A stretch of DNA of 64,000 nucleotides. Origin: Terrimicrobiaceae bacterium (GTDB lineage Bacteria; Verrucomicrobiota; Verrucomicrobiia; Chthoniobacterales; Terrimicrobiaceae). Location: assembly GCA_018402345.1 (NCBI GenBank), contig JAGYIV010000016.1, forward strand, positions 1-64,000, in the 5' to 3' direction. Below the pieces are notes generated by a model that was not told where the DNA came from, searched no databases, and saw only the letters and a list, made by a program, of their open reading frames with translations. A program made the translations under genes and the position numbers. Below, piece by piece: positions 1 to 64,000 of this stretch (the first letter of the stretch is position 1; each line of letters starts with the position of its first letter).

Positions 1-1887
1 CGTGATCGCCTGTTGGATAGATTTCACGGATCAGGCCCTCAGGGGCGGCTGCGAGGACTTGCCGTATACTCTTTTTTATCGCAGGGCAGAAGCTTTGATG
101 TTCGGGCACGGTAGCAGTTTGGCTGCGGCCTTAGAAGAAGTTTTCGCGGCTGGATCGTCGAAGTCGGAGATTTGAGCAGCGGCGAGCAGGCGAGTCGCCA
201 GCGGCGAGTACTCGAACCCATGACACCAGCTGGTCAACGCGATTGATCGCAAGTCGGTGTAACCGCTGCGAGGCCCACTCCACAAGCGTGGCTCCAGACT
301 CGGGACCAGCGGAGTGCGGGAATGGTGTAGAGTAGCGCTTGGCGGGACGCCCGGCGGTGCGGCCTGAACGCCAGGGTGAGGAACGTGGATTGCCAGAGTG
401 GTGGCCTCGGCGCTCATTCTCGGGGGCGATTTTACGGAATGCAGCACCGTAGGGCTTGGAATCTGGAGCCTTGCGGGAGTTTCGGCGATCCAGCGGAGGA
501 GTTGAGCGCCTCGTTTCGAGCTGGGCCCATGGTTTTCGAGACAAGAAAGCGCGGCCCCGGCGCTGCTCGGCTGCGGAGTTCGGCGAGGCGATGGCATCCA
601 GGGAGGGAGGGCTTCGTGCCATCCGGGTTTGCGGAAGGCGAGCAGCGTGATGACTTCAGGGCTTGGCGCGGCTTTGGCCTGTTCCACGGCGAGGCGTTGG
701 TCGAGTCCGGGAATCTTCAGGCGATTGACGGCGAGTGAGGCGGCAGGGAGTGTTTGAGGGGATTTTTTGAGGGCTTCGGCGACGAGAAAATCCACGCTCT
801 TTCCAAAGTGCCGCAGGGCAGCCAAGAAGTCTGATAGCGGTGGTTTTTTGGGTCCATCCAAGGCCGCGGCGAGGGCCCGGAGATCGTCTTCACGCGAGGA
901 ACGCCTCGGACTTTGGCGCCAGCGGCAAAAATGCACGGCGAAGGCGTCATCCATCTCAGCTGAAGGAGGTTGGCGGTGCGGCGGGGTACGGGATTTTTCC
1001 AACGAGGGTTTGTCGGAAAGAACGGCGAGGCGGAGGATTTCAAGGCTGCCTGGAACGGCCCGGTTTAGCGATGACTTCGGTGACGAGGGGTGCTGAGCAC
1101 GGCAGCCGTCACTCAAGCGCCGGCAAAGGGCATTGAAAATCTCGCACCGGACTGGCGGCGTTGGACGGGCCTTTGGCCAAAGGGCCCGGGGAAATTGCTG
1201 TGCCTGCATCCGACCTGTTAGTCGCGGCACAGCGAACTGCAGGCGCAGCTTTGGGCGACAGGCAGGATGTTTGGCGGGCAGGTCGGCAGGAAGTTGTTCA
1301 AGGCTTCGAAGGACTCTTGCCGCCGAGGGCCGAGGGATTGGCGGCGAGTGAGGGCGATTGCTTGGTCCGGCGGGAGTCAGCCTGCGGCTGAATACCGGAA
1401 TCGGCGGGCGGTAAATCGGCGCGCGCGGCGAGGCGAGTCCATGAGGCCCAAAGCGGCCCATGCGGGTTGGTCGGCTTTTCAAGAGCCTCGCAAGAGGCGG
1501 CACGGATGCGGCGGGGTTTGGATTGTTCTGCAGGGCGCTGCGGCGCCTTCCCGGGCTGAGGAGGTTGGGACTGGAGAGCAAGGCGGCGAGTCTGGGAACC
1601 GAGGAGGCGGAAGCCAGGAAGGGAGTTGTTCCAGGGCGTTGAGTGCGAAGGCTCGGGGGCCGCTGTGTCCGGAGGCGAGTGCGAGGAGGTCATTTACCAA
1701 TGCAGCTGCGGTGGCCGGGTTTGCTCCGGGTTTGCCTGCCTCGAAGGCGAGTTGGCGGAGTTTTGTTTCCGCCTCGAAGCGCTTCGTCAAATCGAGGCGA
1801 GGCGAGGTTTTCGAGGATATCCGCTGGAATGGCTGCGTGTGCGGCCAAGGCGGTGGCGAGGAAGAGAGTGGCGAAAAGGTGTCTCAT
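1..1887 (-). pseudogene. Secreted alpha-helical (HEAT-like?) protein, heavily frameshifted
   Basis: The start is clear: an ATG at 1887 opens a Sec-type signal peptide (MRHLFATLFLATALAAHA) followed by a helical stretch. The frame then breaks within about 40 residues, and coherent helical pieces continue in the other two frames, for example around 1640-1780 (ALVNDLLALASGHSGPRAFA) and around 700-900 (LSDFLAALRHFGKSVDFLVA). These Leu/Ala-rich segments resemble HEAT-type repeats, but no repeat consensus or catalytic motif could be fixed. It is the last gene of the minus-strand sugar operon. At least three indels are needed to rebuild one frame. The 3' end was not located and may lie outside the window. 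The long Pro/Arg-rich frame at 76-1581 is not a convincing protein. The function is unknown. Confidence 0.4.
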
Positions 1888-1907
1888 GCGTGAGGTGGAT
1901 AGAAATT

Positions 1908-3255
1908 TCAAACGGGGAGCGGATATCCGGCTCGGCGGGTGTATTTGGCAAAGCGCGCAGCCTCCGGATCGCCGGTGATTTCGCGTTTTTCAGGGTTCCA
2001 GTAGATCGGACGGTTGAGGCGCTCAGCGATTCCCGCGAGGCGCAGATATCAAAGGTGCTTGCGCCAACGGTGGCCGGACAAGCAGGGGCTGTCTCGGGAG
2101 ATGACCGAGTCGAGGCCAGTTTTGACGGTGGTCGTTCGAGCGGTAGGCGCGAATTCACTGGATGAGGGATGCGCGAAAGCCAGATCAGCGGGCGTGGTTT
2201 CTAAAGATTCCCGCGATGCCTTCACCTCGCCGTTTTTTCCGACAAAGCGGATCATGGCCCCGTTGGCTGGACCGCCGCCCTTCAGCGATGCGGTGACTTT
2301 CAAGCCATTTGCATACTGGTAGTAATGATAGGGCTCCCCTTCGAATCCCTTCGGAACGAAACACGGGCCGTTGCCATCCATGTCGAGGGCCCATTGGACG
2401 ATATCGAAGTGGTGCGCGCCCCAGTCGCCAATTCTGCGCGAGCCGTAGTCCCAGAAAATGCGCCATCCGCCGCTGGAAACTACCAAGCACGCGGGTGTTG
2501 TTATAAGGCCTCAGGGAGCAGGGCCGAGCCAGCGGTCGTAGTCGATATCCGCAGGAACGGGTTCCTCGGGAAGCAAGGTGACGGGCGGGAAATCGCTTTT
2601 AAATCAATGTGAATCTCAGTGACCTCGCCGATCCAGCCGTTGCGACGATGTCCACCGCCTGGCGCGGAATGCGCTGTCGGGGAGCGCTGTTGGCTGCCGA
2701 CTTGAAGGATGCGGCTGTAGCGTTTTTCCGCCGCCACCATGGCCGATCGTCTCTTCCAGCGTGAGGGCCATTGGCTTTCAACATAGACATCCTTCCCGGC
2801 GCGCGGCATCGATCGAAATCGCCGCATGCCAGAGTGGGTCGGGCGTGGCGATGATGAGCCGGCAGTCGATATCGCTGCGGGCTACTGCTGATGTCGCCGT
2901 AATCAACATAGCCGATAGCGCCGGGGTTCTTTTGTTTGAGCTTGGCCGGAGCAGCTTCACGCTGGGATTTTTTCACATCACAGACAGCGGCAGATCGACT
3001 CATCGGGTGGGACTGTGCCCAAGCATGCGGTGACCACCTATGATGAGAGCCGCAACCGATGAGCTGCCATGCTGGACGCGGTTGTTTGCGCCGATCGGAT
3101 CTCGAGCGAGCGATGTAGGGGAAGAAGATCGTGCCAGCGGCGGTGGCGATGCCGGCTTTCAGGAATGATCGGCGCGAGAGGGTCGGATTGTGCAGTTGGC
3201 GCTGTTTTGCATGGAGTGTCGAGGGAGTTTTCGATGGAGGAAATGACGGCGGCAT
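1908..3255 (-). pseudogene. Gfo/Idh/MocA-family oxidoreductase, frameshifted
   Basis: NAD(P)-dependent sugar oxidoreductase family. The N-terminus carries a twin-arginine export signal (SRRSFLKAGIATAAGTIFF). Pieces in different frames then match the family in order: AVCDVKK near the Rossmann fold end, a strand with RLIIATPDPLWHA, KDVYVESQWP (normally VYVEKP), then IGDWGAHHFDIVQWALD, which is the family's conserved catalytic-domain motif. It ends with [20 protein letters not shown] followed by a TGA at 1908, a typical C-terminus in exported PVC members. At least four frame changes are needed. Because every piece is still recognisable, indel errors or very recent inactivation are more likely than old decay. 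It probably acts outside the cytoplasm on a sugar or 3-keto-sugar derivative. The substrate is unknown. Confidence 0.75.
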
Positions 3256-3864
3256 CTCCCTCGCTGGCGGGCGATGGAGAGGGCGGTGTCGCCGGTTTGC
3301 AGAAACGGTGGCGGGATTGACGCCGTGATTGAGGAGCAGGGCGATGATTTCGATACCTGCCGCTGGCGGCGGCCCGTGGAGCGGGGGGCGTGGCCGCAGG
3401 CGCTGAGGATATTGTCTGCCGCGGCGCCGCCTTCGAGCAGGGCACGCGCAACGGCGGAGTCGTTTTTTGCGGCGGCGTGATGGAGCGGGGTCGCGATGCC
3501 AGTCGCGGCGGGACGGGTCAGCTTTGGGCCGGAGAAGGCCGATCGACCTCGGATCACGCTGGCGTTCCCAGCAAGATGGAGCGGGGTTCTTCCCGAGGAA
3601 TCAGGAGTGTCTACAGCCGCCCCGCCTTGATAGAGGATGGCCGCGATTCCGCACGCTGCGGAGGATGGCTTGCTATGCAGCGGCGTCATGCGCGGATCGG
3701 CTCCGGCCTTAGCGAGCGGGGTCGGCGGCGAGAAAGCTTTGGACAGTACTCAAGGTTTCCTGCGTGCAATGGCTTCGTCGATTGATTTGTAAATCAACAG
3801 GTTCTGTGGCGGATAGGATGGATCGAGGGCCGGACAGAACGACGAGCACCAAGCGGGTTCTCAT
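3159..3864 (-). pseudogene. Secreted ankyrin-repeat protein, frameshifted
   Basis: The start ATG at 3864 overlaps the stop of the DUF1080 gene by 4 bases (ATGA). It encodes a short signal-like N-terminus (MRTRLVLVVLSG). Ankyrin repeats follow in alternating frames: GRTPLHLAGN, ATPLHHAAAKNDSAVARALL and GDTALSIAR are typical ankyrin helices. Frame changes are needed near 3700, 3620, 3530 and 3400. The exact 3' end is uncertain because the end of the ankyrin frame runs into the start of the next oxidoreductase gene. Ankyrin repeats bind proteins, so a scaffold role next to exported sugar enzymes is plausible, but that is inference. Confidence 0.6.
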
Positions 3865-4704
3865 TGATTGATTCCGACAGGCCCGGCAGGCGAGAGGACC
3901 GCGTCATCTGGCAGCGGTTGAATCCAGATATTGCGAAACTCCACGACTTCGTTGTGGTTTTGGAGCATGAGCGGGAGGGCATCCGCGTGTTTCTGGTAAG
4001 GGCGGCGTTTTTTGTGGGACGTGGGGCCGTCGAAGGGAACGTTGTTTTGAACGATGACCCCGTTCACCATAACGGTCACGCAGGCGGGCGATGTCATTTT
4101 TCCCGATTCATCGAAGAGGGGGCGCTTGAACCAGATGTCGTAGCACTGCCACTCTCCGGTTGGGCGGAGCGCGTTGACATCAGGAGGTTTCTCGCCGTAG
4201 AGGGCGGCGGCCATGCCATCGGCGTAGGTTTTGTTCTCGTAGGTGTCCAGGACTTGGATTTCGTAGGTGGACATCAGGAGCACGCCGCTGTTGCCTTTGT
4301 TCTGGCCCGATTTTTTGGCGCTTTCCGGCGGGGTTCGCCACTCAAGGTGCAAGCGGCACGAGCCGAAGAAGATTGCTTGGAGGCGAGGGAGGGATTCACC
4401 GGGCGCACTTGCAGGACGCCGTTGTCGAGGATCCAAGGCTCGGGAACATTGCCAGGCATCGAGCGACGAACCGTCGAACAGATGGTGGTGCCTTGGAGGG
4501 CGGCTTTGCTTCCTGCTCGAGTTCCGCCCACGGCTTCGGTGAGGCCGATGGTGGCCACGGGCGGGAAATATCATGCACTTCCCAAGCGCCATCCGCTGTG
4601 CGTGTGGCATCTGGGTGCTGGTTGAACACCGAGTATTCCGAGGCGAGCGCGCCGCAGGTGGTCGCGAGAATGGTGAAGGCGATGCGGAGGGCGAAGGGAG
4701 GCAT
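3861..4704 (-). pseudogene. DUF1080 (3-keto-disaccharide hydrolase type) secreted protein, frameshifted
   Basis: A laminin-G-like jelly-roll protein of the DUF1080 family, whose characterised members hydrolyse 3-keto-glycosides. The N-terminus is a signal peptide (MPPFALRIAFTILATTCGALA, ATG at 4704). The diagnostic family pieces appear in order: HLFDGSSLDAW, EPWILDNGVLQVRP, CRLHLEWRTP, GNSGVLLMSTYEIQVLDTY, GEWQCYDIWFKRP and VVEFRNIWIQPLP. The part from about 4300 back to 3861 is intact. Two or three indels lie between about 4300 and 4570. Its 3' end overlaps the ankyrin start by 4 bases and it starts 11 bases after the discoidin-like gene. Together with two oxidoreductases it suggests oxidation of a glycoside to a 3-keto form and then cleavage. 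Confidence 0.8.
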
Positions 4705-4715
4705 AAGTTGGAGCG

Positions 4716-5371
4716 TTACTGTGCCGGGGTTCCGAATACCTCGACTTCGATGTAGTGGTTCATGTCGTTGGAGGTGTTGCCCTGGCTGTAAAGGCGGACA
4801 TAGCGGCCTTTGACGCCTGCCACGGGAACGAGCAGGCCGTATTGGGTCTCGATGTAGGGGGCGTCGGAGCCGGTGCCGAGCGATGCGGAGTTGTCAAAGT
4901 CGTTGTTGAAGACAGTGGTCACGCCGGAGGCGAATTCGGGATCGTTCGAGAGTTGAATGATGACATCGTGGTAGGCGCGGCGCTGGGAGTGGTAGTGCCA
5001 GACCCAGACGGCTTGGATGGCCGCCTCCTGTTCGAGGTCGATCTGCACCCACTGGAGACCATTGGCGAGTTCGAGGAAGTAGCCTTCGCCGGCGTCCTTC
5101 TCGCCATCGGTGATGTAGGAGCAGATCGCCGATGATGGGAAAATCGTCACTGGCGGTGACTGGTTTGCCTTTGAGAGAAGCGTGGTTCCGGCGGGGACTT
5201 GATTTCCAGGGCCTTCGAAGCGGCGGGTTTCAGGTTGGGAACTTTGATCTCAATCGGAGTGCCTTCGATTTTCTCGGGCGGGATCGTGGTGGTGAGTGGA
5301 ATCGTCTCGGCCGCTTGCGCGAGCGGAACGACAGCGGTGGCGAGCAGGCTCAGGAGTGTTGTTTTTTTCAT
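4716..5371 (-). pseudogene. Secreted F5/8 type C (discoidin-like) domain protein, frameshifted near 5150
   Basis: The start ATG at 5371 overlaps the oxidoreductase stop (ATGA) and opens a signal peptide (MKKTTLLSLLATAVVPLAQA). After about 70 residues the frame breaks near 5150-5190. The remainder is intact and reads as a carbohydrate-binding discoidin fold: SYITDGEKDAGEGYFLEL, LQWVQIDLEQEAAIQAVWVW, VIIQLSNDPEF and YVRLYSQGNTSNDMNHYIEV. Restoring one base in the AAGGC run near 5185 and removing one near 5130 gives a continuous reading through GKPVTASDDFPIIGDLSYIT, which matches how such proteins usually read. This supports sequencing indels. It probably binds sugar or cell surface for the neighbouring enzymes. 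Confidence 0.7.
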
Positions 5372-6766
5372 GTGTGGAGGTGTTCTTCGGTGAGAAGGAT
5401 GGTTTCGTTGCGCTCGGCGGCGGGATTGACCCAATAAATCGGAGCCTCGGATGCGAGGGCCTCCCTCGGCGTCGCAGTTGAGCGTGGCGTCGCCTCGGAT
5501 GGCGGCGAAAAAGTTCGCCAAGTGGGGTTGGTGCGGAGGCTCGTTGAGGTCGCCCGGAAGCTCGAAGCCCTCTGGTGCGGCTGAGGCATAGGAGGCGATG
5601 GCGTCGGAGGAGTCGGCCGGCGCTGCATAGGCAGAGGCTTTTTTGAGCCAACCTTGCTGCACGAGCGGATCCCAACTCGGGGCGGATCCGGGTTCGCGGT
5701 AGATTTTCGTGTAGGCCGAGCGCTCGGAGATTTCGATGGTGCCCTCGGTGCCCATGAAGGACTCGGCATAGCCGCCGCCCGCGCTGGTGGTGGTGAGGAC
5801 TTGATAGAACGCGCGGGCACCACCGTCGGCGGTGTCGTAATCGAAAATGCACATGACATTATCGAAATGCTCGCGGTCCTTGAAGTAGTCGCAGCCGCCC
5901 GAGGCGATCACAGACTTTGGCGGACCGCCGAAGAACCAGTTGAAGATGTCGATCTGGTGCGCGCCGAGATCCGAGATCGGGCCTCCCGAGAGGTCCTTGT
6001 AGAGGCGCCAGTTCAGGAAGCGGCGTTGGAGTTCCTCGACGGAAAGGTCCTCGCCCTCGTGGCCGAAGCCGTATTTGAGGAGGGTTTCCTTGTTCGGGAG
6101 GATGCGTGCCGGCGCGGTGATATCGCGCGAGGAGCTGACGGCGCGGTTCCAGTGGGCGTTGGCGTTGACGATGCGGCCGCAGATTTTGTGGCGCTGGATG
6201 AGTTCCTTCAGGGTGTAGATGTAGCGGGGGTTGCTGCGGCGCTGGTGGCCGATCTGGCAGAGTTTCCCGGTGTCCTTCATGGCCTTCACCATGGCGCGGG
6301 CGCCCTCGAGGTTATGGGCCATCATTTTTTCGCAATACACGTGCTTGCCCGCCTGGAGGGACATGACGGTGTGGGGTGAGTGCCAGAAATCCGGCGTCGA
6401 GACGATCACGGCGTCGAGGTCTTTTTCCTTCTCCAGCATGTCGCCCGCGTCGATGTAGCGTTTGGGATCGTAGCCGAACCGCGAGCGGATGCGGCCGTAG
6501 GCGCCGCCCACGCGGTCCTTCATGATGTCGCAGACGGCGGTGTAGCGGAGGCCGGGGATGTTGACCATCGCGTTGAAGAGGACCTCGTATTGCTTGCCGC
6601 AGCCGATGAAGCCCACGTTGATCGTGTTCGACGGGGCTTCGGCACCGCCGACCGCTTTGAGGATCGCCGGGGCGCCGAGCACGAGGCCCGCGCCGACGAG
6701 GGTTCCCTTGCGGAGGAAGTCGCGCCAGGTCAGGCCGGGCGAGTGGGAGGGGGTCACAGTTTCCAT
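5368..6766 (-). CDS. Gfo/Idh/MocA-family oxidoreductase, exported; frameshift near its C-terminus
   Basis: NAD(P)-dependent oxidoreductase of the Gfo/Idh/MocA family, probably exported: the N-terminus (TWRDFLRKGTLVGAGLVLGA) resembles a Tat or Sec signal with one Arg of the pair replaced by Trp. The Rossmann fold is clear (INVGFIGCGKQYEVLFNA), followed by DAVIVSTPDFWHSPHTV, the EK motif as HVYCEKMMAHNL, and SDLGAHQIDIFNWFFGG. The frame is intact to about 5460. There one indel diverts it, and the true C-terminus APIYWVNPAAERNETILLTE continues in another frame to a TGA at 5368. Unrepaired, the reading runs on into the next gene and mimics a 539-residue fusion. It overlaps the DoxX-like gene upstream by 13 bases. 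It probably oxidises a sugar to a keto-sugar; the substrate is unknown. Confidence 0.85.
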
Positions 6767-7287
6767 TTTCCGGTGAGTTCGAGTTTGTTGTGTTTGACTT
6801 GGAAGAGCATGAGGGCGATGAGGGCGATATGGATGGCGAGCCAGGCCACGCCAGAGTTCTCATTGATGAGGATGAGGCCCACGGTGAGGCTGGTGTAGAG
6901 GAGGCCCATGGCAAACAGGGTGAAGCGGGTGGCGACGCCGAGGAGAAGGGCCAGGCCGAGGGCGATGAAGGCGGGGCCAAGGATTTGGTCGTAAATTTTG
7001 AGGCCCCAGTCCGGAAGGAGGGGCTCGGCGAGGAATTTGTCGTAGAGCGGCTTCGGGATGCCGTGGTAGTTGGCAAAGGAGTAGACCTTTACACTCGTCG
7101 CATCGGTGAGACCGTAGGAGTTCACTGCGCCGTCGATCGAGACCGGGGAGATCGAGGTGGAGGTGCCGGCGTATTTTTCGACGCCTGACAGGATGGCGCG
7201 CAGTCCCAGCCAGAGGCGCAGAACGAGGACGCCGAAGGTCGCGCCGAGCTCGAAAGACGGGTGGGATTGCGGGGTGGAATCGATCAT
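6754..7287 (-). CDS. DoxX-like integral membrane protein
   Basis: 177 residues with about four hydrophobic helices, for example FGVLVLRLWLGLRAILSG near the N-terminus, ILGPAFIALGLALLLGVATR in the middle and AWLAIHIALIALMLFQV at the end. This is the layout of the DoxX/terminal-oxidase-subunit-like family. It is the first gene of the minus-strand sugar operon and its stop lies inside the start of the oxidoreductase gene (13-base overlap), so the two are probably translated together. A DoxX-like protein next to an exported oxidoreductase suggests electron transfer to the respiratory chain, but no cofactor residues show this. Assignment to the superfamily is fairly safe; the role is inferred. Confidence 0.75.
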   Translation of the reverse strand: MIDSTPQSHPSFELGATFGVLVLRLWLGLRAILSGVEKYAGTSTSISPVSIDGAVNSYGLTDATSVKVYSFANYHGIPKPLYDKFLAEPLLPDWGLKIYDQILGPAFIALGLALLLGVATRFTLFAMGLLYTSLTVGLILINENSGVAWLAIHIALIALMLFQVKHNKLELTGKWKL

Positions 7288-7357
7288 AGGAAACGAGCGC
7301 GATTGTTGGCGGGTGTGTTCTTCAGGCGGTGGGGTTGGACAATGGCGAAGATACGAT

Positions 7358-7385
7358 GCTCAAAAATACTGTCTTGTATTTGAGC
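7358..7385. promoter_or_regulatory. Inverted repeat in the divergent doxX-araC intergenic region
   Basis: GCTCAAAAATAC, a 6-base spacer, then GTATTTGAGC. The arms match except for two extra A bases in the left arm. It sits between the divergent DoxX-like operon and the AraC-family gene, where an operator for the regulator would be expected. It also argues against using the upstream ATG at 7356 as the araC start. Binding is inferred. Confidence 0.4.
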
Positions 7386-7415
7386 GGATTTTTTTTGTGT
7401 TTAAATTCACGGGAA

Positions 7416-8201
7416 ATGATGAATTCCAGTAAAAGGCATGATCTGCTGCAGCTCAGCGATCCAATCACGGAAATTTTTTCGTTTATTCAAGACATTGCGT
7501 TTTTTGTTAAGGATATAAATGGGAAATTTGCTGTGGCAAACAGGGCTTTTCTGCGTCTGATGGAGGTTGATTCGCTGGCTGAGATCGAAGGGAAAACCGA
7601 TCTGGATTTTGTGCCTGCGAAGTTGGCGCGGGTCTACATGCATGGCGACCGGAAGGTGATGGATAGTGGCAAGCCGTTGGTGGATCTTGTGGAGCCCATC
7701 CCAAAGGGAAAATCGAGCGAGGCCCGGATCGTCACCACCAAGATTCCCCTCAAGACTCCCGAAGGCACAGTGGTGGGACTCGTCGGGATTGCCAGGAACT
7801 TGACGGATGGCGCGAGTCGGCCGTTGGGGGTCAGCCGATTTTCGAAAACGATCAGACAGCTTGAGGACCCTGCACTCAAACGCTACGACGCCGGGGCGTT
7901 GGCCAGGCTGCAGGGGATGTCGAAGAGCAAATTCGAGCGGGAGTTCAAGAAGCTCTTTCATATGAGTCCGGCGGCGTATCACTTGCAAACGCGGCTGCGC
8001 TGGGCGCGAAACGATTTGCTCTACACGACGAATCCCATAAGCCAGATCGCCTTTGATCATGGTTTTTGCGACCAGAGCCATTTCACCAAGCGCTTCGTGA
8101 GCGCCTTCGGGATCACCCCCCTGCGCTACCGCAAAAAGGCGTCCACCCCTTTGCCGGAGGAGTCCGCCGTGGCGCCAAGCGGGTTTCCGCAAAAAATTTG
8201 A
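7416..8201 (+). CDS. PAS domain-AraC family transcriptional regulator
   Basis: An N-terminal PAS-type sensor (about residues 12-125, with FFVKDINGKFAVANRAFLRL and GLVGIARNLTDG) precedes an AraC double helix-turn-helix (about 150-250, with GMSKSKFEREFKKLFHMSPA and FDHGFCDQSHFTKRFVSAFG). It is divergent from the keto-sugar operon, so it is the obvious candidate regulator of that operon, presumably responding to a small ligand bound by the PAS domain. The start at 7416 (or the adjacent ATG at 7419) is preferred because the PAS fold begins soon after. In-frame starts at 7356 and 7329 would add a hydrophobic stretch and place the inverted repeat inside the gene. The stop codon lies inside a strong palindrome. 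Confidence 0.85.
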   Translation: MMNSSKRHDLLQLSDPITEIFSFIQDIAFFVKDINGKFAVANRAFLRLMEVDSLAEIEGKTDLDFVPAKLARVYMHGDRKVMDSGKPLVDLVEPIPKGKSSEARIVTTKIPLKTPEGTVVGLVGIARNLTDGASRPLGVSRFSKTIRQLEDPALKRYDAGALARLQGMSKSKFEREFKKLFHMSPAAYHLQTRLRWARNDLLYTTNPISQIAFDHGFCDQSHFTKRFVSAFGITPLRYRKKASTPLPEESAVAPSGFPQKI

Positions 8202-8224
8202 CCGATCGGCCAAATTTTTTGCGG
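8187..8224. terminator. 38-base palindrome, probable bidirectional terminator
   Basis: CCGCAAAAAATTTG at the left and CAAATTTTTTGCGG at the right are perfect complements around a GATCG-type centre, with one mismatched pair near the middle. As RNA it forms a stem with A-rich and U-rich arms on either strand. The araC stop codon lies inside it. It fits a terminator for araC and perhaps for the oppositely directed AsmA-like gene. Confidence 0.65.
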
Positions 8225-8426
8225 TCCGTGGTGGAGGAGTGGCTGCTCTTGAGCCTTTATTTTTCACGTTGTGGCAGGGCAGGCGCGAGGGAATGCCTCG
8301 CCAGTTTTCGCCACCGCCATGCCCTCCGTGCTGGCCTGTCTTGGAAGTCAAAAGGGAAATCTCAATGCTTCAAAACCCAAACATCGATTGTTGTTGGGAT
8401 TAGTCGCACCCCTTCGCATGCGAATG

Positions 8427-9734
8427 TCAGGGGCGAAGAAAATCCAGTAATGTATCGAGCGTGTCCCCGAGGGTATCTCGGGTTTTTGTCGGGACGGTGT
8501 CGAGGAGTGGTTGCACGGATTCGATGAGTGCGCCGCCGAGGGCTTCGGCCAGTCTTGGACTCAAGTCCTCCGTGGGGGCGTCGAGGGTGCCGCCGAGAAC
8601 CACCGGCGTCCACAGGTAGCCGTTGTTTGATTCGGTGAAGAGGAATTGCCTCGAGCCCGGCAGGGTTTCCAGCACGCGCTCGGTGACTCCGACGCGCAAT
8701 TTCCCGGAAAGACCGCCGCCGCGGGAGAGGGTCGCTTCCCCCTCGATACGGAGCAATCCCGTGGATTCCAGCACCAGATTCCTCCAGTGCCAGACGCCTT
8801 CCCGCATTTCAAAATCCCCGGTGGCTTTGGAAAACGGGAGGTCACCGAATTCGCTGCAGCCGGTGAGCGTGGCCAGTTCCCGAAGCCACGGCAGACCGCG
8901 GAGGCGTCCGGCGGAGATTTCCACCCTGCCACTTGCGGAGTCAGCCGCGATGGTGGCATTGCCAGACAATGTGCCGGTCACGGAATCCCTCCAGCGGGCA
9001 TCCAAAAAGTCGCGAAGCGGGAGGTGGCTTCCCTCCAGATTCATGCTGCCCGGCCAGTCGCCACGCACGCGGAGGCGTCCATCGGTTCCCGCCAGGAGGG
9101 ACGAGTCGAGCAGAGAGAATCCGGTTGTCTGCCATCGCCCGTTGAGAAAATCCACGTTCAGCATGGGACCGACGGGCGGTGTCACGACTCCGCCGGTTGC
9201 CGTGATCATCCACGCGCCGGCGTTCTGCCGAATCGTCAGGGTCGATCCTTTCAAGGCCAGGCCGTCGACATCGAGATCCGCGCGGTGGATGCGCAGCGCT
9301 GGCAATTCCACGCGGGCGGGGAGGAACGCGGCGAACCATGGGGGAGGGGTGGACTCCATGGCGACGGCTGCCGGCGTCGGTTCACGATGAAACGAGGCGG
9401 TAAGCGAGTCGATCGTGCACTCATCGAGCTTCCATGTTCCTGAAAACACCGCCTGCCAGTCCCATGTCGCGCGGAGGGATGTGGCTTCGAGGTGCTTGAG
9501 GGGCGAGTCGGGCCGTGCGGCAAGGCGCAGCCGGTCGCTGGAGACGGCCGAGCCCTCCCATGCCAGCGGAGCCAATTCCACCCGACTGCCAAGGGCCCGT
9601 CCGCCGTGGTCCTCCAGCATGTCGCGGAAGGACTCGCCGGAAAGGGAGGCGCGGATGGCCAGAAATGCGAAGCCCGCCGCAAGGAAAGCCGCCGCAAGCA
9701 AAGCCATTGCGATCCATGTCAGGGGGCGTTTCAC
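8427..9734 (-). CDS. AsmA-like inner-membrane-anchored protein
   Basis: 435 residues. One N-terminal membrane helix (MALLAAAFLAAGFAFLAIRA) is followed by a long beta-rich region with the alternating pattern of the AsmA/DUF3971-like superfamily, which takes part in lipid transport or outer-membrane assembly. Pieces such as SRVELAPLAWEGSAVSSDRL near the start and LVLESTGLLRIEGEATLSRG near the end are typical: repeated short strands in which the phrase 'is computed against a baseline' recurs as LxLxG units. It is a single gene, divergent from the ABC transporter across 159 bases and facing araC. No catalytic residues are expected. The family call is moderately sure; the cargo is unknown. Confidence 0.65.
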   Translation of the reverse strand: MKRPLTWIAMALLAAAFLAAGFAFLAIRASLSGESFRDMLEDHGGRALGSRVELAPLAWEGSAVSSDRLRLAARPDSPLKHLEATSLRATWDWQAVFSGTWKLDECTIDSLTASFHREPTPAAVAMESTPPPWFAAFLPARVELPALRIHRADLDVDGLALKGSTLTIRQNAGAWMITATGGVVTPPVGPMLNVDFLNGRWQTTGFSLLDSSLLAGTDGRLRVRGDWPGSMNLEGSHLPLRDFLDARWRDSVTGTLSGNATIAADSASGRVEISAGRLRGLPWLRELATLTGCSEFGDLPFSKATGDFEMREGVWHWRNLVLESTGLLRIEGEATLSRGGGLSGKLRVGVTERVLETLPGSRQFLFTESNNGYLWTPVVLGGTLDAPTEDLSPRLAEALGGALIESVQPLLDTVPTKTRDTLGDTLDTLLDFLRP

Positions 9735-9893
9735 GGAGGCGGATTATCGCCGGTTGCCGCGCCCCGCCAAGAAAACCTTGCCTGCGGCGCGGATGAGGGG
9801 GCTGGGAGCCTCCGGCGAACCGCTTGACCGTTCAAAATCGAATCCGTTAGCGTGCCGATCAAGGACATCGGTTGGCGCATTCTTGCGTGCTGA

Positions 9894-11681
9894 GTGCCTG
9901 AAAATTTCCCAACACCCCGCTCACTCGTGACCTCAGAATCGAATGCACCAACCCCCGCTGCCCACGAATTGGAGTTGCGTCGTGTCTCGGTGGTGGCAGG
10001 AGGAGGAACCGGCCCCACGCTCCTGTCCGAGGTCTCCGCGCAGTTCCGGCGGGGGGAGTTGTGCGCGTTGATCGGTCCCAGCGGGAGTGGAAAAACGACA
10101 CTGATCCGCACCATCGCTGGGATGCACGAGCCCGAGGACGGCGAGATATTCTGGGAAGGGCGCGACCTCGAGGAGGAGGACCTGCCGCCTTCCAGCATCG
10201 GCTACGTGCCGCAATTCACGATCAGCAACGAGAACCTGACCGCCGCCGAGAATGTGCGACTGGCATTGAGGCTCCGCGTGGCTGGCTTGGATCGTGAACG
10301 CCTCTCGGAGCGCACGGCCGAGTTGCTCGAGTTGACCGGACTCGCCTCCGCCGCCGGGACGATGGCAAAGCACCTTTCCGGAGGGCAGCGTCGCCGCCTT
10401 GCGCTTGCGATGGAGTTGTGCAGCGGACCGGAGTTGCTGCTTTGCGACGAGGTGACCAGCGGTCTGGACCCGCAATCCGAGAAGGAGATGGTTGCCCTGC
10501 TGCGCCGGATCGCGCGCGAGGGGAACCGCGTGGTTCTCGTGGTGACCCATGGGCTCGGCGACCTCGCCGCATATGACAAGGTCGCGGTGCTGAGCGGGGG
10601 GCATCTGGCCTATTGCGGTCCCACGGATGCCGTCGGCCATTATTTCCGCGCCGACACGCCCGAGGAGATTTTCGAGCGACTGCCGCAGCGCGAGGGTGCC
10701 GATTGGCACGCCTCCTGGCAGAAGCACGGGGCCTCCTTCGAGAATGTTGCGGCTCCCGGCGGCGGGGAGGAAAAGGCGGAGGCTCCGGCTGAGAAGAAGG
10801 CCTCGGGTGTGGAGGGGGCGGCCACCCCCGCAGCCTTCCACCAGTTGCTTGTTCTGCTTGGTATCCGATGGAAGATTTTTTTGCGGAACCGGAGCGGGAT
10901 CGCCATGCAGTTGGGGCTGATCTTCGGGTTTCCTCTGGTAGTTGCGGTCTTTGCGGCAAACGGTCTGCCCGCGGTCCCGTCGCTGGACGCCGACCTGAGC
11001 GGGGATGTCGTGCGCCAGATGGTCGAGGCGCGGACCTTCACCGAGGGCGCCAGTCAGGCGGGCAGCATGGTTTCGGGGTTGGTCCTGCTGCAAGTGATCC
11101 TCCTCGGCCTCATGGGAGCCAACAACAGCGCGCGGGAGATCGCCGGGGAGCGTTGGATTTTCGAGAAGGAGCGCTTTGCCGGGCTGAGCCCGGCCGCCTA
11201 TGTCGGCTCGAAGGTTGTTTTTCTTTCGGTGCTTGTCGTGCTGCAGTCGGCGTGGATGACGTGGTTTGTGCGCGCGGTGACGGGATTCCCCGGCGACGCC
11301 TCCCAGCAATTTCTGTTTTATCTGATGGTCAACGCCGCGCTGACGTCGGTGTGCCTCGGGATTTCCGCACTGTCTGCGACCGCCGACCAGGCGAGCCTCG
11401 CTTCGGTGTATCTTGTCGGGTTCCAGTTGCCGCTCTCCGGCGCCGTCCTTGCGTTGCCGGTCGGTCTCGATGCCGCGTTGCGCCCATTTATCGCGGCCTA
11501 CTGGAGCTGGAGTGGAGCGTTGCAGAGCCTGCGCGAGACGCGCTACTACGACGTGCTCGAGTTGGTGTTGCCCACGGATCTTTCGGCATCGCCGCTCTGC
11601 CTGTGGGTGCTGGCGTTGCATGGCCTCGCCGGGATTTTTGCCGCATTGTTGGGTTGCCTGCGCGCCTCGTGGGATCGATAG
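9894..11681 (+). CDS. ABCG/White-type half transporter (ATPase fused to ABC-2 permease)
   Basis: 595 residues in the order ATPase then permease, as in ABCG half transporters, which export lipids or hydrophobic compounds as dimers. The ATPase has Walker A GPSGSGKTT (61-69), signature LSGGQRRR (161-168), Walker B LLLCDEVTSGLDP (181-193) and the switch histidine in VVTHG. A charged linker (about 280-315) leads to six or so membrane helices from about 335, including MVSGLVLLQVILLGLMGANN and the ABC-2 motif GERWIFEKERFAGLSPAAYV. The GTG at 9894 gives the longest reading; a GTG at 9927 is equally possible. It is followed 10 bases later by a membrane-anchored small protein, with which it probably forms an operon. 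Confidence 0.85.
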   Translation: MPENFPTPRSLVTSESNAPTPAAHELELRRVSVVAGGGTGPTLLSEVSAQFRRGELCALIGPSGSGKTTLIRTIAGMHEPEDGEIFWEGRDLEEEDLPPSSIGYVPQFTISNENLTAAENVRLALRLRVAGLDRERLSERTAELLELTGLASAAGTMAKHLSGGQRRRLALAMELCSGPELLLCDEVTSGLDPQSEKEMVALLRRIAREGNRVVLVVTHGLGDLAAYDKVAVLSGGHLAYCGPTDAVGHYFRADTPEEIFERLPQREGADWHASWQKHGASFENVAAPGGGEEKAEAPAEKKASGVEGAATPAAFHQLLVLLGIRWKIFLRNRSGIAMQLGLIFGFPLVVAVFAANGLPAVPSLDADLSGDVVRQMVEARTFTEGASQAGSMVSGLVLLQVILLGLMGANNSAREIAGERWIFEKERFAGLSPAAYVGSKVVFLSVLVVLQSAWMTWFVRAVTGFPGDASQQFLFYLMVNAALTSVCLGISALSATADQASLASVYLVGFQLPLSGAVLALPVGLDAALRPFIAAYWSWSGALQSLRETRYYDVLELVLPTDLSASPLCLWVLALHGLAGIFAALLGCLRASWDR

Positions 11682-11691
11682 TCAACCACGT

Positions 11692-12090
11692 ATGCCCCGC
11701 AGAGCACGAAGCACCCCCAATACTCGATTGATCCTGGGACTTGTTGTCGGCGGGATTCTTCTTGTCGCGGTCGGCGGATATTTCCTCGGCGGGTCGGGCG
11801 AGCCCTACCGAACCTCTCCGGAATTTCCGGTCGAGGAATACCTGGCGACCTCCAGTTCCCTGCGCGGGAATTCCTACCGCCTTTCCGGAGCTGTTCTCAA
11901 CTCGATCGCCTGGTCGCCCGAGGCTGGGCGCCTTATTTCCGTGGAGCCGAGCGGGTCGGATTCACCGATCCCGGTGGTCATTCCCGCGGACCTCTCCAAG
12001 ACAAACATCCAAAAAGGCCAGCGGTTCCACTTTCTCGTCGAGGTCCGCGAGAGCGGAGTGGTGTTCGCGACCGATTTCACAAAACCATGA
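11692..12090 (+). CDS. Small membrane-anchored protein, possible OB-fold (CcmE-like)
   Basis: 132 residues. A basic N-terminus and one membrane helix (LILGLVVGGILLVAVGGYFL) are followed by a small beta-rich domain (NSYRLSGAVLNSIAWSPEAG, then SPIPVVIPADLSKTNIQKGQ and FHFLVEVRESGVVFATDF). The order of strands and the phrase about inputs and 'KGQRF' are reminiscent of OB folds such as CcmE or YgiW types, but the CcmE haem histidine is not visible. It lies 10 bases after the transporter and overlaps the next gene by 4 bases (ATGA), so all three are likely one transcript. The function is unknown. Confidence 0.6.
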   Translation: MPRRARSTPNTRLILGLVVGGILLVAVGGYFLGGSGEPYRTSPEFPVEEYLATSSSLRGNSYRLSGAVLNSIAWSPEAGRLISVEPSGSDSPIPVVIPADLSKTNIQKGQRFHFLVEVRESGVVFATDFTKP

Positions 12091-14192
12091 AGGCACTCCG
12101 GTTCTTCGCAGCGGCCGTGCTCGCCGCCCCGATTCTATCCGCGCAGCAACCCGCTGGAATCGGCGACTCGAAGGCCGCCACCGGCGGAGCGCGGCCCCCG
12201 CAGGTGAATGAGGGATTCCTCGGACGCGACATTCCGGTGTTCGATCCCGGCAGCGAGGTGGCCTCGTTCGACGGAAAAATCTGGAACATCAACAACAACC
12301 GCATCCTACGTGCGCGCTTCGAGAAATACCTCAACGCCCCGCCCGCCACCGGCGAGGCGGATGTTGTCTACCGGAAAACCATCGATCGCATCCTTGAGTT
12401 GCTGGCTCCCGGAAATGCCTCGACCAAAAATATCGACCAGGCCATGGCGCTGTTGCCCAAAGCCTCGGAATACCGCGACGACGCCAATCTTTGCCGCGCC
12501 ATGGCCGACGCCATCCACTCCGCGCGGACCAGCCTCAAGACGGTCGAAAATCTTAAAAACGACAACAGGACGCTCGAAAGGCAACGCAAGCAGGCCGAGT
12601 GGAACAACCGCATGGCCGCCCGCACGTCCTCGCTCGAGCAACCGCCCTCTCAATCCAGCGATGCGGCTATCGCGGCGCATCAGGAAAATATCAAATTCCA
12701 GCGCGAGATGAAAATGGCCGACACCCAGCGCACGCTGAGCGACATCAACCAGACAATCGAAAACAACAAGCTGCGCATGGCCCTCGTGGAACTCAACACC
12801 CGTGGCCACCTCCAGGCGTTGATTATGCAGTATTTCGCCACACGGCGGTTCGAGCATGTCCTGATCGCCAACCGTTTTTACCGTGCGATCTACAAGGACG
12901 GCGACAACTCGATCGATGTCTACAAGCGCATGGTCAATTCGCTCCCAGTGAACAAGGACGCCGGGCAGGCTACCATCTCGGGCGAGTTGAATCCCAAGGT
13001 CTCCGCCGCGGCAGGCACTCTCGATGACGACGCCGGAATCCGCGGGGGAGCGGGCGCCGGCGAGGGAGGGACGACGGTGAACGTCTACAACAGGCCGCCT
13101 GCCGCAAGGACCGGGTCCGCGTTTTCCGCCAGTGGAGCGAAGCTTGGAATGCAGAATTTCAGTGTCGAGAGCCTCACCGGCGGTGCCGCCGTGGCCGCCC
13201 AGTCGCTCAGCAAGCTTGTCAGCTCGCTCAGTCAGATCGACAGCCTGGCCAGCGAGGCGATCAGGGATGTCAACGAAGGCGTCGAGGCCTATAAGTTCCT
13301 CCTCTCGCAAGGCGAGCTGAACAGCGCCACCGAACGCCTCGCCGAGACGTTCGCGCTGGGCGAATACATGCCAAGCGTGCGCCGTCTCTCGCTCGATGAC
13401 AAGCGGCAGGCGATCAAGTATGCGCAGATGAAAAACGAACTCCTTGCCGCGCTCGAGGTCAACGACCTGACCAGCGCCGAGAAGCTTGTCAACCGGATGG
13501 AGGAAATGGCCTCGGATTTCGATGCAAGCAAGCCCCTGGCCAAAATCGAGACCGCCAAGACGATCAGTTCCATGCACCTCGCCAAGGCCAAGAACGCGGC
13601 AGTGTCCGGAGACCGCGCCGCCATGGAGGCCGAGCTGCGCATGGCCACCGAGATCTGGCCCCGCAATCCCGCCCTCGCCGAGGTCGGCCAGAACATTTTC
13701 AAGCAGACCGACGTGCAGCAACAAACGATCAACGAGCTCGACCGGTTGCTCGAGCAGAAGGACCACCGGGCCATTTACAACCAGAGCGCGAGGTTCATCG
13801 CCGCCGTCGCGCTTTTTCCCGACCGGCAGGAAAAACTCGGGGCCATCCTCGAGGAAATGAAGGAGATCGAAACCGCGCTCCAACGGGCAAGGGAAATCCA
13901 GCAACGCGGGGATGCCGCCGGCGCCTGGGAAAGCGTGCAACTCGCCGCCGAGAAACACCCCGACGATTCAGAACTCAACCGCCTTCGCGCCGACCTCTCC
14001 AGCGGCGGTGCCGCCACGTTTGTCCGTTCGCTGGGCAGGGGCGATGACATGAAGTCCCGCGGTGACCATGGGGCCGCCCTCGCATGGTATCTGGACGCCC
14101 ACCGCCAATACCCCCCGAGCAAATTCGCCCAGGAAAAAATCAACGAGATGTCCGCCGTGATCCTTCCCGGTTCGTCGTCTTCCGTTCCCTGA
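12087..14192 (+). CDS. Large secreted helical/TPR-like protein of unknown function
   Basis: 701 residues with a Sec signal peptide (MKALRFFAAAVLAAPILSAQ). The mature protein is mostly alpha-helical. Residues about 145-240 are charged and coiled-coil-like (KNDNRTLERQRKQAEWNNRM). A Gly-rich linker follows (about 300-335, GGAGAGEGGTTVNVY). The C-terminal third reads like TPR helices, for example QRGDAAGAWESVQLAAEKHP and GDHGAALAWYLDAHRQYPPS. No enzyme motif is visible. Its start overlaps the preceding OB-like gene by 4 bases. The C-terminal repeat style resembles the secreted protein at 37633-38949. It may be a periplasmic scaffold connected with the transporter, which is inference from the operon only. 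Confidence 0.75.
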   Translation: MKALRFFAAAVLAAPILSAQQPAGIGDSKAATGGARPPQVNEGFLGRDIPVFDPGSEVASFDGKIWNINNNRILRARFEKYLNAPPATGEADVVYRKTIDRILELLAPGNASTKNIDQAMALLPKASEYRDDANLCRAMADAIHSARTSLKTVENLKNDNRTLERQRKQAEWNNRMAARTSSLEQPPSQSSDAAIAAHQENIKFQREMKMADTQRTLSDINQTIENNKLRMALVELNTRGHLQALIMQYFATRRFEHVLIANRFYRAIYKDGDNSIDVYKRMVNSLPVNKDAGQATISGELNPKVSAAAGTLDDDAGIRGGAGAGEGGTTVNVYNRPPAARTGSAFSASGAKLGMQNFSVESLTGGAAVAAQSLSKLVSSLSQIDSLASEAIRDVNEGVEAYKFLLSQGELNSATERLAETFALGEYMPSVRRLSLDDKRQAIKYAQMKNELLAALEVNDLTSAEKLVNRMEEMASDFDASKPLAKIETAKTISSMHLAKAKNAAVSGDRAAMEAELRMATEIWPRNPALAEVGQNIFKQTDVQQQTINELDRLLEQKDHRAIYNQSARFIAAVALFPDRQEKLGAILEEMKEIETALQRAREIQQRGDAAGAWESVQLAAEKHPDDSELNRLRADLSSGGAATFVRSLGRGDDMKSRGDHGAALAWYLDAHRQYPPSKFAQEKINEMSAVILPGSSSSVP

Positions 14193-14287
14193 CGCCTGCG
14201 GCATCAAGCCTGCCAACGGGAAAAAACGGATTGCTTTATTCCACGGGATGAATTGTTTAATTGCCCCGACAACAACACCCACCCCGG

Positions 14288-14494
14288 ATGCCCCTCAAAG
14301 CCACATTGATTCTGGCAATCACCGCCGCCGTTCTCGCAGCGGGGTATTTCTTCACCCTATGGGCGATTCATGGTTTCAATCCCGACTTCCTTCGGATCAA
14401 CAAATGCATCGAATCCGGCGGCCGCTGGAACTACGAGCGCCGCGAGTGCGAACCTGTTCCCGAGGTTTACCAGCCTGTGGGGGTGGGTTACTGA
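14288..14494 (+). CDS. Small membrane-anchored protein with a Cys pair
   Basis: 68 residues starting at the ATG at 14288: one N-terminal membrane helix (LILAITAAVLAAGYFFTLWA) and a short exported tail with two cysteines (NKCIESGGRWNYERRECEPV), a spacing like the CxxxGGxW...C pattern of small disulfide-bonded exported peptides. It lies 95 bases after the large helical protein with no clear terminator between. The start at 14261 would put nine charged residues before the helix. The function is unknown. Confidence 0.6.
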   Translation: MPLKATLILAITAAVLAAGYFFTLWAIHGFNPDFLRINKCIESGGRWNYERRECEPVPEVYQPVGVGY

Positions 14495-14850
14495 GGAGTG
14501 CTCATGGGGGCAGAATCCCGCATGTAGCGAGGGGGCAAAGAACGAAACAATCCCTAAATGCTAAAGGTGTTATTTTTTAAAATAACTGCTCGCCTTCGAG
14601 TTTACCCATCTTTAGCCCCATAAGAAATAAAGTTGCACAATCTGATACGTCCCCACAGGACCGACCGCAAAAAATACGGCCTTTGCTGGACTAGCTATCT
14701 TGGCCATTTCATACTGCTCGAAAATCAATTGCCAACTTTTTTCTATGCTCTAAAAACCAGATTGCGCCACACATCTTCATGAAGTCTCATGCGGCTATGG
14801 TGACTCCACGAAAGCCAATGTGATCTTGCAATATTGCTGCCTCACCAAGC
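14495..14850. other. Gene-poor AT-rich stretch
   Basis: No convincing gene on either strand. Base composition drops visibly compared with the flanks. It contains the short AT-rich palindrome at 14569-14586 and leads into the dnaE fragment, so it probably marks the edge of an accessory or rearranged region. Confidence 0.5.
14569..14586. terminator. AT-rich perfect palindrome
   Basis: GTTATTTT, two T, AAAATAAC: 8-base arms that pair perfectly. It is 75 bases downstream of the small membrane protein gene. It could act as a weak terminator, but it has no GC-rich stem, so this is uncertain. Confidence 0.3.
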
Positions 14851-15270
14851 GCAAGATTTCCATCATCGCCGAGCGCGAAAAATCCGGCCCCTTCAAATCC
14901 CTCGATCATTTTTACTCCCCACCGTGAACCGCAAAATCCTCGTGAACCTTGTCAAATCTGGCGCGTTCGACACCATCGATAAAAACCGCACTATCCCTTC
15001 CCCGCAAGTCGAGCCGACGATGGCTTCCGCCGCCTCCATCCAGCATTAACGCGCCTTTTCTCTTCGGCGACGAGCCACTCATGCCCCCAAAAAACTCCGC
15101 AAAGTCAACGAGGACGGCCCCTCTTGACCCAACTCGAGCCCCTCGGATACTATAGTCGAGGACATCCATGCGACTCCTTAGCCAGTCAGTTCGAATCCGG
15201 AAAATACAACACCAACCCGCAAGCCATCGGCAACCCCGTCCGCGATCAAATCTATCTGGCGAATGTATAA
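14851..15270 (+). pseudogene. Decayed fragment of DNA polymerase III alpha subunit (dnaE)
   Basis: Translated pieces in shifting frames match the helix-hairpin-helix and beta-binding part of DnaE in the correct order: IIAEREKSGPFKSLDHFYS (14863-14919), TVNRKILVNLVKSGAFDTID (from about 14922; compare the family's 'VNRR.LE.LIKAGAFD'), PFLFGDEPLMPPK (from about 15055) and LTQLEPLGYY.RGHPCDSL (from about 15124; compare 'LGFYLSGHPLD'). There is no PHP or polymerase core upstream, several frames have stops, and the last piece ends in a TAA that overlaps the start of the following glycosyltransferase gene. This is therefore a truncated remnant, not a gene. An intact dnaE must exist elsewhere. Confidence 0.7.
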
Positions 15271-16006
15271 AAACAAAAAAGTCGTGGTCGTGATGCCGGC
15301 CTACAACGCGGAGCGCACTTTGGAAAAAACGCACGCGGAGGTGATGGATCAAAGCATCGTGGATCTGGTCGTCATCGTGGACGACAAAAGCCATGACCAG
15401 ACGACAGCGATCGCGGCGGGCCTTCCCAACGCGAAACTTATTTGCCATGAAAAAAACAGGGGCTATGGAGGCAACCAGAAAACTTGTTATCGGGTCGCTT
15501 TGGAGGAAGGGGCCGACATTGTTATCATGGTCCACCCCGACTACCAATATACCCCGCTTTTGATTCCCGCGATGGCGTCGCTGATTGGAAACGGACTTTA
15601 CCACTGCGTGTTGGGATCCCGCATTCTCGGGGGCATCGCCTTGAGGAGCGGAATGCCTTGGTGGCGATATTTTTCCAACCGGATACTGACCCTGTTCCAG
15701 AACATTCTGCTCGGCGCAAAATTGTCCGAATACCACAGCGGATACCGCGCGTTTTCCCGTGAATTGTTGGAAAAAATCCCGTTCGAAGAAAACTCCGAGG
15801 ACTTTGTGTTCGACAACCAGATTCTGCTCCAAATTCATTGGCTCGGCTATGTGATCGCGGAAATCACTTGTCCCACAAAATATTTTGAGGGAGCGTCTTC
15901 CATTGGATTCATGAGAAGTGTGAAGTATGGACTCGGCTGCGTGGCCGGGGCCATGAAGTTCCGCTTGGCCAAAGCGGGATTTTTGCCTCCGTTGGTTTCC
16001 CGCTGA
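15263..16006 (+). CDS. Family 2 glycosyltransferase (polyprenyl-phosphate sugar transferase type)
   Basis: 247 residues with a GT-A fold: VVVVMPAYNAERTLEKT at the N-terminus, the first Asp pair in VVIVDDKSHDQT, the metal-binding-like motif as IVIMVHPDYQYTP (HPDYQ in place of the usual DADLQ), and LSEYHSGYRAFSRELL, a motif typical of dolichol/undecaprenyl-phosphate glycosyltransferases. There are no C-terminal membrane helices. The gene starts inside the dnaE remnant and is followed 10 bases later by a PMT/ArnT-like transferase. It probably makes the lipid-linked sugar that the next protein uses. The codons are AT-richer than those of the flanking genes, suggesting an acquired block. Confidence 0.9.
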   Translation: MYKNKKVVVVMPAYNAERTLEKTHAEVMDQSIVDLVVIVDDKSHDQTTAIAAGLPNAKLICHEKNRGYGGNQKTCYRVALEEGADIVIMVHPDYQYTPLLIPAMASLIGNGLYHCVLGSRILGGIALRSGMPWWRYFSNRILTLFQNILLGAKLSEYHSGYRAFSRELLEKIPFEENSEDFVFDNQILLQIHWLGYVIAEITCPTKYFEGASSIGFMRSVKYGLGCVAGAMKFRLAKAGFLPPLVSR

Positions 16007-16016
16007 ATCCGATCCC

Positions 16017-17618
16017 ATGGAGCCGCCCCCTTTTTTTCATTCCAAAAAATTTCAACAGATTGCCTTGTTCGCAAGCGTCTTGGTGGTGTCCGCCTGTTTT
16101 TTGTTTGTGAATTTGGGACGCTACGCCTTGTGGGACGATGAAAGCGTTTCCGCCTTGGTGGCGATGGGAATCCTCCGCACGGGAGATACTTCCGTCATTC
16201 TCGATCACAACATCGTCGCCTATCGTAGCGGGCTTTTGGTTCGGGATGGAAAGGACCGCTCGACTCCTCCGCTCTCGACCTATTTCACGGCTGCATCCTT
16301 TTCCCTGTTCGGGTCGATGCATTGGCGGCCCGGTTGCCTTCTGCCTGTTTCGGTCTTGCCGCAGTCGGCTTGTTGATATGGTATTGCCGCAAGCTTCCCA
16401 TGAAAATCCAAGTGATTTTCTCGCTGGGAATTTTGGGAAATGTTTCGCTGTTTTTGTTTTGTCGGCAGGCCCGGTATTATGCCGCCGGGTTGTTTTTCTC
16501 CACGGCGCTCGTTCTCCTTTATACCCGCTGGAAAGGCTCATGGCGCGGGGCGTTGGGAATGGCCGTCCTTGGCGTCTTTCTTTTCGCCACCAACTACTTG
16601 GCCTATGCTGCATTGGCGCTGTGTTTGTTGGTGGATTGGTTTTTCTGGCGTCGCAAGGAGATTGCCTGGACTCCCCGGAACCTACTCGCCATCGCCCTTC
16701 CACAGGCCGTCGCTATTCCATGGATCGCATCGATTTGGAATCCCTTCGGAACCGGATTCGGGGAATATGTCGGTCAAAACTCTCCTTGGGATCGCGTCGT
16801 TTTGTCCTTCTGGAATCTCCGGGATCTCAACGCCGCGGAATTTTTGGTCGGTCCCCTAGTCCTTGTCGCGTGTTTTTTGGCTTGGAAAACCAAGGATCAA
16901 CTTTTGTCCCGAATGCTTGTGGCGCTGTTCCTTTATGTTGGTTTCGTGAGCCTTGTCTCTCCACAAACTCTCTCGAACACCTCAGTTGCCGATGTGCGTT
17001 ATCTTGTGCCGGTCATTCCCTTGGGCATTGCGATCGCAACCCTCGTCATCATCCGCGTTTCAGCCGGATATCGAATTTTAGGAATTGGCCTTGCTCTGTT
17101 GGCCTTCCAAACAAATCTTCTCAACGGAGGTCCCCTTCTTCAAAGTGGAACCCGCAGCAGCATCGCGGAATTCACGAGGGAGCTTTTTGTCCCGAACCCC
17201 GAGCCCTATACTCCTGCTGCCGATTGGATAAGCAAAAATGTAAAGTCCGGCGAATCCGTGGCCGTTTTCCCCGACTACATGGTTTATCCCTTGATGTTTC
17301 GAAGCCCGCTTCCCACCTATGCCTGGCAATTAAAACCCGGCGTCGAATCCCGCTTTGGAAATGTGCCTGACATTCATTGGGAAGGCCGACAACCGCCGGA
17401 CTATTTTGTTCTCTTCGGTCCCGTGGTTAACGGATCGCGAAAACGTCCGCATTGGATTCCGTGGATGGCGCTACGAGCATGCCGCCACGCTCAACACATT
17501 TTGGAAGGATCTCTACCGCCCGGAACTTTTCTGGCGGACTTTTCGCCCGGTCGGTCGATTCGATCCCGATTGGGAGGCGATCCAGATTTTCCGCCGGAAA
17601 GGTCATGATTCCGAATAA
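16017..17618 (+). CDS. PMT/ArnT-like membrane glycosyltransferase, two frameshifts
   Basis: Multi-span GT-C transferase that moves a sugar from a polyprenyl carrier to a lipid or protein. The N-terminus holds a membrane helix and the acidic catalytic motif GRYALWDDESVSALVAMGIL, then PPLSTYFTAASFSLFGSMHW. At about 16325 one base is missing (TTGGCGG, probably TTGGGCGG), and the protein continues in another frame as AARLPSACFGLAAVGLLIWY with about nine further helices. A second indel near 17440 switches to GWRYEHAATLNTFWKDLYRP and the end FRRKGHDSE at 17618. Both errors sit in or near short homopolymers. It overlaps the methyltransferase start by 14 bases. Confidence 0.75.
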
Positions 17619-18599
17619 CGATCCCTCTTCTGATTGCCACGAATGCAGAGTATGCGGGGCGGAGGCCACGGAGCGGTTTTTCGCGATAGAAAAACCCGCA
17701 TCCCGCGCAGGCGTGGTTTTTTTATGCGGGCAATGTGCGGCATGGAGTTTTCACCCAGCGCAAACCGCAGATGCCTATGCCGAGGACTACTACGGATCCG
17801 GAAACTCCAAAGTGGGCGGGTCTGGCAACAGCGTCGCTGGGCCGCTTCTCAGCTAACGGCGGGGGCCCGGGTTTGCCGCCTGGAAGCTAACCGGAAAAGG
17901 GTGAATGCCTCTGACCTCGGCTGCGGTGGCGGGAAGGGGGTGACGGCCTGTGCAGCGGCGGGGCTCAGGTCGGTGAAGGGAACGGAACTTCCCGGCACCG
18001 CATTCGAGCGGGCGGAACGAAAATTGCCTGGACGAATCGTGTGCACCGACCGGTTTGAAACCGCAGCCCGGCCCGGCTCCTGCTACCTGGTCACGATGTG
18101 GCAGGTTTTCGAACATCTGGAAAACCCCAGAGAAGTCCTGACGGCGTGCCGCAACCTTTTGGCGGAAGGAGGAATTCTGGCCATCGGAGTTCCCAACCCC
18201 GAATCCTGGCAGGCGCGTTGGGGACGGGAAGATTGGCTCCATCTCGACCCGCCGCGCCATCTTCACCTGCAAAGCATCCGAACTCTCATTCGGCAGGCCG
18301 AGGAGCTAGGCTTCGAATGGGTCGCCACGAGATATCCTTGGTTGGAATTCGGCCCCATTGGGTGGCTTCAGACGGCCATCAATAAGCTCGGATTTCCGCG
18401 CGACTATTTTTTTGAAAGGATGAAAGATCGTTGGAGAGGCGTTCCTATTCCTTCTCGAATCGCCTGGAACATTCTGGCTGCATTGCTGGCATTGCCTGTA
18501 TTTGTTCTCTCACTGCTGGAGTGGATGTGCTGGCGAACGGCGACTTATGAAGTTTACTTGCGCCATCGTTGCCGTATGCGAAATGAAAAACACTCTTGA
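17605..18599 (+). CDS. SAM-dependent methyltransferase with N-terminal Cys motif, frameshift near 17830
   Basis: Class I methyltransferase (Methyltransf_23/13 type). The N-terminus has a zinc-ribbon-like pair of Cys pairs (CHECRVCG ... CGQC) and the phrase DAYAEDYYGSG. After an indel near 17830 the Rossmann part follows in another frame: DLGCGGGKGVTACAAAGL (SAM motif I), TMWQVFEHLENPREVL and GGILAIGVPNPESWQARWG. The C-terminus has a hydrophobic segment (NILAALLALPVFVLSLLEWM), likely a membrane anchor. It overlaps the glycosyltransferase upstream and completes a three-gene surface-glycan set. The substrate is probably a sugar or lipid-linked intermediate. Confidence 0.75.
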
Positions 18600-18819
18600 G
18601 CTGCCCGTTGCGTTTTCCACGGTTGTTGCCAACCGGAGTTTGAGGGGCGCTCTCATCCAAAAACAAACCCACGTCGCTACCAGAAGACCAGCTCGCAGAA
18701 TCGATGCGGGTGTTCGCGAATGCGTTACTTCAACCCGAGGCGCGTCGTCGGACCGCGTTACCAGAGGACTCTTACAGGATATCTGTGGATATTGGCGGCC
18801 GCCACGAGTTTGATGAAGA

Positions 18820-19020
18820 TTATGTCATTCGCTGGGTCTTGAAGGGCACTCTGTGCGGCAGGGCTGAGATGATAAGACGGAGTTCGGCGAAGGGTTTGTT
18901 GCGTTCGCAGATGACGACCTGTTCCCCGCGTTTGAGAAATCTGGTCATGAACATGGTCAAGTATGGCAAGGAAATGTCCGTTGATTCAGGCGCTTCGGAA
19001 TGCGGGTGGAGCCGGATCAA
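18820..19020 (-). CDS. Orphan Phd/YefM-like antitoxin (TTG start)
   Basis: 66 residues, with a TTG start at 19020; an in-frame stop lies just upstream, so no longer start exists. The stretch RFLKRGEQVVICERNKPFAE matches the core of Phd-type antitoxins ('GE.VVI...NKPVAEL'). The C-terminal part, which normally wraps the toxin, is short (SALPHRVPFKTQRMT) and may have been altered by an indel. No PIN, RelE or Fic toxin is visible in the following 220 bases on the minus strand. It may be a solitary remnant at the edge of the accessory block. Confidence 0.45.
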   Translation of the reverse strand: MIRLHPHSEAPESTDISLPYLTMFMTRFLKRGEQVVICERNKPFAELRLIISALPHRVPFKTQRMT

Positions 19021-19104
19021 GCCGGACTAAGCTGATTGGAACAGTCGCCGATAAGGAGTGCTTTTGCCGGGCAGTGGGGGTATCCATTTCGGGATTCCGG
19101 TTCG

Positions 19105-21411
19105 ATGAGACAGGTGTTTTTCCAGTTGTTTTGGGGTGCTGTGGCGGTGATTGGAGCTGCGGCGGTGGCGGTGTGGGTGCGGCAGGGGGTGTCGGATCAG
19201 GAGTTGCTGGCGAATGTCGCGAAGGCGGAGGATTTTTGGCGGGGGATCGTTACCGGGGGCGGATGGCCGTGGTGGTCGCCGCATTTTTTGCAGGGCACGA
19301 GTCTGGCGTTTGCCTGGGGAACGGTGGCGACGAGCGCTGTAGCGCTGATCTTCTCATCGGCGTTCGGGGTGTTGATCGGGAGCAAGGCGGCGGTGGCGGT
19401 GGTTGTGATCGCGGGGGGCGGCGGGATGTTTTGTTTTTTGCGGCGGTGGGCGGGGTCGGAGCGTGCGGCGGTGATTGGTGCGGCGGTGTATCTGGTGTTC
19501 CCGTCGGTGCTGACGCGTGCGGTCGATGCCGAGCATTTTGTGGTGGTGGTGTCCATGGCTGTGTTGCCGTGGGTCTTTTGGGCGTTGACTGGCTTCTTGC
19601 GGCGCGGGACGGGATATTCCGCGCTGGTGGCGGGGGCTTGGACGGCCTTGCTGTTGCTTGCCTACGGGAAGACGGCGGTCATGGCATTGCCGGTCCTGCT
19701 GGTGTTCGGGTGTGTGGAATATTTCCAGCAACCGCGCGGCGGGCGTCCTGACTGGTGGAGGTTGGGAATTTTTGCGGCGGTGGCTGGGTTGCTCGGGGTG
19801 GTGCCGAACTTGCCAGCGCTGCGGGAGGCGGGTTTTGTGGCGATGTTCGAGTTCGGGCCATTTGAGGGGTGGCAGAGGGCGTTCAGCACGAAGAGCGCGT
19901 TGAGTTGGTTCGATCGAAGCGGGGTGCTGGGAGCGGGGATGGATGCGGGATTCGCCCCATCGACGCTCAATGGCGGCACCTATCTCGGGCTTGTGGGAGC
20001 CGCGGTGCTTGTGGCGGCGATGCTGCGTGGCTTGCTTCACTCCTGCGAGACCGGGAGGCGTGCGCGACTGATGCTTGTGTTCGCGCTCGGAATGTTTTGG
20101 CTGTCGTTCGGGCCGCGCAGCGTATTCGGCGGGCACTTCGAGTTTTTGGGGTTGTCGGCCGGGGCGGCGGATTTCGCGCCCGCGATCGCCTGGTTCCTAC
20201 TGGGGGCGCAGGTTTGGATTGTCTTCCAACTCGTGCCGCCGGGATGGCCGTTTTCGCGGTGGGTGGCGGGTTTGGCGGCGCTGGGTTATCTGTTCGTGCC
20301 GGGATTCCGGTTGATCGAGTGGATGCCGCTGTATGGAAATATCCGTGCGCCGTTTGATTTTTATCAGGTGACCGGCGCGGTGTGCGTGGTGGCGGCGGTG
20401 GCGCTGGCGGCGGCGTGTTTACTGGATGGGATTCGGACGGCATGGGTCCGCCGTGTGGCGGCGGTGGTGTTGGTTATTCTCATGGTGCTCGACCAGGGCG
20501 TGTATGCGGTTCCGATGGCCGAAGAGCGCCTGCCGCGAGAGGTATGGGAGGATTTCAACGCCGCGCAGGAATTTCTGAAATCGGCTCCGGTGGCGGGCCG
20601 GGTGTATCCGTTTTCGGGGCGGTATTTTTATCTCATGACGCCGTGGATCTCGGGGCGGCCGCTTTCCTCGGAGGCGTTCAACAACTACCTCCAACAGCGC
20701 GGGGTGGCGGTCCTGCAGGGCACGGCGTTCCTCGACGACACACATCTTGAGACCTGCCTTCGCATTTCGGGAGTGGCCTATCTACTGGTGGACAAGAGTG
20801 ACCCCGACACCGCTCAGGCTCTCCAGAAACGCCTGCGGGCTCTCTTTCCGGTGGCGTTCGAGAACGGAAACTTCGTGGTGCTGGAGGTCAAGGAACCGCT
20901 CGGCTCGGGATTTCTCGCGCGGGATATCGTGCAGGCGTCGGACAACTCGCCTGTGAACGCGTTGGCCGCGCTGGGCGGCGCGACTCACAATCTGGCCATG
21001 CTCGAGATGCCAGGCGCTCCCGCCGGACTTGCCGGGTTGCAAGGCCGTGTGGAAGAAGGGAGGATCATCGCGGTCGAGGGGCGTGTGATGGATGAAGGGA
21101 GGCCGTTTTTGCCGTTGAAGGGAGGGATGGAACGCTATCAAACGGCCCGCTTCGAGGCTCCCGGCGAAGCCGGTTGGTTGGTGTTCAACGAAGCGTGGCA
21201 TCCCGACTGGAAGGCTTATGTGGATGGCAAGAGCGTGCCGGTGACGCGGGCGATGCTGGCGTTTTCGGCAGTGGAAACCGATGGAGGTTCTCCGGTCTTT
21301 TTCCGTTTCGAGCAGCCTTGGTGGTATGACTGGTGCGCTTGGGGTGCTGTCGCCGGGTGGATCGGGGTGCTTGCGGTGGGGGTGGCGGGAGCCTGGAGGA
21401 AAAGATCATGA
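19105..21411 (+). CDS. YfhO-like multi-span membrane protein
   Basis: 768 residues from the ATG at 19105 (TTG at 19036 would add 23). About 12 membrane helices are followed by an exported C-terminal domain with the YfhO-type ending GWLVFNEAWHPDWKAYVDGK, and a final helix near WCAWGAVAGWIGVLAVGVAG. YfhO-family proteins are GT-C-like and act in glycosylation of lipoteichoic acid or other envelope polymers in Gram-positives; in Gram-negatives the role is unknown. The acidic catalytic-loop counterpart may be in the first exported loop (NVAKAEDFWRGIVTGGGWPW). Its stop overlaps the start of the DUF2723 gene (ATGA). Confidence 0.8.
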   Translation: MRQVFFQLFWGAVAVIGAAAVAVWVRQGVSDQELLANVAKAEDFWRGIVTGGGWPWWSPHFLQGTSLAFAWGTVATSAVALIFSSAFGVLIGSKAAVAVVVIAGGGGMFCFLRRWAGSERAAVIGAAVYLVFPSVLTRAVDAEHFVVVVSMAVLPWVFWALTGFLRRGTGYSALVAGAWTALLLLAYGKTAVMALPVLLVFGCVEYFQQPRGGRPDWWRLGIFAAVAGLLGVVPNLPALREAGFVAMFEFGPFEGWQRAFSTKSALSWFDRSGVLGAGMDAGFAPSTLNGGTYLGLVGAAVLVAAMLRGLLHSCETGRRARLMLVFALGMFWLSFGPRSVFGGHFEFLGLSAGAADFAPAIAWFLLGAQVWIVFQLVPPGWPFSRWVAGLAALGYLFVPGFRLIEWMPLYGNIRAPFDFYQVTGAVCVVAAVALAAACLLDGIRTAWVRRVAAVVLVILMVLDQGVYAVPMAEERLPREVWEDFNAAQEFLKSAPVAGRVYPFSGRYFYLMTPWISGRPLSSEAFNNYLQQRGVAVLQGTAFLDDTHLETCLRISGVAYLLVDKSDPDTAQALQKRLRALFPVAFENGNFVVLEVKEPLGSGFLARDIVQASDNSPVNALAALGGATHNLAMLEMPGAPAGLAGLQGRVEEGRIIAVEGRVMDEGRPFLPLKGGMERYQTARFEAPGEAGWLVFNEAWHPDWKAYVDGKSVPVTRAMLAFSAVETDGGSPVFFRFEQPWWYDWCAWGAVAGWIGVLAVGVAGAWRKRS

Positions 21412-24194
21412 ATGCTCGTGAAAACATCTGGTCGCGCTCGGATGCGGTCGTGGCGGCGGTATCCGCGGTGGTTTCCGGAGCCGTCTATTTTTGGACCGCC
21501 GCGCCAAATGTGACATTGCTCGACTCCGGCGAGTTTATTGTGGCGGCACAGCATTTTGGTGTGCCGCATCCGACGGGATACCCACTCTGGACGCTGTTGG
21601 CGTGGGTGTTCCAGTTGTTGCCGATCGGAAATGCGGCATGGGAGGTGAACTTGTTCAGCGGGTTTTGCGGAGCGCTTGCGACCGGGTTGTTGGCCGCGTT
21701 GTTTTCGAGTTCCACGCGGTGGATGCTCGGCGGACGGTTGGAGCGTTGGAGCGGGTTGACGGAGTTGGTGGCGATTTCAACGGCGCTGCTCTTCGCCTTT
21801 AGTTTTTCGATGTGGTCGCAGGCGGTGATTGCGGAGGTTTACACGCTGCATGCGCTGCTGATCGGGCTGTTCCTGGCCTCGCTGTATGTGTGGCTGAGGC
21901 GTCCGGAGAGTATCGTGCTGTTGCTGGTGCCGTTTTTTCTGCTGGCGTTGTCGTTCAGCAACCACCAACTCAGCATCGCGTTGTCGCCACTTCCGTTGCT
22001 TGCTGTGCTGTTGGTCAGGCGGGAAATTTTCTGGGATTTGGTGGTGGCGTGTGCGTTGAGCGCCCTGCTCGGCTACCTCGGGTTCGCGATCCTTTCCGGT
22101 GAGCCACCGATTTTGAAAACGGCGATCCGGTTTTTCTACTGTGTGCTGGCCGGATTCGCTGTGCTTGTGGTGGTGCGGCGCTTCCGGATCGAGTGGAGGT
22201 TGGTCGCCTATCTGCCCTTTGCGGTGGTGCTCGGGTTGCTTCCGTATGCCTACATGCCGCTCGCCTCGTCTACGAATCCCCCAATGAACTGGGCCTATAC
22301 GAGAACTCCCGAGGGTTTTTTCTATTCGTTCAATCGGTCACAATACAGCGGGAGCCTCACCGGGCAGAGCATGCGCTCCCTCGGGAGGCTCATGGGAACC
22401 GCGGGAGGAGGGCATCCCGCCACTGGAGGTGAGACCGAGGAACGTCCGTTGCTGTCGAGATTGCAGGAATGGGTCGGTTTTTTCTGGGTGCAGCTCGGGA
22501 GGAGTTTCACGCCGCTGGGAGTGGTCGCCTATTTTCTCGCGCTGCTTGTGGTGTTGCGATTGAAGGACCTCGCTGCGCGAACATGGGTCTATGTGCTTGA
22601 GGTCGCCTTTGTCCTCGCCGCGATTTTGCAGCCCGTGGCCGACGGCGCGAGGACCGACGTGGGGGGATGGTGGTTGCAGATGCCCTACCACACATACACG
22701 AACTTTATTTTTGCGCTGCTTGCCGGGCTGGGGCTGGTCGCCGGGGCGGCGGCGGTGTTTGGCCGCATGCCGCGGTTGGCGGTATTGAGGTTCGGGTTGC
22801 CACTGCTTGCTGTATGGCCGTTGTTTTTCAATCACGAGGGTTGTTCGCAACGCGGACGGTGGTTCGGCTGGATCTATGGACATGACATGCTGAACGACCT
22901 GCCTCAAGGGAGTGTGGTGCTCGGCGGAACGGATCCCGGGCGCTTTGTGCCCACCTACATGATTCTCGGCGAGAGTCCGCAAGCTCCAAAGCTCAAGCGC
23001 GATCCCGGATTCGACCGGAGGGATTTGTATCTCATCACCCAAAACGGCGTCGGGGAGCCACTCTACCGGCGGTATCTCGAGGACCACTACAGTGCTAACC
23101 GGCCCAAGGCGAAAAACGCCTTCGAGAGGTGGCTCGGCCGCGACACGATGTATCCGGAGACGCCGCTTGTGTTCCCGACCGAGGCTGAGATCGAGCAGGC
23201 GATCGCGAAAGAGGTCGCTGGAGCGGATGTGCCGGATCCGACTCTCGGGCACAGTGTGGTGACGCGCTTGTTGTGGGAGAAGAACCGCGACCGGCATGAA
23301 TTTTTCGTCGAGGAGAGTTTCCCGCTCGAGTGGTCCTACGACCATGCGGTGCCTCACGGGCTGGTGTATCGCATCAGCAGGGACCCCGTGCCCGAGTTGC
23401 CGCCCGAGGTCGTGCGCGCGGATTTTGCGTTTTGGGACGGGTATGTGTCGCGGTTGTTGGCGGATCCGGCGTATGAGGCGGATTTCGATGCGAAGCGGTC
23501 GTTTTCAAAACTGCGCGCAACGACCGGGAATCTGTATCGCCACCGGAAGATGGATGCCGAGGCCGAGCGCGCCTACCGGCAGGCACTTCAGTTGTGGGAG
23601 GGAAATGCGGAGAGCCTCACCGCCTTGAGCGCGATGCTTTGGGAGCGAGGGGACTTCGAATCCATCCTTGCGATGCTCGGCAAGGCACTTGATGAGGATC
23701 CAAACAACTTTTCGCTATGGCGCATGTATTTAACCGTCGAGAAGCGTCAGGAAATGACGGCGCGCATTGCCGAATTGCGCACCACATTGGAGGGCGGGGA
23801 GGGCGACGGGCAAGCAGCCCGCGAGTTGCTTGAGTTGCATGCCTCGCTCGGCGACGCTGATGCGTTGAGGGACGAGATCGAGGCCGTGGTGCCGAAATTC
23901 AAGAATTCCCCCGAGACTCTACGCTTGGCGGCCCAGTTGGCCGAGTCCGCCGAGTTGACCGAAACCGGCCTGGAATCCGCTCGGATGCTGGTGGCGGCGG
24001 AACCGGACGATGCCGGCAACAGGTTGGCGCTGGCCCGATTCGCGCTCCGGGGCGGTCAGACGAACGAATCGCTCGAAGCCGCGCGGGAGGCATTGAAAAA
24101 AGGAGGACTTCCGATCCGCGAGGCGTTGGAGAAGTCGGCGGAGTTCGAGCCGATCCGTGACCCCCTGGGGTTGTCCGCTCCCGCCAAAAAGTAA
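21408..24194 (+). CDS. DUF2723 membrane protein with C-terminal TPR-like region
   Basis: 928 residues. The N-terminal part is a GT-C-like multi-span protein with the family's signature APNVTLLDSGEFIVAAQHFG and VPHPTGYPLWTLLAWVFQLL. The Asp/Glu pair there corresponds to the acidic catalytic site of GT-C enzymes. About 11 helices follow to roughly residue 480, then a soluble domain and a helical C-terminus with TPR style (EAERAYRQALQLWEGNAESL). DUF2723 proteins are believed to be protein or lipid glycosyltransferases (TMTC-like). Coupling with the YfhO-like gene suggests that they work on the same envelope glycan. Confidence 0.85.
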   Translation: MNARENIWSRSDAVVAAVSAVVSGAVYFWTAAPNVTLLDSGEFIVAAQHFGVPHPTGYPLWTLLAWVFQLLPIGNAAWEVNLFSGFCGALATGLLAALFSSSTRWMLGGRLERWSGLTELVAISTALLFAFSFSMWSQAVIAEVYTLHALLIGLFLASLYVWLRRPESIVLLLVPFFLLALSFSNHQLSIALSPLPLLAVLLVRREIFWDLVVACALSALLGYLGFAILSGEPPILKTAIRFFYCVLAGFAVLVVVRRFRIEWRLVAYLPFAVVLGLLPYAYMPLASSTNPPMNWAYTRTPEGFFYSFNRSQYSGSLTGQSMRSLGRLMGTAGGGHPATGGETEERPLLSRLQEWVGFFWVQLGRSFTPLGVVAYFLALLVVLRLKDLAARTWVYVLEVAFVLAAILQPVADGARTDVGGWWLQMPYHTYTNFIFALLAGLGLVAGAAAVFGRMPRLAVLRFGLPLLAVWPLFFNHEGCSQRGRWFGWIYGHDMLNDLPQGSVVLGGTDPGRFVPTYMILGESPQAPKLKRDPGFDRRDLYLITQNGVGEPLYRRYLEDHYSANRPKAKNAFERWLGRDTMYPETPLVFPTEAEIEQAIAKEVAGADVPDPTLGHSVVTRLLWEKNRDRHEFFVEESFPLEWSYDHAVPHGLVYRISRDPVPELPPEVVRADFAFWDGYVSRLLADPAYEADFDAKRSFSKLRATTGNLYRHRKMDAEAERAYRQALQLWEGNAESLTALSAMLWERGDFESILAMLGKALDEDPNNFSLWRMYLTVEKRQEMTARIAELRTTLEGGEGDGQAARELLELHASLGDADALRDEIEAVVPKFKNSPETLRLAAQLAESAELTETGLESARMLVAAEPDDAGNRLALARFALRGGQTNESLEAAREALKKGGLPIREALEKSAEFEPIRDPLGLSAPAKK

Positions 24195-24200
24195 GCTGCG

Positions 24201-24971
24201 TTAGATTTCCGGAAGAACGCGGTGGAGCAAATCCACCATGCGCCCGGCAGCCTGCCTGCCCGCCACGGTCACCTCTTCGTGGCTGAGGGGGGATGGTGAC
24301 AGCCCTGCTGCCCAATTGGTGAGGCAGGAAAATCCGGCCACCTCCATGCCGAGGGCCCTGGCTTGGATCGCCTCGTGGACCGTGGACATGCCAACGGCAT
24401 CGGCGCCCAGGCGCGACAGCATACGGATTTCGGCAGGAGTTTCGAACTGCGGGCCCGGCATGGCTGCGTAGACGCCCTCGTGAAGAGGTGCGCCGGATTC
24501 CAGTGCGGCATGGGCGAACAGGGTTCTCAGGCGTTTGCTGTAGACCTCCGACATGTCGAAGAAGTGCGGGCCGCCTCGCAGTGGGGATTCGCCGGTGAGG
24601 TTGATATGGTCCGAAATCGACATCCACGAGCCCGGCTCGAATGCCGGATTCAGGGTGCCCGCGGCATTGGTGAGAATCACGCGGCGAATGCCCGCACCGT
24701 GCATGAATTGAATATGGCGGACGACGTCGCGCGCGCTCCAACCCTCATAGAGGTGGACGCGGCCTTGGGCGATGAGGAGGGGCATTTCCCCGAGTTGGGC
24801 GAGAACAAACCTGCCCGCGTGTCCTGGAACCGAGGATGCCGGCAGGCCCTCGATCGCCGAGTATTCGAGCGAAAATCCGCACGACACGCTTTCGGTGAAC
24901 GGGCCGAGGCCTGAGCCGAGGACGATGGCGGTTTCCGCGCCGGATTGCTTGATTTCGGGAGGGATGGTCAT
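24201..24971 (-). CDS. punA: Purine nucleoside phosphorylase
   Basis: 256 residues, the usual length of the trimeric purine nucleoside phosphorylases, which split purine nucleosides with phosphate for purine salvage. Motifs: AIVLGSGLGPF (phosphate site), SVPGHAGRFVLAQL, RVHLYEGW, LTNAAGTLNP, AMPGPQFETPAEIRMLSRLG and VGMSTVHEAIQARALGM, with the purine-binding Asn in CLTNWAAG. It is a single gene converging on the DUF2723 gene with a 6-base gap. Substrate preference (guanosine/inosine, or methylthioadenosine) cannot be separated safely by eye, but the Asn in the base pocket favours inosine/guanosine. Confidence 0.93.
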   Translation of the reverse strand: MTIPPEIKQSGAETAIVLGSGLGPFTESVSCGFSLEYSAIEGLPASSVPGHAGRFVLAQLGEMPLLIAQGRVHLYEGWSARDVVRHIQFMHGAGIRRVILTNAAGTLNPAFEPGSWMSISDHINLTGESPLRGGPHFFDMSEVYSKRLRTLFAHAALESGAPLHEGVYAAMPGPQFETPAEIRMLSRLGADAVGMSTVHEAIQARALGMEVAGFSCLTNWAAGLSPSPLSHEEVTVAGRQAAGRMVDLLHRVLPEI

Positions 24972-25112
24972 GCGAGTCGATTAGCGTTTGGCATGGTGGC
25001 GGGCAAGGTTGCGGTTGTGAAAAAACGTCCGCCCGGACGGTGCCACTTGCGGATTGCATTCGCGGGCCCGGAGGCGCATCAATCCGGCATGAACTCGAAT
25101 CCGGCAGGTTTG

Positions 25113-25140
25113 ACCACAGAGGTCACAGAGGACACAGAGA
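25113..25140. repeat. ACCACAGAGG-type degenerate tandem repeat
   Basis: ACCACAGAGG, TCACAGAGGA, CACAGAGA: three near-identical units in 28 bases, upstream of aroD. This motif is scattered in many verrucomicrobial and other genomes, where annotation pipelines often translate it as TTEVTEDTE. The stretch around 25205-25235 (TGTTGATCCTGGCCTCCTGTC) resembles another piece commonly seen next to it. It is non-coding here. Confidence 0.7.
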
Positions 25141-25249
25141 AATTGCACCGGCTCGCAGGAGGATTATCGTGTGCGAGCCACTGCTTTCGGAAATTGTGCC
25201 TGTGAATCCTGTTGATCCTGGCCTCCTGTCTCAAAAAACTGTTTTCGAC

Positions 25250-25942
25250 ATGAACCCAACAAGACCGCAACACCACGGCGTGGCTGTTTTTTCAGGACGT
25301 CCGCGTGTTGTCGGTATCGTGGACAGTGCCGCGGCGATCCGTGCTGCGAAGCGCTTGAAGCCCGAGGCGGTCGACCTTCTCGAGTGGCGCGCGGACTGCC
25401 TTGGCACGGGGATTTTCGACACCACGATCCCGTGGGTTGTCACGGTGAGGCATCCCGCGGAGGGAGGGGCGAACAGCCTGTCCGTGGTCAGGCGGAGGGC
25501 GATGGCGCTCGAGTTGTTACCGAAGGCGGCGGTTCTCGACCTCGAGGTGCGCTCTTTGGCGCCGATGGGCACCGTGCTCGACGCCGCACGGGGGGCGGGT
25601 GTCGCCGTCCTCGCCTCGTTCCATGATTTCCGTGCAACGCCATCCGCCGCGCGCCTTCGGGAGACGATCCGGCGGGCGGTTGACGCCGGAGCGGATGCTG
25701 TGAAAATCGCCACAGTCACGGAATCCGCGGCCGATCTGGCGCGTCTTCTCGATCTCTTCGGGCGGGCCTCCGTGCCTCTGTCGGTGATGGGAATGGGGCG
25801 CCTTGGCATGGCCTCGAGGGTCGCGCTGGCGGCGGTTGGGTCGGTGTTGAACTACGGATGGATCGATCGCCCGAATGTCCCCGGGCAGTGGGCGGCGCGC
25901 GAGCTTCGGGAGTTGCTGGCGAAATGCGTCAGTCGTTCATAG
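25250..25942 (+). CDS. aroD: Type I 3-dehydroquinate dehydratase
   Basis: 230 residues. It removes water from 3-dehydroquinate in the shikimate pathway through a Schiff base. Motifs: DLLEWRADCLG (substrate site), WVVTVRHPAEGG, the catalytic His in ASFHDFRAT and the Schiff-base Lys in GADAVKIATVTES, ending with the family's PLSVMGMGRLGMASRVAL. The ATG at 25250 is chosen because the protein fold begins soon after; upstream in-frame starts run through the repeat at 25113. Its 3' end overlaps the DUF2334 gene on the other strand by 14 bases. Confidence 0.92.
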   Translation: MNPTRPQHHGVAVFSGRPRVVGIVDSAAAIRAAKRLKPEAVDLLEWRADCLGTGIFDTTIPWVVTVRHPAEGGANSLSVVRRRAMALELLPKAAVLDLEVRSLAPMGTVLDAARGAGVAVLASFHDFRATPSAARLRETIRRAVDAGADAVKIATVTESAADLARLLDLFGRASVPLSVMGMGRLGMASRVALAAVGSVLNYGWIDRPNVPGQWAARELRELLAKCVSRS

Positions 25943-27563
25943 CCCGTTTTTCCAAGCTCCCGCCGGGGTTGGCTCCGATCGGAACGAATTCGTAGCCGAG
26001 GGCCTTGATCCCTTCGACTGTTTCCCGGATCAGGGCGGGGTCGAGAAACCAACTGCTGGAAAACCCCGCCCAGCCGTCCCTCACGACCTTGAGTGCCTTC
26101 GCGCGCCTCACGAGATCGGATGGCAGGCTCGGTGGTTGGATGTCATACCAGCCCCAGGGGTCGATTTGGCCCAGTGTTTCGGGAATGCGCACGAGGCCGT
26201 AGGTGTCCTTGTAGACGAATGGGGCGTCGAGTTCCGTGATCTGGGTGTTCCCCTGCGAGTCCTCGAAAAAGAAGACAGCGCGGTCACAGGCAACGGGGTG
26301 GATTTCCGCGATCGCCTTGTAGTCCACCGGCGAAGCGAGTCCATGTGGTGTGAGCCATGCGACCGGACGGATGCCTGCGTTTTTCAGGATGTTCAATCCG
26401 CGGTTTGCCTTGCCAAGAGCCCAAGCCCGCGAATCGTTCAATACCGGGCCCACGAGCGTGAGGAACCCGAACTCGTCGGCGGAGACGCGGTAGAATTCGT
26501 AATCGTCACCGCTCGCGCCGGTGTAGGGGTTCAGAATGCCATCCGTCTGGTGGGTGGTGCCGTGTTGGACGACCTGCGCGCCCATGTCGATCCAGCGATG
26601 GATTTCACGGGTCACGGGGTTTTTATCCGTGAGGCGCTCGATCTCCAGCGTGCCACCGTTGTAAATACCCGACCAGTCGCGGTATTCCGGGATGAGGGCC
26701 ACGGTGAACGGCACATCGAGCGCGTCGAGGGTCGCGCCGAGTTGTTCGAGCATCCCGACATCGGCAACGGGCGAAACGTCCTCGATGCGGAAATACGCGA
26801 GGTGGATTTCCTCGTGGGGGATTCCGAGCATGTCGTGGAGGAGGTCGGCGAACGCCAGCGAGCGGTTTTCGTAGGTTGTCGAAATGAGGGGCATGTCAGC
26901 GACAAACCAGAAGTGGCCACTTTGAACGGCATACGGCCACTCGTAGCCGTCGAGATCCCTGCAGGTCGCGTGGACGACGGCCTTGTCCGGATCGACGATC
27001 TCGACGCGCGTGAGGCCCGGGTCGAAGGGTTCCTTTTGAAGTTCGGTGTTCTTGTAGAAGACCGTCGGATGGTTCTCACCCGACCAGGAATCGATGCTGA
27101 ATCCGTAGTTCGAGACGAACGACTCTCTCGGTGTGTCTTGTTCAAAGTCCCAACCGTATTGCCAGAGGTTGAGGCCCACCCACACGAACGGTTTGGAGGT
27201 GCGGTCGAGTTCGCGCTCGAAGAGGACGGGCAGCGTGCCTTCGTTCCATGCCGAGGCCAGATAGAATGTGGCATCGTGCGAGTCGAGGTCCGCCGACTTG
27301 TAATCGGCGAGCGGTTTTCTGGTGACGCGGGCGTCGAAGTGGCCGAGGAGGTTTTCCAGTTTCAGTGAATGGATTTCACCGAGCCATGTCCATGGCTGCC
27401 CACGGTCGTAGAGCACAAGCACCTTGGGCCCAGAGCGGGCGGGTTCCTGTTCCTTTGATCCAAGCAGGAAGAACGCGCCCGCGGCGAGGGCGACCATGGT
27501 CAGTGCGGCGGCGAGCGGGTGGGTGCGCTGGAACGCGCGGCGGAAGGCGGGTTGATTTTTCAT
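25929..27563 (-). CDS. DUF2334 polysaccharide-deacetylase-like protein
   Basis: 544 residues from the ATG at 27563, opening with an N-terminal membrane anchor (LAAALTMVALAAGAFFLLGS). The first half is a receptor-like domain (PKVLVLYDRGQPWTWLGEIH). The second half matches DUF2334: YFRIEDVSPVADVGMLEQLG for the metal/substrate Asp, FTVALIPEYRDW, and the His in GAQVVQHGTTHQTDG. DUF2334 belongs to the carbohydrate esterase 4-like NodB fold and probably deacetylates an envelope polysaccharide outside the cytoplasm. It follows the response regulator gene on the minus strand with a 76-base gap. The metal ligand set is partly visible (ED and HxxxH). Confidence 0.8.
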   Translation of the reverse strand: MKNQPAFRRAFQRTHPLAAALTMVALAAGAFFLLGSKEQEPARSGPKVLVLYDRGQPWTWLGEIHSLKLENLLGHFDARVTRKPLADYKSADLDSHDATFYLASAWNEGTLPVLFERELDRTSKPFVWVGLNLWQYGWDFEQDTPRESFVSNYGFSIDSWSGENHPTVFYKNTELQKEPFDPGLTRVEIVDPDKAVVHATCRDLDGYEWPYAVQSGHFWFVADMPLISTTYENRSLAFADLLHDMLGIPHEEIHLAYFRIEDVSPVADVGMLEQLGATLDALDVPFTVALIPEYRDWSGIYNGGTLEIERLTDKNPVTREIHRWIDMGAQVVQHGTTHQTDGILNPYTGASGDDYEFYRVSADEFGFLTLVGPVLNDSRAWALGKANRGLNILKNAGIRPVAWLTPHGLASPVDYKAIAEIHPVACDRAVFFFEDSQGNTQITELDAPFVYKDTYGLVRIPETLGQIDPWGWYDIQPPSLPSDLVRRAKALKVVRDGWAGFSSSWFLDPALIRETVEGIKALGYEFVPIGANPGGSLEKRAMND

Positions 27564-27639
27564 GGCGGTGGATGACGCACGCACCCATGCTCCGCGCGCC
27601 ATTCTCCCGCCATGGGGGAAACCCCCTCCGGAAATGTCC

Positions 27640-28452
27640 TCAGCCCATGTTCAGCGGGAGCTGCATTTGGACCATGTTGTCGATGACTCCAGAGGAGATC
27701 GCGTAACGGGTGAGGCTCGCGGTGTCGTGGATGCGGAGTTTGTCCATGAGGTTCTGACGGTGTTTTTCCACGGTCTTGATGCTGATGTTGAGTTCGCCGG
27801 CGACTTGTTTGTTTGCGGCTCCCTCGGCGATGAGTTGGAGGACCTCCACCTCACGACTGGTGAGTTTGATTGCGGGCGGAGGGGTCTTGCTGTCGCCCCG
27901 CGAGGTCGCCTCGTCGTAGATGGTGCGCATGCGGCGCGAGATGACCGGGCTGTAGAAGCGTCCGCCCTTGGCCACCTCGTGGATCGCGTGGGTGAGGAGG
28001 TTCGAGGGCGAGTCCTTGAGGAGATAGCCTTGGATGTTTCCGTCAACCACCTGCTGGATGTATTGGTCGTTGCCGAAGGCGGTGAGGAGGATGACTTTGA
28101 CGCCCGGCGCGATTTTCTGGATCTGGCGAGCGGCTTCCAATCCGTTCAGTCGCGGCATGCCGATGTCCATGAGCAGGACGTCCGGCCGTTTTTCAAGGGC
28201 TTGCTGGAGGGCGCTGCGGCCGTTGTCCGCCTCGCCGACGATCGAGAGACCCGGATCGCCGGAGAGGAGGGAGGCCACTGCTTCGCGGATGAACATGTGG
28301 TCGTCGGCGATGAGCACCGAGATCGTCGAGTTGGTGGCCTTGGCTGGCTTCGAGCGGGCGGGTGGCTTGACGGCGGTTTTCGGCGGGGTGGATGTCGGGC
28401 GGGCCGCGGCGGGGCGGACTGTTCTGCTTTTGTTGAGTTTGATTTTTTGCAT
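27640..28452 (-). CDS. NarL/FixJ-type response regulator with a basic N-terminal tail
   Basis: 270 residues. A 42-residue Lys/Pro/Thr-rich tail (KTAVKPPARSKPAKATNS) precedes a receiver domain (ISVLIADDHMFIREAVASLL, phospho-Asp in DVLLMDIGMPRLNG, Lys in GYLLKDSP) and a LuxR-type helix-turn-helix (LTSREVEVLQLIAEGAANKQ, ISIKTVEKHRQNLMDKLRIH). The tail is unusual for this family and may add non-specific DNA contact. No sensor kinase is adjacent; the nearest upstream gene is dxs. The ATG at 28452 overlaps the stop of a possible 32-codon upstream reading frame (TGATG). Confidence 0.9.
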   Translation of the reverse strand: MQKIKLNKSRTVRPAAARPTSTPPKTAVKPPARSKPAKATNSTISVLIADDHMFIREAVASLLSGDPGLSIVGEADNGRSALQQALEKRPDVLLMDIGMPRLNGLEAARQIQKIAPGVKVILLTAFGNDQYIQQVVDGNIQGYLLKDSPSNLLTHAIHEVAKGGRFYSPVISRRMRTIYDEATSRGDSKTPPPAIKLTSREVEVLQLIAEGAANKQVAGELNISIKTVEKHRQNLMDKLRIHDTASLTRYAISSGVIDNMVQMQLPLNMG

Positions 28453-28550
28453 CACCCACGAAATGCCATGGTTGGGGTGTTTGCCGCAATCGACCGCGGG
28501 CTGGAACGGGCGTTGGCTGCAAGGTCCAGCGGTATGGGGCGGAATTCCAT
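28452..28550 (-). CDS. Possible short upstream peptide coupled to the response regulator
   Basis: A 32-codon frame (MEFRPIPLDLAANARSSPRS...) between dxs and the regulator gene. Its TGA overlaps the regulator ATG as TGATG, an arrangement that often couples translation. No homolog is recognised and codon use is unremarkable, so it may be chance. Confidence 0.25.
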   Translation of the reverse strand: MEFRPIPLDLAANARSSPRSIAANTPTMAFRG

Positions 28551-28609
28551 GAGCGGGTTGAAATCCCGATGGTGGGTGATGACCTCCCGCGTCGCGGGCG
28601 GGGGGTGCG

Positions 28610-30514
28610 TCAGGCGACCGAGGCGGTTTTTGTGGAGGCGGAGGCGCCGAGGGAGGCGAGGATTTTTTGAACTGTGGCCTCCACGGTGAGTCCGTGTTTC
28701 GCGCGGAGGATCGGCACGGTGCCGTGCTCGATGAACTCGTCCGGCCAGCCGATGCGGACGACCGGGGTTTTGATGCCCATGTCCGAGAGATGGTCGATGA
28801 CGGCGCTGCCAAAGCCGTTGTTGAGGACATGGTCCTCCATGGTGCAGAGGACATCGCAGCCCGAGGCGAAGAACTCGATGGTGGCGGTGTCGAGGGGCTT
28901 GATCCAGCGGGCATTGACGACAGCGGTCGAGATGCCGTGTGTTTCGAGTTCGGCGGCGGCCGGCAGGGCGAGTTCGCACATGTTGCCGAGGGCGATGATC
29001 GCCGCCCGGGTGCCGTGGCGGAGGACTTCGGATTTTCCGATCTCGAGGAGGCGGGGTTTTTTTGCCGGAACGGCGCCCGTGCCCGCGCCGCGTGGGTAGC
29101 GGATGGCTGCAGGGCCCTCGTGGTTGGCGATGGTCCAGAGCATGTCCACGAATTCCTCCTCGTCCTTCGGTTGCATGTGGATGATGCCCGGGACGGGGCG
29201 GAGGTAGGCGATATCGAAGAGCCCGTGGTGGGTGGGGCCATCGTCACCCGAGAGGCCCGCGCGGTCCATGCAGAGGGCGACATCGAGGTTCTGCAGGGCG
29301 ATGTCGTGGATGATCATGTCGTAGGCCCGCTGCATGAATGTGCTGTAGATGGCGAGGAAGGGTTTGAGGCCGCGTGTGGCCATGCCGCTGGCGAAGAGGG
29401 CGGCGTGTTCCTCCGCGATGCCCACGTCGTAGCAGCGGTCGGGGTGGCGTTTGGCGAAATGGACGAGGCCGGTGCCCGTTGGCATGGCGGCGGTGACGGC
29501 CACGATGCGGTTGTTCGTGTCTGCGAAGTCGGCGAGGTGCGTGCCGAGGAGTTCCGAGTAGGTCGGTGTTTCCGAGGCGGGGGTCTCTCCGGTATCAAGG
29601 TGGAATTTGCCGAGGCCGTGGAATTTGTCGGGTTTCTCGAGGGCCGGGGCGTAGCCTTTGCCCTTCCGGGTGAGGACATGGAGAATGACCGGTTCGTTTT
29701 GGGTTTTGAGAAACTCGAAGGTTTTCGTGAGGAGGGCGACATCGTGGCCGTCCACCGGGCCGTAGTAGCGGATGCCGAGGTCCTCGAAGATGACGCTCGG
29801 GGAGATGAGGTTTTTGAGGGCCGCCTCGGCCTTGTGGGCGAGTTTGCGCGCTCCCTTGCCGGCGATCCACTCCACGAATCGGGCGGCGTTTTCATGGAGG
29901 TGGGCGTAGGCGGGATTGGTGGCGATGCGGTTGAGGTAGTCGGCCACGGCGCCCACGTTTTTCGCGATCGACCACTCGTTGTCGTTCAGGACGATGATGA
30001 GGCGCTTGGTTGAGGAGCCCACGTTGTTGAGGGCCTCGAATGTGACGCCGCAGGTGAATGCGGCATCGCCCGCGACGCAGACGACGTGTTCCCCTGTGCC
30101 GAGTTTGTCGCGGGCCACGGCCATGCCCAGCGCGGCGGAGAGCGCGGTGCCCGCGTGGCCCGCGCCGTAGCAATCGTGTTCGCTCTCGGAGCGGAGGAGG
30201 AATCCGTTCAGGCCCTGGTATTGGCGGATGGTTTTGAGCCGGTCGAGGCGCCCGGTGAGCATTTTGTGGATGTAGCCCTGGTGGCTGACATCGAAGACAA
30301 AGCGGTCCTGTGGCGTATCGAAAACGCGGTGGAGGGCGATGGTGAGTTCCACAACGCCGAGGTTCGGCCCCAGGTGGCCGCCCGTGTTCGAGAGGACGCT
30401 GATGAGTTCCGAGCGGATTTCGGCGGCCAGTTTCGGGAGGTCCTCGGCGGGCAGGGCCTTGACGTCGGCGGGGGATTGGATGGTGTGGAGCAGCGAGCGG
30501 GTGGAGCCTGGCAT
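28610..30514 (-). CDS. dxs: 1-deoxy-D-xylulose-5-phosphate synthase
   Basis: 634 residues, the normal length. It joins pyruvate and glyceraldehyde-3-phosphate with thiamine diphosphate, the first step of the non-mevalonate isoprenoid pathway. Visible motifs: GHLGPNLGVVELTIALHRVF with substrate histidines, VFDVSHQGYIHKML, the thiamine site GDAAFTCGVTFEALNNVG with LNDNEWSIAKNVG, YYGPVDGHD, DVGIAEEHAALFASGMA and the C-terminal GWPDEFIEHG. The usual GDG of the cofactor site reads GDA. It begins 8 bases after xseB, the same pairing seen in many bacteria. Confidence 0.95.
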   Translation of the reverse strand: MPGSTRSLLHTIQSPADVKALPAEDLPKLAAEIRSELISVLSNTGGHLGPNLGVVELTIALHRVFDTPQDRFVFDVSHQGYIHKMLTGRLDRLKTIRQYQGLNGFLLRSESEHDCYGAGHAGTALSAALGMAVARDKLGTGEHVVCVAGDAAFTCGVTFEALNNVGSSTKRLIIVLNDNEWSIAKNVGAVADYLNRIATNPAYAHLHENAARFVEWIAGKGARKLAHKAEAALKNLISPSVIFEDLGIRYYGPVDGHDVALLTKTFEFLKTQNEPVILHVLTRKGKGYAPALEKPDKFHGLGKFHLDTGETPASETPTYSELLGTHLADFADTNNRIVAVTAAMPTGTGLVHFAKRHPDRCYDVGIAEEHAALFASGMATRGLKPFLAIYSTFMQRAYDMIIHDIALQNLDVALCMDRAGLSGDDGPTHHGLFDIAYLRPVPGIIHMQPKDEEEFVDMLWTIANHEGPAAIRYPRGAGTGAVPAKKPRLLEIGKSEVLRHGTRAAIIALGNMCELALPAAAELETHGISTAVVNARWIKPLDTATIEFFASGCDVLCTMEDHVLNNGFGSAVIDHLSDMGIKTPVVRIGWPDEFIEHGTVPILRAKHGLTVEATVQKILASLGASASTKTASVA

Positions 30515-30521
30515 GGGTTGA

Positions 30522-30773
30522 TTACTCCTCCTCGTCGTCGTCGAACGGCTTGAGCGAGGGGTTTCCGCGGGCGTCGCGGGCGATGAGTTGGATACGTTGC
30601 TCGGCGGCGTCGAGTTGTTCCTGGCAGGATTTCACCAGTCCGAGTCCCTCCTCGTAGCAGTCGAGGAGCTTTTCCAAGGGGAGCGAGCCTTCCTCCATGG
30701 CAGCGACGATTTCGGAGATCCGCTCCATTGCGGATTCGAGGGATTTGGTGTTTTTATCGGGTTTCTGAGCCAT
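30522..30773 (-). CDS. xseB: Exodeoxyribonuclease VII small subunit
   Basis: 83 residues from the ATG at 30773. The core is typical of XseB: SLESAMERISEIVAAMEEGS, LPLEKLLDCYEEGLGLVKSC and CQEQLDAAEQRIQLI, a two-helix bundle that binds the large subunit XseA, which degrades single-stranded DNA. XseA is not in this window. It lies between the YhaM-like gene (72 bases) and dxs (8 bases). The upstream ATG at 30803 would add ten residues not seen in the family. Confidence 0.9.
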   Translation of the reverse strand: MAQKPDKNTKSLESAMERISEIVAAMEEGSLPLEKLLDCYEEGLGLVKSCQEQLDAAEQRIQLIARDARGNPSLKPFDDDEEE

Positions 30774-30845
30774 GGGCCGTGATGCGAGCGGGGTTGAATA
30801 CACCGCAGTTCGGAGGATCGTGCAATGCGCGATTGCACGTGGGGA

Positions 30846-31889
30846 TTACTCCTCCGCGTCTGGTGGGGCTTGGAAGTGGACGAGGGGTTTGACCGGGGAG
30901 GTATTGAGCGGGTGGAAGCGGTCGTGGATGCCCGGGGCGATCTCCGGTTGGCGGGCATAGGCCATGGTGAACATCTCAAGGCGTGCGTCGAGATTGTCGA
31001 TCATATGCAACGCGATGGCCTCCGGTGTTTTGGGTTCGACCGGCGAGCCGTATTGGAGTTCGCCATGGTGGGCGGCCACGAGGTGGAGCAGGTGGAGGCG
31101 GACCTCCTCCGTGGCGGGGTGGAGATCGCGCCAGTCGTCGAGGGGGAGTTTCCTCCAGAGGGTGTTGACGAGTTCCACGCCGATACTGATATGGCCAAGC
31201 AATTCGCCGCGGATGTCCCTCGGGATGTCAAAGCCCTGCTCCGGCGGGCACATTTCCCAGAGTTTTCCAGTATCGTGGAAGAGCGCCCCTGCGAGGAGGA
31301 CGTCGCGGTTCAAGGACGGATAAGCCGAGCATACGGCCAAGGCCGAGCGCATCATTTGGGCGGTGTGGCGCAGGAGTCCGCCGCGGTGGGCGTGGTGGTT
31401 CCTGCGGGCGGCGGCGGCGCGCTTGAAGCGTGGTCCGAAATCGGCGAGGAACGCCGTGCAGAGGGCCGCGAGACGGGGATCCCCGAGTTGCGCGACCATG
31501 GACTCGACATCGGCGAAATCCTTTTCCATGGCGGCGGCGTCCTGCGGGTTGCCCTCGAACAGAGCGCGGGTCTCCTCCTCGTCGAGCAGGCGCATGCGCC
31601 AACGGCGGGCATCGAGTCCAAAGCCGCCATTGATGGAAAATTCGCCAACGACCTCAACGCAGGCACCGCGCGTGAGGTCGCGGCAGAGGGCGAACGCCTC
31701 GGTGTCCGACCAAGCACGCAGGGTGAGCGAGTCGGTGGCGTCGCGGAGTTTGAGTTCCCAGTAGGGTTTGCCGTTCGACGAATCCTTTTTGGCGAGGTCG
31801 TCGATCTGGGCCCTCACGGAGGCGCCGGTCGCGCTGTCGCGGCAGAGATCCCTGATTTCCGCGATTGTGTGGCATCCTTCATCGCTCAT
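30846..31889 (-). CDS. YhaM-like 3'-5' exoribonuclease (OB fold + HD domain)
   Basis: 347 residues. The N-terminus is an OB-type nucleic acid-binding fold (about 20-110, with GKPYWELKLRDATDSLTLRA). The HD hydrolase follows: HAHRGGLLRHTAQMMRSALA, metal-binding HD in GALFHDTGKLWEM, HISIGVELVN, LLHLVAAHHGELQYGSP and ALHMIDNLDARLEMF. This order is that of YhaM/CbfA, studied in Firmicutes as an RNA/DNA 3'-5' exonuclease. It stands divergent from rpmE and upstream of xseB and dxs. The nuclease call follows from the family, not from a direct test. Confidence 0.85.
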   Translation of the reverse strand: MSDEGCHTIAEIRDLCRDSATGASVRAQIDDLAKKDSSNGKPYWELKLRDATDSLTLRAWSDTEAFALCRDLTRGACVEVVGEFSINGGFGLDARRWRMRLLDEEETRALFEGNPQDAAAMEKDFADVESMVAQLGDPRLAALCTAFLADFGPRFKRAAAARRNHHAHRGGLLRHTAQMMRSALAVCSAYPSLNRDVLLAGALFHDTGKLWEMCPPEQGFDIPRDIRGELLGHISIGVELVNTLWRKLPLDDWRDLHPATEEVRLHLLHLVAAHHGELQYGSPVEPKTPEAIALHMIDNLDARLEMFTMAYARQPEIAPGIHDRFHPLNTSPVKPLVHFQAPPDAEE

Positions 31890-31946
31890 GGGCAGCCACC
31901 ATGAACGGGCGGTGGAGTGGTTGTCGAGAACGTGTTGGAATTCCTG

Positions 31947-31974
31947 TTGCCAGCGTGGATGAATCGGGTATGCT
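31947..31974 (+). promoter_or_regulatory. Candidate sigma-70 promoter of rpmE
   Basis: TTGCCA (31947-31952), a 16-base spacer, then TATGCT (31969-31974). Five of six bases match the -35 consensus and four of six the -10. The -10 is 20 bases before the rpmE start, which gives a very short leader. Confidence 0.45.
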
Positions 31975-31993
31975 CCGCGGTCTTTTCCGAACC

Positions 31994-32230
31994 ATGAAGT
32001 CAGACATTCATCCCGAATACCAAGAGTCCGTGATCGTGTGCGCGTGCGGAGCCAAATACGAGACGCGCTCCACCCGGCAGAACATCAAGCTCGGCATTTG
32101 CGCGGCATGCCACCCGTTTTTCACCGGCGAGCAGAAGTTTGTGGACACCGCCGGCCGCGTCGACAAGTTCAAGAAGCGCTACGGCACGGTGCGCGCCCCT
32201 CGTGCGATCAAAAAGTCCGCCTCCGCTTAG
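31994..32230 (+). CDS. rpmE: Ribosomal protein bL31, zinc-binding form
   Basis: 78 residues: MKSDIHPEYQESVIVCACGA, then RSTRQNIKLGICAACHPFFT and RVDKFKKRYG. The CxC and CxxC pairs are the zinc ligands of the C+ form of L31, which sits on the large subunit at the intersubunit bridge. The start at the ATG 31994 removes an N-terminal extension not found in the family. It is followed by a strong terminator and then by prfA, a common rpmE-prfA pairing. Confidence 0.95.
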   Translation: MKSDIHPEYQESVIVCACGAKYETRSTRQNIKLGICAACHPFFTGEQKFVDTAGRVDKFKKRYGTVRAPRAIKKSASA

Positions 32231-32251
32231 TTTCCCGAGAGGTTGATTTTC

Positions 32252-32287
32252 AACGGTAAACAGGCCCGGTGCCTGTTTACCGTTTTT
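32252..32287 (+). terminator. Rho-independent terminator/attenuator after rpmE
   Basis: AACGGTAAACAGGC, loop CCGGT, GCCTGTTTACCGTT followed by a run of T: a perfect 14-base-pair stem. It ends only about 9 bases before the prfA start codon, so it separates rpmE from prfA and may limit read-through or cover the prfA start region. Confidence 0.85.
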
Positions 32288-32295
32288 CTTTCCCG

Positions 32296-33372
32296 ATGGA
32301 CTTCGAGCCGTTGATTGAGCGCAAGCGCAGGCGTTTCGAGGAGTTGGAGAGCGAGATATCGTCGCCCGACCTCTTCTCCGATCCCGCGCGCGCCCGCGCG
32401 GTGCTGAGGGAGCACGGAGCGGCGAAGGAGTTGCTTGCGTCCTGGGAGAGGTTGCAAAAGGCGAAGCGGGAGCTGGCGGAAAACCGCGAACTGCTTGATG
32501 CGGGGGATTCCGAGATGGCGGAGATGGCGCGCGAGGAGATCGTGGCGCTCGAGAAAAACATCCCCGATCTCGAGATGGAGGTGCAGGTCGCCTTGTTGCC
32601 TCCCGAGCCTGACGAGGACCGCGACGCGATTGTGGAAATCCGCGCCGGGACCGGCGGGACCGAGGCCGCGTTGTTCGCCGCGGATCTTTACCGGATGTAT
32701 AGCCGCTTCGCCGATTCTCTCGGGTTGCGGGTGGAGGAGTTGGAGTCGAGTCCCGCGGATCTCGGAGGGTTCCGGGAGATTATTTTCAGGGTTTCCGGCG
32801 CGTCGGTTTTCCGCCGGTTGCGCTACGAGAGTGGCGTGCACCGGGTCCAGAGGGTTCCTGCCACGGAGGCGCAGGGGCGTATTCACACATCCACCGCCAC
32901 AGTAGCCGTGCTGCCCGAGGCCGAGGAGGTGGATATCGAAATCCGGCCCGAGGATTTGCGGATCGAGGTGTGCCGCGCGGGCGGGCCAGGCGGGCAGGGG
33001 GTGAACACGACCGACTCGGCGGTGCAGGTGATGCACATCCCCACCGGGCGGATCGTCCGGTGCCAGGACGGGCGCAGCCAGCAGAAGAACAAGGAGGCCG
33101 CGTTGAAAATCATGCGCTCGCGATTGCTTGAGGACAAGCGGCGGGAGGAAGAGGAGAAATACTCCGCCCACCGGCGCAGCTTGATCGGCGGCGGCGGGCG
33201 CGAGGAAAAAATCCGCACCTACAATTTTGCTGAGAACCGTGTGACCGACCACAGGATCAAGGTGTCGTTGTATTCCCTCGACCGTTTTTTGCAGGGTGAC
33301 ATGGCGGAGTTGATCGAGGCGTTGCAGGCAGACGACATCCGTGAGCGCTTGAAAGAGGCAGGCATCGCCTGA
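32296..33372 (+). CDS. prfA: Peptide chain release factor 1
   Basis: 358 residues. It reads UAA and UAG and triggers peptide release. The stop-codon reading motif PAT is present (HRVQRVPATEAQGRIHTSTA), which separates it from RF2 (SPF). The peptide release motif GGQ lies in CRAGGPGGQGVNTTDSAVQV, and RCQDGRSQQKNKEAALKIMR follows as usual. The ATG at 32296 is chosen: an in-frame start at 32269 would sit inside the terminator stem. No strong ribosome-binding site is seen between the hairpin and the start. Confidence 0.96.
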   Translation: MDFEPLIERKRRRFEELESEISSPDLFSDPARARAVLREHGAAKELLASWERLQKAKRELAENRELLDAGDSEMAEMAREEIVALEKNIPDLEMEVQVALLPPEPDEDRDAIVEIRAGTGGTEAALFAADLYRMYSRFADSLGLRVEELESSPADLGGFREIIFRVSGASVFRRLRYESGVHRVQRVPATEAQGRIHTSTATVAVLPEAEEVDIEIRPEDLRIEVCRAGGPGGQGVNTTDSAVQVMHIPTGRIVRCQDGRSQQKNKEAALKIMRSRLLEDKRREEEEKYSAHRRSLIGGGGREEKIRTYNFAENRVTDHRIKVSLYSLDRFLQGDMAELIEALQADDIRERLKEAGIA

Positions 33373-33458
33373 CGCAGGGGCGGGAAAATTTCCACAAAAT
33401 AGCTTGTGCGGCGGAGGCTGCTGGGAAACGCTCCTCACATCAAACGGCAACGACTCCC

Positions 33459-35006
33459 ATGAACCAGGACCCGTCCGCGAACCTCTCCGATCTGGAGATG
33501 GATTTATTAAGGAGTTTTCAACCCTCGTGGGTGAAGGACTCGGGAACGACACAATCCGCCTCCGGCCAAGAATCCGGCGCGAACGCGAGGCGGCGCGATG
33601 TGGTGGACTACAGCGACTTCGACGAACGTGACGACGGTTGGCGGAGAGCGTCCCGCAAGCCCAAGCCCGGCGGCGGACGGGATCGCGGAGAGCGTGATGG
33701 ACGGCGCGGTGCCGGGCATGGAAAGGAGAAGGGCAAGCGGCTACCCATGGAGGATGCCGGTCCGCGTGCGCCCCGTTCCGAGCAGCGGGCGGCGCCCGTG
33801 CTCGAGGGCTGGGAAGTCCGTTTTGTGGCTGAACCGCGCGGGGTCGAAGGGTTGGCGAAGCAGATCAAGGCGGCAGCGAAGGCACATTCGTTGTTCGAGT
33901 TGGCGCGGGTGGTTTTGGAAAAATCACCGAGGTATCAGGTGGTGTTCCGTGGAGGTTCCGGCACCGCGTTGTTCCAAGTGGTGGCGGACGGCACCTTGTG
34001 GCCGACCGTGCAGGAGGCTGTCGCGCATGTGCTCCAAGCGCACCTCGACAGGTTTTACCGCAAGGAGCGAATCGAAGTGGATGCGCCGAAGGGGGTTTTT
34101 CCTGTGGTGGCGCAGTGCGGGATGAGCCGTGTGTTTCTGGGTCCGCCGAACCACCATGATTACGACCTCAAGGTTCGCAGGCTCCATGCCGAGCGCTTCA
34201 ACAGGATTCCCTTCGACGACTACAAGGCGCGGATCCGCATGCTGCGGGACGAGGAATCGATTCAAAAATGGGTTGCCGAGCAGAGTGTGAGGGATGTGTT
34301 TCATCCGCTCGGCGCACCCGAGGGGGGCGAGGCTCCCGCGCCATTGGGTGGAATGGACGAGGTGATCGGGCATTTCAAAGCGCACCATGCCGAGAGGGAG
34401 GTGCTTGCGGCGACGGGGGAATTCACGGTGCCGGGACCGGCCGCGGTGAATGATTCTGCGCCGATCGTTCTGGATTTTGTGCGGAGCGAGTTGGACAAGT
34501 TGATCCGGTTTCCTCTGCCGCTGGCGCACACGCTCGGGCGGGAGTTGGCCGCCGCCGGGTTGCAGGTGTTCAAGGCTCACGACAATGTCACTTATGCGTC
34601 GGTGGCGCGTCCGCGTCCGCTGGACCGCCAGGCCACGCCTGTCTCCGAGGGGATCGGGACGATTCTCGACTACCTCGAATCGCATCCGGGCCTTCCCCGT
34701 GCCGAGCAGTGGCAGGGCATGTTAAATTTGAAGCCTGTGCCCGAGGGCGGAGATGCAGCGGCGCGCGAGTCGGAGGTCTTGAGGGACCTCTACTGGTTGT
34801 TGCTTCAGGGACATGTGGTTGACTTTGCGAGGAAGGGACTCGAGATCGCTTCAAAATCCGCCCCCCGCAGGAAACCGGGAAAGGATGGAGCCGTTCAGCA
34901 AGTCGGTCCGAAGCCGCCAGTGACCGCGGAGTCGGTTGGGCCTGTGGAGGCTGAAGACGATGCCGAGGAGACTCCCGATGCGGGCGACGCTTCCGGCACA
35001 CCCTGA
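33459..35006 (+). CDS. Conserved protein of unknown function with RG-rich disordered segment
   Basis: 515 residues. After a short start (NLSDLEMDLLRSFQPSWVKD) comes an Arg/Gly/Lys-rich low-complexity stretch (about 45-100, KPKPGGGRDRGERDGRRGAG) of the kind that binds RNA. A folded core runs from about 115 to 460: VARxxLE-type helices (LFELARVVLEKSPRYQVVFR), CGMSRVFLGPPNHHDYDLKV, ERFNRIPFDDYKARIRMLRD and VLDFVRSELDKLIRFPLPLA. The tail is acidic. I do not recognise a named domain; I believe similar proteins occur in other Verrucomicrobiota, but cannot verify it. Position after rpmE-prfA suggests a link with translation or RNA. Confidence 0.75.
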   Translation: MNQDPSANLSDLEMDLLRSFQPSWVKDSGTTQSASGQESGANARRRDVVDYSDFDERDDGWRRASRKPKPGGGRDRGERDGRRGAGHGKEKGKRLPMEDAGPRAPRSEQRAAPVLEGWEVRFVAEPRGVEGLAKQIKAAAKAHSLFELARVVLEKSPRYQVVFRGGSGTALFQVVADGTLWPTVQEAVAHVLQAHLDRFYRKERIEVDAPKGVFPVVAQCGMSRVFLGPPNHHDYDLKVRRLHAERFNRIPFDDYKARIRMLRDEESIQKWVAEQSVRDVFHPLGAPEGGEAPAPLGGMDEVIGHFKAHHAEREVLAATGEFTVPGPAAVNDSAPIVLDFVRSELDKLIRFPLPLAHTLGRELAAAGLQVFKAHDNVTYASVARPRPLDRQATPVSEGIGTILDYLESHPGLPRAEQWQGMLNLKPVPEGGDAAARESEVLRDLYWLLLQGHVVDFARKGLEIASKSAPRRKPGKDGAVQQVGPKPPVTAESVGPVEAEDDAEETPDAGDASGTP

Positions 35007-35018
35007 GTGCGCGCCGGG

Positions 35019-36191
35019 TCAGGGGATGTAGGAGTCGACGATGCGGGATTGGAGTGAGAGAAGTCGGTCGAAGACTGTGTTCCAGGAGTAGCGTTGCCTT
35101 GCCTGCGCGCTTGCCATGAGGCCCGAGGCCGGGAGGTCGATGGTGAATTTTTTTTCAATCGCGTCGGCGAGGGCCCTGGGGGAGTTTTCGGTCGCCCACT
35201 GGGTTTGGCCGGTGAAAATGATGCGGTCCATGTAGCTGCCTCTGATGCCGACAACCGGAGTGCCGCTGGCTTGGCTCTCGAGGGCGACGAGGCCAAAGGT
35301 TTCCATGACCCCCGGGTGGACGAAGAGGTCCGCGGCGCGGTAGATCGACGCGAGTTCGGCCGGGTCTTCGCAAAAGCGGGTCCAGTGGACGCCCGGGGTG
35401 GAGCGGCGGAGGTCCTCGAGCGAGGATCGCTGGGTGCCGTCGCCCACGCAGAGAAGGTGGTGGAGGCCCGGTTGCCGGGCATGGAGGAGGGTGAATGCTT
35501 CGAACAGCGTGCGGACATTTTTCTCCGGGGCAAGGCGGCCGACATAAAGCAGGAGTCGGGCATCCCGCGGAATGCCGAGGCGCGACCGTGTGGCGTCGCG
35601 GTCGTTCACGTCGGGGCGGAAGATGGCGTCGTCCACTCCGAGGTCGACGGTGTGTGTGCGTTCGACACCCCAGCTTGCAAGGAGGTTCGCCAGCACGGGG
35701 CTGGGAACAAAGGTGCACTCGAAGTGGTTGTAGAGGGTGGCGACGTATTTCCGGCAAATCTCGTCGGTGATCGAAACAGCGAGCGGGCCGAAATATTTTG
35801 TGATGGTGCGGATGTATGCCTCCGGGAAGTGGGAGTGGTAGAAGCCGACAACGGGGATGTCGAGGCCGCGACCCGAAGCAACGGCCTTCCATGCGACTTG
35901 GTATGGGTCGCCGGATTCGATGATATCCGGGAGTTCCTTTTCCAGGACCTCCTCGACGAGGTGGAGCTTGGTGAGGGCGCGGTAGCGCGAGGTCTTCGAG
36001 AGGAGTGGCGAGGCGATCGTGTAGGTGCGAACACGGTCGTCACCCGACATGCCAGTGGTCTCGCCCGGCACGATAACTACATGGCTGCAGTCGGGGCGGT
36101 GGTGGCGGATGTATTCGGATTTCTGGCCGATATACCGCCGGACTCCGCCGCTGACCGGGGAGTAGAATTGGGTGAGGTCGCAGATTTTCAA
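35019..36191 (-). CDS. Family 4 (GT-B) glycosyltransferase
   Basis: 390 residues from a TTG at 36191, chosen because KICDLTQFYSPVSGGVRRYI is the normal N-terminus of this group; upstream in-frame codons run through trxB on the same strand. Two Rossmann folds are seen, with the nucleotide-sugar site in LLLYVGRLAPEKNVRTLFEA and the EX7E motif in HPGVMETFGLVALESQASG. It transfers a sugar from a nucleotide donor to an envelope or metabolite acceptor, unknown here. It is the last gene of the six-gene STAS-aroB-...-trxB run, 37 bases after trxB. Confidence 0.85.
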   Translation of the reverse strand: MKICDLTQFYSPVSGGVRRYIGQKSEYIRHHRPDCSHVVIVPGETTGMSGDDRVRTYTIASPLLSKTSRYRALTKLHLVEEVLEKELPDIIESGDPYQVAWKAVASGRGLDIPVVGFYHSHFPEAYIRTITKYFGPLAVSITDEICRKYVATLYNHFECTFVPSPVLANLLASWGVERTHTVDLGVDDAIFRPDVNDRDATRSRLGIPRDARLLLYVGRLAPEKNVRTLFEAFTLLHARQPGLHHLLCVGDGTQRSSLEDLRRSTPGVHWTRFCEDPAELASIYRAADLFVHPGVMETFGLVALESQASGTPVVGIRGSYMDRIIFTGQTQWATENSPRALADAIEKKFTIDLPASGLMASAQARQRYSWNTVFDRLLSLQSRIVDSYIP

Positions 36192-36228
36192 TGGAACCCG
36201 TGTCGCGGAGCCTTCAATCCCGGCGGCG

Positions 36229-37146
36229 CTACTCGGAGTCGGCGAGCCAGCGCTCAGCCTCGATGGCGGCTGCGCATCCCTGTCCGGCGGCAGTGATCGC
36301 CTGGCGGTAGACGTGGTCGGCGACATCGCCCGCCGCGAACACTCCGTCGATATTCGTGCGGGTGCCGGTGGTTTGCACGAGGTAGCCGTTTTCGTCCGTG
36401 GCGAGGCTGGCGCGGAACGGGGCGGTGTTGGGTTCGTGGCCGATGGCGACGAAGACACATTTCAAGGCGAGATCAGACTCGGTGCCGTCCGAGAGGTTCT
36501 TGAGGCGGACGCCATCCACGTCACCGTTGGTGTCGGTGATGTAGGAGGTGATCACGGTGTTCCAGAGAGGCTTGATTTTGGGGTTTGCCAAGGCGCGGTC
36601 CGCCATGATTTTGGAAGCGCGAAGGGAATCGCGGCGGTGGATGAGATAAACCTCCGAGGCGAAGCGGGTGAGGAAGGTCGCCTCTTCGCAGGCCGAGTCG
36701 CCGCCGCCCACGACACAGACTGGGACATTGCGGTAGAACGCGCCGTCGCAGGTCGCGCAGGAGGTGAGGCCGTGTCCGATGAGCGTCTTTTCACCCTCGA
36801 TGCCCAGGTAGCGCGGTGAGGCGCCGCTGGCGATGATGAGAGACTTTGTTTCCATCCAGTTGCCGTCGATTTTCAGGCGGTGGGGCGTGCCGGGTTCGAA
36901 TGCCTCGACGGTGCCGAATTGGAAGCGGGCTCCGAATTTCTCCGCTTGGGCGTGCATGCGCTGGATGAGGTCTGGACCGTCGATGCCCTCGGGAAATCCG
37001 GGAAAGTTCTCCACGGCGGTGGTGGTGGTGAGTTGGCCGCCCGGGAGGCGGCCTTCGAGAACGAGCGGGGAGAGGTTCGCACGCGCGGTGTAGATCGCGG
37101 CGGTGAGGCCGGCGCATCCGGTGCCGACAATGATGACGTTTTCCAT
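36229..37146 (-). CDS. trxB: Thioredoxin reductase
   Basis: 305 residues from the ATG at 37146. A flavoprotein that reduces thioredoxin with NADPH. The FAD site is VIIVGTGCAGLTAAIYTARA, the redox disulfide is in GLTSCATCDGAFYRN (CATC), the NADPH site is CVVGGGDSACEEATFL with HRRDSLRASKIM, and the C-terminal FAD motif is GVFAAGDVADHVYRQAITAA. Order and length are those of low-molecular-weight bacterial enzymes. Confidence 0.96.
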   Translation of the reverse strand: MENVIIVGTGCAGLTAAIYTARANLSPLVLEGRLPGGQLTTTTAVENFPGFPEGIDGPDLIQRMHAQAEKFGARFQFGTVEAFEPGTPHRLKIDGNWMETKSLIIASGASPRYLGIEGEKTLIGHGLTSCATCDGAFYRNVPVCVVGGGDSACEEATFLTRFASEVYLIHRRDSLRASKIMADRALANPKIKPLWNTVITSYITDTNGDVDGVRLKNLSDGTESDLALKCVFVAIGHEPNTAPFRASLATDENGYLVQTTGTRTNIDGVFAAGDVADHVYRQAITAAGQGCAAAIEAERWLADSE

Positions 37147-37189
37147 AGACCGGCGGAGTAAACACGAACGCCCCGCCGCGAGAAACGAA

Positions 37190-37621
37190 TTATTTCTGCC
37201 CGAGGGCGAGGGATGCCGGGAACCCTGAGGGGAGTCGGACTGGTTTGCCGGAGGGCATCTGGACGAGGGCCAGGGCCTGACGGCAGGTGACGAGTTGGGT
37301 ATTGTCCAACGGGCGGACGACTTCAAATTCCACCCAGAACCTGATGCCGCTCCACTCCGCCACGCGCCCTTGGACCACGAGGATGTCGCCGAGTTTTGCC
37401 GGGCGCTTGTAGTCGATTTCGGTGCGAGTGACGACGGGGTGGATGCCAGTGCGTTCGATTTCCTCGAAGCTCATGCCCATCTGGATGGCCAAGAGGGTGC
37501 GGGCAGTTTCGATGAAGCGGAGGTAGACGATGTTGTGGACCACGCCGCCGGCATCCGTGTCGAAATACATGACGCGGACTTCGGTGGAGATATGGCAGTG
37601 GGCGGGAATCGTGTCTTGCAC
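37190..37621 (-). CDS. YbgC-like acyl-CoA thioesterase (hot-dog fold)
   Basis: 143 residues. The hallmark VRVMYFDTDAGGVVHNIVYL (with the catalytic Asp and His) is that of the 4-hydroxybenzoyl-CoA thioesterase/YbgC group, followed by RTEIDYKRPAKLGDILVV. In proteobacteria YbgC belongs to the Tol-Pal operon and acts on short acyl-CoA or ACP. Here it sits between a secreted helical protein (11 bases upstream) and trxB (43 bases downstream). The substrate is unknown. Confidence 0.88.
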   Translation of the reverse strand: MQDTIPAHCHISTEVRVMYFDTDAGGVVHNIVYLRFIETARTLLAIQMGMSFEEIERTGIHPVVTRTEIDYKRPAKLGDILVVQGRVAEWSGIRFWVEFEVVRPLDNTQLVTCRQALALVQMPSGKPVRLPSGFPASLALGQK

Positions 37622-37632
37622 GTGGCGGCGGG

Positions 37633-38949
37633 TTATTTGGCGTTGAGGTCCGAGAGTTGCTGTTCCGCTTCCGGGTTCGGCATGATTTCGATGGCCTCGG
37701 CGAGTTTTTCGGCGGCTTCCTTTTTCTTTCCCGACTTGACCAGTTCCTCCGCCTCCGCGCGCAGGGCGGCAACCCGCTCCAGTTGGGCGTTGCAGTGGGA
37801 ATGGATGTTCGTGAAAACGGTCTTCACCGGCGTGCCGATGGCATCGGCGCTGGTGGCCAGTTTTGACGAGAGTTCCGCCGCGGCCGTGTAATCCTTCGCG
37901 TCGAGCATGCTCCGCAGGACGGGGATTTTTTCGGCAACGGAAAGCATGTTGCGCGCCTGGCTATCCGGGATTTGCATCGCCGCGGGAGGCCGTCCCGCCA
38001 TGAATTGGCGCATTCGGGAGACGAGGTCGCCGGTTTCCGAGGCAAGATCGGCGGGGAGTTCCGGCAGGGTGGCCGGGGAGGCTGAAAAGGCCGCGTTGAA
38101 CGAGCGGCGAAGGGTTTGGGTGGAGGTGGTCAACTCCCCTGCGGTCTTCGACTGGTCGAGAATTCTTGAAACGTTCGGAGTGGGATCCTTGACCTCCGCG
38201 AGGGAGTCGAGAATCTCCTTGGTCTGTTGAGCCGGGAGGTCGGCGTTCTCCAGATTCCCAAGCATTTTCTCGAGGGATTCGCGGGCGATGAGTGAGGAAA
38301 AATCCCCGTCGATGCGCGCGAGTCGCTCGGCGATGTATGGGTCCGTGGGGGCGAGGGCCTTGATTTCGAGATAAAAGGGATTCCGCTTGTAATCGAACTG
38401 GGTTTTCGACGGGGCGGCGTCCATTTCGGCGCGGAGTTGCTTGTCGTATCGCTCCACTTGCGAGTCGAGGTAGTCGACACGGTTCACCCAATTGCCATCC
38501 ACCCGGATGTTGCCGCTGTCGAACGAGGAGACGGCCTCGGAGAAAGGCTCCACGAGTTCCATGATCGCGGTCGACGAGGAAGGGAACGCCTTGGCAGCTT
38601 TTTCGTATTGGTTGATCATCCTGACGAGGACATCCCGGTCGGCGTCGGTTTTGATGGTGTCCGGCAGGGCGGGTTCAAGGAGGATCGTTTTGACCTGCGA
38701 GGCCGACACTTTTGTGTCCCTCGAGGCTTTTTCGAATCGGAAATGGTAGAAGCCACGGTCCGCATAGCCGATGGCGGTCTGGTCTTGGTAGGCGGTGAAC
38801 CTGCGGGGTCTTGGAGGAGAGGAGGGAAAGTCCTGAACGAAGGCGATGCCAGGTTGCTCCACGCGGCGGCGGCTGTCATCGGATTGCGCCTGGACGAGCG
38901 GGGCGAGGAAAAGGAGGCAAAGCCAGGCGGTGGCGAGTCGGAGTATCAT
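37633..38949 (-). CDS. Secreted helical protein of unknown function
   Basis: 438 residues with a signal peptide (MILRLATAWLCLLFLAPLVQA). The N-terminal domain has strands (FTAYQDQTAIGYADRGFYHF); the rest is helical and ends in a TPR-like helix pair (SGKKKEAAEKLAEAIEIMPN). I recognise no family. The end resembles the C-terminus of the secreted protein at 12087-14192, which suggests the same style of periplasmic helical proteins. It is between aroB (14 bases) and the thioesterase (11 bases), so it is co-transcribed with metabolic genes. Confidence 0.7.
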   Translation of the reverse strand: MILRLATAWLCLLFLAPLVQAQSDDSRRRVEQPGIAFVQDFPSSPPRPRRFTAYQDQTAIGYADRGFYHFRFEKASRDTKVSASQVKTILLEPALPDTIKTDADRDVLVRMINQYEKAAKAFPSSSTAIMELVEPFSEAVSSFDSGNIRVDGNWVNRVDYLDSQVERYDKQLRAEMDAAPSKTQFDYKRNPFYLEIKALAPTDPYIAERLARIDGDFSSLIARESLEKMLGNLENADLPAQQTKEILDSLAEVKDPTPNVSRILDQSKTAGELTTSTQTLRRSFNAAFSASPATLPELPADLASETGDLVSRMRQFMAGRPPAAMQIPDSQARNMLSVAEKIPVLRSMLDAKDYTAAAELSSKLATSADAIGTPVKTVFTNIHSHCNAQLERVAALRAEAEELVKSGKKKEAAEKLAEAIEIMPNPEAEQQLSDLNAK

Positions 38950-38963
38950 GGGGTGTGTCGGGT

Positions 38964-40028
38964 TCAGCGGATGGATGCGATGGCGTGTTCGATGTCGCCG
39001 GTGGTGATTTCGCTCGAGACGAAGGGGTCGCCGAGCGAGCGGAGGAGGACAAATCGAATCGAGCCCGCGGAGAATTTCTTGTCCTTCGCCATGGCATCGA
39101 GAATCGAGCGGGTGGAGATGTCGGCCGGCAGGCGTAGCGGGAGGTCGAAGGAGGCCAGAGACTCGAGAATGCGGCGGGCCTCGGGTTCGGGAAGGCCCGC
39201 GTGTTTTCGGGAGAGGACGCACGCGGCGGCGATGCCGAGGCTGATGGCCTCGCCATGGAGGAGTCGGCCATAGCCCGCCGCTGCCTCGATGCCGTGGCCG
39301 ATCGTGTGGCCGAAATTCAGAAATGCACGGATGCCCTTCGTCTCGAACTCGTCCGCCATGACAATCTCCGCCTTGATCATCACGTTTCGGGCCACGAGCG
39401 CCGCGAGGTCGCGGTCCGGGCCGAGGGCATCGAGCATGGCCGGATCGCGGATGGCCGCGTGTTTCACGACTTCGGCAAATCCCTCGTTGAACTCGCGCGG
39501 CGGGAGGGTGGCGAGGGTGCGGGGGTCGGCGAGGACGAGGCGGGGTTGGTGGAAGGCGCCGATGAGGTTTTTGCCTCCGGCCGCGTTTACACCTGTCTTG
39601 CCGCCGACCGAACTGTCCACTTGGGCCACGATGGTTGTGGGAATCTGGATGCAGGGGATGCCTCGGTAGTGGATGGCCGCCACGAAGCCCGCGAGGTCGC
39701 CGACCACGCCGCCGCCGAGGGCGGCAATCATCGACGAGCGGTCGAGTCCCGCGGCGATCATGCGGTTGCAGACCGATTCCACGGTGGAGAGGGATTTCGA
39801 GGCCTCGCCCGCCGGGACGGTGACAGTGACCGGATCGAAGCCTGATGCGCGGAGGGAGGTTTCAAGGGGCTGCGCGTAGAGAGGTGCAACGACCGAGTCG
39901 GAAATGATCGCACAGCGCGAAGGGGGCAGGATCGAGGAGATTTCGATGCCGGCGGAGGAGAGGATGCCGTCTCCCACGAACACGTCGTAGGGCGAATTGC
40001 GGAGCGCGACAGGGATACGGGAAGGCAT
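38964..40028 (-). CDS. aroB: 3-dehydroquinate synthase
   Basis: 354 residues from the ATG at 40028. It converts DAHP to 3-dehydroquinate in the shikimate pathway with NAD and a divalent metal. Motifs: DRSSMIAALGGGVVGDLAGF (NAD), IPTTIVAQVDSSVGGKTGVN, FNEGFAEVVKHAAI (metal Glu), and FLNFGHTIGHGIEAAAGYGR and HGEAISLGIA (metal His). The partner aroD is at 25250. It is the second gene of the six-gene run behind the STAS protein. Confidence 0.95.
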   Translation of the reverse strand: MPSRIPVALRNSPYDVFVGDGILSSAGIEISSILPPSRCAIISDSVVAPLYAQPLETSLRASGFDPVTVTVPAGEASKSLSTVESVCNRMIAAGLDRSSMIAALGGGVVGDLAGFVAAIHYRGIPCIQIPTTIVAQVDSSVGGKTGVNAAGGKNLIGAFHQPRLVLADPRTLATLPPREFNEGFAEVVKHAAIRDPAMLDALGPDRDLAALVARNVMIKAEIVMADEFETKGIRAFLNFGHTIGHGIEAAAGYGRLLHGEAISLGIAAACVLSRKHAGLPEPEARRILESLASFDLPLRLPADISTRSILDAMAKDKKFSAGSIRFVLLRSLGDPFVSSEITTGDIEHAIASIR

Positions 40029-40041
40029 TGAGCGGGCGTTG

Positions 40042-40380
40042 TCAGTTGCCGAGGCGGGCGAGAGTTTTTTCCGCATTGTCCTCGATGACGAAAAACCTGT
40101 CCAAGCCGACGAGGCGGAGGATCGATTGGACTTTTTCACGGAGGCCGAACAGTCCGAGCTTGCCGCCGAAGCTCTGGGATTCCTTCATGTATTCAATCAG
40201 GACCCCCAGTCCGCTGGAGTCCATGTATTCGACCTCGGACATGTCCAGAAGGAGGTGGCGGGGTTTTTGGGCGAGGGATTCGCGGAGGGATTGCCGGAGC
40301 TCCGGCGAGGCGTGCAAGTCGATTTCGCCACGGATTTTGAGGGTCGGCACGCCTTGGATATCGATTTTTTCCACCTGCAT
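40042..40380 (-). CDS. STAS-domain anti-sigma factor antagonist
   Basis: 112 residues, all STAS fold: VPTLKIRGEIDLHASPELRQ and the phosphorylation-site loop SEVEYMDSSGLGVLIEYMKE, where the Ser after Asp is the site phosphorylated by anti-sigma kinases (RsbW/SpoIIAB type). No such kinase or PP2C phosphatase is nearby. It is the first gene of a run leading to aroB, thioesterase, trxB and a glycosyltransferase. Confidence 0.9.
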   Translation of the reverse strand: MQVEKIDIQGVPTLKIRGEIDLHASPELRQSLRESLAQKPRHLLLDMSEVEYMDSSGLGVLIEYMKESQSFGGKLGLFGLREKVQSILRLVGLDRFFVIEDNAEKTLARLGN

Positions 40381-40522
40381 GGGCGAGTTGCATAACCCCT
40401 CGTGCGCGGCCTGAAAAGCCGAGAATGCCAAAAACCGCTTTGCTCTGGCAAATCCGGAGCGCGGCGGGCATGGTTCACAACGCGCGACTGGTCGAGCGAA
40501 TCTCCCGTCGTGTTTGAATCCC

Positions 40523-41137
40523 ATGATACGAAACGTGATTTTGGATTGGTCCGGGACATTGGCGGACGATTTGTCATCGGTATTGATCGCGACGAACCGC
40601 ATCTTTGCCGAATACGGCCGCGATCCGTTGACGCTGGAGGAATTCCGCGAGCACTTCCGGTTGCCCTTTTCGGGATTCTACGCCGATCTGCTTCCCGAGG
40701 CCACGGCTGAGGGGTTGGAAGAGTTGTATGAGCGTTTTTTTTACGGCTTCAACGATTCGATCGAGTTGTTGCCAGGCGCGCGGGAGTTTTTGGAATTCTG
40801 CCAGGAGACCGGGAGGCGCTCGTTTTTGCTGAGTTCGATCAAGACCTCGCATTTCGATGTCCAAGCGGGGCGGTTGGGGGTGGGGCATTTTTTCGAGGTC
40901 GCCTACACGCAGGTCATGGACAAGCGCGGGGAGATCCGGGAAATCCTGAGGACGCATGGATTGGACCCCGCCGAGACGATGTTTGTCGGCGACATGGTGC
41001 ACGATATCGAAACTGCGCGGCACGGCGGGGTGCTTGATGTCGCGGTGCTGACGGGGTTCGACCGCATCGAGAAGCTTCTTCCCGCCAAGCCAACAATCAT
41101 CGCCCGCGATATCGCCGCGGTGCAGAGGCTTTTGTGA
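40523..41137 (+). CDS. HAD-superfamily hydrolase with DWSGT motif
   Basis: 204 residues, C1-cap HAD hydrolase. Motif I is VILDWSGTLADD: the nucleophile Asp8 is kept, but the usual second Asp (acid/base) is Ser10, like the DxAGT of phosphonoacetaldehyde hydrolases. Motif II is SFLLSSIKTSHFD, motif III Lys is in MDKRGEIREIL and motif IV is TMFVGDMVHDIETARHGG. It may act on phosphoglycolate or a phosphonate; the substrate cannot be assigned. Its last codons overlap the folB GTG by 4 bases, so they are translated together. Confidence 0.85.
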   Translation: MIRNVILDWSGTLADDLSSVLIATNRIFAEYGRDPLTLEEFREHFRLPFSGFYADLLPEATAEGLEELYERFFYGFNDSIELLPGAREFLEFCQETGRRSFLLSSIKTSHFDVQAGRLGVGHFFEVAYTQVMDKRGEIREILRTHGLDPAETMFVGDMVHDIETARHGGVLDVAVLTGFDRIEKLLPAKPTIIARDIAAVQRLL

Positions 41138-41484
41138 ACGAGATTTTGATCAACGGCCTGCGGGTGGGGACCCGGATTGGAGTTCCCGAGGAAGAGCGCG
41201 CGGAGGTGCAGCAACTCGAGATCGATCTCAGGATTGGATCGGCCACTGCGTTCGAATCCATGAACGACGACATCCGCCGCACGATCGACTACGCCGAGGT
41301 GTGTCGGCGGCTCGAGGAGCTTGCCGCCGAGAGGCCGCGGGCATTGATCGAGACGCTCGCTTTCGAGGCCGGATGCATGGTGGTGGACGGGTTCGGTGCT
41401 CCGTGGGTCGAGGTGGAGATTCGAAAATTCATCCTGCCGCAGACGCGAAGTGTTGGAGTCAGGTGTCGGGTTGACAGGCGTTAG
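41134..41484 (+). CDS. folB: Dihydroneopterin aldolase
   Basis: 116 residues, start GTG overlapping the HAD gene's stop (GTGA). Folate-pathway enzyme that cleaves dihydroneopterin. Typical pieces: INGLRVGTRIGVPEEERAEV (with the active-site Glu), SMNDDIRRTIDYAEVCRRLE and RPRALIETLAFEAGCMVVDG, ending EVEIRKFILPQTRSVGV. The tunnelling fold length is normal. Its 3' end overlaps the DUF2851 gene on the opposite strand by 26 bases. Confidence 0.92.
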   Translation: MNEILINGLRVGTRIGVPEEERAEVQQLEIDLRIGSATAFESMNDDIRRTIDYAEVCRRLEELAAERPRALIETLAFEAGCMVVDGFGAPWVEVEIRKFILPQTRSVGVRCRVDRR

Positions 41485-42760
41485 CGGGGCGAATCCGCTC
41501 GCATGCCTCCCGGGCTGGCAGATGGCCGAAGTCCGCATGCAGTTGAAGGAGTCCCTGTTGGTCGAGCGCCGAGCGGGTGAGTGACGGCGAAAAACTTCCC
41601 GCGAGCCACTCGCAGGCACGGCGGACGCGCCCGCTCGGGAATGGACCCTTGAGTTTGCGGAGTTCCGCGAGGGCTTGTTCGAGGGGCAGGGAGGGGATAA
41701 TGGCATTGACGAGGATGTCGGTGGCGCGGTCCTTGCCCACCAGCGCGACGTCGCGATCGAGGGGATCGGCCAGGAGATTCCAATGGCGGGACCAGTAGGG
41801 GTGTTGGAGGTTTTCGAAAAACGCGGCAAGGCGCTTCATATCGTTCGCGGCAGCCGCCTTGCGAAACGACTGGAACTCCATAGTGATGGCCGCCAGGGCG
41901 CCCAGGCGGCGGTGCGGGTGGTTTTGGGGGCGGATCCCGGCGAGTTTCCACGAGGCGGGAGGGAGGACGAGGCGCGAAAACTGGTCACGCACGGTCCACC
42001 AGTGGTCCCAGAGGGGCTTGAGGTAGGTGCGGGTGGTGTGGTCCGCGTTGTCGAACGAGCGAGGTTCGAGGAAACCAGCGATACCGAACAGGAGGGCCTC
42101 GCCGTGGATGCCGCAGGCGCGTGCGAGACCGGTGCGCTGTGCGGCGAGGAGAAATGGAATCGCATTATTTTTGTATCCGAGGCAGGTCGCCACTCCATGG
42201 AAGAGGGCGGCTGAGGGGCCGTGGAGAGCCGAGGCACAGGTGATCGCCGCATGTTTGCGGTGAAGGCGGAATTCAGCGGCTGCGGCGATCATCGCTTGAG
42301 CGGTGGAGGCATCCACTGGAGCGGTTGTCACCGGGTGGGGCGCGGGGAATCGCGACTCGAGGTCGAGGCGGGCTTGGGGGATCGCGCGGTTTTGCGGCGT
42401 GCGGGCGAAGGCCGCGGCTCCAGAATCCTCGATGAACAGGTGGAGGGCGACCTGTTCGTAGGCGGGGTTGACGGCGTGACCGTGGCGTTCCCAGTCCTTG
42501 GCGTGCCAATCGATTTCGATATCACCGCGAAGCGGCGGTGCGTTGTCGAAGCGGAGGGTGGCGGACTTGAAATCAGGGCCGGACTCACGGTTCCAGTCGC
42601 CGAAGTGGAGGATTTCGACGGTTGATGAGATGGTTGTTTGGAAGCGCGTTCCGTATTCTCCGTTGTAAAGCCGGGCCTGGATTTCGAGTTCGGGCATGGG
42701 TTTTTTGGAGGGGTCGTGGAATGACGACGGTTCCCTTGCCGCGGCGTAGCAAACGGCCAT
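41459..42760 (-). CDS. DUF2851 family protein
   Basis: 433 residues from the ATG at 42760 (a GTG at 42772 is possible). The family signature is present: EILHFGDWNRESGPDFKSAT, GDIEIDWHAKDWERHGHAVN and YEQVALHLFIE. DUF2851 proteins are widespread in Bacteroidetes and PVC and have no established function. The N-terminal half resembles a nuclease-like fold (GPDF, and EI-H patterns), but this is only suggestive. It is the last of three minus-strand genes after the metallohydrolase and the TIGR03790 gene. Confidence 0.85.
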   Translation of the reverse strand: MAVCYAAAREPSSFHDPSKKPMPELEIQARLYNGEYGTRFQTTISSTVEILHFGDWNRESGPDFKSATLRFDNAPPLRGDIEIDWHAKDWERHGHAVNPAYEQVALHLFIEDSGAAAFARTPQNRAIPQARLDLESRFPAPHPVTTAPVDASTAQAMIAAAAEFRLHRKHAAITCASALHGPSAALFHGVATCLGYKNNAIPFLLAAQRTGLARACGIHGEALLFGIAGFLEPRSFDNADHTTRTYLKPLWDHWWTVRDQFSRLVLPPASWKLAGIRPQNHPHRRLGALAAITMEFQSFRKAAAANDMKRLAAFFENLQHPYWSRHWNLLADPLDRDVALVGKDRATDILVNAIIPSLPLEQALAELRKLKGPFPSGRVRRACEWLAGSFSPSLTRSALDQQGLLQLHADFGHLPAREACERIRPANACQPDT

Positions 42761-42768
42761 TGTGGAAT

Positions 42769-44259
42769 TCACGGTGGGGAGAAAGGTTTTCCGCTATGGA
42801 TGCGGTTTTCGATCGCGGCGATCTCCATGCGCAACCTCAGAGCGACCGCTGGATTCTTTGCATAGGCCAATGCGGAGTGGAGCGAGTGGAGAGCGGCGGC
42901 ATCGTGCCCTGCATCGGCTTGTGCCGCTCCGAGGGCCTCAAGGAACATGCTGTCGCCGGTCCTTCTGGCCGCCTCGTTGAGTGGAACGACGGCATTGAGC
43001 AGGTTGGAATTCGCGGTGATTTGGCGGAATTCGCGCCATGGGTTGGGCGCGGCGGATGGTGAGAAAAACCGATCCCATGCGGCAAACGGCCTGTAGAGCG
43101 GGTCGCCGACAATGACGCCCGCCCAGGAGATGCTTCGCTGGGACATGTAGCCCGCCTCAGCGAGTGTGAGATTGCTCATGAGGCGGTCCTGGAAAATGTC
43201 GAGGTGGGAAGTGAAGACGAGGTAGGGTTCGTAAACGTTTCCCAGTGTTGCTGCGGCGCCGAGTTCCAGCAGGGGCCCGCACCAATGGGCCGAACTGGTG
43301 CGCAATGTCCCCGCGCTGAACGAGTGGAGGTGCACGGCGACCGCGCCTTTCCGAAAACGGAAATCCGGCTGCAGGAACGGGCCGTTCGCCTCGGGGGTAT
43401 ACCAACCGTAATACAGGGCGGCGTCGGTCACGGGGAAATCCTGTGGGAGGGTGTCGGGGGACTGGTCGAGAATCACCGGCATCCCCCGTTGGCGGAGTTG
43501 TGCGGCGATCCGTCGCATCCAGTCATCGCCTTCCACATAGGCGGCATCCGCCGACGCGTCGCGGGTCAGATTTCTCGAGTCCACATAGGCCCAGCCCCAG
43601 AGGCCGGACTCCTCGGTGGCGATCGAGTCGTCGATCATGCGCCGCACGGTGGCCGAGGATGGGGCGTCCAGACGGCATGGAAGCAACAACCCGGGAGGCA
43701 TGGCATCCTCCAGAATGGGGGTGAACCTGCCGAAGTAGGGGTTGAGCACGAGTCCGGCAGGGGTGAAGTCCGGCAGTCCGAGAGCGGCGATTTCGCTGTC
43801 GACAGAGGCGTCGTTCCGCCCCAGCACCACACGGGCCATGCCGGGGAGGTGTTTGGCGGGACCGATGAGGCGGTCGTGGGCGATTTTGAGCGGGACGCCG
43901 CGCATGATCGCAACGAAGCGGATGTCTGTGTGCGTGATGGTCGGGGGTGAAGATCCATCGGTGGAGAGCCGCCACCATCCTGCGGAGACAAATTGTTTTT
44001 TCAGGGGAATGGCGATCCGGGCATTGAATTCCTCGCGGGAGATTTCCTCGGTGGTCGGGCAGTCTAGTCCGACGATGCGGGCGATGGGGATTTTGCGCCT
44101 GGCCGCGTAATAGAGGGCGAGTTCGCGCGACTCGGGATCGTTCGAGTTGAAAAGGACGACGGTTGCGGCTGCCGGGTTCGAGGCGAGCGCCGCCGCCGGG
44201 ATGCAGAGTGCGGCGAGGAGGGCGGCAACGAGGAGTCTAAAGGTGAAGGCGTAGACCAT
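42769..44259 (-). CDS. TIGR03790 family secreted protein
   Basis: 496 residues. Signal peptide (MVYAFTFRLLVAALLAALCI), then the family's caspase-like or hydrolase-like fold: TVVLFNSNDPESRELALYYA, ARIVGLDCPTTEEISREEFN, FVAIMRGVPLKIAHDR and DAALYYGWYTPEANGPF, with SISWAGVIVGDPLYRPFAAW near the end. The GDPLY motif recalls C25-peptidase-like GDP/YGDP turns. TIGR03790 has no proven function and is common in PVC and delta-proteobacteria. Its first 23 bases overlap the preceding metallohydrolase gene. Confidence 0.82.
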   Translation of the reverse strand: MVYAFTFRLLVAALLAALCIPAAALASNPAAATVVLFNSNDPESRELALYYAARRKIPIARIVGLDCPTTEEISREEFNARIAIPLKKQFVSAGWWRLSTDGSSPPTITHTDIRFVAIMRGVPLKIAHDRLIGPAKHLPGMARVVLGRNDASVDSEIAALGLPDFTPAGLVLNPYFGRFTPILEDAMPPGLLLPCRLDAPSSATVRRMIDDSIATEESGLWGWAYVDSRNLTRDASADAAYVEGDDWMRRIAAQLRQRGMPVILDQSPDTLPQDFPVTDAALYYGWYTPEANGPFLQPDFRFRKGAVAVHLHSFSAGTLRTSSAHWCGPLLELGAAATLGNVYEPYLVFTSHLDIFQDRLMSNLTLAEAGYMSQRSISWAGVIVGDPLYRPFAAWDRFFSPSAAPNPWREFRQITANSNLLNAVVPLNEAARRTGDSMFLEALGAAQADAGHDAAALHSLHSALAYAKNPAVALRLRMEIAAIENRIHSGKPFSPP

Positions 44260-45010
44260 CGTGGGCGAGGCGCACGGAGTCCGGCAGCGAGGCCTCGGTC
44301 GAGGCGTGGCCGAGTTCGTGGCACATGTGGATGAAGTAGGTTTGCCGCGCACCGATGCGTGCGGCGGCCTCGAGGGCTCCCGCGACGGTGAAGTGGGTCG
44401 AGTGGGCCTCGTGGCGGAGGGCATCGATGACGAGGGTGTCGACGCCTTTCGCGGCCTCCTCGGCGGGGGGCGGGAGGGATTGGCAATCGGTGAAATAGGC
44501 GAAACGGCGCGCCTCGTTTTTCTCAAAGACGAACCCGTTTGTCACCATACGCCCGTGGGGCAGGTCGACCGGCACGATCCTCCAGCCGGCAAGGTCAAAT
44601 GGGCCGTCGATCTCGCGGGCGTCCGGCCGGACATAATTCGGATACCGCGCCGAGCCGTCGAAAGCGTATTGGAAAACGCGTCGGAGGTTCAGGAGTGTCG
44701 TCTTCGAGCCGATGACCGGGATGCACTTGTCCTCGAGTTCGCAGAAGCGGCGGAGGTCGTCGAAGCCCAGGGTGTGGTCGACGTGGGAGTGAGTATAGAG
44801 CACGGCGTCCACGCGGGTGATGTTCTCGCGCAGGCACTGTGTGCGGAAGTCGGGGGTGGTGTCCACGACGAGTGAGAATCCATTCATTTCGATGTGGATG
44901 GATGTGCGGAGACGTTTGTCGCGGGGGTCGGTCGATTGGCAGACTTGGCAGTGGCAGCCGATGACCGGGATTCCGTGCGACGTGCCGGTTCCCAAAAATG
45001 TGATTTGCAT
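44237..45010 (-). CDS. PhnP-like metallo-beta-lactamase-fold hydrolase
   Basis: 257 residues from the ATG at 45010 (one at 45019 is also possible). N-terminus MQITFLGTGTSHGIPVIGCH with a Cys pair (CHCQVCQ), as in PhnP, and the metal motif AVLYTHSHVDHTLGFDDLRR; later histidines in VDLPHGRM and YFIHMCHELGHASTE. PhnP is a cyclic phosphodiesterase of phosphonate catabolism, but genes of this type outside phn operons are common and may act on cyclic nucleotides or RNA ends. The zinc CxxC pair supports the PhnP subgroup. Confidence 0.85.
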   Translation of the reverse strand: MQITFLGTGTSHGIPVIGCHCQVCQSTDPRDKRLRTSIHIEMNGFSLVVDTTPDFRTQCLRENITRVDAVLYTHSHVDHTLGFDDLRRFCELEDKCIPVIGSKTTLLNLRRVFQYAFDGSARYPNYVRPDAREIDGPFDLAGWRIVPVDLPHGRMVTNGFVFEKNEARRFAYFTDCQSLPPPAEEAAKGVDTLVIDALRHEAHSTHFTVAGALEAAARIGARQTYFIHMCHELGHASTEASLPDSVRLAHDGLRLHL

Positions 45011-45056
45011 GTCCCCCATCGCTTGGAATTCGCGGTCAGACTGGCATAGTCGTGCC

Positions 45057-46729
45057 ATGTCCGCAACGCTGGCATCTCTTCGTATTCGCAATCTCGCTCT
45101 GGTCGAGGACCTGACATGGGAGCCGCCGCCGGGTTTTGTCGCGGTGACCGGCGAGACGGGAGCGGGCAAGTCGATTATCGTCGGGGCGGTCAAGTTGCTT
45201 GTCGGCGAGCGGGCGGACAAGGGAGTGATTCGCGCTGGAGCGGACGCTTGCGTGGTCGAGGGGAGTTTCGAGGTGTCGCGCGATTCTTTTGTGCACGAGG
45301 TGCTGGAGGAGGCGGCGGTCGAGCCATGCGAGGACGGGTTGTTGATTGTGAAGCGCACGATTCCGGCGACAGGAACCGGGCGGCAGTATCTCAACGGGTC
45401 GCCCTGCGCGTTGGGGGTGTTGAAGAAGCTCGGGGACCGGTTGGTGGATTTGCACGGACCGCACGACCACCAGAGTTTGTTCTCCTGCGACGAGCAGTTG
45501 CGCCTGGTGGACAGTCACGCCGGCGCGGCGGAGTTGAGGAGCGACTACGGGGGAAAGCGCCGCGAGTGGATGCGGTTGGAGGCCGAGAAAAAGCGCTTAC
45601 GGAAAATGCCGAGGCGATCGCCCGCGAGATCGACCTGCTTGGGCACCAGGTGGCCGAAATTTCGGAGGCGAACCTGCGGAGCGGCGAGGAGGAGGAGTTG
45701 GTCGCCCGCCAGCGGACGGCAGCGAACTCGAAGCGCCTGGTGGAAATTTGCGCCTCGCTGGGTGCGGCGGTTTCCGAGAGCGATGAGTGCGTGACCGCGC
45801 GCTGGAGCGAGGTGGTGCGGTTGGCGAGGGAGATGCACCGTCTCGACGAGGGTGCGGCGGCGATCCATGACGCGGCGGGTGCGATGTTCGAGTCGCTGCA
45901 GGATTTCGGGCGGGCTGTGGACAGGTATTCCGCGGGGATCGATGGTGATCCCCGGCAATTGGCCGGCATCGAGGCGCGTTTGGACGAGATTCAATCCCTG
46001 AAGAGGAAATACGGGGCGACGATCGACGAGGTGCTCCGGTTCGGCAGGGAGGCGGCCGAAAGGCTTGAGGCGCTCAGGCACCGGGAGGAGCGGCGGGACG
46101 GATTGGACGGGGACATCGCCAAGGCTCATCAATCGATGCGGGAGGCCGCGGTGAAGCTCACCAAGGCCAGGAGTCGCTCCGCTCCGAGCCTCGAGAAACT
46201 GGTGAAATCGCACCTTGCGGACCTCGGTTTTGCCAAGGCTGGATTTTCGATTTCGTTTCAGGAATTGGAGTCCGCCGGCACGCACGGGATGGAGGCGGTG
46301 GAGTTCTTGTTCGCGCCGAATCCCGGGGAGCCTGAACGCCCGCTGCGCTCGATCGCCTCGAGTGGCGAAATCTCGCGGGTGATGCTGGCGATCAAGACCG
46401 CGCTTGCGGGTGTGGCTGGGGTTCCGGTGATGGTTTTCGACGAGATCGATGCAAACGTGGGGGGTGAAATCGGGGCCAAGGTCGGGGCGAAAATGGATGA
46501 GATTTCGGGATCAAGGCAGGTTTTTTGCATTACGCACCTGCCGCAGGTGGCGGCCCGCGCGGCGGCGCATTTCAGTGTGCGGAAGGAATTGGAGGGCGGT
46601 CGCACGAGGACGCATTTGGTCGCGGTTTCCGGCGGGGCGCGGGTGGACGAGGTGGCGAGGATGCTCGGCGGGCGCTCCGATTCCGCGCGGAAGCATGCCG
46701 AGGCGCTGCTTGCGGGGACATCCGCATAA
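45057..46729 (+). CDS. recN: DNA repair protein RecN, one frameshift near 45590
   Basis: SMC-like ATPase for double-strand break repair. Start ATG 45057: ATLASLRIRNLALVEDLTWE, Walker A in AVTGETGAGKSIIVGAVKLL, and LHGPHDHQSLF. Near 45590 the frame changes after GAGAAAAAGCGC; a sixth A restores EKKALTENAEAIAREIDLLG and the reading continues: SSGEISRVMLAIKTALAG (signature), VMVFDEIDANVGGEIGAKVG (Walker B) and VFCITHLPQVAARAA. A single A-run indel explains everything, so the gene is probably intact in the organism. It is divergent from the PhnP-like gene (46 bases). Confidence 0.88.
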
Positions 46730-46788
46730 ATGCAACATTGGATTTTTCAAAACGGCCCGCCTATCTTGCCATTCCATTGAGCAACGAC

Positions 46789-48336
46789 ATGTCCAGTCCA
46801 ACCGGCTCCAAGCCGCCTGTTTCAACAGTGCAGGCGGACCTCGAGCGTTCGTTGCGGGCGGTGCATCAGGAAAAGCTCCGTGCGGCTGCGGCGATTGAAG
46901 CAGCCGGTCAAATTCTGCGCGAATGGGACACGGCCAGCGACGAGTCGCTGTATTCCGGGGCGATGGAGATGATTCTCGGCATTTATCCACATGAATTGGA
47001 CGGGCGCTTCGAGGCGTGGGTGTCGTTGATCCACCCCGACGACCGCGGGAACTACCGCCGCGAGATTCAGCGTGTGTTGAAGGACGGTGGGCCTTTTGAA
47101 ATCGAATACCGGGGCAGGAAACGGAGCGGCAAATACACGCTGTTGCTGGAAAGGGGCTACTTCACCTCGCTTGGCGATGAGGTGAGGCCGGTGCTCTCCT
47201 CGATGATTTCGGATGTCTCGGAATTGCGCGAACTCGAATCGCGCGTTCGAAACGCCCAGCGGGTCGAGGCGTTCAGCCAGTTGACCGGCGGGGTGGCCCA
47301 CGACTTCAACAACATGTTGTCGGTGGTGATCGGTTACGCGCAGATTTTACAGGAGGAATTGGCCGAATCCGACGAGAGGAGATCGTTTTTGGACGAGATC
47401 GAGAAGGCGGCCTTTCGCGCCTCGTCGCTGGCAAACCAGTTGTTGGCGTTCAACAAGCCGCCTGCGGTTCGCAAATCCACGCTTCAGTTGGGCGAATTGC
47501 TGACCGAGGTCACGAAGATGCTCAAGAGGTTGTTGGGCGAGCAAATCGAGTTGGCGATCGTTCCGGATCCCGACCTGTGGCCGGTGATGGCCGATCGAAG
47601 CCAGATCGAGCAGGTATTTATCAATCTGGCGGTCGGTGCCCGCGAGGTGATGCCAAACGGAGGGAGGGTGGAGATTTCGGTGTCCAACGAGGCGCTGGAC
47701 GCCGTTCGCAAAACATCCGCCGGAGACGTGCCGCCGGGAAGCTATGTCCTGATTCGTCTCCTGCTTTTGCCTGAGTCCGGCAAAATGAAAACTAAGGGTC
47801 TGGAAAAAATCAGGAGTGTGACCACGGCGATGAAAGTGCTCGAGCAGAACGGAGGGCACTTGATCGGGGGGGGGCAGGAGAGCGGGAGGATGGTTCTGGA
47901 GGTTTTGCTGCCCGGGATGGTGGACCGTGCTGATGGAGGAATGCGGGAGCTTCCGCTGCGCGCGAAGAGCGGAGCGAGGATTCTTCTGGTCGAGGATGAT
48001 TCGGCCATGCGGCAGTTTGCCAGAACGGTGCTTCGCCGTCTCGGTCACCATGTGGTCGATGCCGCGGACGGGGCTCATGCGCTGGAGTTGCTGGAGGCGG
48101 AAGGTGGTCCCGGGCCCGATCTTTTGGTGACGGACGTGGTAATGCCGAGGATGGGAGGAGCCGAATTGGCCAAAAAGCTTAAACAGTCACGGCCTGGGTT
48201 GGCGGTGCTTTTTCTCTCGGGCTATCCCGACCAGCGTTCGGTTTTGGGACAGTTCGACGGGGATGCCGCGTTTTTGAAAAAGCCTTTTGAAATCGGAGAG
48301 TTGATTTCGGAGGTGGGGAATTTGCTGCCCGGGTAG
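46789..48336 (+). CDS. Hybrid sensor histidine kinase with degenerate ATPase domain and receiver
   Basis: 515 residues in the order PAS (about 40-150, with GIYPHELDGRFEAWVSLIHP), DHp with the phospho-His171 in LTGGVAHDFNNMLSVVIGYA, ATPase-like domain (about 235-390), and receiver (about 400-513, phospho-Asp449 in LLVTDVVMPRMGGAELAKKL). In the ATPase part the N box is FINLAVGAREVMPNGG (normally NLxxNAxDAM), and the G1 motif DxGxG, the F box and G2 are not found: where they should lie the sequence reads LIRLLLLPESGKMKTKGLEK. It should therefore be unable to bind ATP normally. It may act as a phosphatase or phosphotransfer relay. It converges on the next gene with 7 bases between. Confidence 0.85.
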   Translation: MSSPTGSKPPVSTVQADLERSLRAVHQEKLRAAAAIEAAGQILREWDTASDESLYSGAMEMILGIYPHELDGRFEAWVSLIHPDDRGNYRREIQRVLKDGGPFEIEYRGRKRSGKYTLLLERGYFTSLGDEVRPVLSSMISDVSELRELESRVRNAQRVEAFSQLTGGVAHDFNNMLSVVIGYAQILQEELAESDERRSFLDEIEKAAFRASSLANQLLAFNKPPAVRKSTLQLGELLTEVTKMLKRLLGEQIELAIVPDPDLWPVMADRSQIEQVFINLAVGAREVMPNGGRVEISVSNEALDAVRKTSAGDVPPGSYVLIRLLLLPESGKMKTKGLEKIRSVTTAMKVLEQNGGHLIGGGQESGRMVLEVLLPGMVDRADGGMRELPLRAKSGARILLVEDDSAMRQFARTVLRRLGHHVVDAADGAHALELLEAEGGPGPDLLVTDVVMPRMGGAELAKKLKQSRPGLAVLFLSGYPDQRSVLGQFDGDAAFLKKPFEIGELISEVGNLLPG

Positions 48337-48343
48337 AGGCGGT

Positions 48344-49603
48344 TCAGCAGAAGACCAGAAGTTGCCGTGGGAGGGACGAGGAGATGTTGTAGTTCCTGAT
48401 TTTTTTGATCGTGTTTTCCTCGAGGTGGTAACCTTCGGCGACGAGGAGCACGCCGGTGGGACTGTAGATTCCTGTGGCGAGTTGCATGCCGACTTCGAGT
48501 TCGTCCACCATAACTTCGCGCACTGAGCGGGGAAGGTGGGTGGCTTGGGCGCAGCGCAGGAAGAGGCGGGTGGCATCGGGGTCGAATGCTGTGCCGCTTT
48601 GTTCGAGGATCCGGTCCACGGCCTGTTCGCGGGGGAGACCGCAGGTGACGTAATAAACCACGACGGCGAGGCAGCGTGCGGTCCATGGAATCATCTCGCC
48701 CGCGAGGCCATCGGGAAATCCGGAGCCGTCGTAGCGCTCGTGGTGGGCGCGGATGGTGTCGCCGACTGGTTTGAGGAGGTCGACGAAGGAGGCGAGCGTC
48801 TGGCCGTGGATGGTGTGGTTGAGGAAGACGGTCTTGAGTTCCGGGGGGGTGTCCTCGGCGTTGTTCTGGACGGCGGACATGAACCCCGGCGGCACTGCGG
48901 CGAGGCCGATGTCGTAAAGGCGGGCGCTGACATCGAGGACGTGCTTTTGCTCCTCATCGAAATACTGTGTGTCGGCCATGATCTTGCAGATTTTCATGGC
49001 CGACTTGGCTTGCTCGCCGAGAAGTGGATTGAAGGTTGTGAGGATGCGCTGGCAGAGTTCGAGGGAGCGTCCGAAGTTCGTTTTGAGTGCGTCGTGCGCT
49101 TCGTCGATTTCCTTTTTGTCCGCGGCGAGGAGCTTGAGTTGGCGGTCGAGTTGTGTATTTGCCTCGGAGAGTTTTTGATTGAGTTCAAGGGTTGTTTTTT
49201 CGAGCGCCCTATTGGATTCAATGAGTTCGAAGCGCTGGACCGCATTGTGGAGGGTCGCGATCATCTCGGCGGAAATCCACGGCTTGGTTACGAAGCGGAA
49301 AATCTCGCCGCTGTTGACCGCCGCGGCCACGACATCGAGCGATTTGATGCCGGTGATGAGAATGCGGGAAGCGTTTGGCTGGCATTGCGCGAAGCGGCTG
49401 AGGAGGTCGGCGCCCATCATGTCCGGCATGTTGTGGTCGGCGATGACGACGGCGAATTTGCGATCTACGGCCAAGCGGAGGGCCTGCTCGGCGCTTGTAG
49501 TGGAGATGGATTGGTATCCCGCGCGGGTGACGAGGTCGTCCAGCACCTTAAGGATGAGGGGATCGTCATCAACGGTGAGAATGAGGTGTTTGGCGGGATT
49601 CAT
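48344..49603 (-). CDS. Response regulator with degenerate HD-GYP domain
   Basis: 419 residues. The receiver (5-120) is complete: LTVDDDPLILKVLDDLVTRA, phospho-Asp56 in VIADHNMPDMMG, and Lys in FRFVTKPWI. A coiled coil (about 125-180) leads to an HD-GYP fold. There, the first His is missing, the HD dyad reads YD (Y230-D231 in SARLYDIGLAAVP), Lys of HDxGK is Leu234, and the later Asp of the DxYDA motif is absent. Only AHHERYDGSGFPDGLAGEMI (His287-288) keeps the consensus. It should not be a working cyclic-di-GMP phosphodiesterase, but may bind partners or the nucleotide. It follows the phosphotransferase gene by 16 bases. Confidence 0.85.
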   Translation of the reverse strand: MNPAKHLILTVDDDPLILKVLDDLVTRAGYQSISTTSAEQALRLAVDRKFAVVIADHNMPDMMGADLLSRFAQCQPNASRILITGIKSLDVVAAAVNSGEIFRFVTKPWISAEMIATLHNAVQRFELIESNRALEKTTLELNQKLSEANTQLDRQLKLLAADKKEIDEAHDALKTNFGRSLELCQRILTTFNPLLGEQAKSAMKICKIMADTQYFDEEQKHVLDVSARLYDIGLAAVPPGFMSAVQNNAEDTPPELKTVFLNHTIHGQTLASFVDLLKPVGDTIRAHHERYDGSGFPDGLAGEMIPWTARCLAVVVYYVTCGLPREQAVDRILEQSGTAFDPDATRLFLRCAQATHLPRSVREVMVDELEVGMQLATGIYSPTGVLLVAEGYHLEENTIKKIRNYNISSSLPRQLLVFC

Positions 49604-49619
49604 GCAGGAGGAGGCTGGA

Positions 49620-50381
49620 TTAAAGGTTGATCTCTACTTCTGGCAGCACAAGCAAAACTTCGGAACGGCCCGATGCTTTCGGTGGAATCGCGCGCAAGTC
49701 GCCGCTGATGTCCCTCATGATTTGCCGGGCGGCGGCCAAAGTGATTTGCCGGGGGGCGGTTTTCTGAAGTGCCGCATCGATTTCCTCGATCGAATCGCAG
49801 ATGGCCAACTGAGCGGGAAACGAAACGCCAATCGCCACCTCGTTTGGTGCGGAGTCGGGCAACCCGGCGAGGCTTTCTGTGGAATGGAGGGCAAGGACGA
49901 TTTCCGATTTGCCCGGCCCAGCGATGTGCTTGACCACGGAAGCAACCGAAAGAAGAGCTACCCGAAGAGGGTATTCCGGCAAGAAGACATGGAGGGGGCG
50001 GGTGGGTTTGGTGATCGATATCCGGGCTGTCTTTGGAAAAATCAGGCGAAGCAGGTCGAGTTGGGATGACACAAGCAACTCCAGGTCATGGTAGTTTTGC
50101 TCGCGTTCCGCGGTATTCAGGTGGATTTGTGCGGTGCGACCGAGGAGTTCCTTGATTCGCTCCACGCCTTGGTTGGTTTCCCTGAGCGCCTCGCTGGCCG
50201 GATGGGAGGAATCAAAGAAATCCCGCATGGTTTCCAGATTGAAATAAATCCCGGTCAGCAGGTTGTTCATCTCGTGAACAAGGCCGGGGGTGAGTGTCGC
50301 GTTGATGCAATCCGACAAAGTATCCAGCAGGCTGACGCCCTCCCGGGCGGATGGCGACTGCTGGGGTGTGGATTCGGTCAT
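49620..50381 (-). CDS. DHp-type (ChpT-like) histidine phosphotransferase candidate
   Basis: 253 residues. The H box (GLVHEMNNLLTGIYFNLETM, His36) resembles the HEMNN/HDFNN box of histidine kinases, followed by the second helix of a DHp hairpin (GVERIKELLGRTAQIHLNTA). The C-terminal region keeps an ATPase-like layout (LRVALLSVASVVKHIAGPGK) but has no N, G1 or G2 box. This is the architecture of ChpT, a dimeric phosphotransferase that passes phosphate between receivers. It begins an operon part with the degenerate HD-GYP regulator (16 bases) and follows the lipoprotein gene by 30 bases. Confidence 0.7.
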   Translation of the reverse strand: MTESTPQQSPSAREGVSLLDTLSDCINATLTPGLVHEMNNLLTGIYFNLETMRDFFDSSHPASEALRETNQGVERIKELLGRTAQIHLNTAEREQNYHDLELLVSSQLDLLRLIFPKTARISITKPTRPLHVFLPEYPLRVALLSVASVVKHIAGPGKSEIVLALHSTESLAGLPDSAPNEVAIGVSFPAQLAICDSIEEIDAALQKTAPRQITLAAARQIMRDISGDLRAIPPKASGRSEVLLVLPEVEINL

Positions 50382-50411
50382 GCGGGCTACGGAGCGATCG
50401 GGTTTCGCAGA

Positions 50412-51143
50412 CTATCGATTTGTGGAGGGTTCGGGGGGTGGGGGGGCGAGACTGGCGAACGTTTCGTGGGCGACAAAGCCGGCGTAGAGGCGCGGGCTTT
50501 GGAGAAGAATCTGGTTGCCGCTGTTCTTCTCGCGTTCCTGTCCCTTTGTGATTGTGGGACTGACGTAGCGCATTTGAAGGCCTGTATCGGCGAACATTGA
50601 AGCCATGTCGGCAACATCCGGTTCCGCCGCATCAAGAATGCCGTCGGCCATCCAAATCACGTCCATGTTTTTGAGATTGACGATTTTCGCACGGACGCCG
50701 ATGGCGAGTGGTTTGTAGGGACGGAAGACGGTGAAGTCCGTGAAGAGTGCCGCATCCGCCGCATATTTGTTTTTCAAAGCGGCAATCACGCTCGCGGGAA
50801 TGAGTTCCGTCGAGGAAACGGCTTCTTGGTCGATGAGGGAGAGCATTTCTTCCCTGCTGACTTCGACGATCTCGTATTTCACGACGCGGGCGAGTTGGGC
50901 GCGGAAAATTCCGTCCATATCTCGTTGGGTGGCGTCGATGGGGCGGCTGGAATAGATCGGGAGCATGGCGAGTCGGCGCATTCCGGCGGGCCAGGCGATT
51001 CCTCCGGGTTGGGAGATGGTCGCTGCGGAGCGGGCGGTCTTGTCGTTGAGGGTTCTGGAGGAGGGTTGGTTCGAGCAACCACAAAGAAAAAGCGAGAGGG
51101 CCGCGCAAACAACGCCGGTGGAGAAAAGAAATCGAAGGAACAT
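50412..51143 (-). CDS. Lipoprotein, CsgG/FlgO-like periplasmic domain
   Basis: 243 residues. Signal peptide ending in a lipobox (ALSLFLCGC), so it is lipid-anchored. The mature part has the alternating strands of the CsgG/GNA1162/FlgO group: RLAMLPIYSSRPIDATQRDM, EIVEVSREEMLSLIDQEAV, ADAALFTDFTVFRPYKPLAI and VRAKIVNLKNMDVIWMADG. It starts the minus-strand transcript leading to the phosphotransferase and pseudo-HD-GYP genes, and could be the envelope input of that module (inference). It is divergent from another lipoprotein gene. Confidence 0.75.
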   Translation of the reverse strand: MFLRFLFSTGVVCAALSLFLCGCSNQPSSRTLNDKTARSAATISQPGGIAWPAGMRRLAMLPIYSSRPIDATQRDMDGIFRAQLARVVKYEIVEVSREEMLSLIDQEAVSSTELIPASVIAALKNKYAADAALFTDFTVFRPYKPLAIGVRAKIVNLKNMDVIWMADGILDAAEPDVADMASMFADTGLQMRYVSPTITKGQEREKNSGNQILLQSPRLYAGFVAHETFASLAPPPPEPSTNR

Positions 51144-51338
51144 GTTGGGTTGATGCAAGCAACTTTCATGCCTTATCCCGCCTCCCTTCGTCAAGGAGTC
51201 GCTCCTGTCGCATTCGCTGTGCATTGTCGCAACGGAACTCGAAAACAAAGACCGGCGCCACGACGAAAGGCAAAAATTTCCGCTTGTTCGGAAGTGATTT
51301 CCTCTTAAGTTTTGAAGTCCCCGAACGATTCAAGGAGT

Positions 51339-51815
51339 ATGACATCCCTTTTGACTTCCAAGTTCCCTCTCGCCCGCCTCGCCGGTGTCCTTGTGCTTTC
51401 GATTGTTCCATTTCTTTTCGTCGCATGCGCCTCCAAGAAGCCGCCGGCCCGCAAAGTCGCCTTTGTTTCTCCCCAACCGCTGCCTAAACCCGCGCCGATG
51501 CGTGTGGCACCCGACACCAGCAACCGGAGGAAGGCCCCTCTGCTTCCGAAAACGATCGTCAATATCCGTGACGATAGCGATTCGCAACTCGCAGTGCCCG
51601 GCATTGGTGACGAGTTTTTGCCCCCTGCCCAGCCCCAAGTCGTGAGTTCCGCGACTCCGGAATATATCAACAACGAGCAGCCCCAGGATTTCTTCCAAGG
51701 GGTCGGAGAGGCTCCCGCCGGCGAGACAATCCTCGGATCATTTTTTGATTCCGTGTTCCGGCCAGCGACACCGGCCAACCAACCGGTCAGCAGCGCCACA
51801 TACAAAGTCGAATAA
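51339..51815 (+). CDS. Small Pro-rich lipoprotein
   Basis: 158 residues from the ATG at 51339, with a signal peptide and lipobox (IVPFLFVACASKKP). The mature protein is Pro-rich and low in predicted structure (PKPAPMRVAPDTSNRRKAPL), with no recognised domain. An AAGGAG sits just one base before the start codon, too close to be a normal ribosome-binding site. The stop and the TPR start share one base (TAATG), so they form a unit, probably a lipoprotein attached to a TPR partner. Confidence 0.7.
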   Translation: MTSLLTSKFPLARLAGVLVLSIVPFLFVACASKKPPARKVAFVSPQPLPKPAPMRVAPDTSNRRKAPLLPKTIVNIRDDSDSQLAVPGIGDEFLPPAQPQVVSSATPEYINNEQPQDFFQGVGEAPAGETILGSFFDSVFRPATPANQPVSSATYKVE

Positions 51816-53254
51816 TGCGTTTCACCACACAGACACTCGCGGTCCTGATCGGGGCCGGCACCGCCTTCTGCGAAATTGCCACACCGCCTCCGCTCGGAAC
51901 GGCGTCCTCTTCTGCCATGGAGGATGCTTTGGGAAATACAACGCCGCGCTCGCTTGATCCCGCACCCGGACGGCCGAATCTAAATCCGATTTCCGATTTT
52001 AAGGCATTGTCACCCGAAGTCGAACAGCACCCCGATTACCGCGCCAAGTCCGAATCACGGGAAATTGTGGGAATGGAAGCGGAAATCCAGCGCGCCATCG
52101 ATGGCGGCGATCCTGTGCTTGCCGAGCAGTTTTTCAACAAGCTTCTCCAAGAGGGGGGATCGGACGAGGGCAAGCGTGATGCGATTCTTCGAATGGGGCG
52201 CGCGATGCAAGACCAAGTCAAGCAACCGGCAAAGGCGATCGTGGTTTACGAGCAGTTTGTGGATTTGTTCCCGAATGATCCCGAGGCGCCCGACGTCCTG
52301 TTGAGGCTCGGGAGAATTTATCGCGACCAAGGGGCCTACGCGACTGCCTTGAACAAATTTTACGGAGTTCTTTATTCGGCTCTGCAAGTGAAAACCGTCG
52401 GCCCATCTGGTGACAATTCCCTGCGTGCCAAAATGGAAATCGCACACACCCATTTTGCAGCCGGGGACTACCCGAAAGCCTTGGAGTTGTATTCCAGGAT
52501 CAAGCTGCTGGACATGTCGCAGGAGGAGGCCAGTGAAGTCGCTTTCCGGCGCGCGTATATCTCTTATTTGGCAAAGGACTATGTGACATCACTCAACGAT
52601 GCCCAAACCTTTCTTGCCACCTATCCTGCGAGTCCGCTCGCGCCCGAGGCCCAGTATTTGTATGTGCAATCCCTGAAATCACTCGGCCGCGATAAGGAGG
52701 CAATGGGTGAAACAATGAAGCTCCTCGAAGCAGGTCGACAATACGGAAAGAAGAACCCGGAAGTTTGGGTTTATTGGCAGCGCAAAACAGGCAACGACAT
52801 TGCTAACGAGCTTTACGAGAACAACGATATCGTCGGCGCGCTTTCCATTTATCAAAAACTCGCGAACCTTGACACAGACCCTGGTTGGCGGGGGTCGGCG
52901 GTGTATCAGATCGGGCTTTGCTTCGAGCGCCTTCGCCACCTGAACCGCGCGAAGGAGGCCTACAAATGGATCGTCGACAATGTGAAGCCGTCTGCTCCCA
53001 GTGCGACGGATTCCTTGTTGGGAATCAACCTCCAGACATTGCACGAGCTAGCCGCTTGGCGTTTGGACAACCTCGCGTGGTTGGAGAAGACCGAGCAGGA
53101 GGTCTATCCGTTGCTCAACAAGCCGATTCCCGGTCCCCAGGCGCCTGCCGCTTCGGGGCAATCAACGACGACAGAGTTGTCTCAAGCCGCCAAGGTGATC
53201 GGGGGAAATCCTTCTCCGCAGGGCGACGCGGGATTGCCCTCAGCGACGCGGTAG
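51815..53254 (+). CDS. Exported TPR-repeat protein
   Basis: 479 residues with a signal peptide (MRFTTQTLAVLIGAGTAFCE). About eight TPR-type helix pairs fill residues 85-400: KAIVVYEQFVDLFPNDPEAP, VLLRLGRIYRDQGAYATALN, AHTHFAAGDYPKALELYSRI and YLAKDYVTSLNDAQTFLATY. The style is that of BamD/YbgF-type periplasmic scaffolds (repeat phrase 'Y..FL..YP.S'). No catalytic motif. It is translationally coupled to the small lipoprotein. It may help assemble outer-membrane or polymer machines, but the partner is unknown. Confidence 0.8.
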   Translation: MRFTTQTLAVLIGAGTAFCEIATPPPLGTASSSAMEDALGNTTPRSLDPAPGRPNLNPISDFKALSPEVEQHPDYRAKSESREIVGMEAEIQRAIDGGDPVLAEQFFNKLLQEGGSDEGKRDAILRMGRAMQDQVKQPAKAIVVYEQFVDLFPNDPEAPDVLLRLGRIYRDQGAYATALNKFYGVLYSALQVKTVGPSGDNSLRAKMEIAHTHFAAGDYPKALELYSRIKLLDMSQEEASEVAFRRAYISYLAKDYVTSLNDAQTFLATYPASPLAPEAQYLYVQSLKSLGRDKEAMGETMKLLEAGRQYGKKNPEVWVYWQRKTGNDIANELYENNDIVGALSIYQKLANLDTDPGWRGSAVYQIGLCFERLRHLNRAKEAYKWIVDNVKPSAPSATDSLLGINLQTLHELAAWRLDNLAWLEKTEQEVYPLLNKPIPGPQAPAASGQSTTTELSQAAKVIGGNPSPQGDAGLPSATR

Positions 53255-53257
53255 GGA

Positions 53258-54412
53258 TCAATCCCCCAAGTCTTTGTAGGCCGCCTCGACCAGTGCGAGA
53301 CACCTTTTATTCGGGAGCACACCGGGTTCCATTTTATTCATGAGGTAGGCAAATCCGATTCGGCGCACGGGATCGGCAAATGCCAGACCGCCCCCTGCTC
53401 CCGCATGGCCGAATGAGGATTCGCAAGGGCCGAGGAGTTGGCGGATTTTCCGGCGCTCGCCGTCCAGTGGGTCCATCATAAAGCCGACGGCAAAGGCCAT
53501 TTCTTTTTGAAGCACTCCGTCCAATCCTTGGGTCAGTCGGGTGGTCATCCAATCGGTGACCGGTTTCGAAAAAAGTCCCGCTCCATGCCCGGCACATTCC
53601 TCCGACAATGCCGAATAGAAGCGTGCCAAGGCGGTAGCCGAGCCGATACCGCCCATGGCTGGAAAGGAGGCCGAGCGGTAGGCTGGGGTATTCATGGCCG
53701 CGACGCCGCCCAAGCCGCGTGGGCTCGCGAATGCGCGACGTGTCAGTGACGAGGGATCGGCAAATGCCTTGGCAAAGGGGTCGGATGCCTGCGAGGCGAG
53801 TTCCTCGACCCGCGCGGACAGCATCGTCGCCGCGCGGTGGTGGTGGTCGGTGGGGAGGCCGATCCAGAAATCCAGACCCAGTGGATCGGCGAACACCCGG
53901 CGCCAGTAGGCGCCAAGGGGTTCGCCGCCGGAGAGGCGGCGGACGATTTCGTCCAAGAGATATCCGAACACCCGCGGCCCATAGGCGCTCATGGTGCCAA
54001 CCGGCGTGACAGGTCTCTGGGATTCGATGGCGGCGACGACGCTTGTGTGGTCGAAGGCTGTGGCCGAATCGCTCTCCAGGGCGCAAAGGCCGGCGCGGTG
54101 GGAGAGGACATGGGCAAGCGTGATCGTTTCCTTTCCGCTGCTGGCGAACTCCGGCCAGAACTCAGCCACACGCGTGTTCAAATCAACCCCGGCGGACTGC
54201 ATGGCATGGAGAACGCAGGCGGTGGAGGGGCCTTTTGTGGCGGACCAGACAAGACAGAGGGTGTCGGCATCCCAAGGCGTGCTCCGGTCGGCATCGCGGT
54301 GGCCGCCATGGAGCGAACAAACCTCCTCGCCTTCGTGAAAAAGGGACGCCGAGGCCCCGACTTCGATTCCCGCCGCGAAGTTCGCCTCGAACGCCTCGAG
54401 CAGCCTTTTCAC
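53258..54412 (-). CDS. Beta-lactamase-fold serine hydrolase
   Basis: 384 residues. The class C-like active site is present: Ser57-x-x-Lys60 in LCLVWSATKGPSTACVL, the Tyr motif in TMSAYGPRVFGYLLDEIVRR (YGP for the usual YxN), and a KTG-like HAG in FGHAGAGGGLAFADP. This is the EstB/PBP4-like group, mostly carboxylesterases or D-aminopeptidases rather than antibiotic-degrading enzymes. There is no signal peptide, so it is probably cytoplasmic. Its start overlaps the TPR gene upstream by 4 bases (ATGA). Confidence 0.88.
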   Translation of the reverse strand: MKRLLEAFEANFAAGIEVGASASLFHEGEEVCSLHGGHRDADRSTPWDADTLCLVWSATKGPSTACVLHAMQSAGVDLNTRVAEFWPEFASSGKETITLAHVLSHRAGLCALESDSATAFDHTSVVAAIESQRPVTPVGTMSAYGPRVFGYLLDEIVRRLSGGEPLGAYWRRVFADPLGLDFWIGLPTDHHHRAATMLSARVEELASQASDPFAKAFADPSSLTRRAFASPRGLGGVAAMNTPAYRSASFPAMGGIGSATALARFYSALSEECAGHGAGLFSKPVTDWMTTRLTQGLDGVLQKEMAFAVGFMMDPLDGERRKIRQLLGPCESSFGHAGAGGGLAFADPVRRIGFAYLMNKMEPGVLPNKRCLALVEAAYKDLGD

Positions 54413-54876
54413 AAGGCGTCCTGGATTTCCCTGAGGTCGGGATCGAGTTTGGCGATCTGCGCGAACTTTTCATCCATCCTGCAGCTTGTGGCGACATAGT
54501 CGCGCGCCGCATCGAGATCGCCGAGGACGGCGCAGTAGCAACCGAGGTTGTAAAAATATGTCGCTTCCACCGCGAGGCTCGGCGGGCCGCTCAGGAGCAA
54601 ATCGCGGGCCTCGCGCGTCCGTCCCCGTTCGTGGAGGCAGAACGCGCCGTGGATATAACCGGCGGGCCCGTCGGGATACAGATCGCGGATGCGCGAGCAA
54701 ATCTCGAGTGCCGGACCCCACATTTGTGTCTTCATGAGGATGAAGAGCCTGATTTGAAGTGCCTCTTCGGAGTCCCGTTCGTCCAGCGGCAGGGAGTCGA
54801 GTTCCGCAAGGGCATCGGCGGGCATCTCGAGTTCGATATAACCCTGGGCCGCGAGCAGGGACTTTTCCAGTGACAT
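54409..54876 (-). CDS. Small cytoplasmic TPR protein
   Basis: 155 residues from the ATG at 54876, without a signal peptide. Three or four TPR-like helix pairs, for example AAQGYIELEMPADALAELDS, IRDLYPDGPAGYIHGAFCLH and YNLGCYCAVLGDLDAARDYV. Such short TPR proteins often serve as adapters. It is coupled to the serine hydrolase by a 4-base overlap and divergent from argA. The role is unknown. Confidence 0.75.
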   Translation of the reverse strand: MSLEKSLLAAQGYIELEMPADALAELDSLPLDERDSEEALQIRLFILMKTQMWGPALEICSRIRDLYPDGPAGYIHGAFCLHERGRTREARDLLLSGPPSLAVEATYFYNLGCYCAVLGDLDAARDYVATSCRMDEKFAQIAKLDPDLREIQDAL

Positions 54877-54976
54877 GGGGCGGAAAATACCCGCCGCCGT
54901 CGCCCAGATCAACCGACTTGTTTTTGGCTATGTGACCGGCGGGCGCATCTGCTATGAGCGAGGAAATTCAAAAGCC

Positions 54977-56260
54977 GTGAACGTCTCCGACCTGCGTGAA
55001 ATTTTGCAATATGTGCCCCTGTTCCGGGGGAGGATTTTTGTTGTCGCGGTGGATGGCGATGTGGCGGCCTCGGAGAATTTTCCGAACCTCCTGCTGGACA
55101 TTGCGGTGCTTCGCTCATTGAGCATCAAGGTCGTGCTGGTCCACGGCGCGAGCCACCAGATCCAGCAACTCGCGAGGGACAGGGGTGTTCGGATAACGAA
55201 CTCCGACGGGATCGGTCTCACGGACGAAGACACTCTCCAGGTGAGCATCGATGCGGCGATCCGGTTGACCAACGAGATCATGGAGGGGCTCTCCTCTGTC
55301 GATCTGCGTGCCGCCTACATGAACGCGATCATCGCGCATCCCTCGGGGATCATCGGCGGGATCGACCAGCAATTCACCGGCAAGGTCGAGCGGGTCGATG
55401 TGAAGGCGCTCAAATTGTTGCTCGAGGAGGGAGTCATCCCGGTGGTGCCCCCGTTGGGATTTGACGGCGAGGGGCGAACCTACCGGGTGAATTCCGACTC
55501 GATCGCGCTCGAGGTCGCTGTGGAGTTGGGTGCGGCGAAGATTCTCTATCTGGCATCCGGCGCATCGTTTGAGGCCGCGGCGCCGCTTCCCCGCCAATTG
55601 TCGATCGCCGAGGCGGAGGATCTCGTTAAAAAAAGGAAATCTGATGTTGCGGCTGGGCTGGTTTCGAAGCTTGAGAACAGCGGCAAGGCCTGTCGGCAGG
55701 GTGTTGCCCGCGCGCATGTGCTCAACGGCGGGTTGAATGAAGCCCTGCTCAGCGAGGTGTTCAGTCACGAGGGAATCGGGGTGATGGTTTACTCGAACGA
55801 GTATCAGCAAATCCGGAGGATTTTCAAAAAGGACGTCCGGGCGGTGATCTCTCTGATCCGGCAGTCGGTGCAGAACGAGGAACTCGTGAGACGCACGCGC
55901 AACGAGATCATTGAACACCTTGGAGACTACTGGATCTTGGAGATCGACCGCACACCTGTGGCCTGTGTCGCCTTGCACCACTACGCGGATCAGGCATCGG
56001 CGGAATTGGCCTGCCTGCATGTGCGGAAGTCGCACGAGAACCAGGGCTATGGCCGCAAGCTCATGGCATTCGTCGAGAATGTTGCGCGCGAGAAAGGCGT
56101 CAACACGCTCTTCGCCCTCTCCACCCAGGCCTATAGCTATCTCCAGCAAAAAGGCGGGTTCTTGCAGGCAGACGCCTCGGCGTTGCCCCCCGAGAGGCTT
56201 GCCAAATACGAGTCCAGCGGCAGGAATTCCGTGATCCTCGTGAAGCTGCTCCGCCCCTGA
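54977..56260 (+). CDS. argA: Amino-acid N-acetyltransferase (ArgA type)
   Basis: 427 residues from a GTG at 54977, chosen because VNVSDLREILQYVPLFRGRI is the usual ArgA N-terminus. The first 280 residues are an amino-acid-kinase fold (VVLVHGASHQIQQLARDRGV, HVLNGGLNEALLSEVF), the last 150 a GNAT acetyltransferase with the acetyl-CoA motif HVRKSHENQGYGRKLMAFVE. It makes N-acetylglutamate for arginine synthesis and is usually inhibited by arginine through the kinase-like domain. The symporter gene starts on its last base. Confidence 0.92.
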   Translation: MNVSDLREILQYVPLFRGRIFVVAVDGDVAASENFPNLLLDIAVLRSLSIKVVLVHGASHQIQQLARDRGVRITNSDGIGLTDEDTLQVSIDAAIRLTNEIMEGLSSVDLRAAYMNAIIAHPSGIIGGIDQQFTGKVERVDVKALKLLLEEGVIPVVPPLGFDGEGRTYRVNSDSIALEVAVELGAAKILYLASGASFEAAAPLPRQLSIAEAEDLVKKRKSDVAAGLVSKLENSGKACRQGVARAHVLNGGLNEALLSEVFSHEGIGVMVYSNEYQQIRRIFKKDVRAVISLIRQSVQNEELVRRTRNEIIEHLGDYWILEIDRTPVACVALHHYADQASAELACLHVRKSHENQGYGRKLMAFVENVAREKGVNTLFALSTQAYSYLQQKGGFLQADASALPPERLAKYESSGRNSVILVKLLRP

Positions 56261-57816
56261 TGGAGGAGGCGATCCACACCCGGTTCCTTTGGGTCGATTG
56301 GGTTGTCCTGCTGGCCTACCTGCTGCTGACCACATGGATCGGGCATCGTTTGCGCGGGGCCCAGGCGACTGTGAAGGATTTCTTCCTCGCCGGACGTTCG
56401 TTGCCCTGGCCCGCCGTGAGCGGCTCGATCGTGGCGACGGAGATCAGCGCCATCACCTTTGTCGGGGTGCCTGGAATGGTTTTCGCGGCGGGCGGGGATT
56501 TCACGTATCTACAGTGGGGAGTGGGTTCGCTGATCGCGCGGGTGATTGTCGGTGTCTGGTTCGTGAAGGTCTTCTATGAGCGGGGGATTTTCAGTCCCTA
56601 TGACTACATGCAGCAACGTCTCGGAAGCGGCGCGCGTGCGTTGACCACGTTTTTATTCTTTATCAGCTCGATCCTCGGTCAAAGCGTGCGCCTGCTCGTT
56701 ACGGCGCTGATCCTCTGGACGGTCACAGGCCTGCCGTTCGAGTGGTGCATCGCGATTATTGGGGTGTTTGCTGTCCTATGGACATTGATGGGCGGGATGA
56801 CGACGGTCATTTGGACGGATGTCATCCAATTTTTTGTGTTTATTGGCGGGGGGTTGCTGGCCTTGGGGGTGATGATGGCGCGGATCGACGGCGGGTTCGG
56901 GGAAATCCTCCAAGTCGCCGGCGAGGCAGGGAAGTTGCGCCTTCTCGATCTGAGCACGAATCCAGATGTGCAATTCACGCTGTGGGTCGGCTTATTGGCG
57001 ATGCCCTTCCAGAATCTCGCCGCGTTCGGCACCGATCAACTCAATGCCCAGCGGATGTTTTGTTGCCGCTCGGCTGGGGACGCCTCGAAGGCGATCATCG
57101 CCAGCAGTGTGTCGCTTTTGGTCACGGTGCTGATGCTTTTTGTGGGAGCGGGGCTCTTTGTTTACTACCTGCAGCATCCGCCCGACGCCGCTGAGGCCGC
57201 CAAGTTCGCAAAGGAAACGGACTCCGTGTTTCCGGTGTGGATCACCACGGTGTTGCCTCCCGGGCTGTCTGGATTGATTCTCGCTGGGGCGTTTGCGGCC
57301 GCGATCTCGAGTTTGGATTCCGCCCTTGCCGCCTTGGCGCAGACCTCACTCGCGTTGGTGCACTCGAAGCGCGGGATCGATGCGGGCAACCAGGAAATGT
57401 TGATCCGCCAGTCGCGGATCGCGGTGGTGGTTTGGGGAATTGCGTTGATCTCGGTGGCGATCGGGTTGCACGCGGTGCGCGGGCAGATCAACCTGCTCAG
57501 CCTGGCCTTCGGCATGGTTACCTACACCTATGGACCGTTGCTCGGAGCGTTTCTGCTTGCGTTGAGTCCGGTGCGCCGGGACATCCGTGGCGTTCTTGTC
57601 GGCACGGTGCTGTCGATCCTGCTCGTGCTTTGGGTGCGGCCGGATCTTTATAATATTTTGGTGCACTTCGGAGCGCTGACATCCGCCGAGGCCGAGGCGA
57701 TCAGGCCCAAGCTCAATTTCGCATGGTTGTATCCAGTAACCTGCCTGATCACGCTGGGGTGCGGGGTGCTTTTGGGGCGCAAGCGCACCAATGGGGAGCC
57801 AGATTGCGAGGATTGA
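56260..57816 (+). CDS. Sodium:solute symporter (SSS family)
   Basis: 518 residues and about 13 membrane helices. The N-terminal region matches the SSS family: DFFLAGRSLPWPAVSGSIVA, and ATEISAITFVGVPGMVFAAG carries sodium-site residues, as does AGAFAAAISSLDSALAALAQ in helix 8. Proline, sugar, pantothenate and sialic acid carriers all belong here; the substrate cannot be read from the sequence. It overlaps argA by one base (TGATG), so the pair is co-translated, which hints at an amino acid, but this is weak. Confidence 0.9.
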   Translation: MEEAIHTRFLWVDWVVLLAYLLLTTWIGHRLRGAQATVKDFFLAGRSLPWPAVSGSIVATEISAITFVGVPGMVFAAGGDFTYLQWGVGSLIARVIVGVWFVKVFYERGIFSPYDYMQQRLGSGARALTTFLFFISSILGQSVRLLVTALILWTVTGLPFEWCIAIIGVFAVLWTLMGGMTTVIWTDVIQFFVFIGGGLLALGVMMARIDGGFGEILQVAGEAGKLRLLDLSTNPDVQFTLWVGLLAMPFQNLAAFGTDQLNAQRMFCCRSAGDASKAIIASSVSLLVTVLMLFVGAGLFVYYLQHPPDAAEAAKFAKETDSVFPVWITTVLPPGLSGLILAGAFAAAISSLDSALAALAQTSLALVHSKRGIDAGNQEMLIRQSRIAVVVWGIALISVAIGLHAVRGQINLLSLAFGMVTYTYGPLLGAFLLALSPVRRDIRGVLVGTVLSILLVLWVRPDLYNILVHFGALTSAEAEAIRPKLNFAWLYPVTCLITLGCGVLLGRKRTNGEPDCED

Positions 57817-57849
57817 CCGGTCGGCGGCCAAATTCGGCGTTGTTCTGTC

Positions 57850-57878
57850 TTTACAGGTAAAAAGCGGGAAGCTGATAT
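57850..57878 (+). promoter_or_regulatory. Candidate promoter of the hom-thrC-lysC operon
   Basis: TTTACA (57850-57855), a 17-base spacer, then TGATAT (57873-57878), 18 bases before the hom start codon. The -35 is close to consensus, the -10 weak. No attenuator or riboswitch is visible before the start. Confidence 0.35.
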
Positions 57879-57896
57879 GCAGCCCTTCAATTTTTC

Positions 57897-59195
57897 ATGA
57901 GTAGAGTCATTGGCATCGGGTTGGCGGGGTTTGGCACAGTGGGTGCGGGGGTTTACAAAAACCTTCTTCGCAACGGCCCACTGCTTGAGCAGCGCACTGG
58001 CGCGCGCTTCGAGGTGAGAAAAATCGCCGTTCGGGACATGGCGAAGCCCCGCGACGTGCAGGCTCCTGCGGAGCTTTTCACGCAATCCGCTGACGACCTT
58101 CTTGCTGATCCCGCGATCGAGGTGGTGGTCGAGTTGATGGGCGGCATCGATATTCCATTGGCGTTCGTCCGCAAGGCGATCGAGGCAGGCAAGATCGTGG
58201 TCACCGGCAACAAGGCGCTCCTCGCCGAGCATGGAGCGGAGATTTTCGAACTCGCCCGCGACAAGCGCGTGCCTGTCTTTTACGAGGCCGCGGTGGCCGG
58301 CGGGATTCCGATTATCAAGTCGGTCAGGGAGGCTTTTGCCGGAAACCGTTTCGAGGCGATCCACGGGATTCTCAACGGCACAAGCAACTATATCCTCACC
58401 CGCATGACCGACGAGGGGTTGGAGTTCGGGCCGGTCCTCGCCGAGGCCCAGCAACTGGGCTATGCCGAGGCCGATCCCGCGCTGGACGTGAACGGATGGG
58501 ATGCCGCACACAAGGCGATCATCCTCGCCTCGCTGGCCTACGGGTTTTGGATTCCTCCCCGCGATGTGCTGGTTGAGGGCATCGAGCGTGTCACCGCATC
58601 GGACATCCGTTTCGCCGACGAGCTTGGCTACCGCATCAAGTTGCTCGCCACGATCAAGGCCGACGAGGCTGGCGGCATCGAGGTGCGCGTGGTCCCGACA
58701 TTGATCCCGAAGGCGCACATGCTCGCCTCGGTCGGTGGGGTTTTCAATGCCGTCGCTGTCCGAGGCGATGTGGTCGGAGAGGCGGTTTTTTATGGGCGCG
58801 GCGCTGGGCAGGATCCGACATCGAGTTCGGTGCTCGGCGATCTCGCCGAGGCGGCGGCATTTTTGCAATCGCCCCGACAATGCGTCGGCTTCACTTCTCA
58901 TGGCCTCTACGGGCGGTGCAAGCCGGTCGACAGGACAATTTCCAAATACTATCTCAGGCTGGGAGTGGAGGACCGCCCCGGCGTGCTCGCCCAGATCGCC
59001 GGCACGCTGGCAAAGGCCGATATCGGTATCCTCTCGGTCATCCAGCCCGAGGGGCTGGTGGACGGTTCGGTGCCGCTCGTCCTGACTCTGCACGACGCTC
59101 CGTATGGCCCGATGAAACAAACAGCTGAAGCACTGGCCTCACTCCCGTGCGTGAAAGGCCAACCGCTTCTTTTGCACATGGAGACATTTTCGTGA
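57897..59195 (+). CDS. hom: Homoserine dehydrogenase
   Basis: 432 residues. It reduces aspartate semialdehyde to homoserine. NAD(P) site: [17 protein letters not shown]; catalytic Lys in [40 protein letters not shown]; active-site [13 protein letters not shown] and [19 protein letters not shown]-terminal ACT domain (about 350-425, from [20 protein letters not shown]) fits feedback control by threonine. Its stop overlaps the thrC GTG by 4 bases. Confidence 0.96.
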
Positions 59196-60286
59196 ACGCC
59201 CCGCTCAACGACCGCGGCGTGATTCATCGTTACCGCCGGTTTTTGCCCGTCACCGACGCCACGCCCGTGGTGTCGCTCAGCGAGGGGTCGACGCCGTTGT
59301 TGCACTCCCCGCGCCTGAGCGAGCGGACGGGGGCCGAGGTTTATCTGAAGTTCGAGGGATTGAATCCCACAGGATCTTTCAAAGATCGCGGCATGACGGT
59401 GGCTATCTCAAAGGCAGTTGAGCATGGGGCGAGAACAGTGATTTGCGCCTCGACCGGAAACACCTCGGCGGCCGCCGCGGCTTATGCCGCCCGCGCTGGG
59501 GTGCAATGTGCGGTGATCCTGCCCGCAGGGAAAATTGCCGTCGGCAAACTTGCGCAGGCATTTGTCTACGGCGCGAAGGTGGTGGCGATCCGAGGCAACT
59601 TCGACGACGCGCTCCGCATTGTGCGCGAGTTTGGAGGGGTCGAGGGGGTGGCGATTGTGAACTCGATCAATCCCGACCGCATCGAGGGACAAAAGACCGC
59701 TTCGTTTGAAGTCATCGACGACCTCGGCGATGCGCCAGACTTGCATTTCCTTCCTGTCGGAAATGCAGGGAACATCACGGCGTATTGGAAGGGCTACAAG
59801 GAATTCCACGCCGCCGGGCGTTCCACGCGCCTGCCGAGGATGGTGGGGTTTCAGGCGGCCGGTTCCGCCCCGATTTTCCGCGGCGCACCGGTCGAGCGCC
59901 CCGAGACCGTGGCGACAGCGATTCGCATCGGCAATCCCGCCAGTTGGCAAGGGGCGAGCGACGCGGTATCGGAATCCGGCGGGTGCATCGATATTGTCAG
60001 CGACGAGGAAATTCTCGCCGCCCAAGCATGGTTGGCCTCGAACGAGGGCATCTTTGTCGAACCAGCCAGCGCCGCGAGTGTCGCCGGACTCCTGAAATGC
60101 CTGTCGGGCCAGCCTTGTTCCAAGTGTCCGCTAGCCACAGCGCTGCGGCCCGGGGCACGTATCGTGCTTACGGTCACAGGGCATGGACTGAAGGACACCG
60201 AGACTGCGCTGACATTCGGAGGATTTGTGCCCAAAGAAGCCGATGCTACGCTGGAAGCTGTGCGTGCCGTGTTGGAGGGGAATTGA
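59192..60286 (+). CDS. thrC: Threonine synthase
   Basis: 364 residues from a GTG at 59192 (overlapping the hom stop). It makes threonine from O-phosphohomoserine with pyridoxal phosphate. The PLP lysine is in [18 protein letters not shown], the phosphate-contact loop in [20 protein letters not shown], and the C-terminal site in [19 protein letters not shown] longer start at 59147 would run inside hom. The short (class II-less) form is typical of bacteria with a separate hom. Confidence 0.96.
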
Positions 60287-60288
60287 GC

Positions 60289-61503
60289 ATGGCATTGATT
60301 GTTCAAAAGTTCGGTGGAACCTCGGTGGGCACGCCTGAGCGCATCTTGAATGTCGCCCGCCGCGCCTTGGAAACCCAGCGCGAGGGCAACTCGGTGGTCG
60401 TCGTTGTTTCCGCCATGTCCGGCGTGACCGACAACCTCATCAAACTCGCGAAGGCCGTCTCTCCCGCACCGACCGAGCGCGAGATGGATGTCCTCCTTGC
60501 CACCGGCGAGCAAACAACGATTGCGCTCACTGCGATGGCGATCAACGCGATGGGCGGCAAAGCGGTGTCGTTGACAGGCGCCCAGGCCGGCATCCTCACC
60601 AGCGGTGTCCATACCAAGGCCAAGATCGAAAACATTGCCCCGCGGCAGATCCGCAACCACCTGAAGGACGGCCAGATTTGCATCGTCGCCGGATTCCAAG
60701 GCCAAACTCTCGAAGGGCGCATCACCACTCTTGGCCGGGGCGGGTCGGACCTCACTGCGATCGCGATCGCTGCCGCGTTGAAAGCAGACCTGTGCCAGAT
60801 TTACACCGATGTCGACGGCGTCTACACCTGCGATCCGCGGGTGGTGCCGGAGGCGAAAAAAATCGACATCATTGCCTATGACGAGTTGCTGGAGATGGCG
60901 AGCAGCGGCTCGAAGGTCATGCAATCACGCTCGGTCGAGTTCGCCAAAAAATTCAACGTGCCCTTCGAGGTGCGCAGCAGCTTCAACAACAACAGGGGAA
61001 CAATCGTGAAAGAGGAATTCATCGGACTCGAAAATGTCGTCGTGCGCGGCATCAGCATCGAACGCAACCAGGCCAAGGTCACAATCACCAATGTGCCCGA
61101 CAGACCCGGCACCGCCTCGCGATTCTTCACCGCCCTCGCCGAGGCGAATGTCGTGATCGATGTCATCGTTCAAAACATCTCTGTCAGCGGTTCGACCGAC
61201 ATTTCGTTCACCATGAACGCCGACGAGCTCGAGAAACTCGGTGGCCTCATCGACCGCGTCGCGTCGGATGTCGGGGCCGGGGAGGTGATCAAAAAGAGCG
61301 GCATTGCAAAACTGAGCGTGGTCGGCATCGGCATGCGCTCGCACTCCGGTGTCGCTGCGACCCTCTTCGAGTGCCTCGGTGCCGGCGGAGTGAACATCCA
61401 AATGATCTCCACCTCGGAGATCAAAATCGCCGTGATCATCGACGAGGAGCGGATCGAGCAGGCCGCGCGCCTGGCCCACGAGGCGTTCGGCCTCTCCGCC
61501 TGA
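60289..61503 (+). CDS. lysC: Aspartate kinase
   Basis: 404 residues. It phosphorylates aspartate, the first step of lysine, threonine and methionine synthesis. Motif KFGGTSVG at the N-terminus, then VVVVSAMSGVTDNLIKLAK, ATGEQTTIALTAMAINAMGG, TLGRGGSDLTAIAIAAALKA and YTDVDGVYTCDPRVV. Two ACT domains follow (about 265-335 and 340-400; VTITNVPDRPGTASRFFTAL and LSVVGIGMRSHSGVAATLFE), which suggests feedback control. It starts 2 bases after thrC and ends the operon; no clear terminator is seen after it. Confidence 0.97.
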   Translation: MALIVQKFGGTSVGTPERILNVARRALETQREGNSVVVVVSAMSGVTDNLIKLAKAVSPAPTEREMDVLLATGEQTTIALTAMAINAMGGKAVSLTGAQAGILTSGVHTKAKIENIAPRQIRNHLKDGQICIVAGFQGQTLEGRITTLGRGGSDLTAIAIAAALKADLCQIYTDVDGVYTCDPRVVPEAKKIDIIAYDELLEMASSGSKVMQSRSVEFAKKFNVPFEVRSSFNNNRGTIVKEEFIGLENVVVRGISIERNQAKVTITNVPDRPGTASRFFTALAEANVVIDVIVQNISVSGSTDISFTMNADELEKLGGLIDRVASDVGAGEVIKKSGIAKLSVVGIGMRSHSGVAATLFECLGAGGVNIQMISTSEIKIAVIIDEERIEQAARLAHEAFGLSA

Positions 61504-61577
61504 CGCGTCGCTGCCCCTCGGAAGAAGGGGATTTGCGGGGTTGCTTTGGGGGCCGTCAGGACCCAATGTCGCGCGCT

Positions 61578-62180
61578 ATGAACACCATTGAAGCCATTGA
61601 AGCTCGCCGCGCCATCAAGCACTACGACTCCGACCACCGCATGTCTCCGGAGGAAGAGCGGCGGTTAATCGAGTTGGCGATGCTCTCGCCGACCGCTTTT
61701 AACATCCAAAACTGGCGTTTTGTTGTCGTGCGCGACATGGAGATCCGCAAAAAAATCCGGGCCGCGGCATGGGATCAGGCCCAAGTGACGGACGCCTCAT
61801 TGCTTGTCGTCCTTTGCGGCAACCTCTCTGCATGGAAACAGAATCCCGCCAACTACTGGCGGAACGCCCCGCAGGCCGTGCAGGATTTCCTCGTGCCGGC
61901 GATCGAGGGGTATTACTCCGGCAAGCCCGGGGTGCAGCGCGATGAGGTCATGCGCTCCTGCGGCATGGCCGGCCAGACGCTCATGCTCGCCGCGAAGGCG
62001 ATGGGATACGACACGTGCCCGATGGATGGATTCGATTACGAGGAGGTGGAAAAAATCATCCGCCTGCCCGATGACCATGTCATTTCCTTCATGATCGCGA
62101 TCGGGCGCAAAACGCAGGATTCGTGGCCCCGTCCCGGCCAGCTCGACTACAACGAGGTGGTGATTGAAAACGGGTATTGA
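61578..62180 (+). CDS. Nitroreductase family flavoprotein
   Basis: 200 residues from the ATG at 61578. FMN site residues RRAIKHYDSDH, SPTAFNIQNWRFVVVRD and CGMAGQTLMLAAKAMGYDTC, ending with HVISFMIAIGRK, match the NAD(P)H-dependent nitroreductase family. It reduces nitro compounds, quinones or related electrophiles in vitro; the physiological substrate is unknown. A single gene 74 bases after lysC. Confidence 0.88.
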   Translation: MNTIEAIEARRAIKHYDSDHRMSPEEERRLIELAMLSPTAFNIQNWRFVVVRDMEIRKKIRAAAWDQAQVTDASLLVVLCGNLSAWKQNPANYWRNAPQAVQDFLVPAIEGYYSGKPGVQRDEVMRSCGMAGQTLMLAAKAMGYDTCPMDGFDYEEVEKIIRLPDDHVISFMIAIGRKTQDSWPRPGQLDYNEVVIENGY

Positions 62181-62268
62181 TTCCGTGCGGACATGTCATT
62201 GCACTGCTGTGTCAGTGGCCATCTTGGGGGCTTGACGGAGTCCTTGATCGATTGAAAATGCGCGCCGA

Positions 62269-62781
62269 ATGACACCCAACGATATCTTTGCCCGCATGGG
62301 CGCCGGGAATGCCGATGAAATTCTCGGCTGGTTGGCGGAGAACGACCGGCCCGCCTACAAGAGCTGTGGCGGCATGCTTGCGACCCGCAGGAAATTGCGC
62401 CCCGTGTTTGTGGAGCGCAAGCCCCGGGCCGAGCGCAACCAGTGGATGAAAGAGGCGCTTGCCCGTCCCGCAAACGCGGACCTCGCCGCCGAGACATTGC
62501 AACTCTGGACGCTTGGCTGCAATGGGAGGGTGGTCTGTGATTTTCTTGACGCCCTTGGAATCGCCCACGATGGCAAGGGGTTGCTCGAGGATGTGCCCAC
62601 CGAACCCGACACCGCCAAAGTGCGGGCCGCTATCGACTCCCTCTTGGCAACCCACGCGGCCCCCGCTGTCTTTGTGTATCTCCACCTTTTTTCCAGCATG
62701 AGCCCGGACGCATGGCCGGCGTTGCGCGGGATTCTTGAGGAGCACGACGGCTTGCAGGCCGAGGCGGTTTTTTCGGTATGA
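62269..62781 (+). CDS. Conserved helical protein of unknown function
   Basis: 170 residues, all helical by appearance, without a signal peptide or recognised domain. Ends LRGILEEHDGLQAEAVFSV. The phrase RPAYKSCGGMLATRRKLRPV and the pattern ALARPANADLAAETLQLWTL look regular but match nothing I know. It is coupled to gmhA by a 4-base overlap (ATGA), so it is very likely made together with the sugar isomerase. The function is unknown. Confidence 0.7.
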   Translation: MTPNDIFARMGAGNADEILGWLAENDRPAYKSCGGMLATRRKLRPVFVERKPRAERNQWMKEALARPANADLAAETLQLWTLGCNGRVVCDFLDALGIAHDGKGLLEDVPTEPDTAKVRAAIDSLLATHAAPAVFVYLHLFSSMSPDAWPALRGILEEHDGLQAEAVFSV

Positions 62782-63350
62782 AGAGTCGATTTTCCGAATC
62801 CCTCGATGCCGCGCTGGAGACTCTCACAGGGTTGCGCGCGTTGGAGCCCAAGGTCGAGGAGGCTGCCGCCCTTGTGCTGGCGTGTTTGAAATCTGGCGGC
62901 AAGTTGCTCGTGTGCGGCAACGGTGGCAGCGCGGCCGACAGCAACCACATGGCGACCGAGTTCACCTGCCGGTTCCAGAACGACCGCCGGCCGTATCCGG
63001 CGATTTCATTGACGGCGGATGGCGGTCTGCTGACCGCGATCGGGAATGATTACACATTTCAAGACCTCTTTGGCCGTCAGGTGCGGGCCTATGGGAAGGC
63101 AGGGGATGTCCTGATCGCGCTCACGACGAGCGGCAAGTCCCGCAATGTGCTCACCGCCCTCGAGGAGGCCAAGCGCCTCGGAGTGAAAACGATCGCGTTT
63201 CTCGGGAAGGGCGGGGGATTCACCAAGGGAGCCGCCGATATCGAGTTGCAGGTCGAGGGAACGGTCACCGCCCGGATTCAAGAGGCGCACAAGTTTCTGA
63301 TCCACGCCATTTGTGAACTTGTCGAACCCGGCCTCGAGAAGGAGTCCTGA
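62778..63350 (+). CDS. gmhA: Phosphoheptose isomerase (SIS domain)
   Basis: 190 residues, the usual GmhA length. It converts sedoheptulose-7-phosphate to D-glycero-D-manno-heptose-7-phosphate for lipopolysaccharide core heptose. Motifs: LLVCGNGGSAADSNHMATEF with the zinc/substrate residues, FQNDRRPYPAISL, AIGNDYTFQDLFGRQVRAYG, IALTTSGKSRNVLTALEEAK and RIQEAHKFLIHAICELVEP. Presence of heptose synthesis supports a Gram-negative envelope. Confidence 0.93.
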   Translation: MKSRFSESLDAALETLTGLRALEPKVEEAAALVLACLKSGGKLLVCGNGGSAADSNHMATEFTCRFQNDRRPYPAISLTADGGLLTAIGNDYTFQDLFGRQVRAYGKAGDVLIALTTSGKSRNVLTALEEAKRLGVKTIAFLGKGGGFTKGAADIELQVEGTVTARIQEAHKFLIHAICELVEPGLEKES

Positions 63351-63374
63351 TCCGCGCCGCGTCCGACGGATGCC

Positions 63375-64000
63375 ATGAGTGCGTTTCGCGGAATCGAGTG
63401 GGTCTTGTTGGTGTTCAGCGGGGTGCTTGGCTCTGTGGTCGGTTCGTTTTTGAACGCCTGCATCCACCGGCTGCCCCGCGGTCTGGGGTTGATGCATCCT
63501 CGGCGTTCGTTTTGTCCCGGATGCGAACGCACGATCCCGTGGCACGAGAACCTGCCGGTGGTGTCGTGGATTTTCCTGCGGGGGAGGTGTTCGGGATGCG
63601 GATGGAGAATCCCGGCGAGGTATTTCGTTGTCGAGGTGCTCACCTCCGCGTTGTTCATGGCAGCCTGGTGGCGTTTCGGATGGCCGGTGGCGGTGGTGTG
63701 GTGGGTTTTTGCGGGGTTGCTGGTGGTTGCGACGTTCATTGATTTCGAGCACATGATCATTCCCGACGAGATCACGCTCGGCGGGGTGGTCGCCGGGGTG
63801 GTCGCGTGTCTGATCGTGCCCGAGGTGATGAATACCGCAGTGTGGTGGCGGGCTGGGCTCGAGTCGCTGATTGGAGCGGTGGCGGGCTTTGTTGTCCTGT
63901 TTCTTGTCGTCGAGGGAGGCAAAGTGGTGTTCGGCAAAAAACGGCACCGGTTCGGCGAGCCGGAACCCTTCGAATGGCGGCACGATGGCGAGAGGGTGTG
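63375..64000 (+). CDS. Type IV prepilin peptidase (PilD/GspO), cut by the window end
   Basis: At least 208 residues, open to the last base of the window. Aspartic peptidase of the inner membrane that cleaves and N-methylates prepilins and pseudopilins. The cytoplasmic N-terminal domain has GSVVGSFLNACIHRLPRGLG with two CxxC pairs (CPGC ... CSGC), the methyltransferase and zinc part. The first catalytic Asp is in ATFIDFEHMIIPDEITLGG. The second catalytic Asp (GxGD) is expected beyond the window. A charged insertion (GKKRHRFGEPEPFEWRHDGE) appears near the end. It starts 24 bases after gmhA. Confidence 0.92.
   Translation, partial: MSAFRGIEWVLLVFSGVLGSVVGSFLNACIHRLPRGLGLMHPRRSFCPGCERTIPWHENLPVVSWIFLRGRCSGCGWRIPARYFVVEVLTSALFMAAWWRFGWPVAVVWWVFAGLLVVATFIDFEHMIIPDEITLGGVVAGVVACLIVPEVMNTAVWWRAGLESLIGAVAGFVVLFLVVEGGKVVFGKKRHRFGEPEPFEWRHDGERV

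Follow-up and report, generated by a model that had tools for sequence, protein, structure and literature searches.

Degenerate Signaling Proteins Encoded in a Likely Operon Linked to Flagellar Genes

Three adjacent genes in a 64,000-nucleotide stretch of bacterial DNA (the window, i.e., the whole stretch that was analyzed) encode a lipoprotein, a DHp-type protein (the DHp protein), and a response regulator in which a receiver is joined to a degenerate HD-GYP-like domain (the receiver/HD protein). Across the order to which the source genome belongs, the receiver/HD gene goes with flagellar genes, both in the genomes that carry it and in its position. That disabled signaling proteins travel with flagellum genes suggests a relay that helps to run the flagellum; on balance, we consider it probable that the three genes form a flagellum-linked signaling unit of the order, one that acts as a branch of a phosphorelay and delivers its output by protein contact.

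Locus Organization

The lipoprotein, DHp, and receiver/HD genes share the minus strand with gaps of 16 and 30 nt and likely form an operon, and a hybrid pseudo-kinase gene on the plus strand is convergent to it (Table 1). An earlier note on this DNA had placed all four with correct coordinates and reading frames and had treated them as one set of neighbors. Looked for in relatives, as that note proposed, the four-gene order was kept in 14/14 genus-mates that have the receiver/HD gene (the outermost gene being sometimes cut by a contig end), and the neighborhood is more than chance; only three of the genes belong to the likely operon.

TABLE 1. Features of the locus, with the parts and residues assigned to each product.
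Feature	Position	Strand	Parts and residues	Basis
Hybrid pseudo-kinase	46789..48336	+	PAS aa 55-126; DHp His171 (codon 47299-47301); degenerate CA region aa 226-376; receiver aa 398-508, phospho-acceptor Asp449	Pfam, orthologue alignments, box search, control kinases
Response regulator with degenerate HD-GYP-like domain (receiver/HD protein)	48344..49603	-	Receiver aa 8-118 (Asp56); HD_5 aa 183-343; conserved C-terminal region aa 356-419	Pfam, NCBIfam, ligand tallies, flagellar linkage
DHp protein, phosphotransferase/phosphatase candidate	49620..50381	-	His36 (codon 50274-50276); ATP-site-less CA-like domain aa 93-253	Pfam, AlphaFold model, fold match, motif tallies
Lipoprotein, first gene of likely operon	50412..51143	-	Cys23	Cys23; homologues near FliS in other families
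Small divergent gene	51312..51815	+		Adjoins operon in 12/14 genus stretches with the operon
TPR protein	51815..53254	+		Divergent from operon in 12/14 genus stretches and in G046

The first operon gene had been described as a CsgG-like lipoprotein. The lipoprotein half of this description stands, with Cys23 invariant in 10/10 family members, but the CsgG half was not established: the window protein had no Pfam or NCBIfam match, its predicted model is poor (pLDDT 55), and 8/10 family members gave weak GNA1162-like matches (best E 0.0062). A lipoprotein homologue occurs on the same stretch in 16/21 receiver/HD copies from outside the genus. In one genome (G013), genes for a rod-type protein, FliE, FliF, and FliG start <1 kb beyond the TPR gene. 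The window also holds a recN-like gene, assigned by eye with a weak SMC_N match in Pfam.

Linkage to Flagellar Genes

With the best 8 candidates per genome scored, the receiver/HD protein was found in 35/213 genomes of the order at E ≤ 1e-60 (a limit of our own choosing, as is the E ≤ 1e-10 used below for the DHp protein), and FliS in 36/213. Both occur in 34 genomes, the receiver/HD protein alone in one (G010), FliS alone in two (G005 and G082), and neither in 176; outside the genus the corresponding numbers are 20, 0, 1, and 176, and Fisher tests on this co-occurrence ignore the relatedness of the genomes. The genes also lie close to one another, FliS being ≤1.3 kb from the receiver/HD gene in 16/20 non-genus genomes, ≤10 kb away in two more, and on another contig in two. 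In L216, the sole non-genus stretch that was annotated gene by gene, Pfam identifies FliD, FliS, two rod-type proteins, FliE, and FliF in the surroundings of the receiver/HD gene. Genes labeled FlgM-like and FlgN-like, along with most gene names in L235, L236, and L242, were assigned by eye; the former had no Pfam or NCBIfam match in L216 and no NCBIfam match in L235. Within the genus co-location is loose: FliS is ~52 kb away from the operon in G003 and G015 and on other contigs in the rest, and no flagellar protein was found among the 20 window proteins run through Pfam. By co-occurrence and co-location together, the receiver/HD gene belongs with the flagellar cluster.

CheW was undetected in 4/35 carriers (G013, G015, G110, and G153), so the unit seemingly does not depend on chemotaxis, which we set aside as a shared role. 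Co-occurrence with FliS could reflect operon membership alone.

Degenerate Kinases and the Proposed Relay

The DHp protein is predicted to be a truncated histidine kinase without an ATP site. Its AlphaFold model (pLDDT 80.5) has a DHp and CA fold, the best fold match being the CA domain of CckA (5idm; Z 17.2, rmsd 2.9 over 159); HisKA scores 25.4 bits in Pfam, slightly below the cut-off of 26.9; the acceptor His is retained in 20/20 proteins; and no ATP boxes occur in it. With this anatomy of degenerate-kinase phosphotransferases (i.e., a DHp His and a CA fold lacking ATP boxes), it is a candidate phosphotransferase or phosphatase of the ChpT/Spo0B/PhyT kind, in agreement with the earlier suggestion of a DHp-type candidate. 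Membership of the ChpT family by cut-off was rejected, the protein having no match to the ChpT model PF10090 at E ≤ 1 in Pfam, which leaves room for a distant relation. At E ≤ 1e-10 it was found in 20/213 genomes of the order, always in a receiver/HD carrier and, in 20/20, encoded directly upstream of the receiver/HD gene.

In the hybrid pseudo-kinase, Pfam finds PAS_3, HisKA (41.4 bits; cut-off 26.9), and Response_reg and no match to HATPase_c. The G1 (DxGxG) and G2 patterns are absent from 14/14 readable sequences, window included (the kinase region is unreadable in the fragment L105 and in L091, the latter by eye without G1/G2), and the His-box HDFNN is retained in 16/16. Used as Pfam controls, the orthologues L233, L234, L091, and L100 had no HATPase_c score and the relative L050 scored 87 bits. 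Homologues at E ≤ 1e-99 occur in the genus, G026, and G036 only (best 7 candidates per genome scored); because this self-chosen limit marks a narrow gap, the next match being at 9.3e-97, the ten next-closest kinases were fetched as further controls, and HATPase_c is present in 10/10 (70–84 bits). With HATPase_c and the G1/G2 boxes missing, an active histidine kinase was rejected as the identity of this gene. The search for intact boxes had been proposed in the earlier note, and its outcome bears out that note's reading of a hybrid kinase without usable ATPase boxes; the pattern behind that reading, phospho-acceptors kept while catalytic motifs are missing, proved common to the genus.

In the relay that we favor, phosphate would be supplied by a kinase encoded elsewhere, and the DHp dimer would carry phosphate to Asp56 of the receiver/HD protein or strip it off. 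The pseudo-kinase may act as a second DHp/receiver shuttle or as a scaffold in the same circuit, which is the weakest step. A distant kinase, as suggested in the earlier note, may be dispensable in G026 and G036, where a receiver-HisKA-HATPase gene (the f2 receiver-kinase, ~59% identical) stands directly upstream of the DHp gene and perhaps provides the phosphate. Its ATPase domain scores above the Pfam cut-off in both genomes; its activity is not certain, because the G1 box reads D-x-G-x-T by eye. In the retrieved genus stretches, tblastn found no orthologue of it and only receiver-domain matches of ~30%.

The alternative that deserves most weight, doubtful as we hold it to be, does without a relay: the receiver/HD protein would be a flagellar response regulator of the ordinary kind, with the DHp protein as nothing more than its phosphatase or a sequestering partner, and the pseudo-kinase would be an unrelated neighbor. 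In HisKA proteins the residue at H+4 is tied to phosphatase action and an acid at H+1 to the kinase reaction. The DHp proteins have Asn at H+4 in 19/20 and an acid at H+1 in 16/20 (missing in 4/20), three of the 20 rows (L091, L094, and G036) being scored by eye; this pattern favors the alternative and counts for the favored unit as well. The DHp gene was, moreover, not found in 15/35 receiver/HD carriers at E ≤ 1e-10 and so is not essential to the role of the receiver/HD protein, and PhyT likewise sequesters PhyR (excerpts of PMC5898713). The convergent orientation of the pseudo-kinase gene, and its position away from the operon in G026 and G036, would also suit an unrelated neighbor. However, it adjoins the operon in 14/14 genus-mates, and in G026 it directly precedes a flagellar run (FlgD, a hook/rod-type protein, FliL, FliM, FlhB, and FlhA); in G036 no flagellar gene adjoins it, as judged by eye.

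The Receiver/HD Protein and c-di-GMP

The HD_5 domain (PF13487) of the receiver/HD protein scores 84.5 bits against a cut-off of 27.2. Of the ligands listed for PmGH in the portion of PMC4159591 used here, E185, H189, H221, and D305 are replaced by L, Q, Y, and V, whereas the metal ligands D222, H250, H276, and H277 and the G-[YF]-P motif are invariant in 36/36 homologues; the catalytic Lys (K225) is L in 36/36. The positions of E185 and H189 were matched by spacing in a sequence alignment and that of D305 (residue 316 here, Asp in 1/36 homologues, G059) via the match to PA4781 (4r8z). With four of eight ligands and the Lys lost, c-di-GMP hydrolysis was rejected as an activity of this protein; the earlier description, "missing most metal ligands," is right about these losses but passes over the four ligands that are present throughout. 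Purifying selection on the gene is strong, with dN/dS values of 0.010–0.038 for the HD part in 7 pairs. The receiver is complete throughout the genus; a usable one is missing in G089, G091, and probably G068, and G066 has Asn at position 56. In the favored relay, phosphorylation of Asp56 would alter the docking of the HD-GYP-like domain on a partner in flagellar assembly or export, and the output would be binding, not hydrolysis.

GGDEF is the domain that synthesizes c-di-GMP. In a GGDEF survey of 58 genomes, 18 of them carriers, it was undetected at E ≤ 1e-6 in 13/18 carriers and present in 5/18, the window's own genome included; the negative carriers include G003, G004, G006, G008, G013, and G046, each ≥93% complete. 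A c-di-GMP read-out is thus unlikely as a general role and was rejected as such. These same genomes weigh against the improbable alternative that the HD-GYP-like domain binds c-di-GMP without splitting it and couples it to the flagellum, as does the equal conservation of the receiver/HD protein within the genus with and without GGDEF. In its favor are the invariant ligands and G-[YF]-P motif, and a PmGH monomer with only the G-site iron that, in PMC4159591, was crystallized with unsplit c-di-GMP.

More improbable still is that the four genes form a phosphorelay of their own with no particular connection to the flagellum. Within the genus they do sit together, away from FliS, but the order-wide distribution and the flagellar gene context argue against this reading. 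Of the joint signaling module in the earlier note, the anatomy of the DHp protein is upheld as ChpT/Spo0B/PhyT-like, but the module is not free-standing, the receiver/HD gene being linked to the flagellum. That the genes are decaying, their catalytic motifs lost once selection was lifted, is highly improbable and was set aside on the dN/dS evidence, for although evolution is faster in the CA-like halves (dN/dS reaching 0.35 for the DHp protein and 0.33 for the pseudo-kinase), no genus match has an internal stop, the acceptor residues are invariant, and the receiver/HD protein is 78–84% identical within the genus versus 40–47% for the DHp protein.

Tentatively, we extend the favored relay into a possible general picture, in which flagellum assembly in the flagellated members of the order would be supervised by pseudo-enzymes. 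One would be a truncated kinase limited to passing on or removing phosphate, and the other an HD-GYP domain that has turned from a c-di-GMP enzyme into a c-di-GMP-independent docking module for the flagellar export or assembly machinery, kept even where c-di-GMP synthesis is gone.

Comparison With Known Systems

The locus offers a testable role for a conserved regulator with a degenerate HD-GYP domain, many of whose hosts apparently do not make the molecule with which such regulators usually partner. It illustrates that both halves of a two-component system can shed catalytic residues and yet keep their phospho-acceptors nearly fixed. It also supplies a candidate flagellar regulator for Verrucomicrobiota-type bacteria, a group known mostly from environmental genomes; text searches of open-licence literature, in the portions they returned, found no account of such a regulator there.

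The receiver/HD protein shares its receiver/HD-GYP/C-terminal layout with NosR of Burkholderia, itself degenerate (HG-GTP) and phosphorylated by the kinase NosK (excerpts of PMC12570481). Against the NosR model NF053512 it scores 295.3 bits over its full length (aa 8-414), and family membership by cut-off (400 bits) was rejected; its homologues L216, L215, and L120 also fall short (276–327 bits), and L123 and L124 pass (479 and 447 bits). Next to the NosR-like L123, L124, and L135 lie genes for other receivers, not flagellar genes, and an MglA-like GTPase was seen by eye near L123 and L135. Unlike NosR as those excerpts describe it, the receiver/HD protein occurs in a flagellar context with a DHp protein in place of NosP/NosK as its partner, and GGDEF is mostly undetected in its carriers. 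HnoD of Shewanella, also a response regulator with a degenerate HD-GYP domain, acts by protein contact, not hydrolysis; however, according to excerpts of PMC6335343, HnoD restrains the c-di-GMP phosphodiesterase HnoB, whereas for the receiver/HD protein a c-di-GMP enzyme partner is unlikely in those carriers that have no GGDEF.

Like the DHp protein, PhyT, ChpT, and Spo0B combine a conserved DHp His with a degenerated kinase-derived domain, and PhyT both transfers phosphate from one receiver to another and sequesters its target, as stated in the excerpts of PMC5898713; the DHp protein differs from them in having no PF10090 match, a degenerate HD-GYP regulator as partner, and a flagellar linkage. 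CckA-type hybrid kinases provide both the solved sequence closest to the pseudo-kinase (5idj) and the fold closest to the DHp protein, yet the ATP boxes are gone and the pseudo-kinase is far under the equivalog cut-offs (236 bits against the CckA cut-off of 1000, NCBIfam). Two-component control is likewise tied to flagellum assembly in FlgS/FlgR, FleS/FleR, and FlrB/FlrC, which, in the text drawn from PMC3930126, each consist of a sensor kinase and an RpoN-dependent activator; Pfam finds neither a DNA-binding output domain nor an ATPase domain in the window's three signaling proteins. The set varies on the known NosR/HnoD and ChpT/Spo0B/PhyT systems, and its flagellar linkage is new.

Locus and Flagellar Linkage

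The four genes claimed by the earlier note are all present (see table). They sit on contig C10; the genome measures 3.1 Mb, and its closest named relatives are MAGs carrying the labels Spartobacteria, Verrucomicrobia, Terrimicrobiaceae or Chthoniobacter. Isolate names, LacPavin and Erken among them, suggest that several of these come from lakes. The three minus-strand genes likely form an operon (order: lipoprotein, DHp protein, receiver/HD protein), and the hybrid kinase gene, preceded by a recN-like gene, is convergent with it. Within the genus, identity is 78–84% for the receiver/HD protein, 61–78% for the lipoprotein (its earlier CsgG-like label is unproven), 51–60% for the kinase—a kinase fragment in G005, at 84%, lies above this range—and 40–47% for the DHp protein.

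Coordinates of the four-gene locus and of related genes
Feature	Genome	Position	Strand
Hybrid pseudo-kinase	window	46789-48336	+
Receiver/HD protein	window	48344-49603	-
DHp protein	window	49620-50381	-
Lipoprotein	window	50412-51143	-
Receiver-HisKA-HATPase kinase	G036	L106:3302-4456	
Receiver-HisKA-HATPase kinase	G026	L107:3575-4720	
FlhA-type gene, two reading frames	G000 (window's own)	C4:319921-321938 (L236:3868-5999)	
FHIPEP protein, ~756 bits	G000	C4:45112-47103	
FHIPEP protein, ~756 bits	G012	C223	
FHIPEP protein, ~756 bits	G011	C107	

The main new fact is a flagellar linkage. Across the 213 genomes of the order surveyed, 35 have the receiver/HD gene (E<=1e-60, best eight candidates per genome scored) and 36 the flagellar chaperone FliS; 34 have both and 176 neither. 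The exceptions (receiver/HD without FliS in G010; FliS without receiver/HD in G005 and G082) may be assembly gaps, since G010 and G005 are incomplete drafts (86 and 90% complete) and the G082 assembly carries 7% contamination. Of 20 genomes outside the genus, 16 place FliS <=1.3 kb from the receiver/HD gene and two more, G046 and G059, have it no further than 10 kb away; in the genus it is located elsewhere, not beside the operon. Stretch L216 surrounds the receiver/HD gene with FliD, FliS, two rod-type proteins, FliE and FliF (Pfam), the lipoprotein homologue sitting between FliD and FliS, and in the genus member G013 rod-type, FliE, FliF and FliG genes start <1 kb past the operon-adjacent TPR gene. 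A scan for a FlgB-type motif in 27 genus and f2-family stretches (L091–L105, L111–L122), many too short to extend that far, gave three positives, ~5 kb (L113, L119) and ~9 kb (L116) from the receiver/HD gene, and none within the window.

An FlhA-type gene of the window's genome changes reading frame around its midpoint, through either real damage or assembly error, and both halves are ~85% identical to the G013 gene. The ~756-bit FHIPEP proteins possibly belong to a non-flagellar type III secretion system; families f7 and f13 include genomes that lack FliS, whose full-length matches score nearby, at 718–756 bits. CheW was not detected in FliS-bearing G015 (99% complete) and G013 (95%), which perhaps have flagella without chemotaxis.

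Conserved Motif Losses

The motif losses claimed previously are real and conserved. The hybrid pseudo-kinase carries PAS_3, HisKA and receiver domains with no Pfam match to HATPase_c; in its orthologues the G1-to-G2 stretch has become shorter and lost its glycines (alignment), and in the sequences read the second N-box Asn is replaced by G, A or T. All 11 aligned proteins share His171, receiver Asp449 and Lys498. Homologues at E<=1e-99 (best seven candidates per genome scored) occur in 16 genus genomes, the window's included, plus G026 and G036, and the next matches start at 9.3e-97. All ten next-closest kinases fetched keep HATPase_c (70–84 bits), whereas the same test that gave 87 bits for control L050 found none in orthologues L233, L234, L091 and L100; loss of the ATPase domain is therefore the mark of a single lineage. 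After the pseudo-kinase gene, G026 encodes FlgD, a hook/rod-type protein, FliL, FliM, FlhB and FlhA; in G036, read by eye, no flagellar genes lie near it.

The receiver/HD protein has a complete receiver (D12, D13, D56, T84, K107). The earlier description of its HD domain as missing most metal ligands is half right: of the eight reported for the HD-GYP reference PmGH (PMC4159591), E185, H189, H221 and D305 are lost, but D222, H250, H276 and H277 are kept, and invariant over 36 homologues. Among these, the K225 position is always Leu, 29 have Tyr and seven His at the H221 position, and H189 and D305 are retained in one each. The HD part has a dN/dS of 0.010–0.038 (seven pairs). In three homologues (L230, L231 and L228, from G091, G089 and G066) the receiver is absent or damaged, or its phospho-acceptor position holds Asn, and the same four HD ligands are kept. 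G062 has two receiver/HD copies (C122 and C78), the second with no lipoprotein homologue found within the stretch examined.

The DHp gene (E<=1e-10) is present in 20 of 213 genomes, every one a carrier of the receiver/HD gene, which it adjoins on the upstream side each time. Its AlphaFold model (12 sequences; pLDDT 80.5, pTM 0.76) predicts a CA-like domain and two long helices, with CckA structures as best fold matches. All 20 proteins have the His, 19 have Asn at H+4 and 16 an acidic residue at H+1 (three rows read by hand), and the G1/G2 pattern is absent from the 17 scored by script.

Proposed Relay and Known Systems

Directly before the DHp and receiver/HD genes of G026 and G036 lies a receiver-HisKA-HATPase kinase gene (~59% identical between the two; G1 box slightly altered, by eye), the sole kinase candidate so far and a candidate phosphate donor. 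In the proposed relay a kinase would phosphorylate a receiver or the DHp protein; a DHp dimer would pass phosphate to Asp56, or remove it, and the degenerate HD domain would dock on a flagellar partner. The lipoprotein may add envelope input and the pseudo-kinase cytoplasmic input.

A survey restricted to the c-di-GMP synthase domain GGDEF detected it in 25 of 58 genomes, including five of 18 carriers (G000, G012, G015, G026, G036), and not in carriers such as G003 (100% complete) and G008 (98%). Of the 15 genomes from the genus, 12 gave no GGDEF match, and FliS or FlhA-type genes were found in genus members without it; loss of c-di-GMP signalling in the genus is possible. The invariant half-site resembles the G-site-only state of PmGH, which held unsplit c-di-GMP; by this likeness, the receiver/HD protein could bind c-di-GMP or another ligand.

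An open-licence literature search found no account of this combination of parts in a flagellar setting; taken singly, every part is a variant on a known type. The receiver/HD protein aligns full-length with the NosR family, scoring below the cut-off. (In L123 and L135, by eye, the NosR-like regulator genes neighbour an MglA-like GTPase and a number of other receivers.) The degenerate HD-GYP regulator has precedents in NosR (PMC12570481) and HnoD (PMC6335343), and the DHp part in PhyT, with ChpT and Spo0B cited alongside (PMC5898713).
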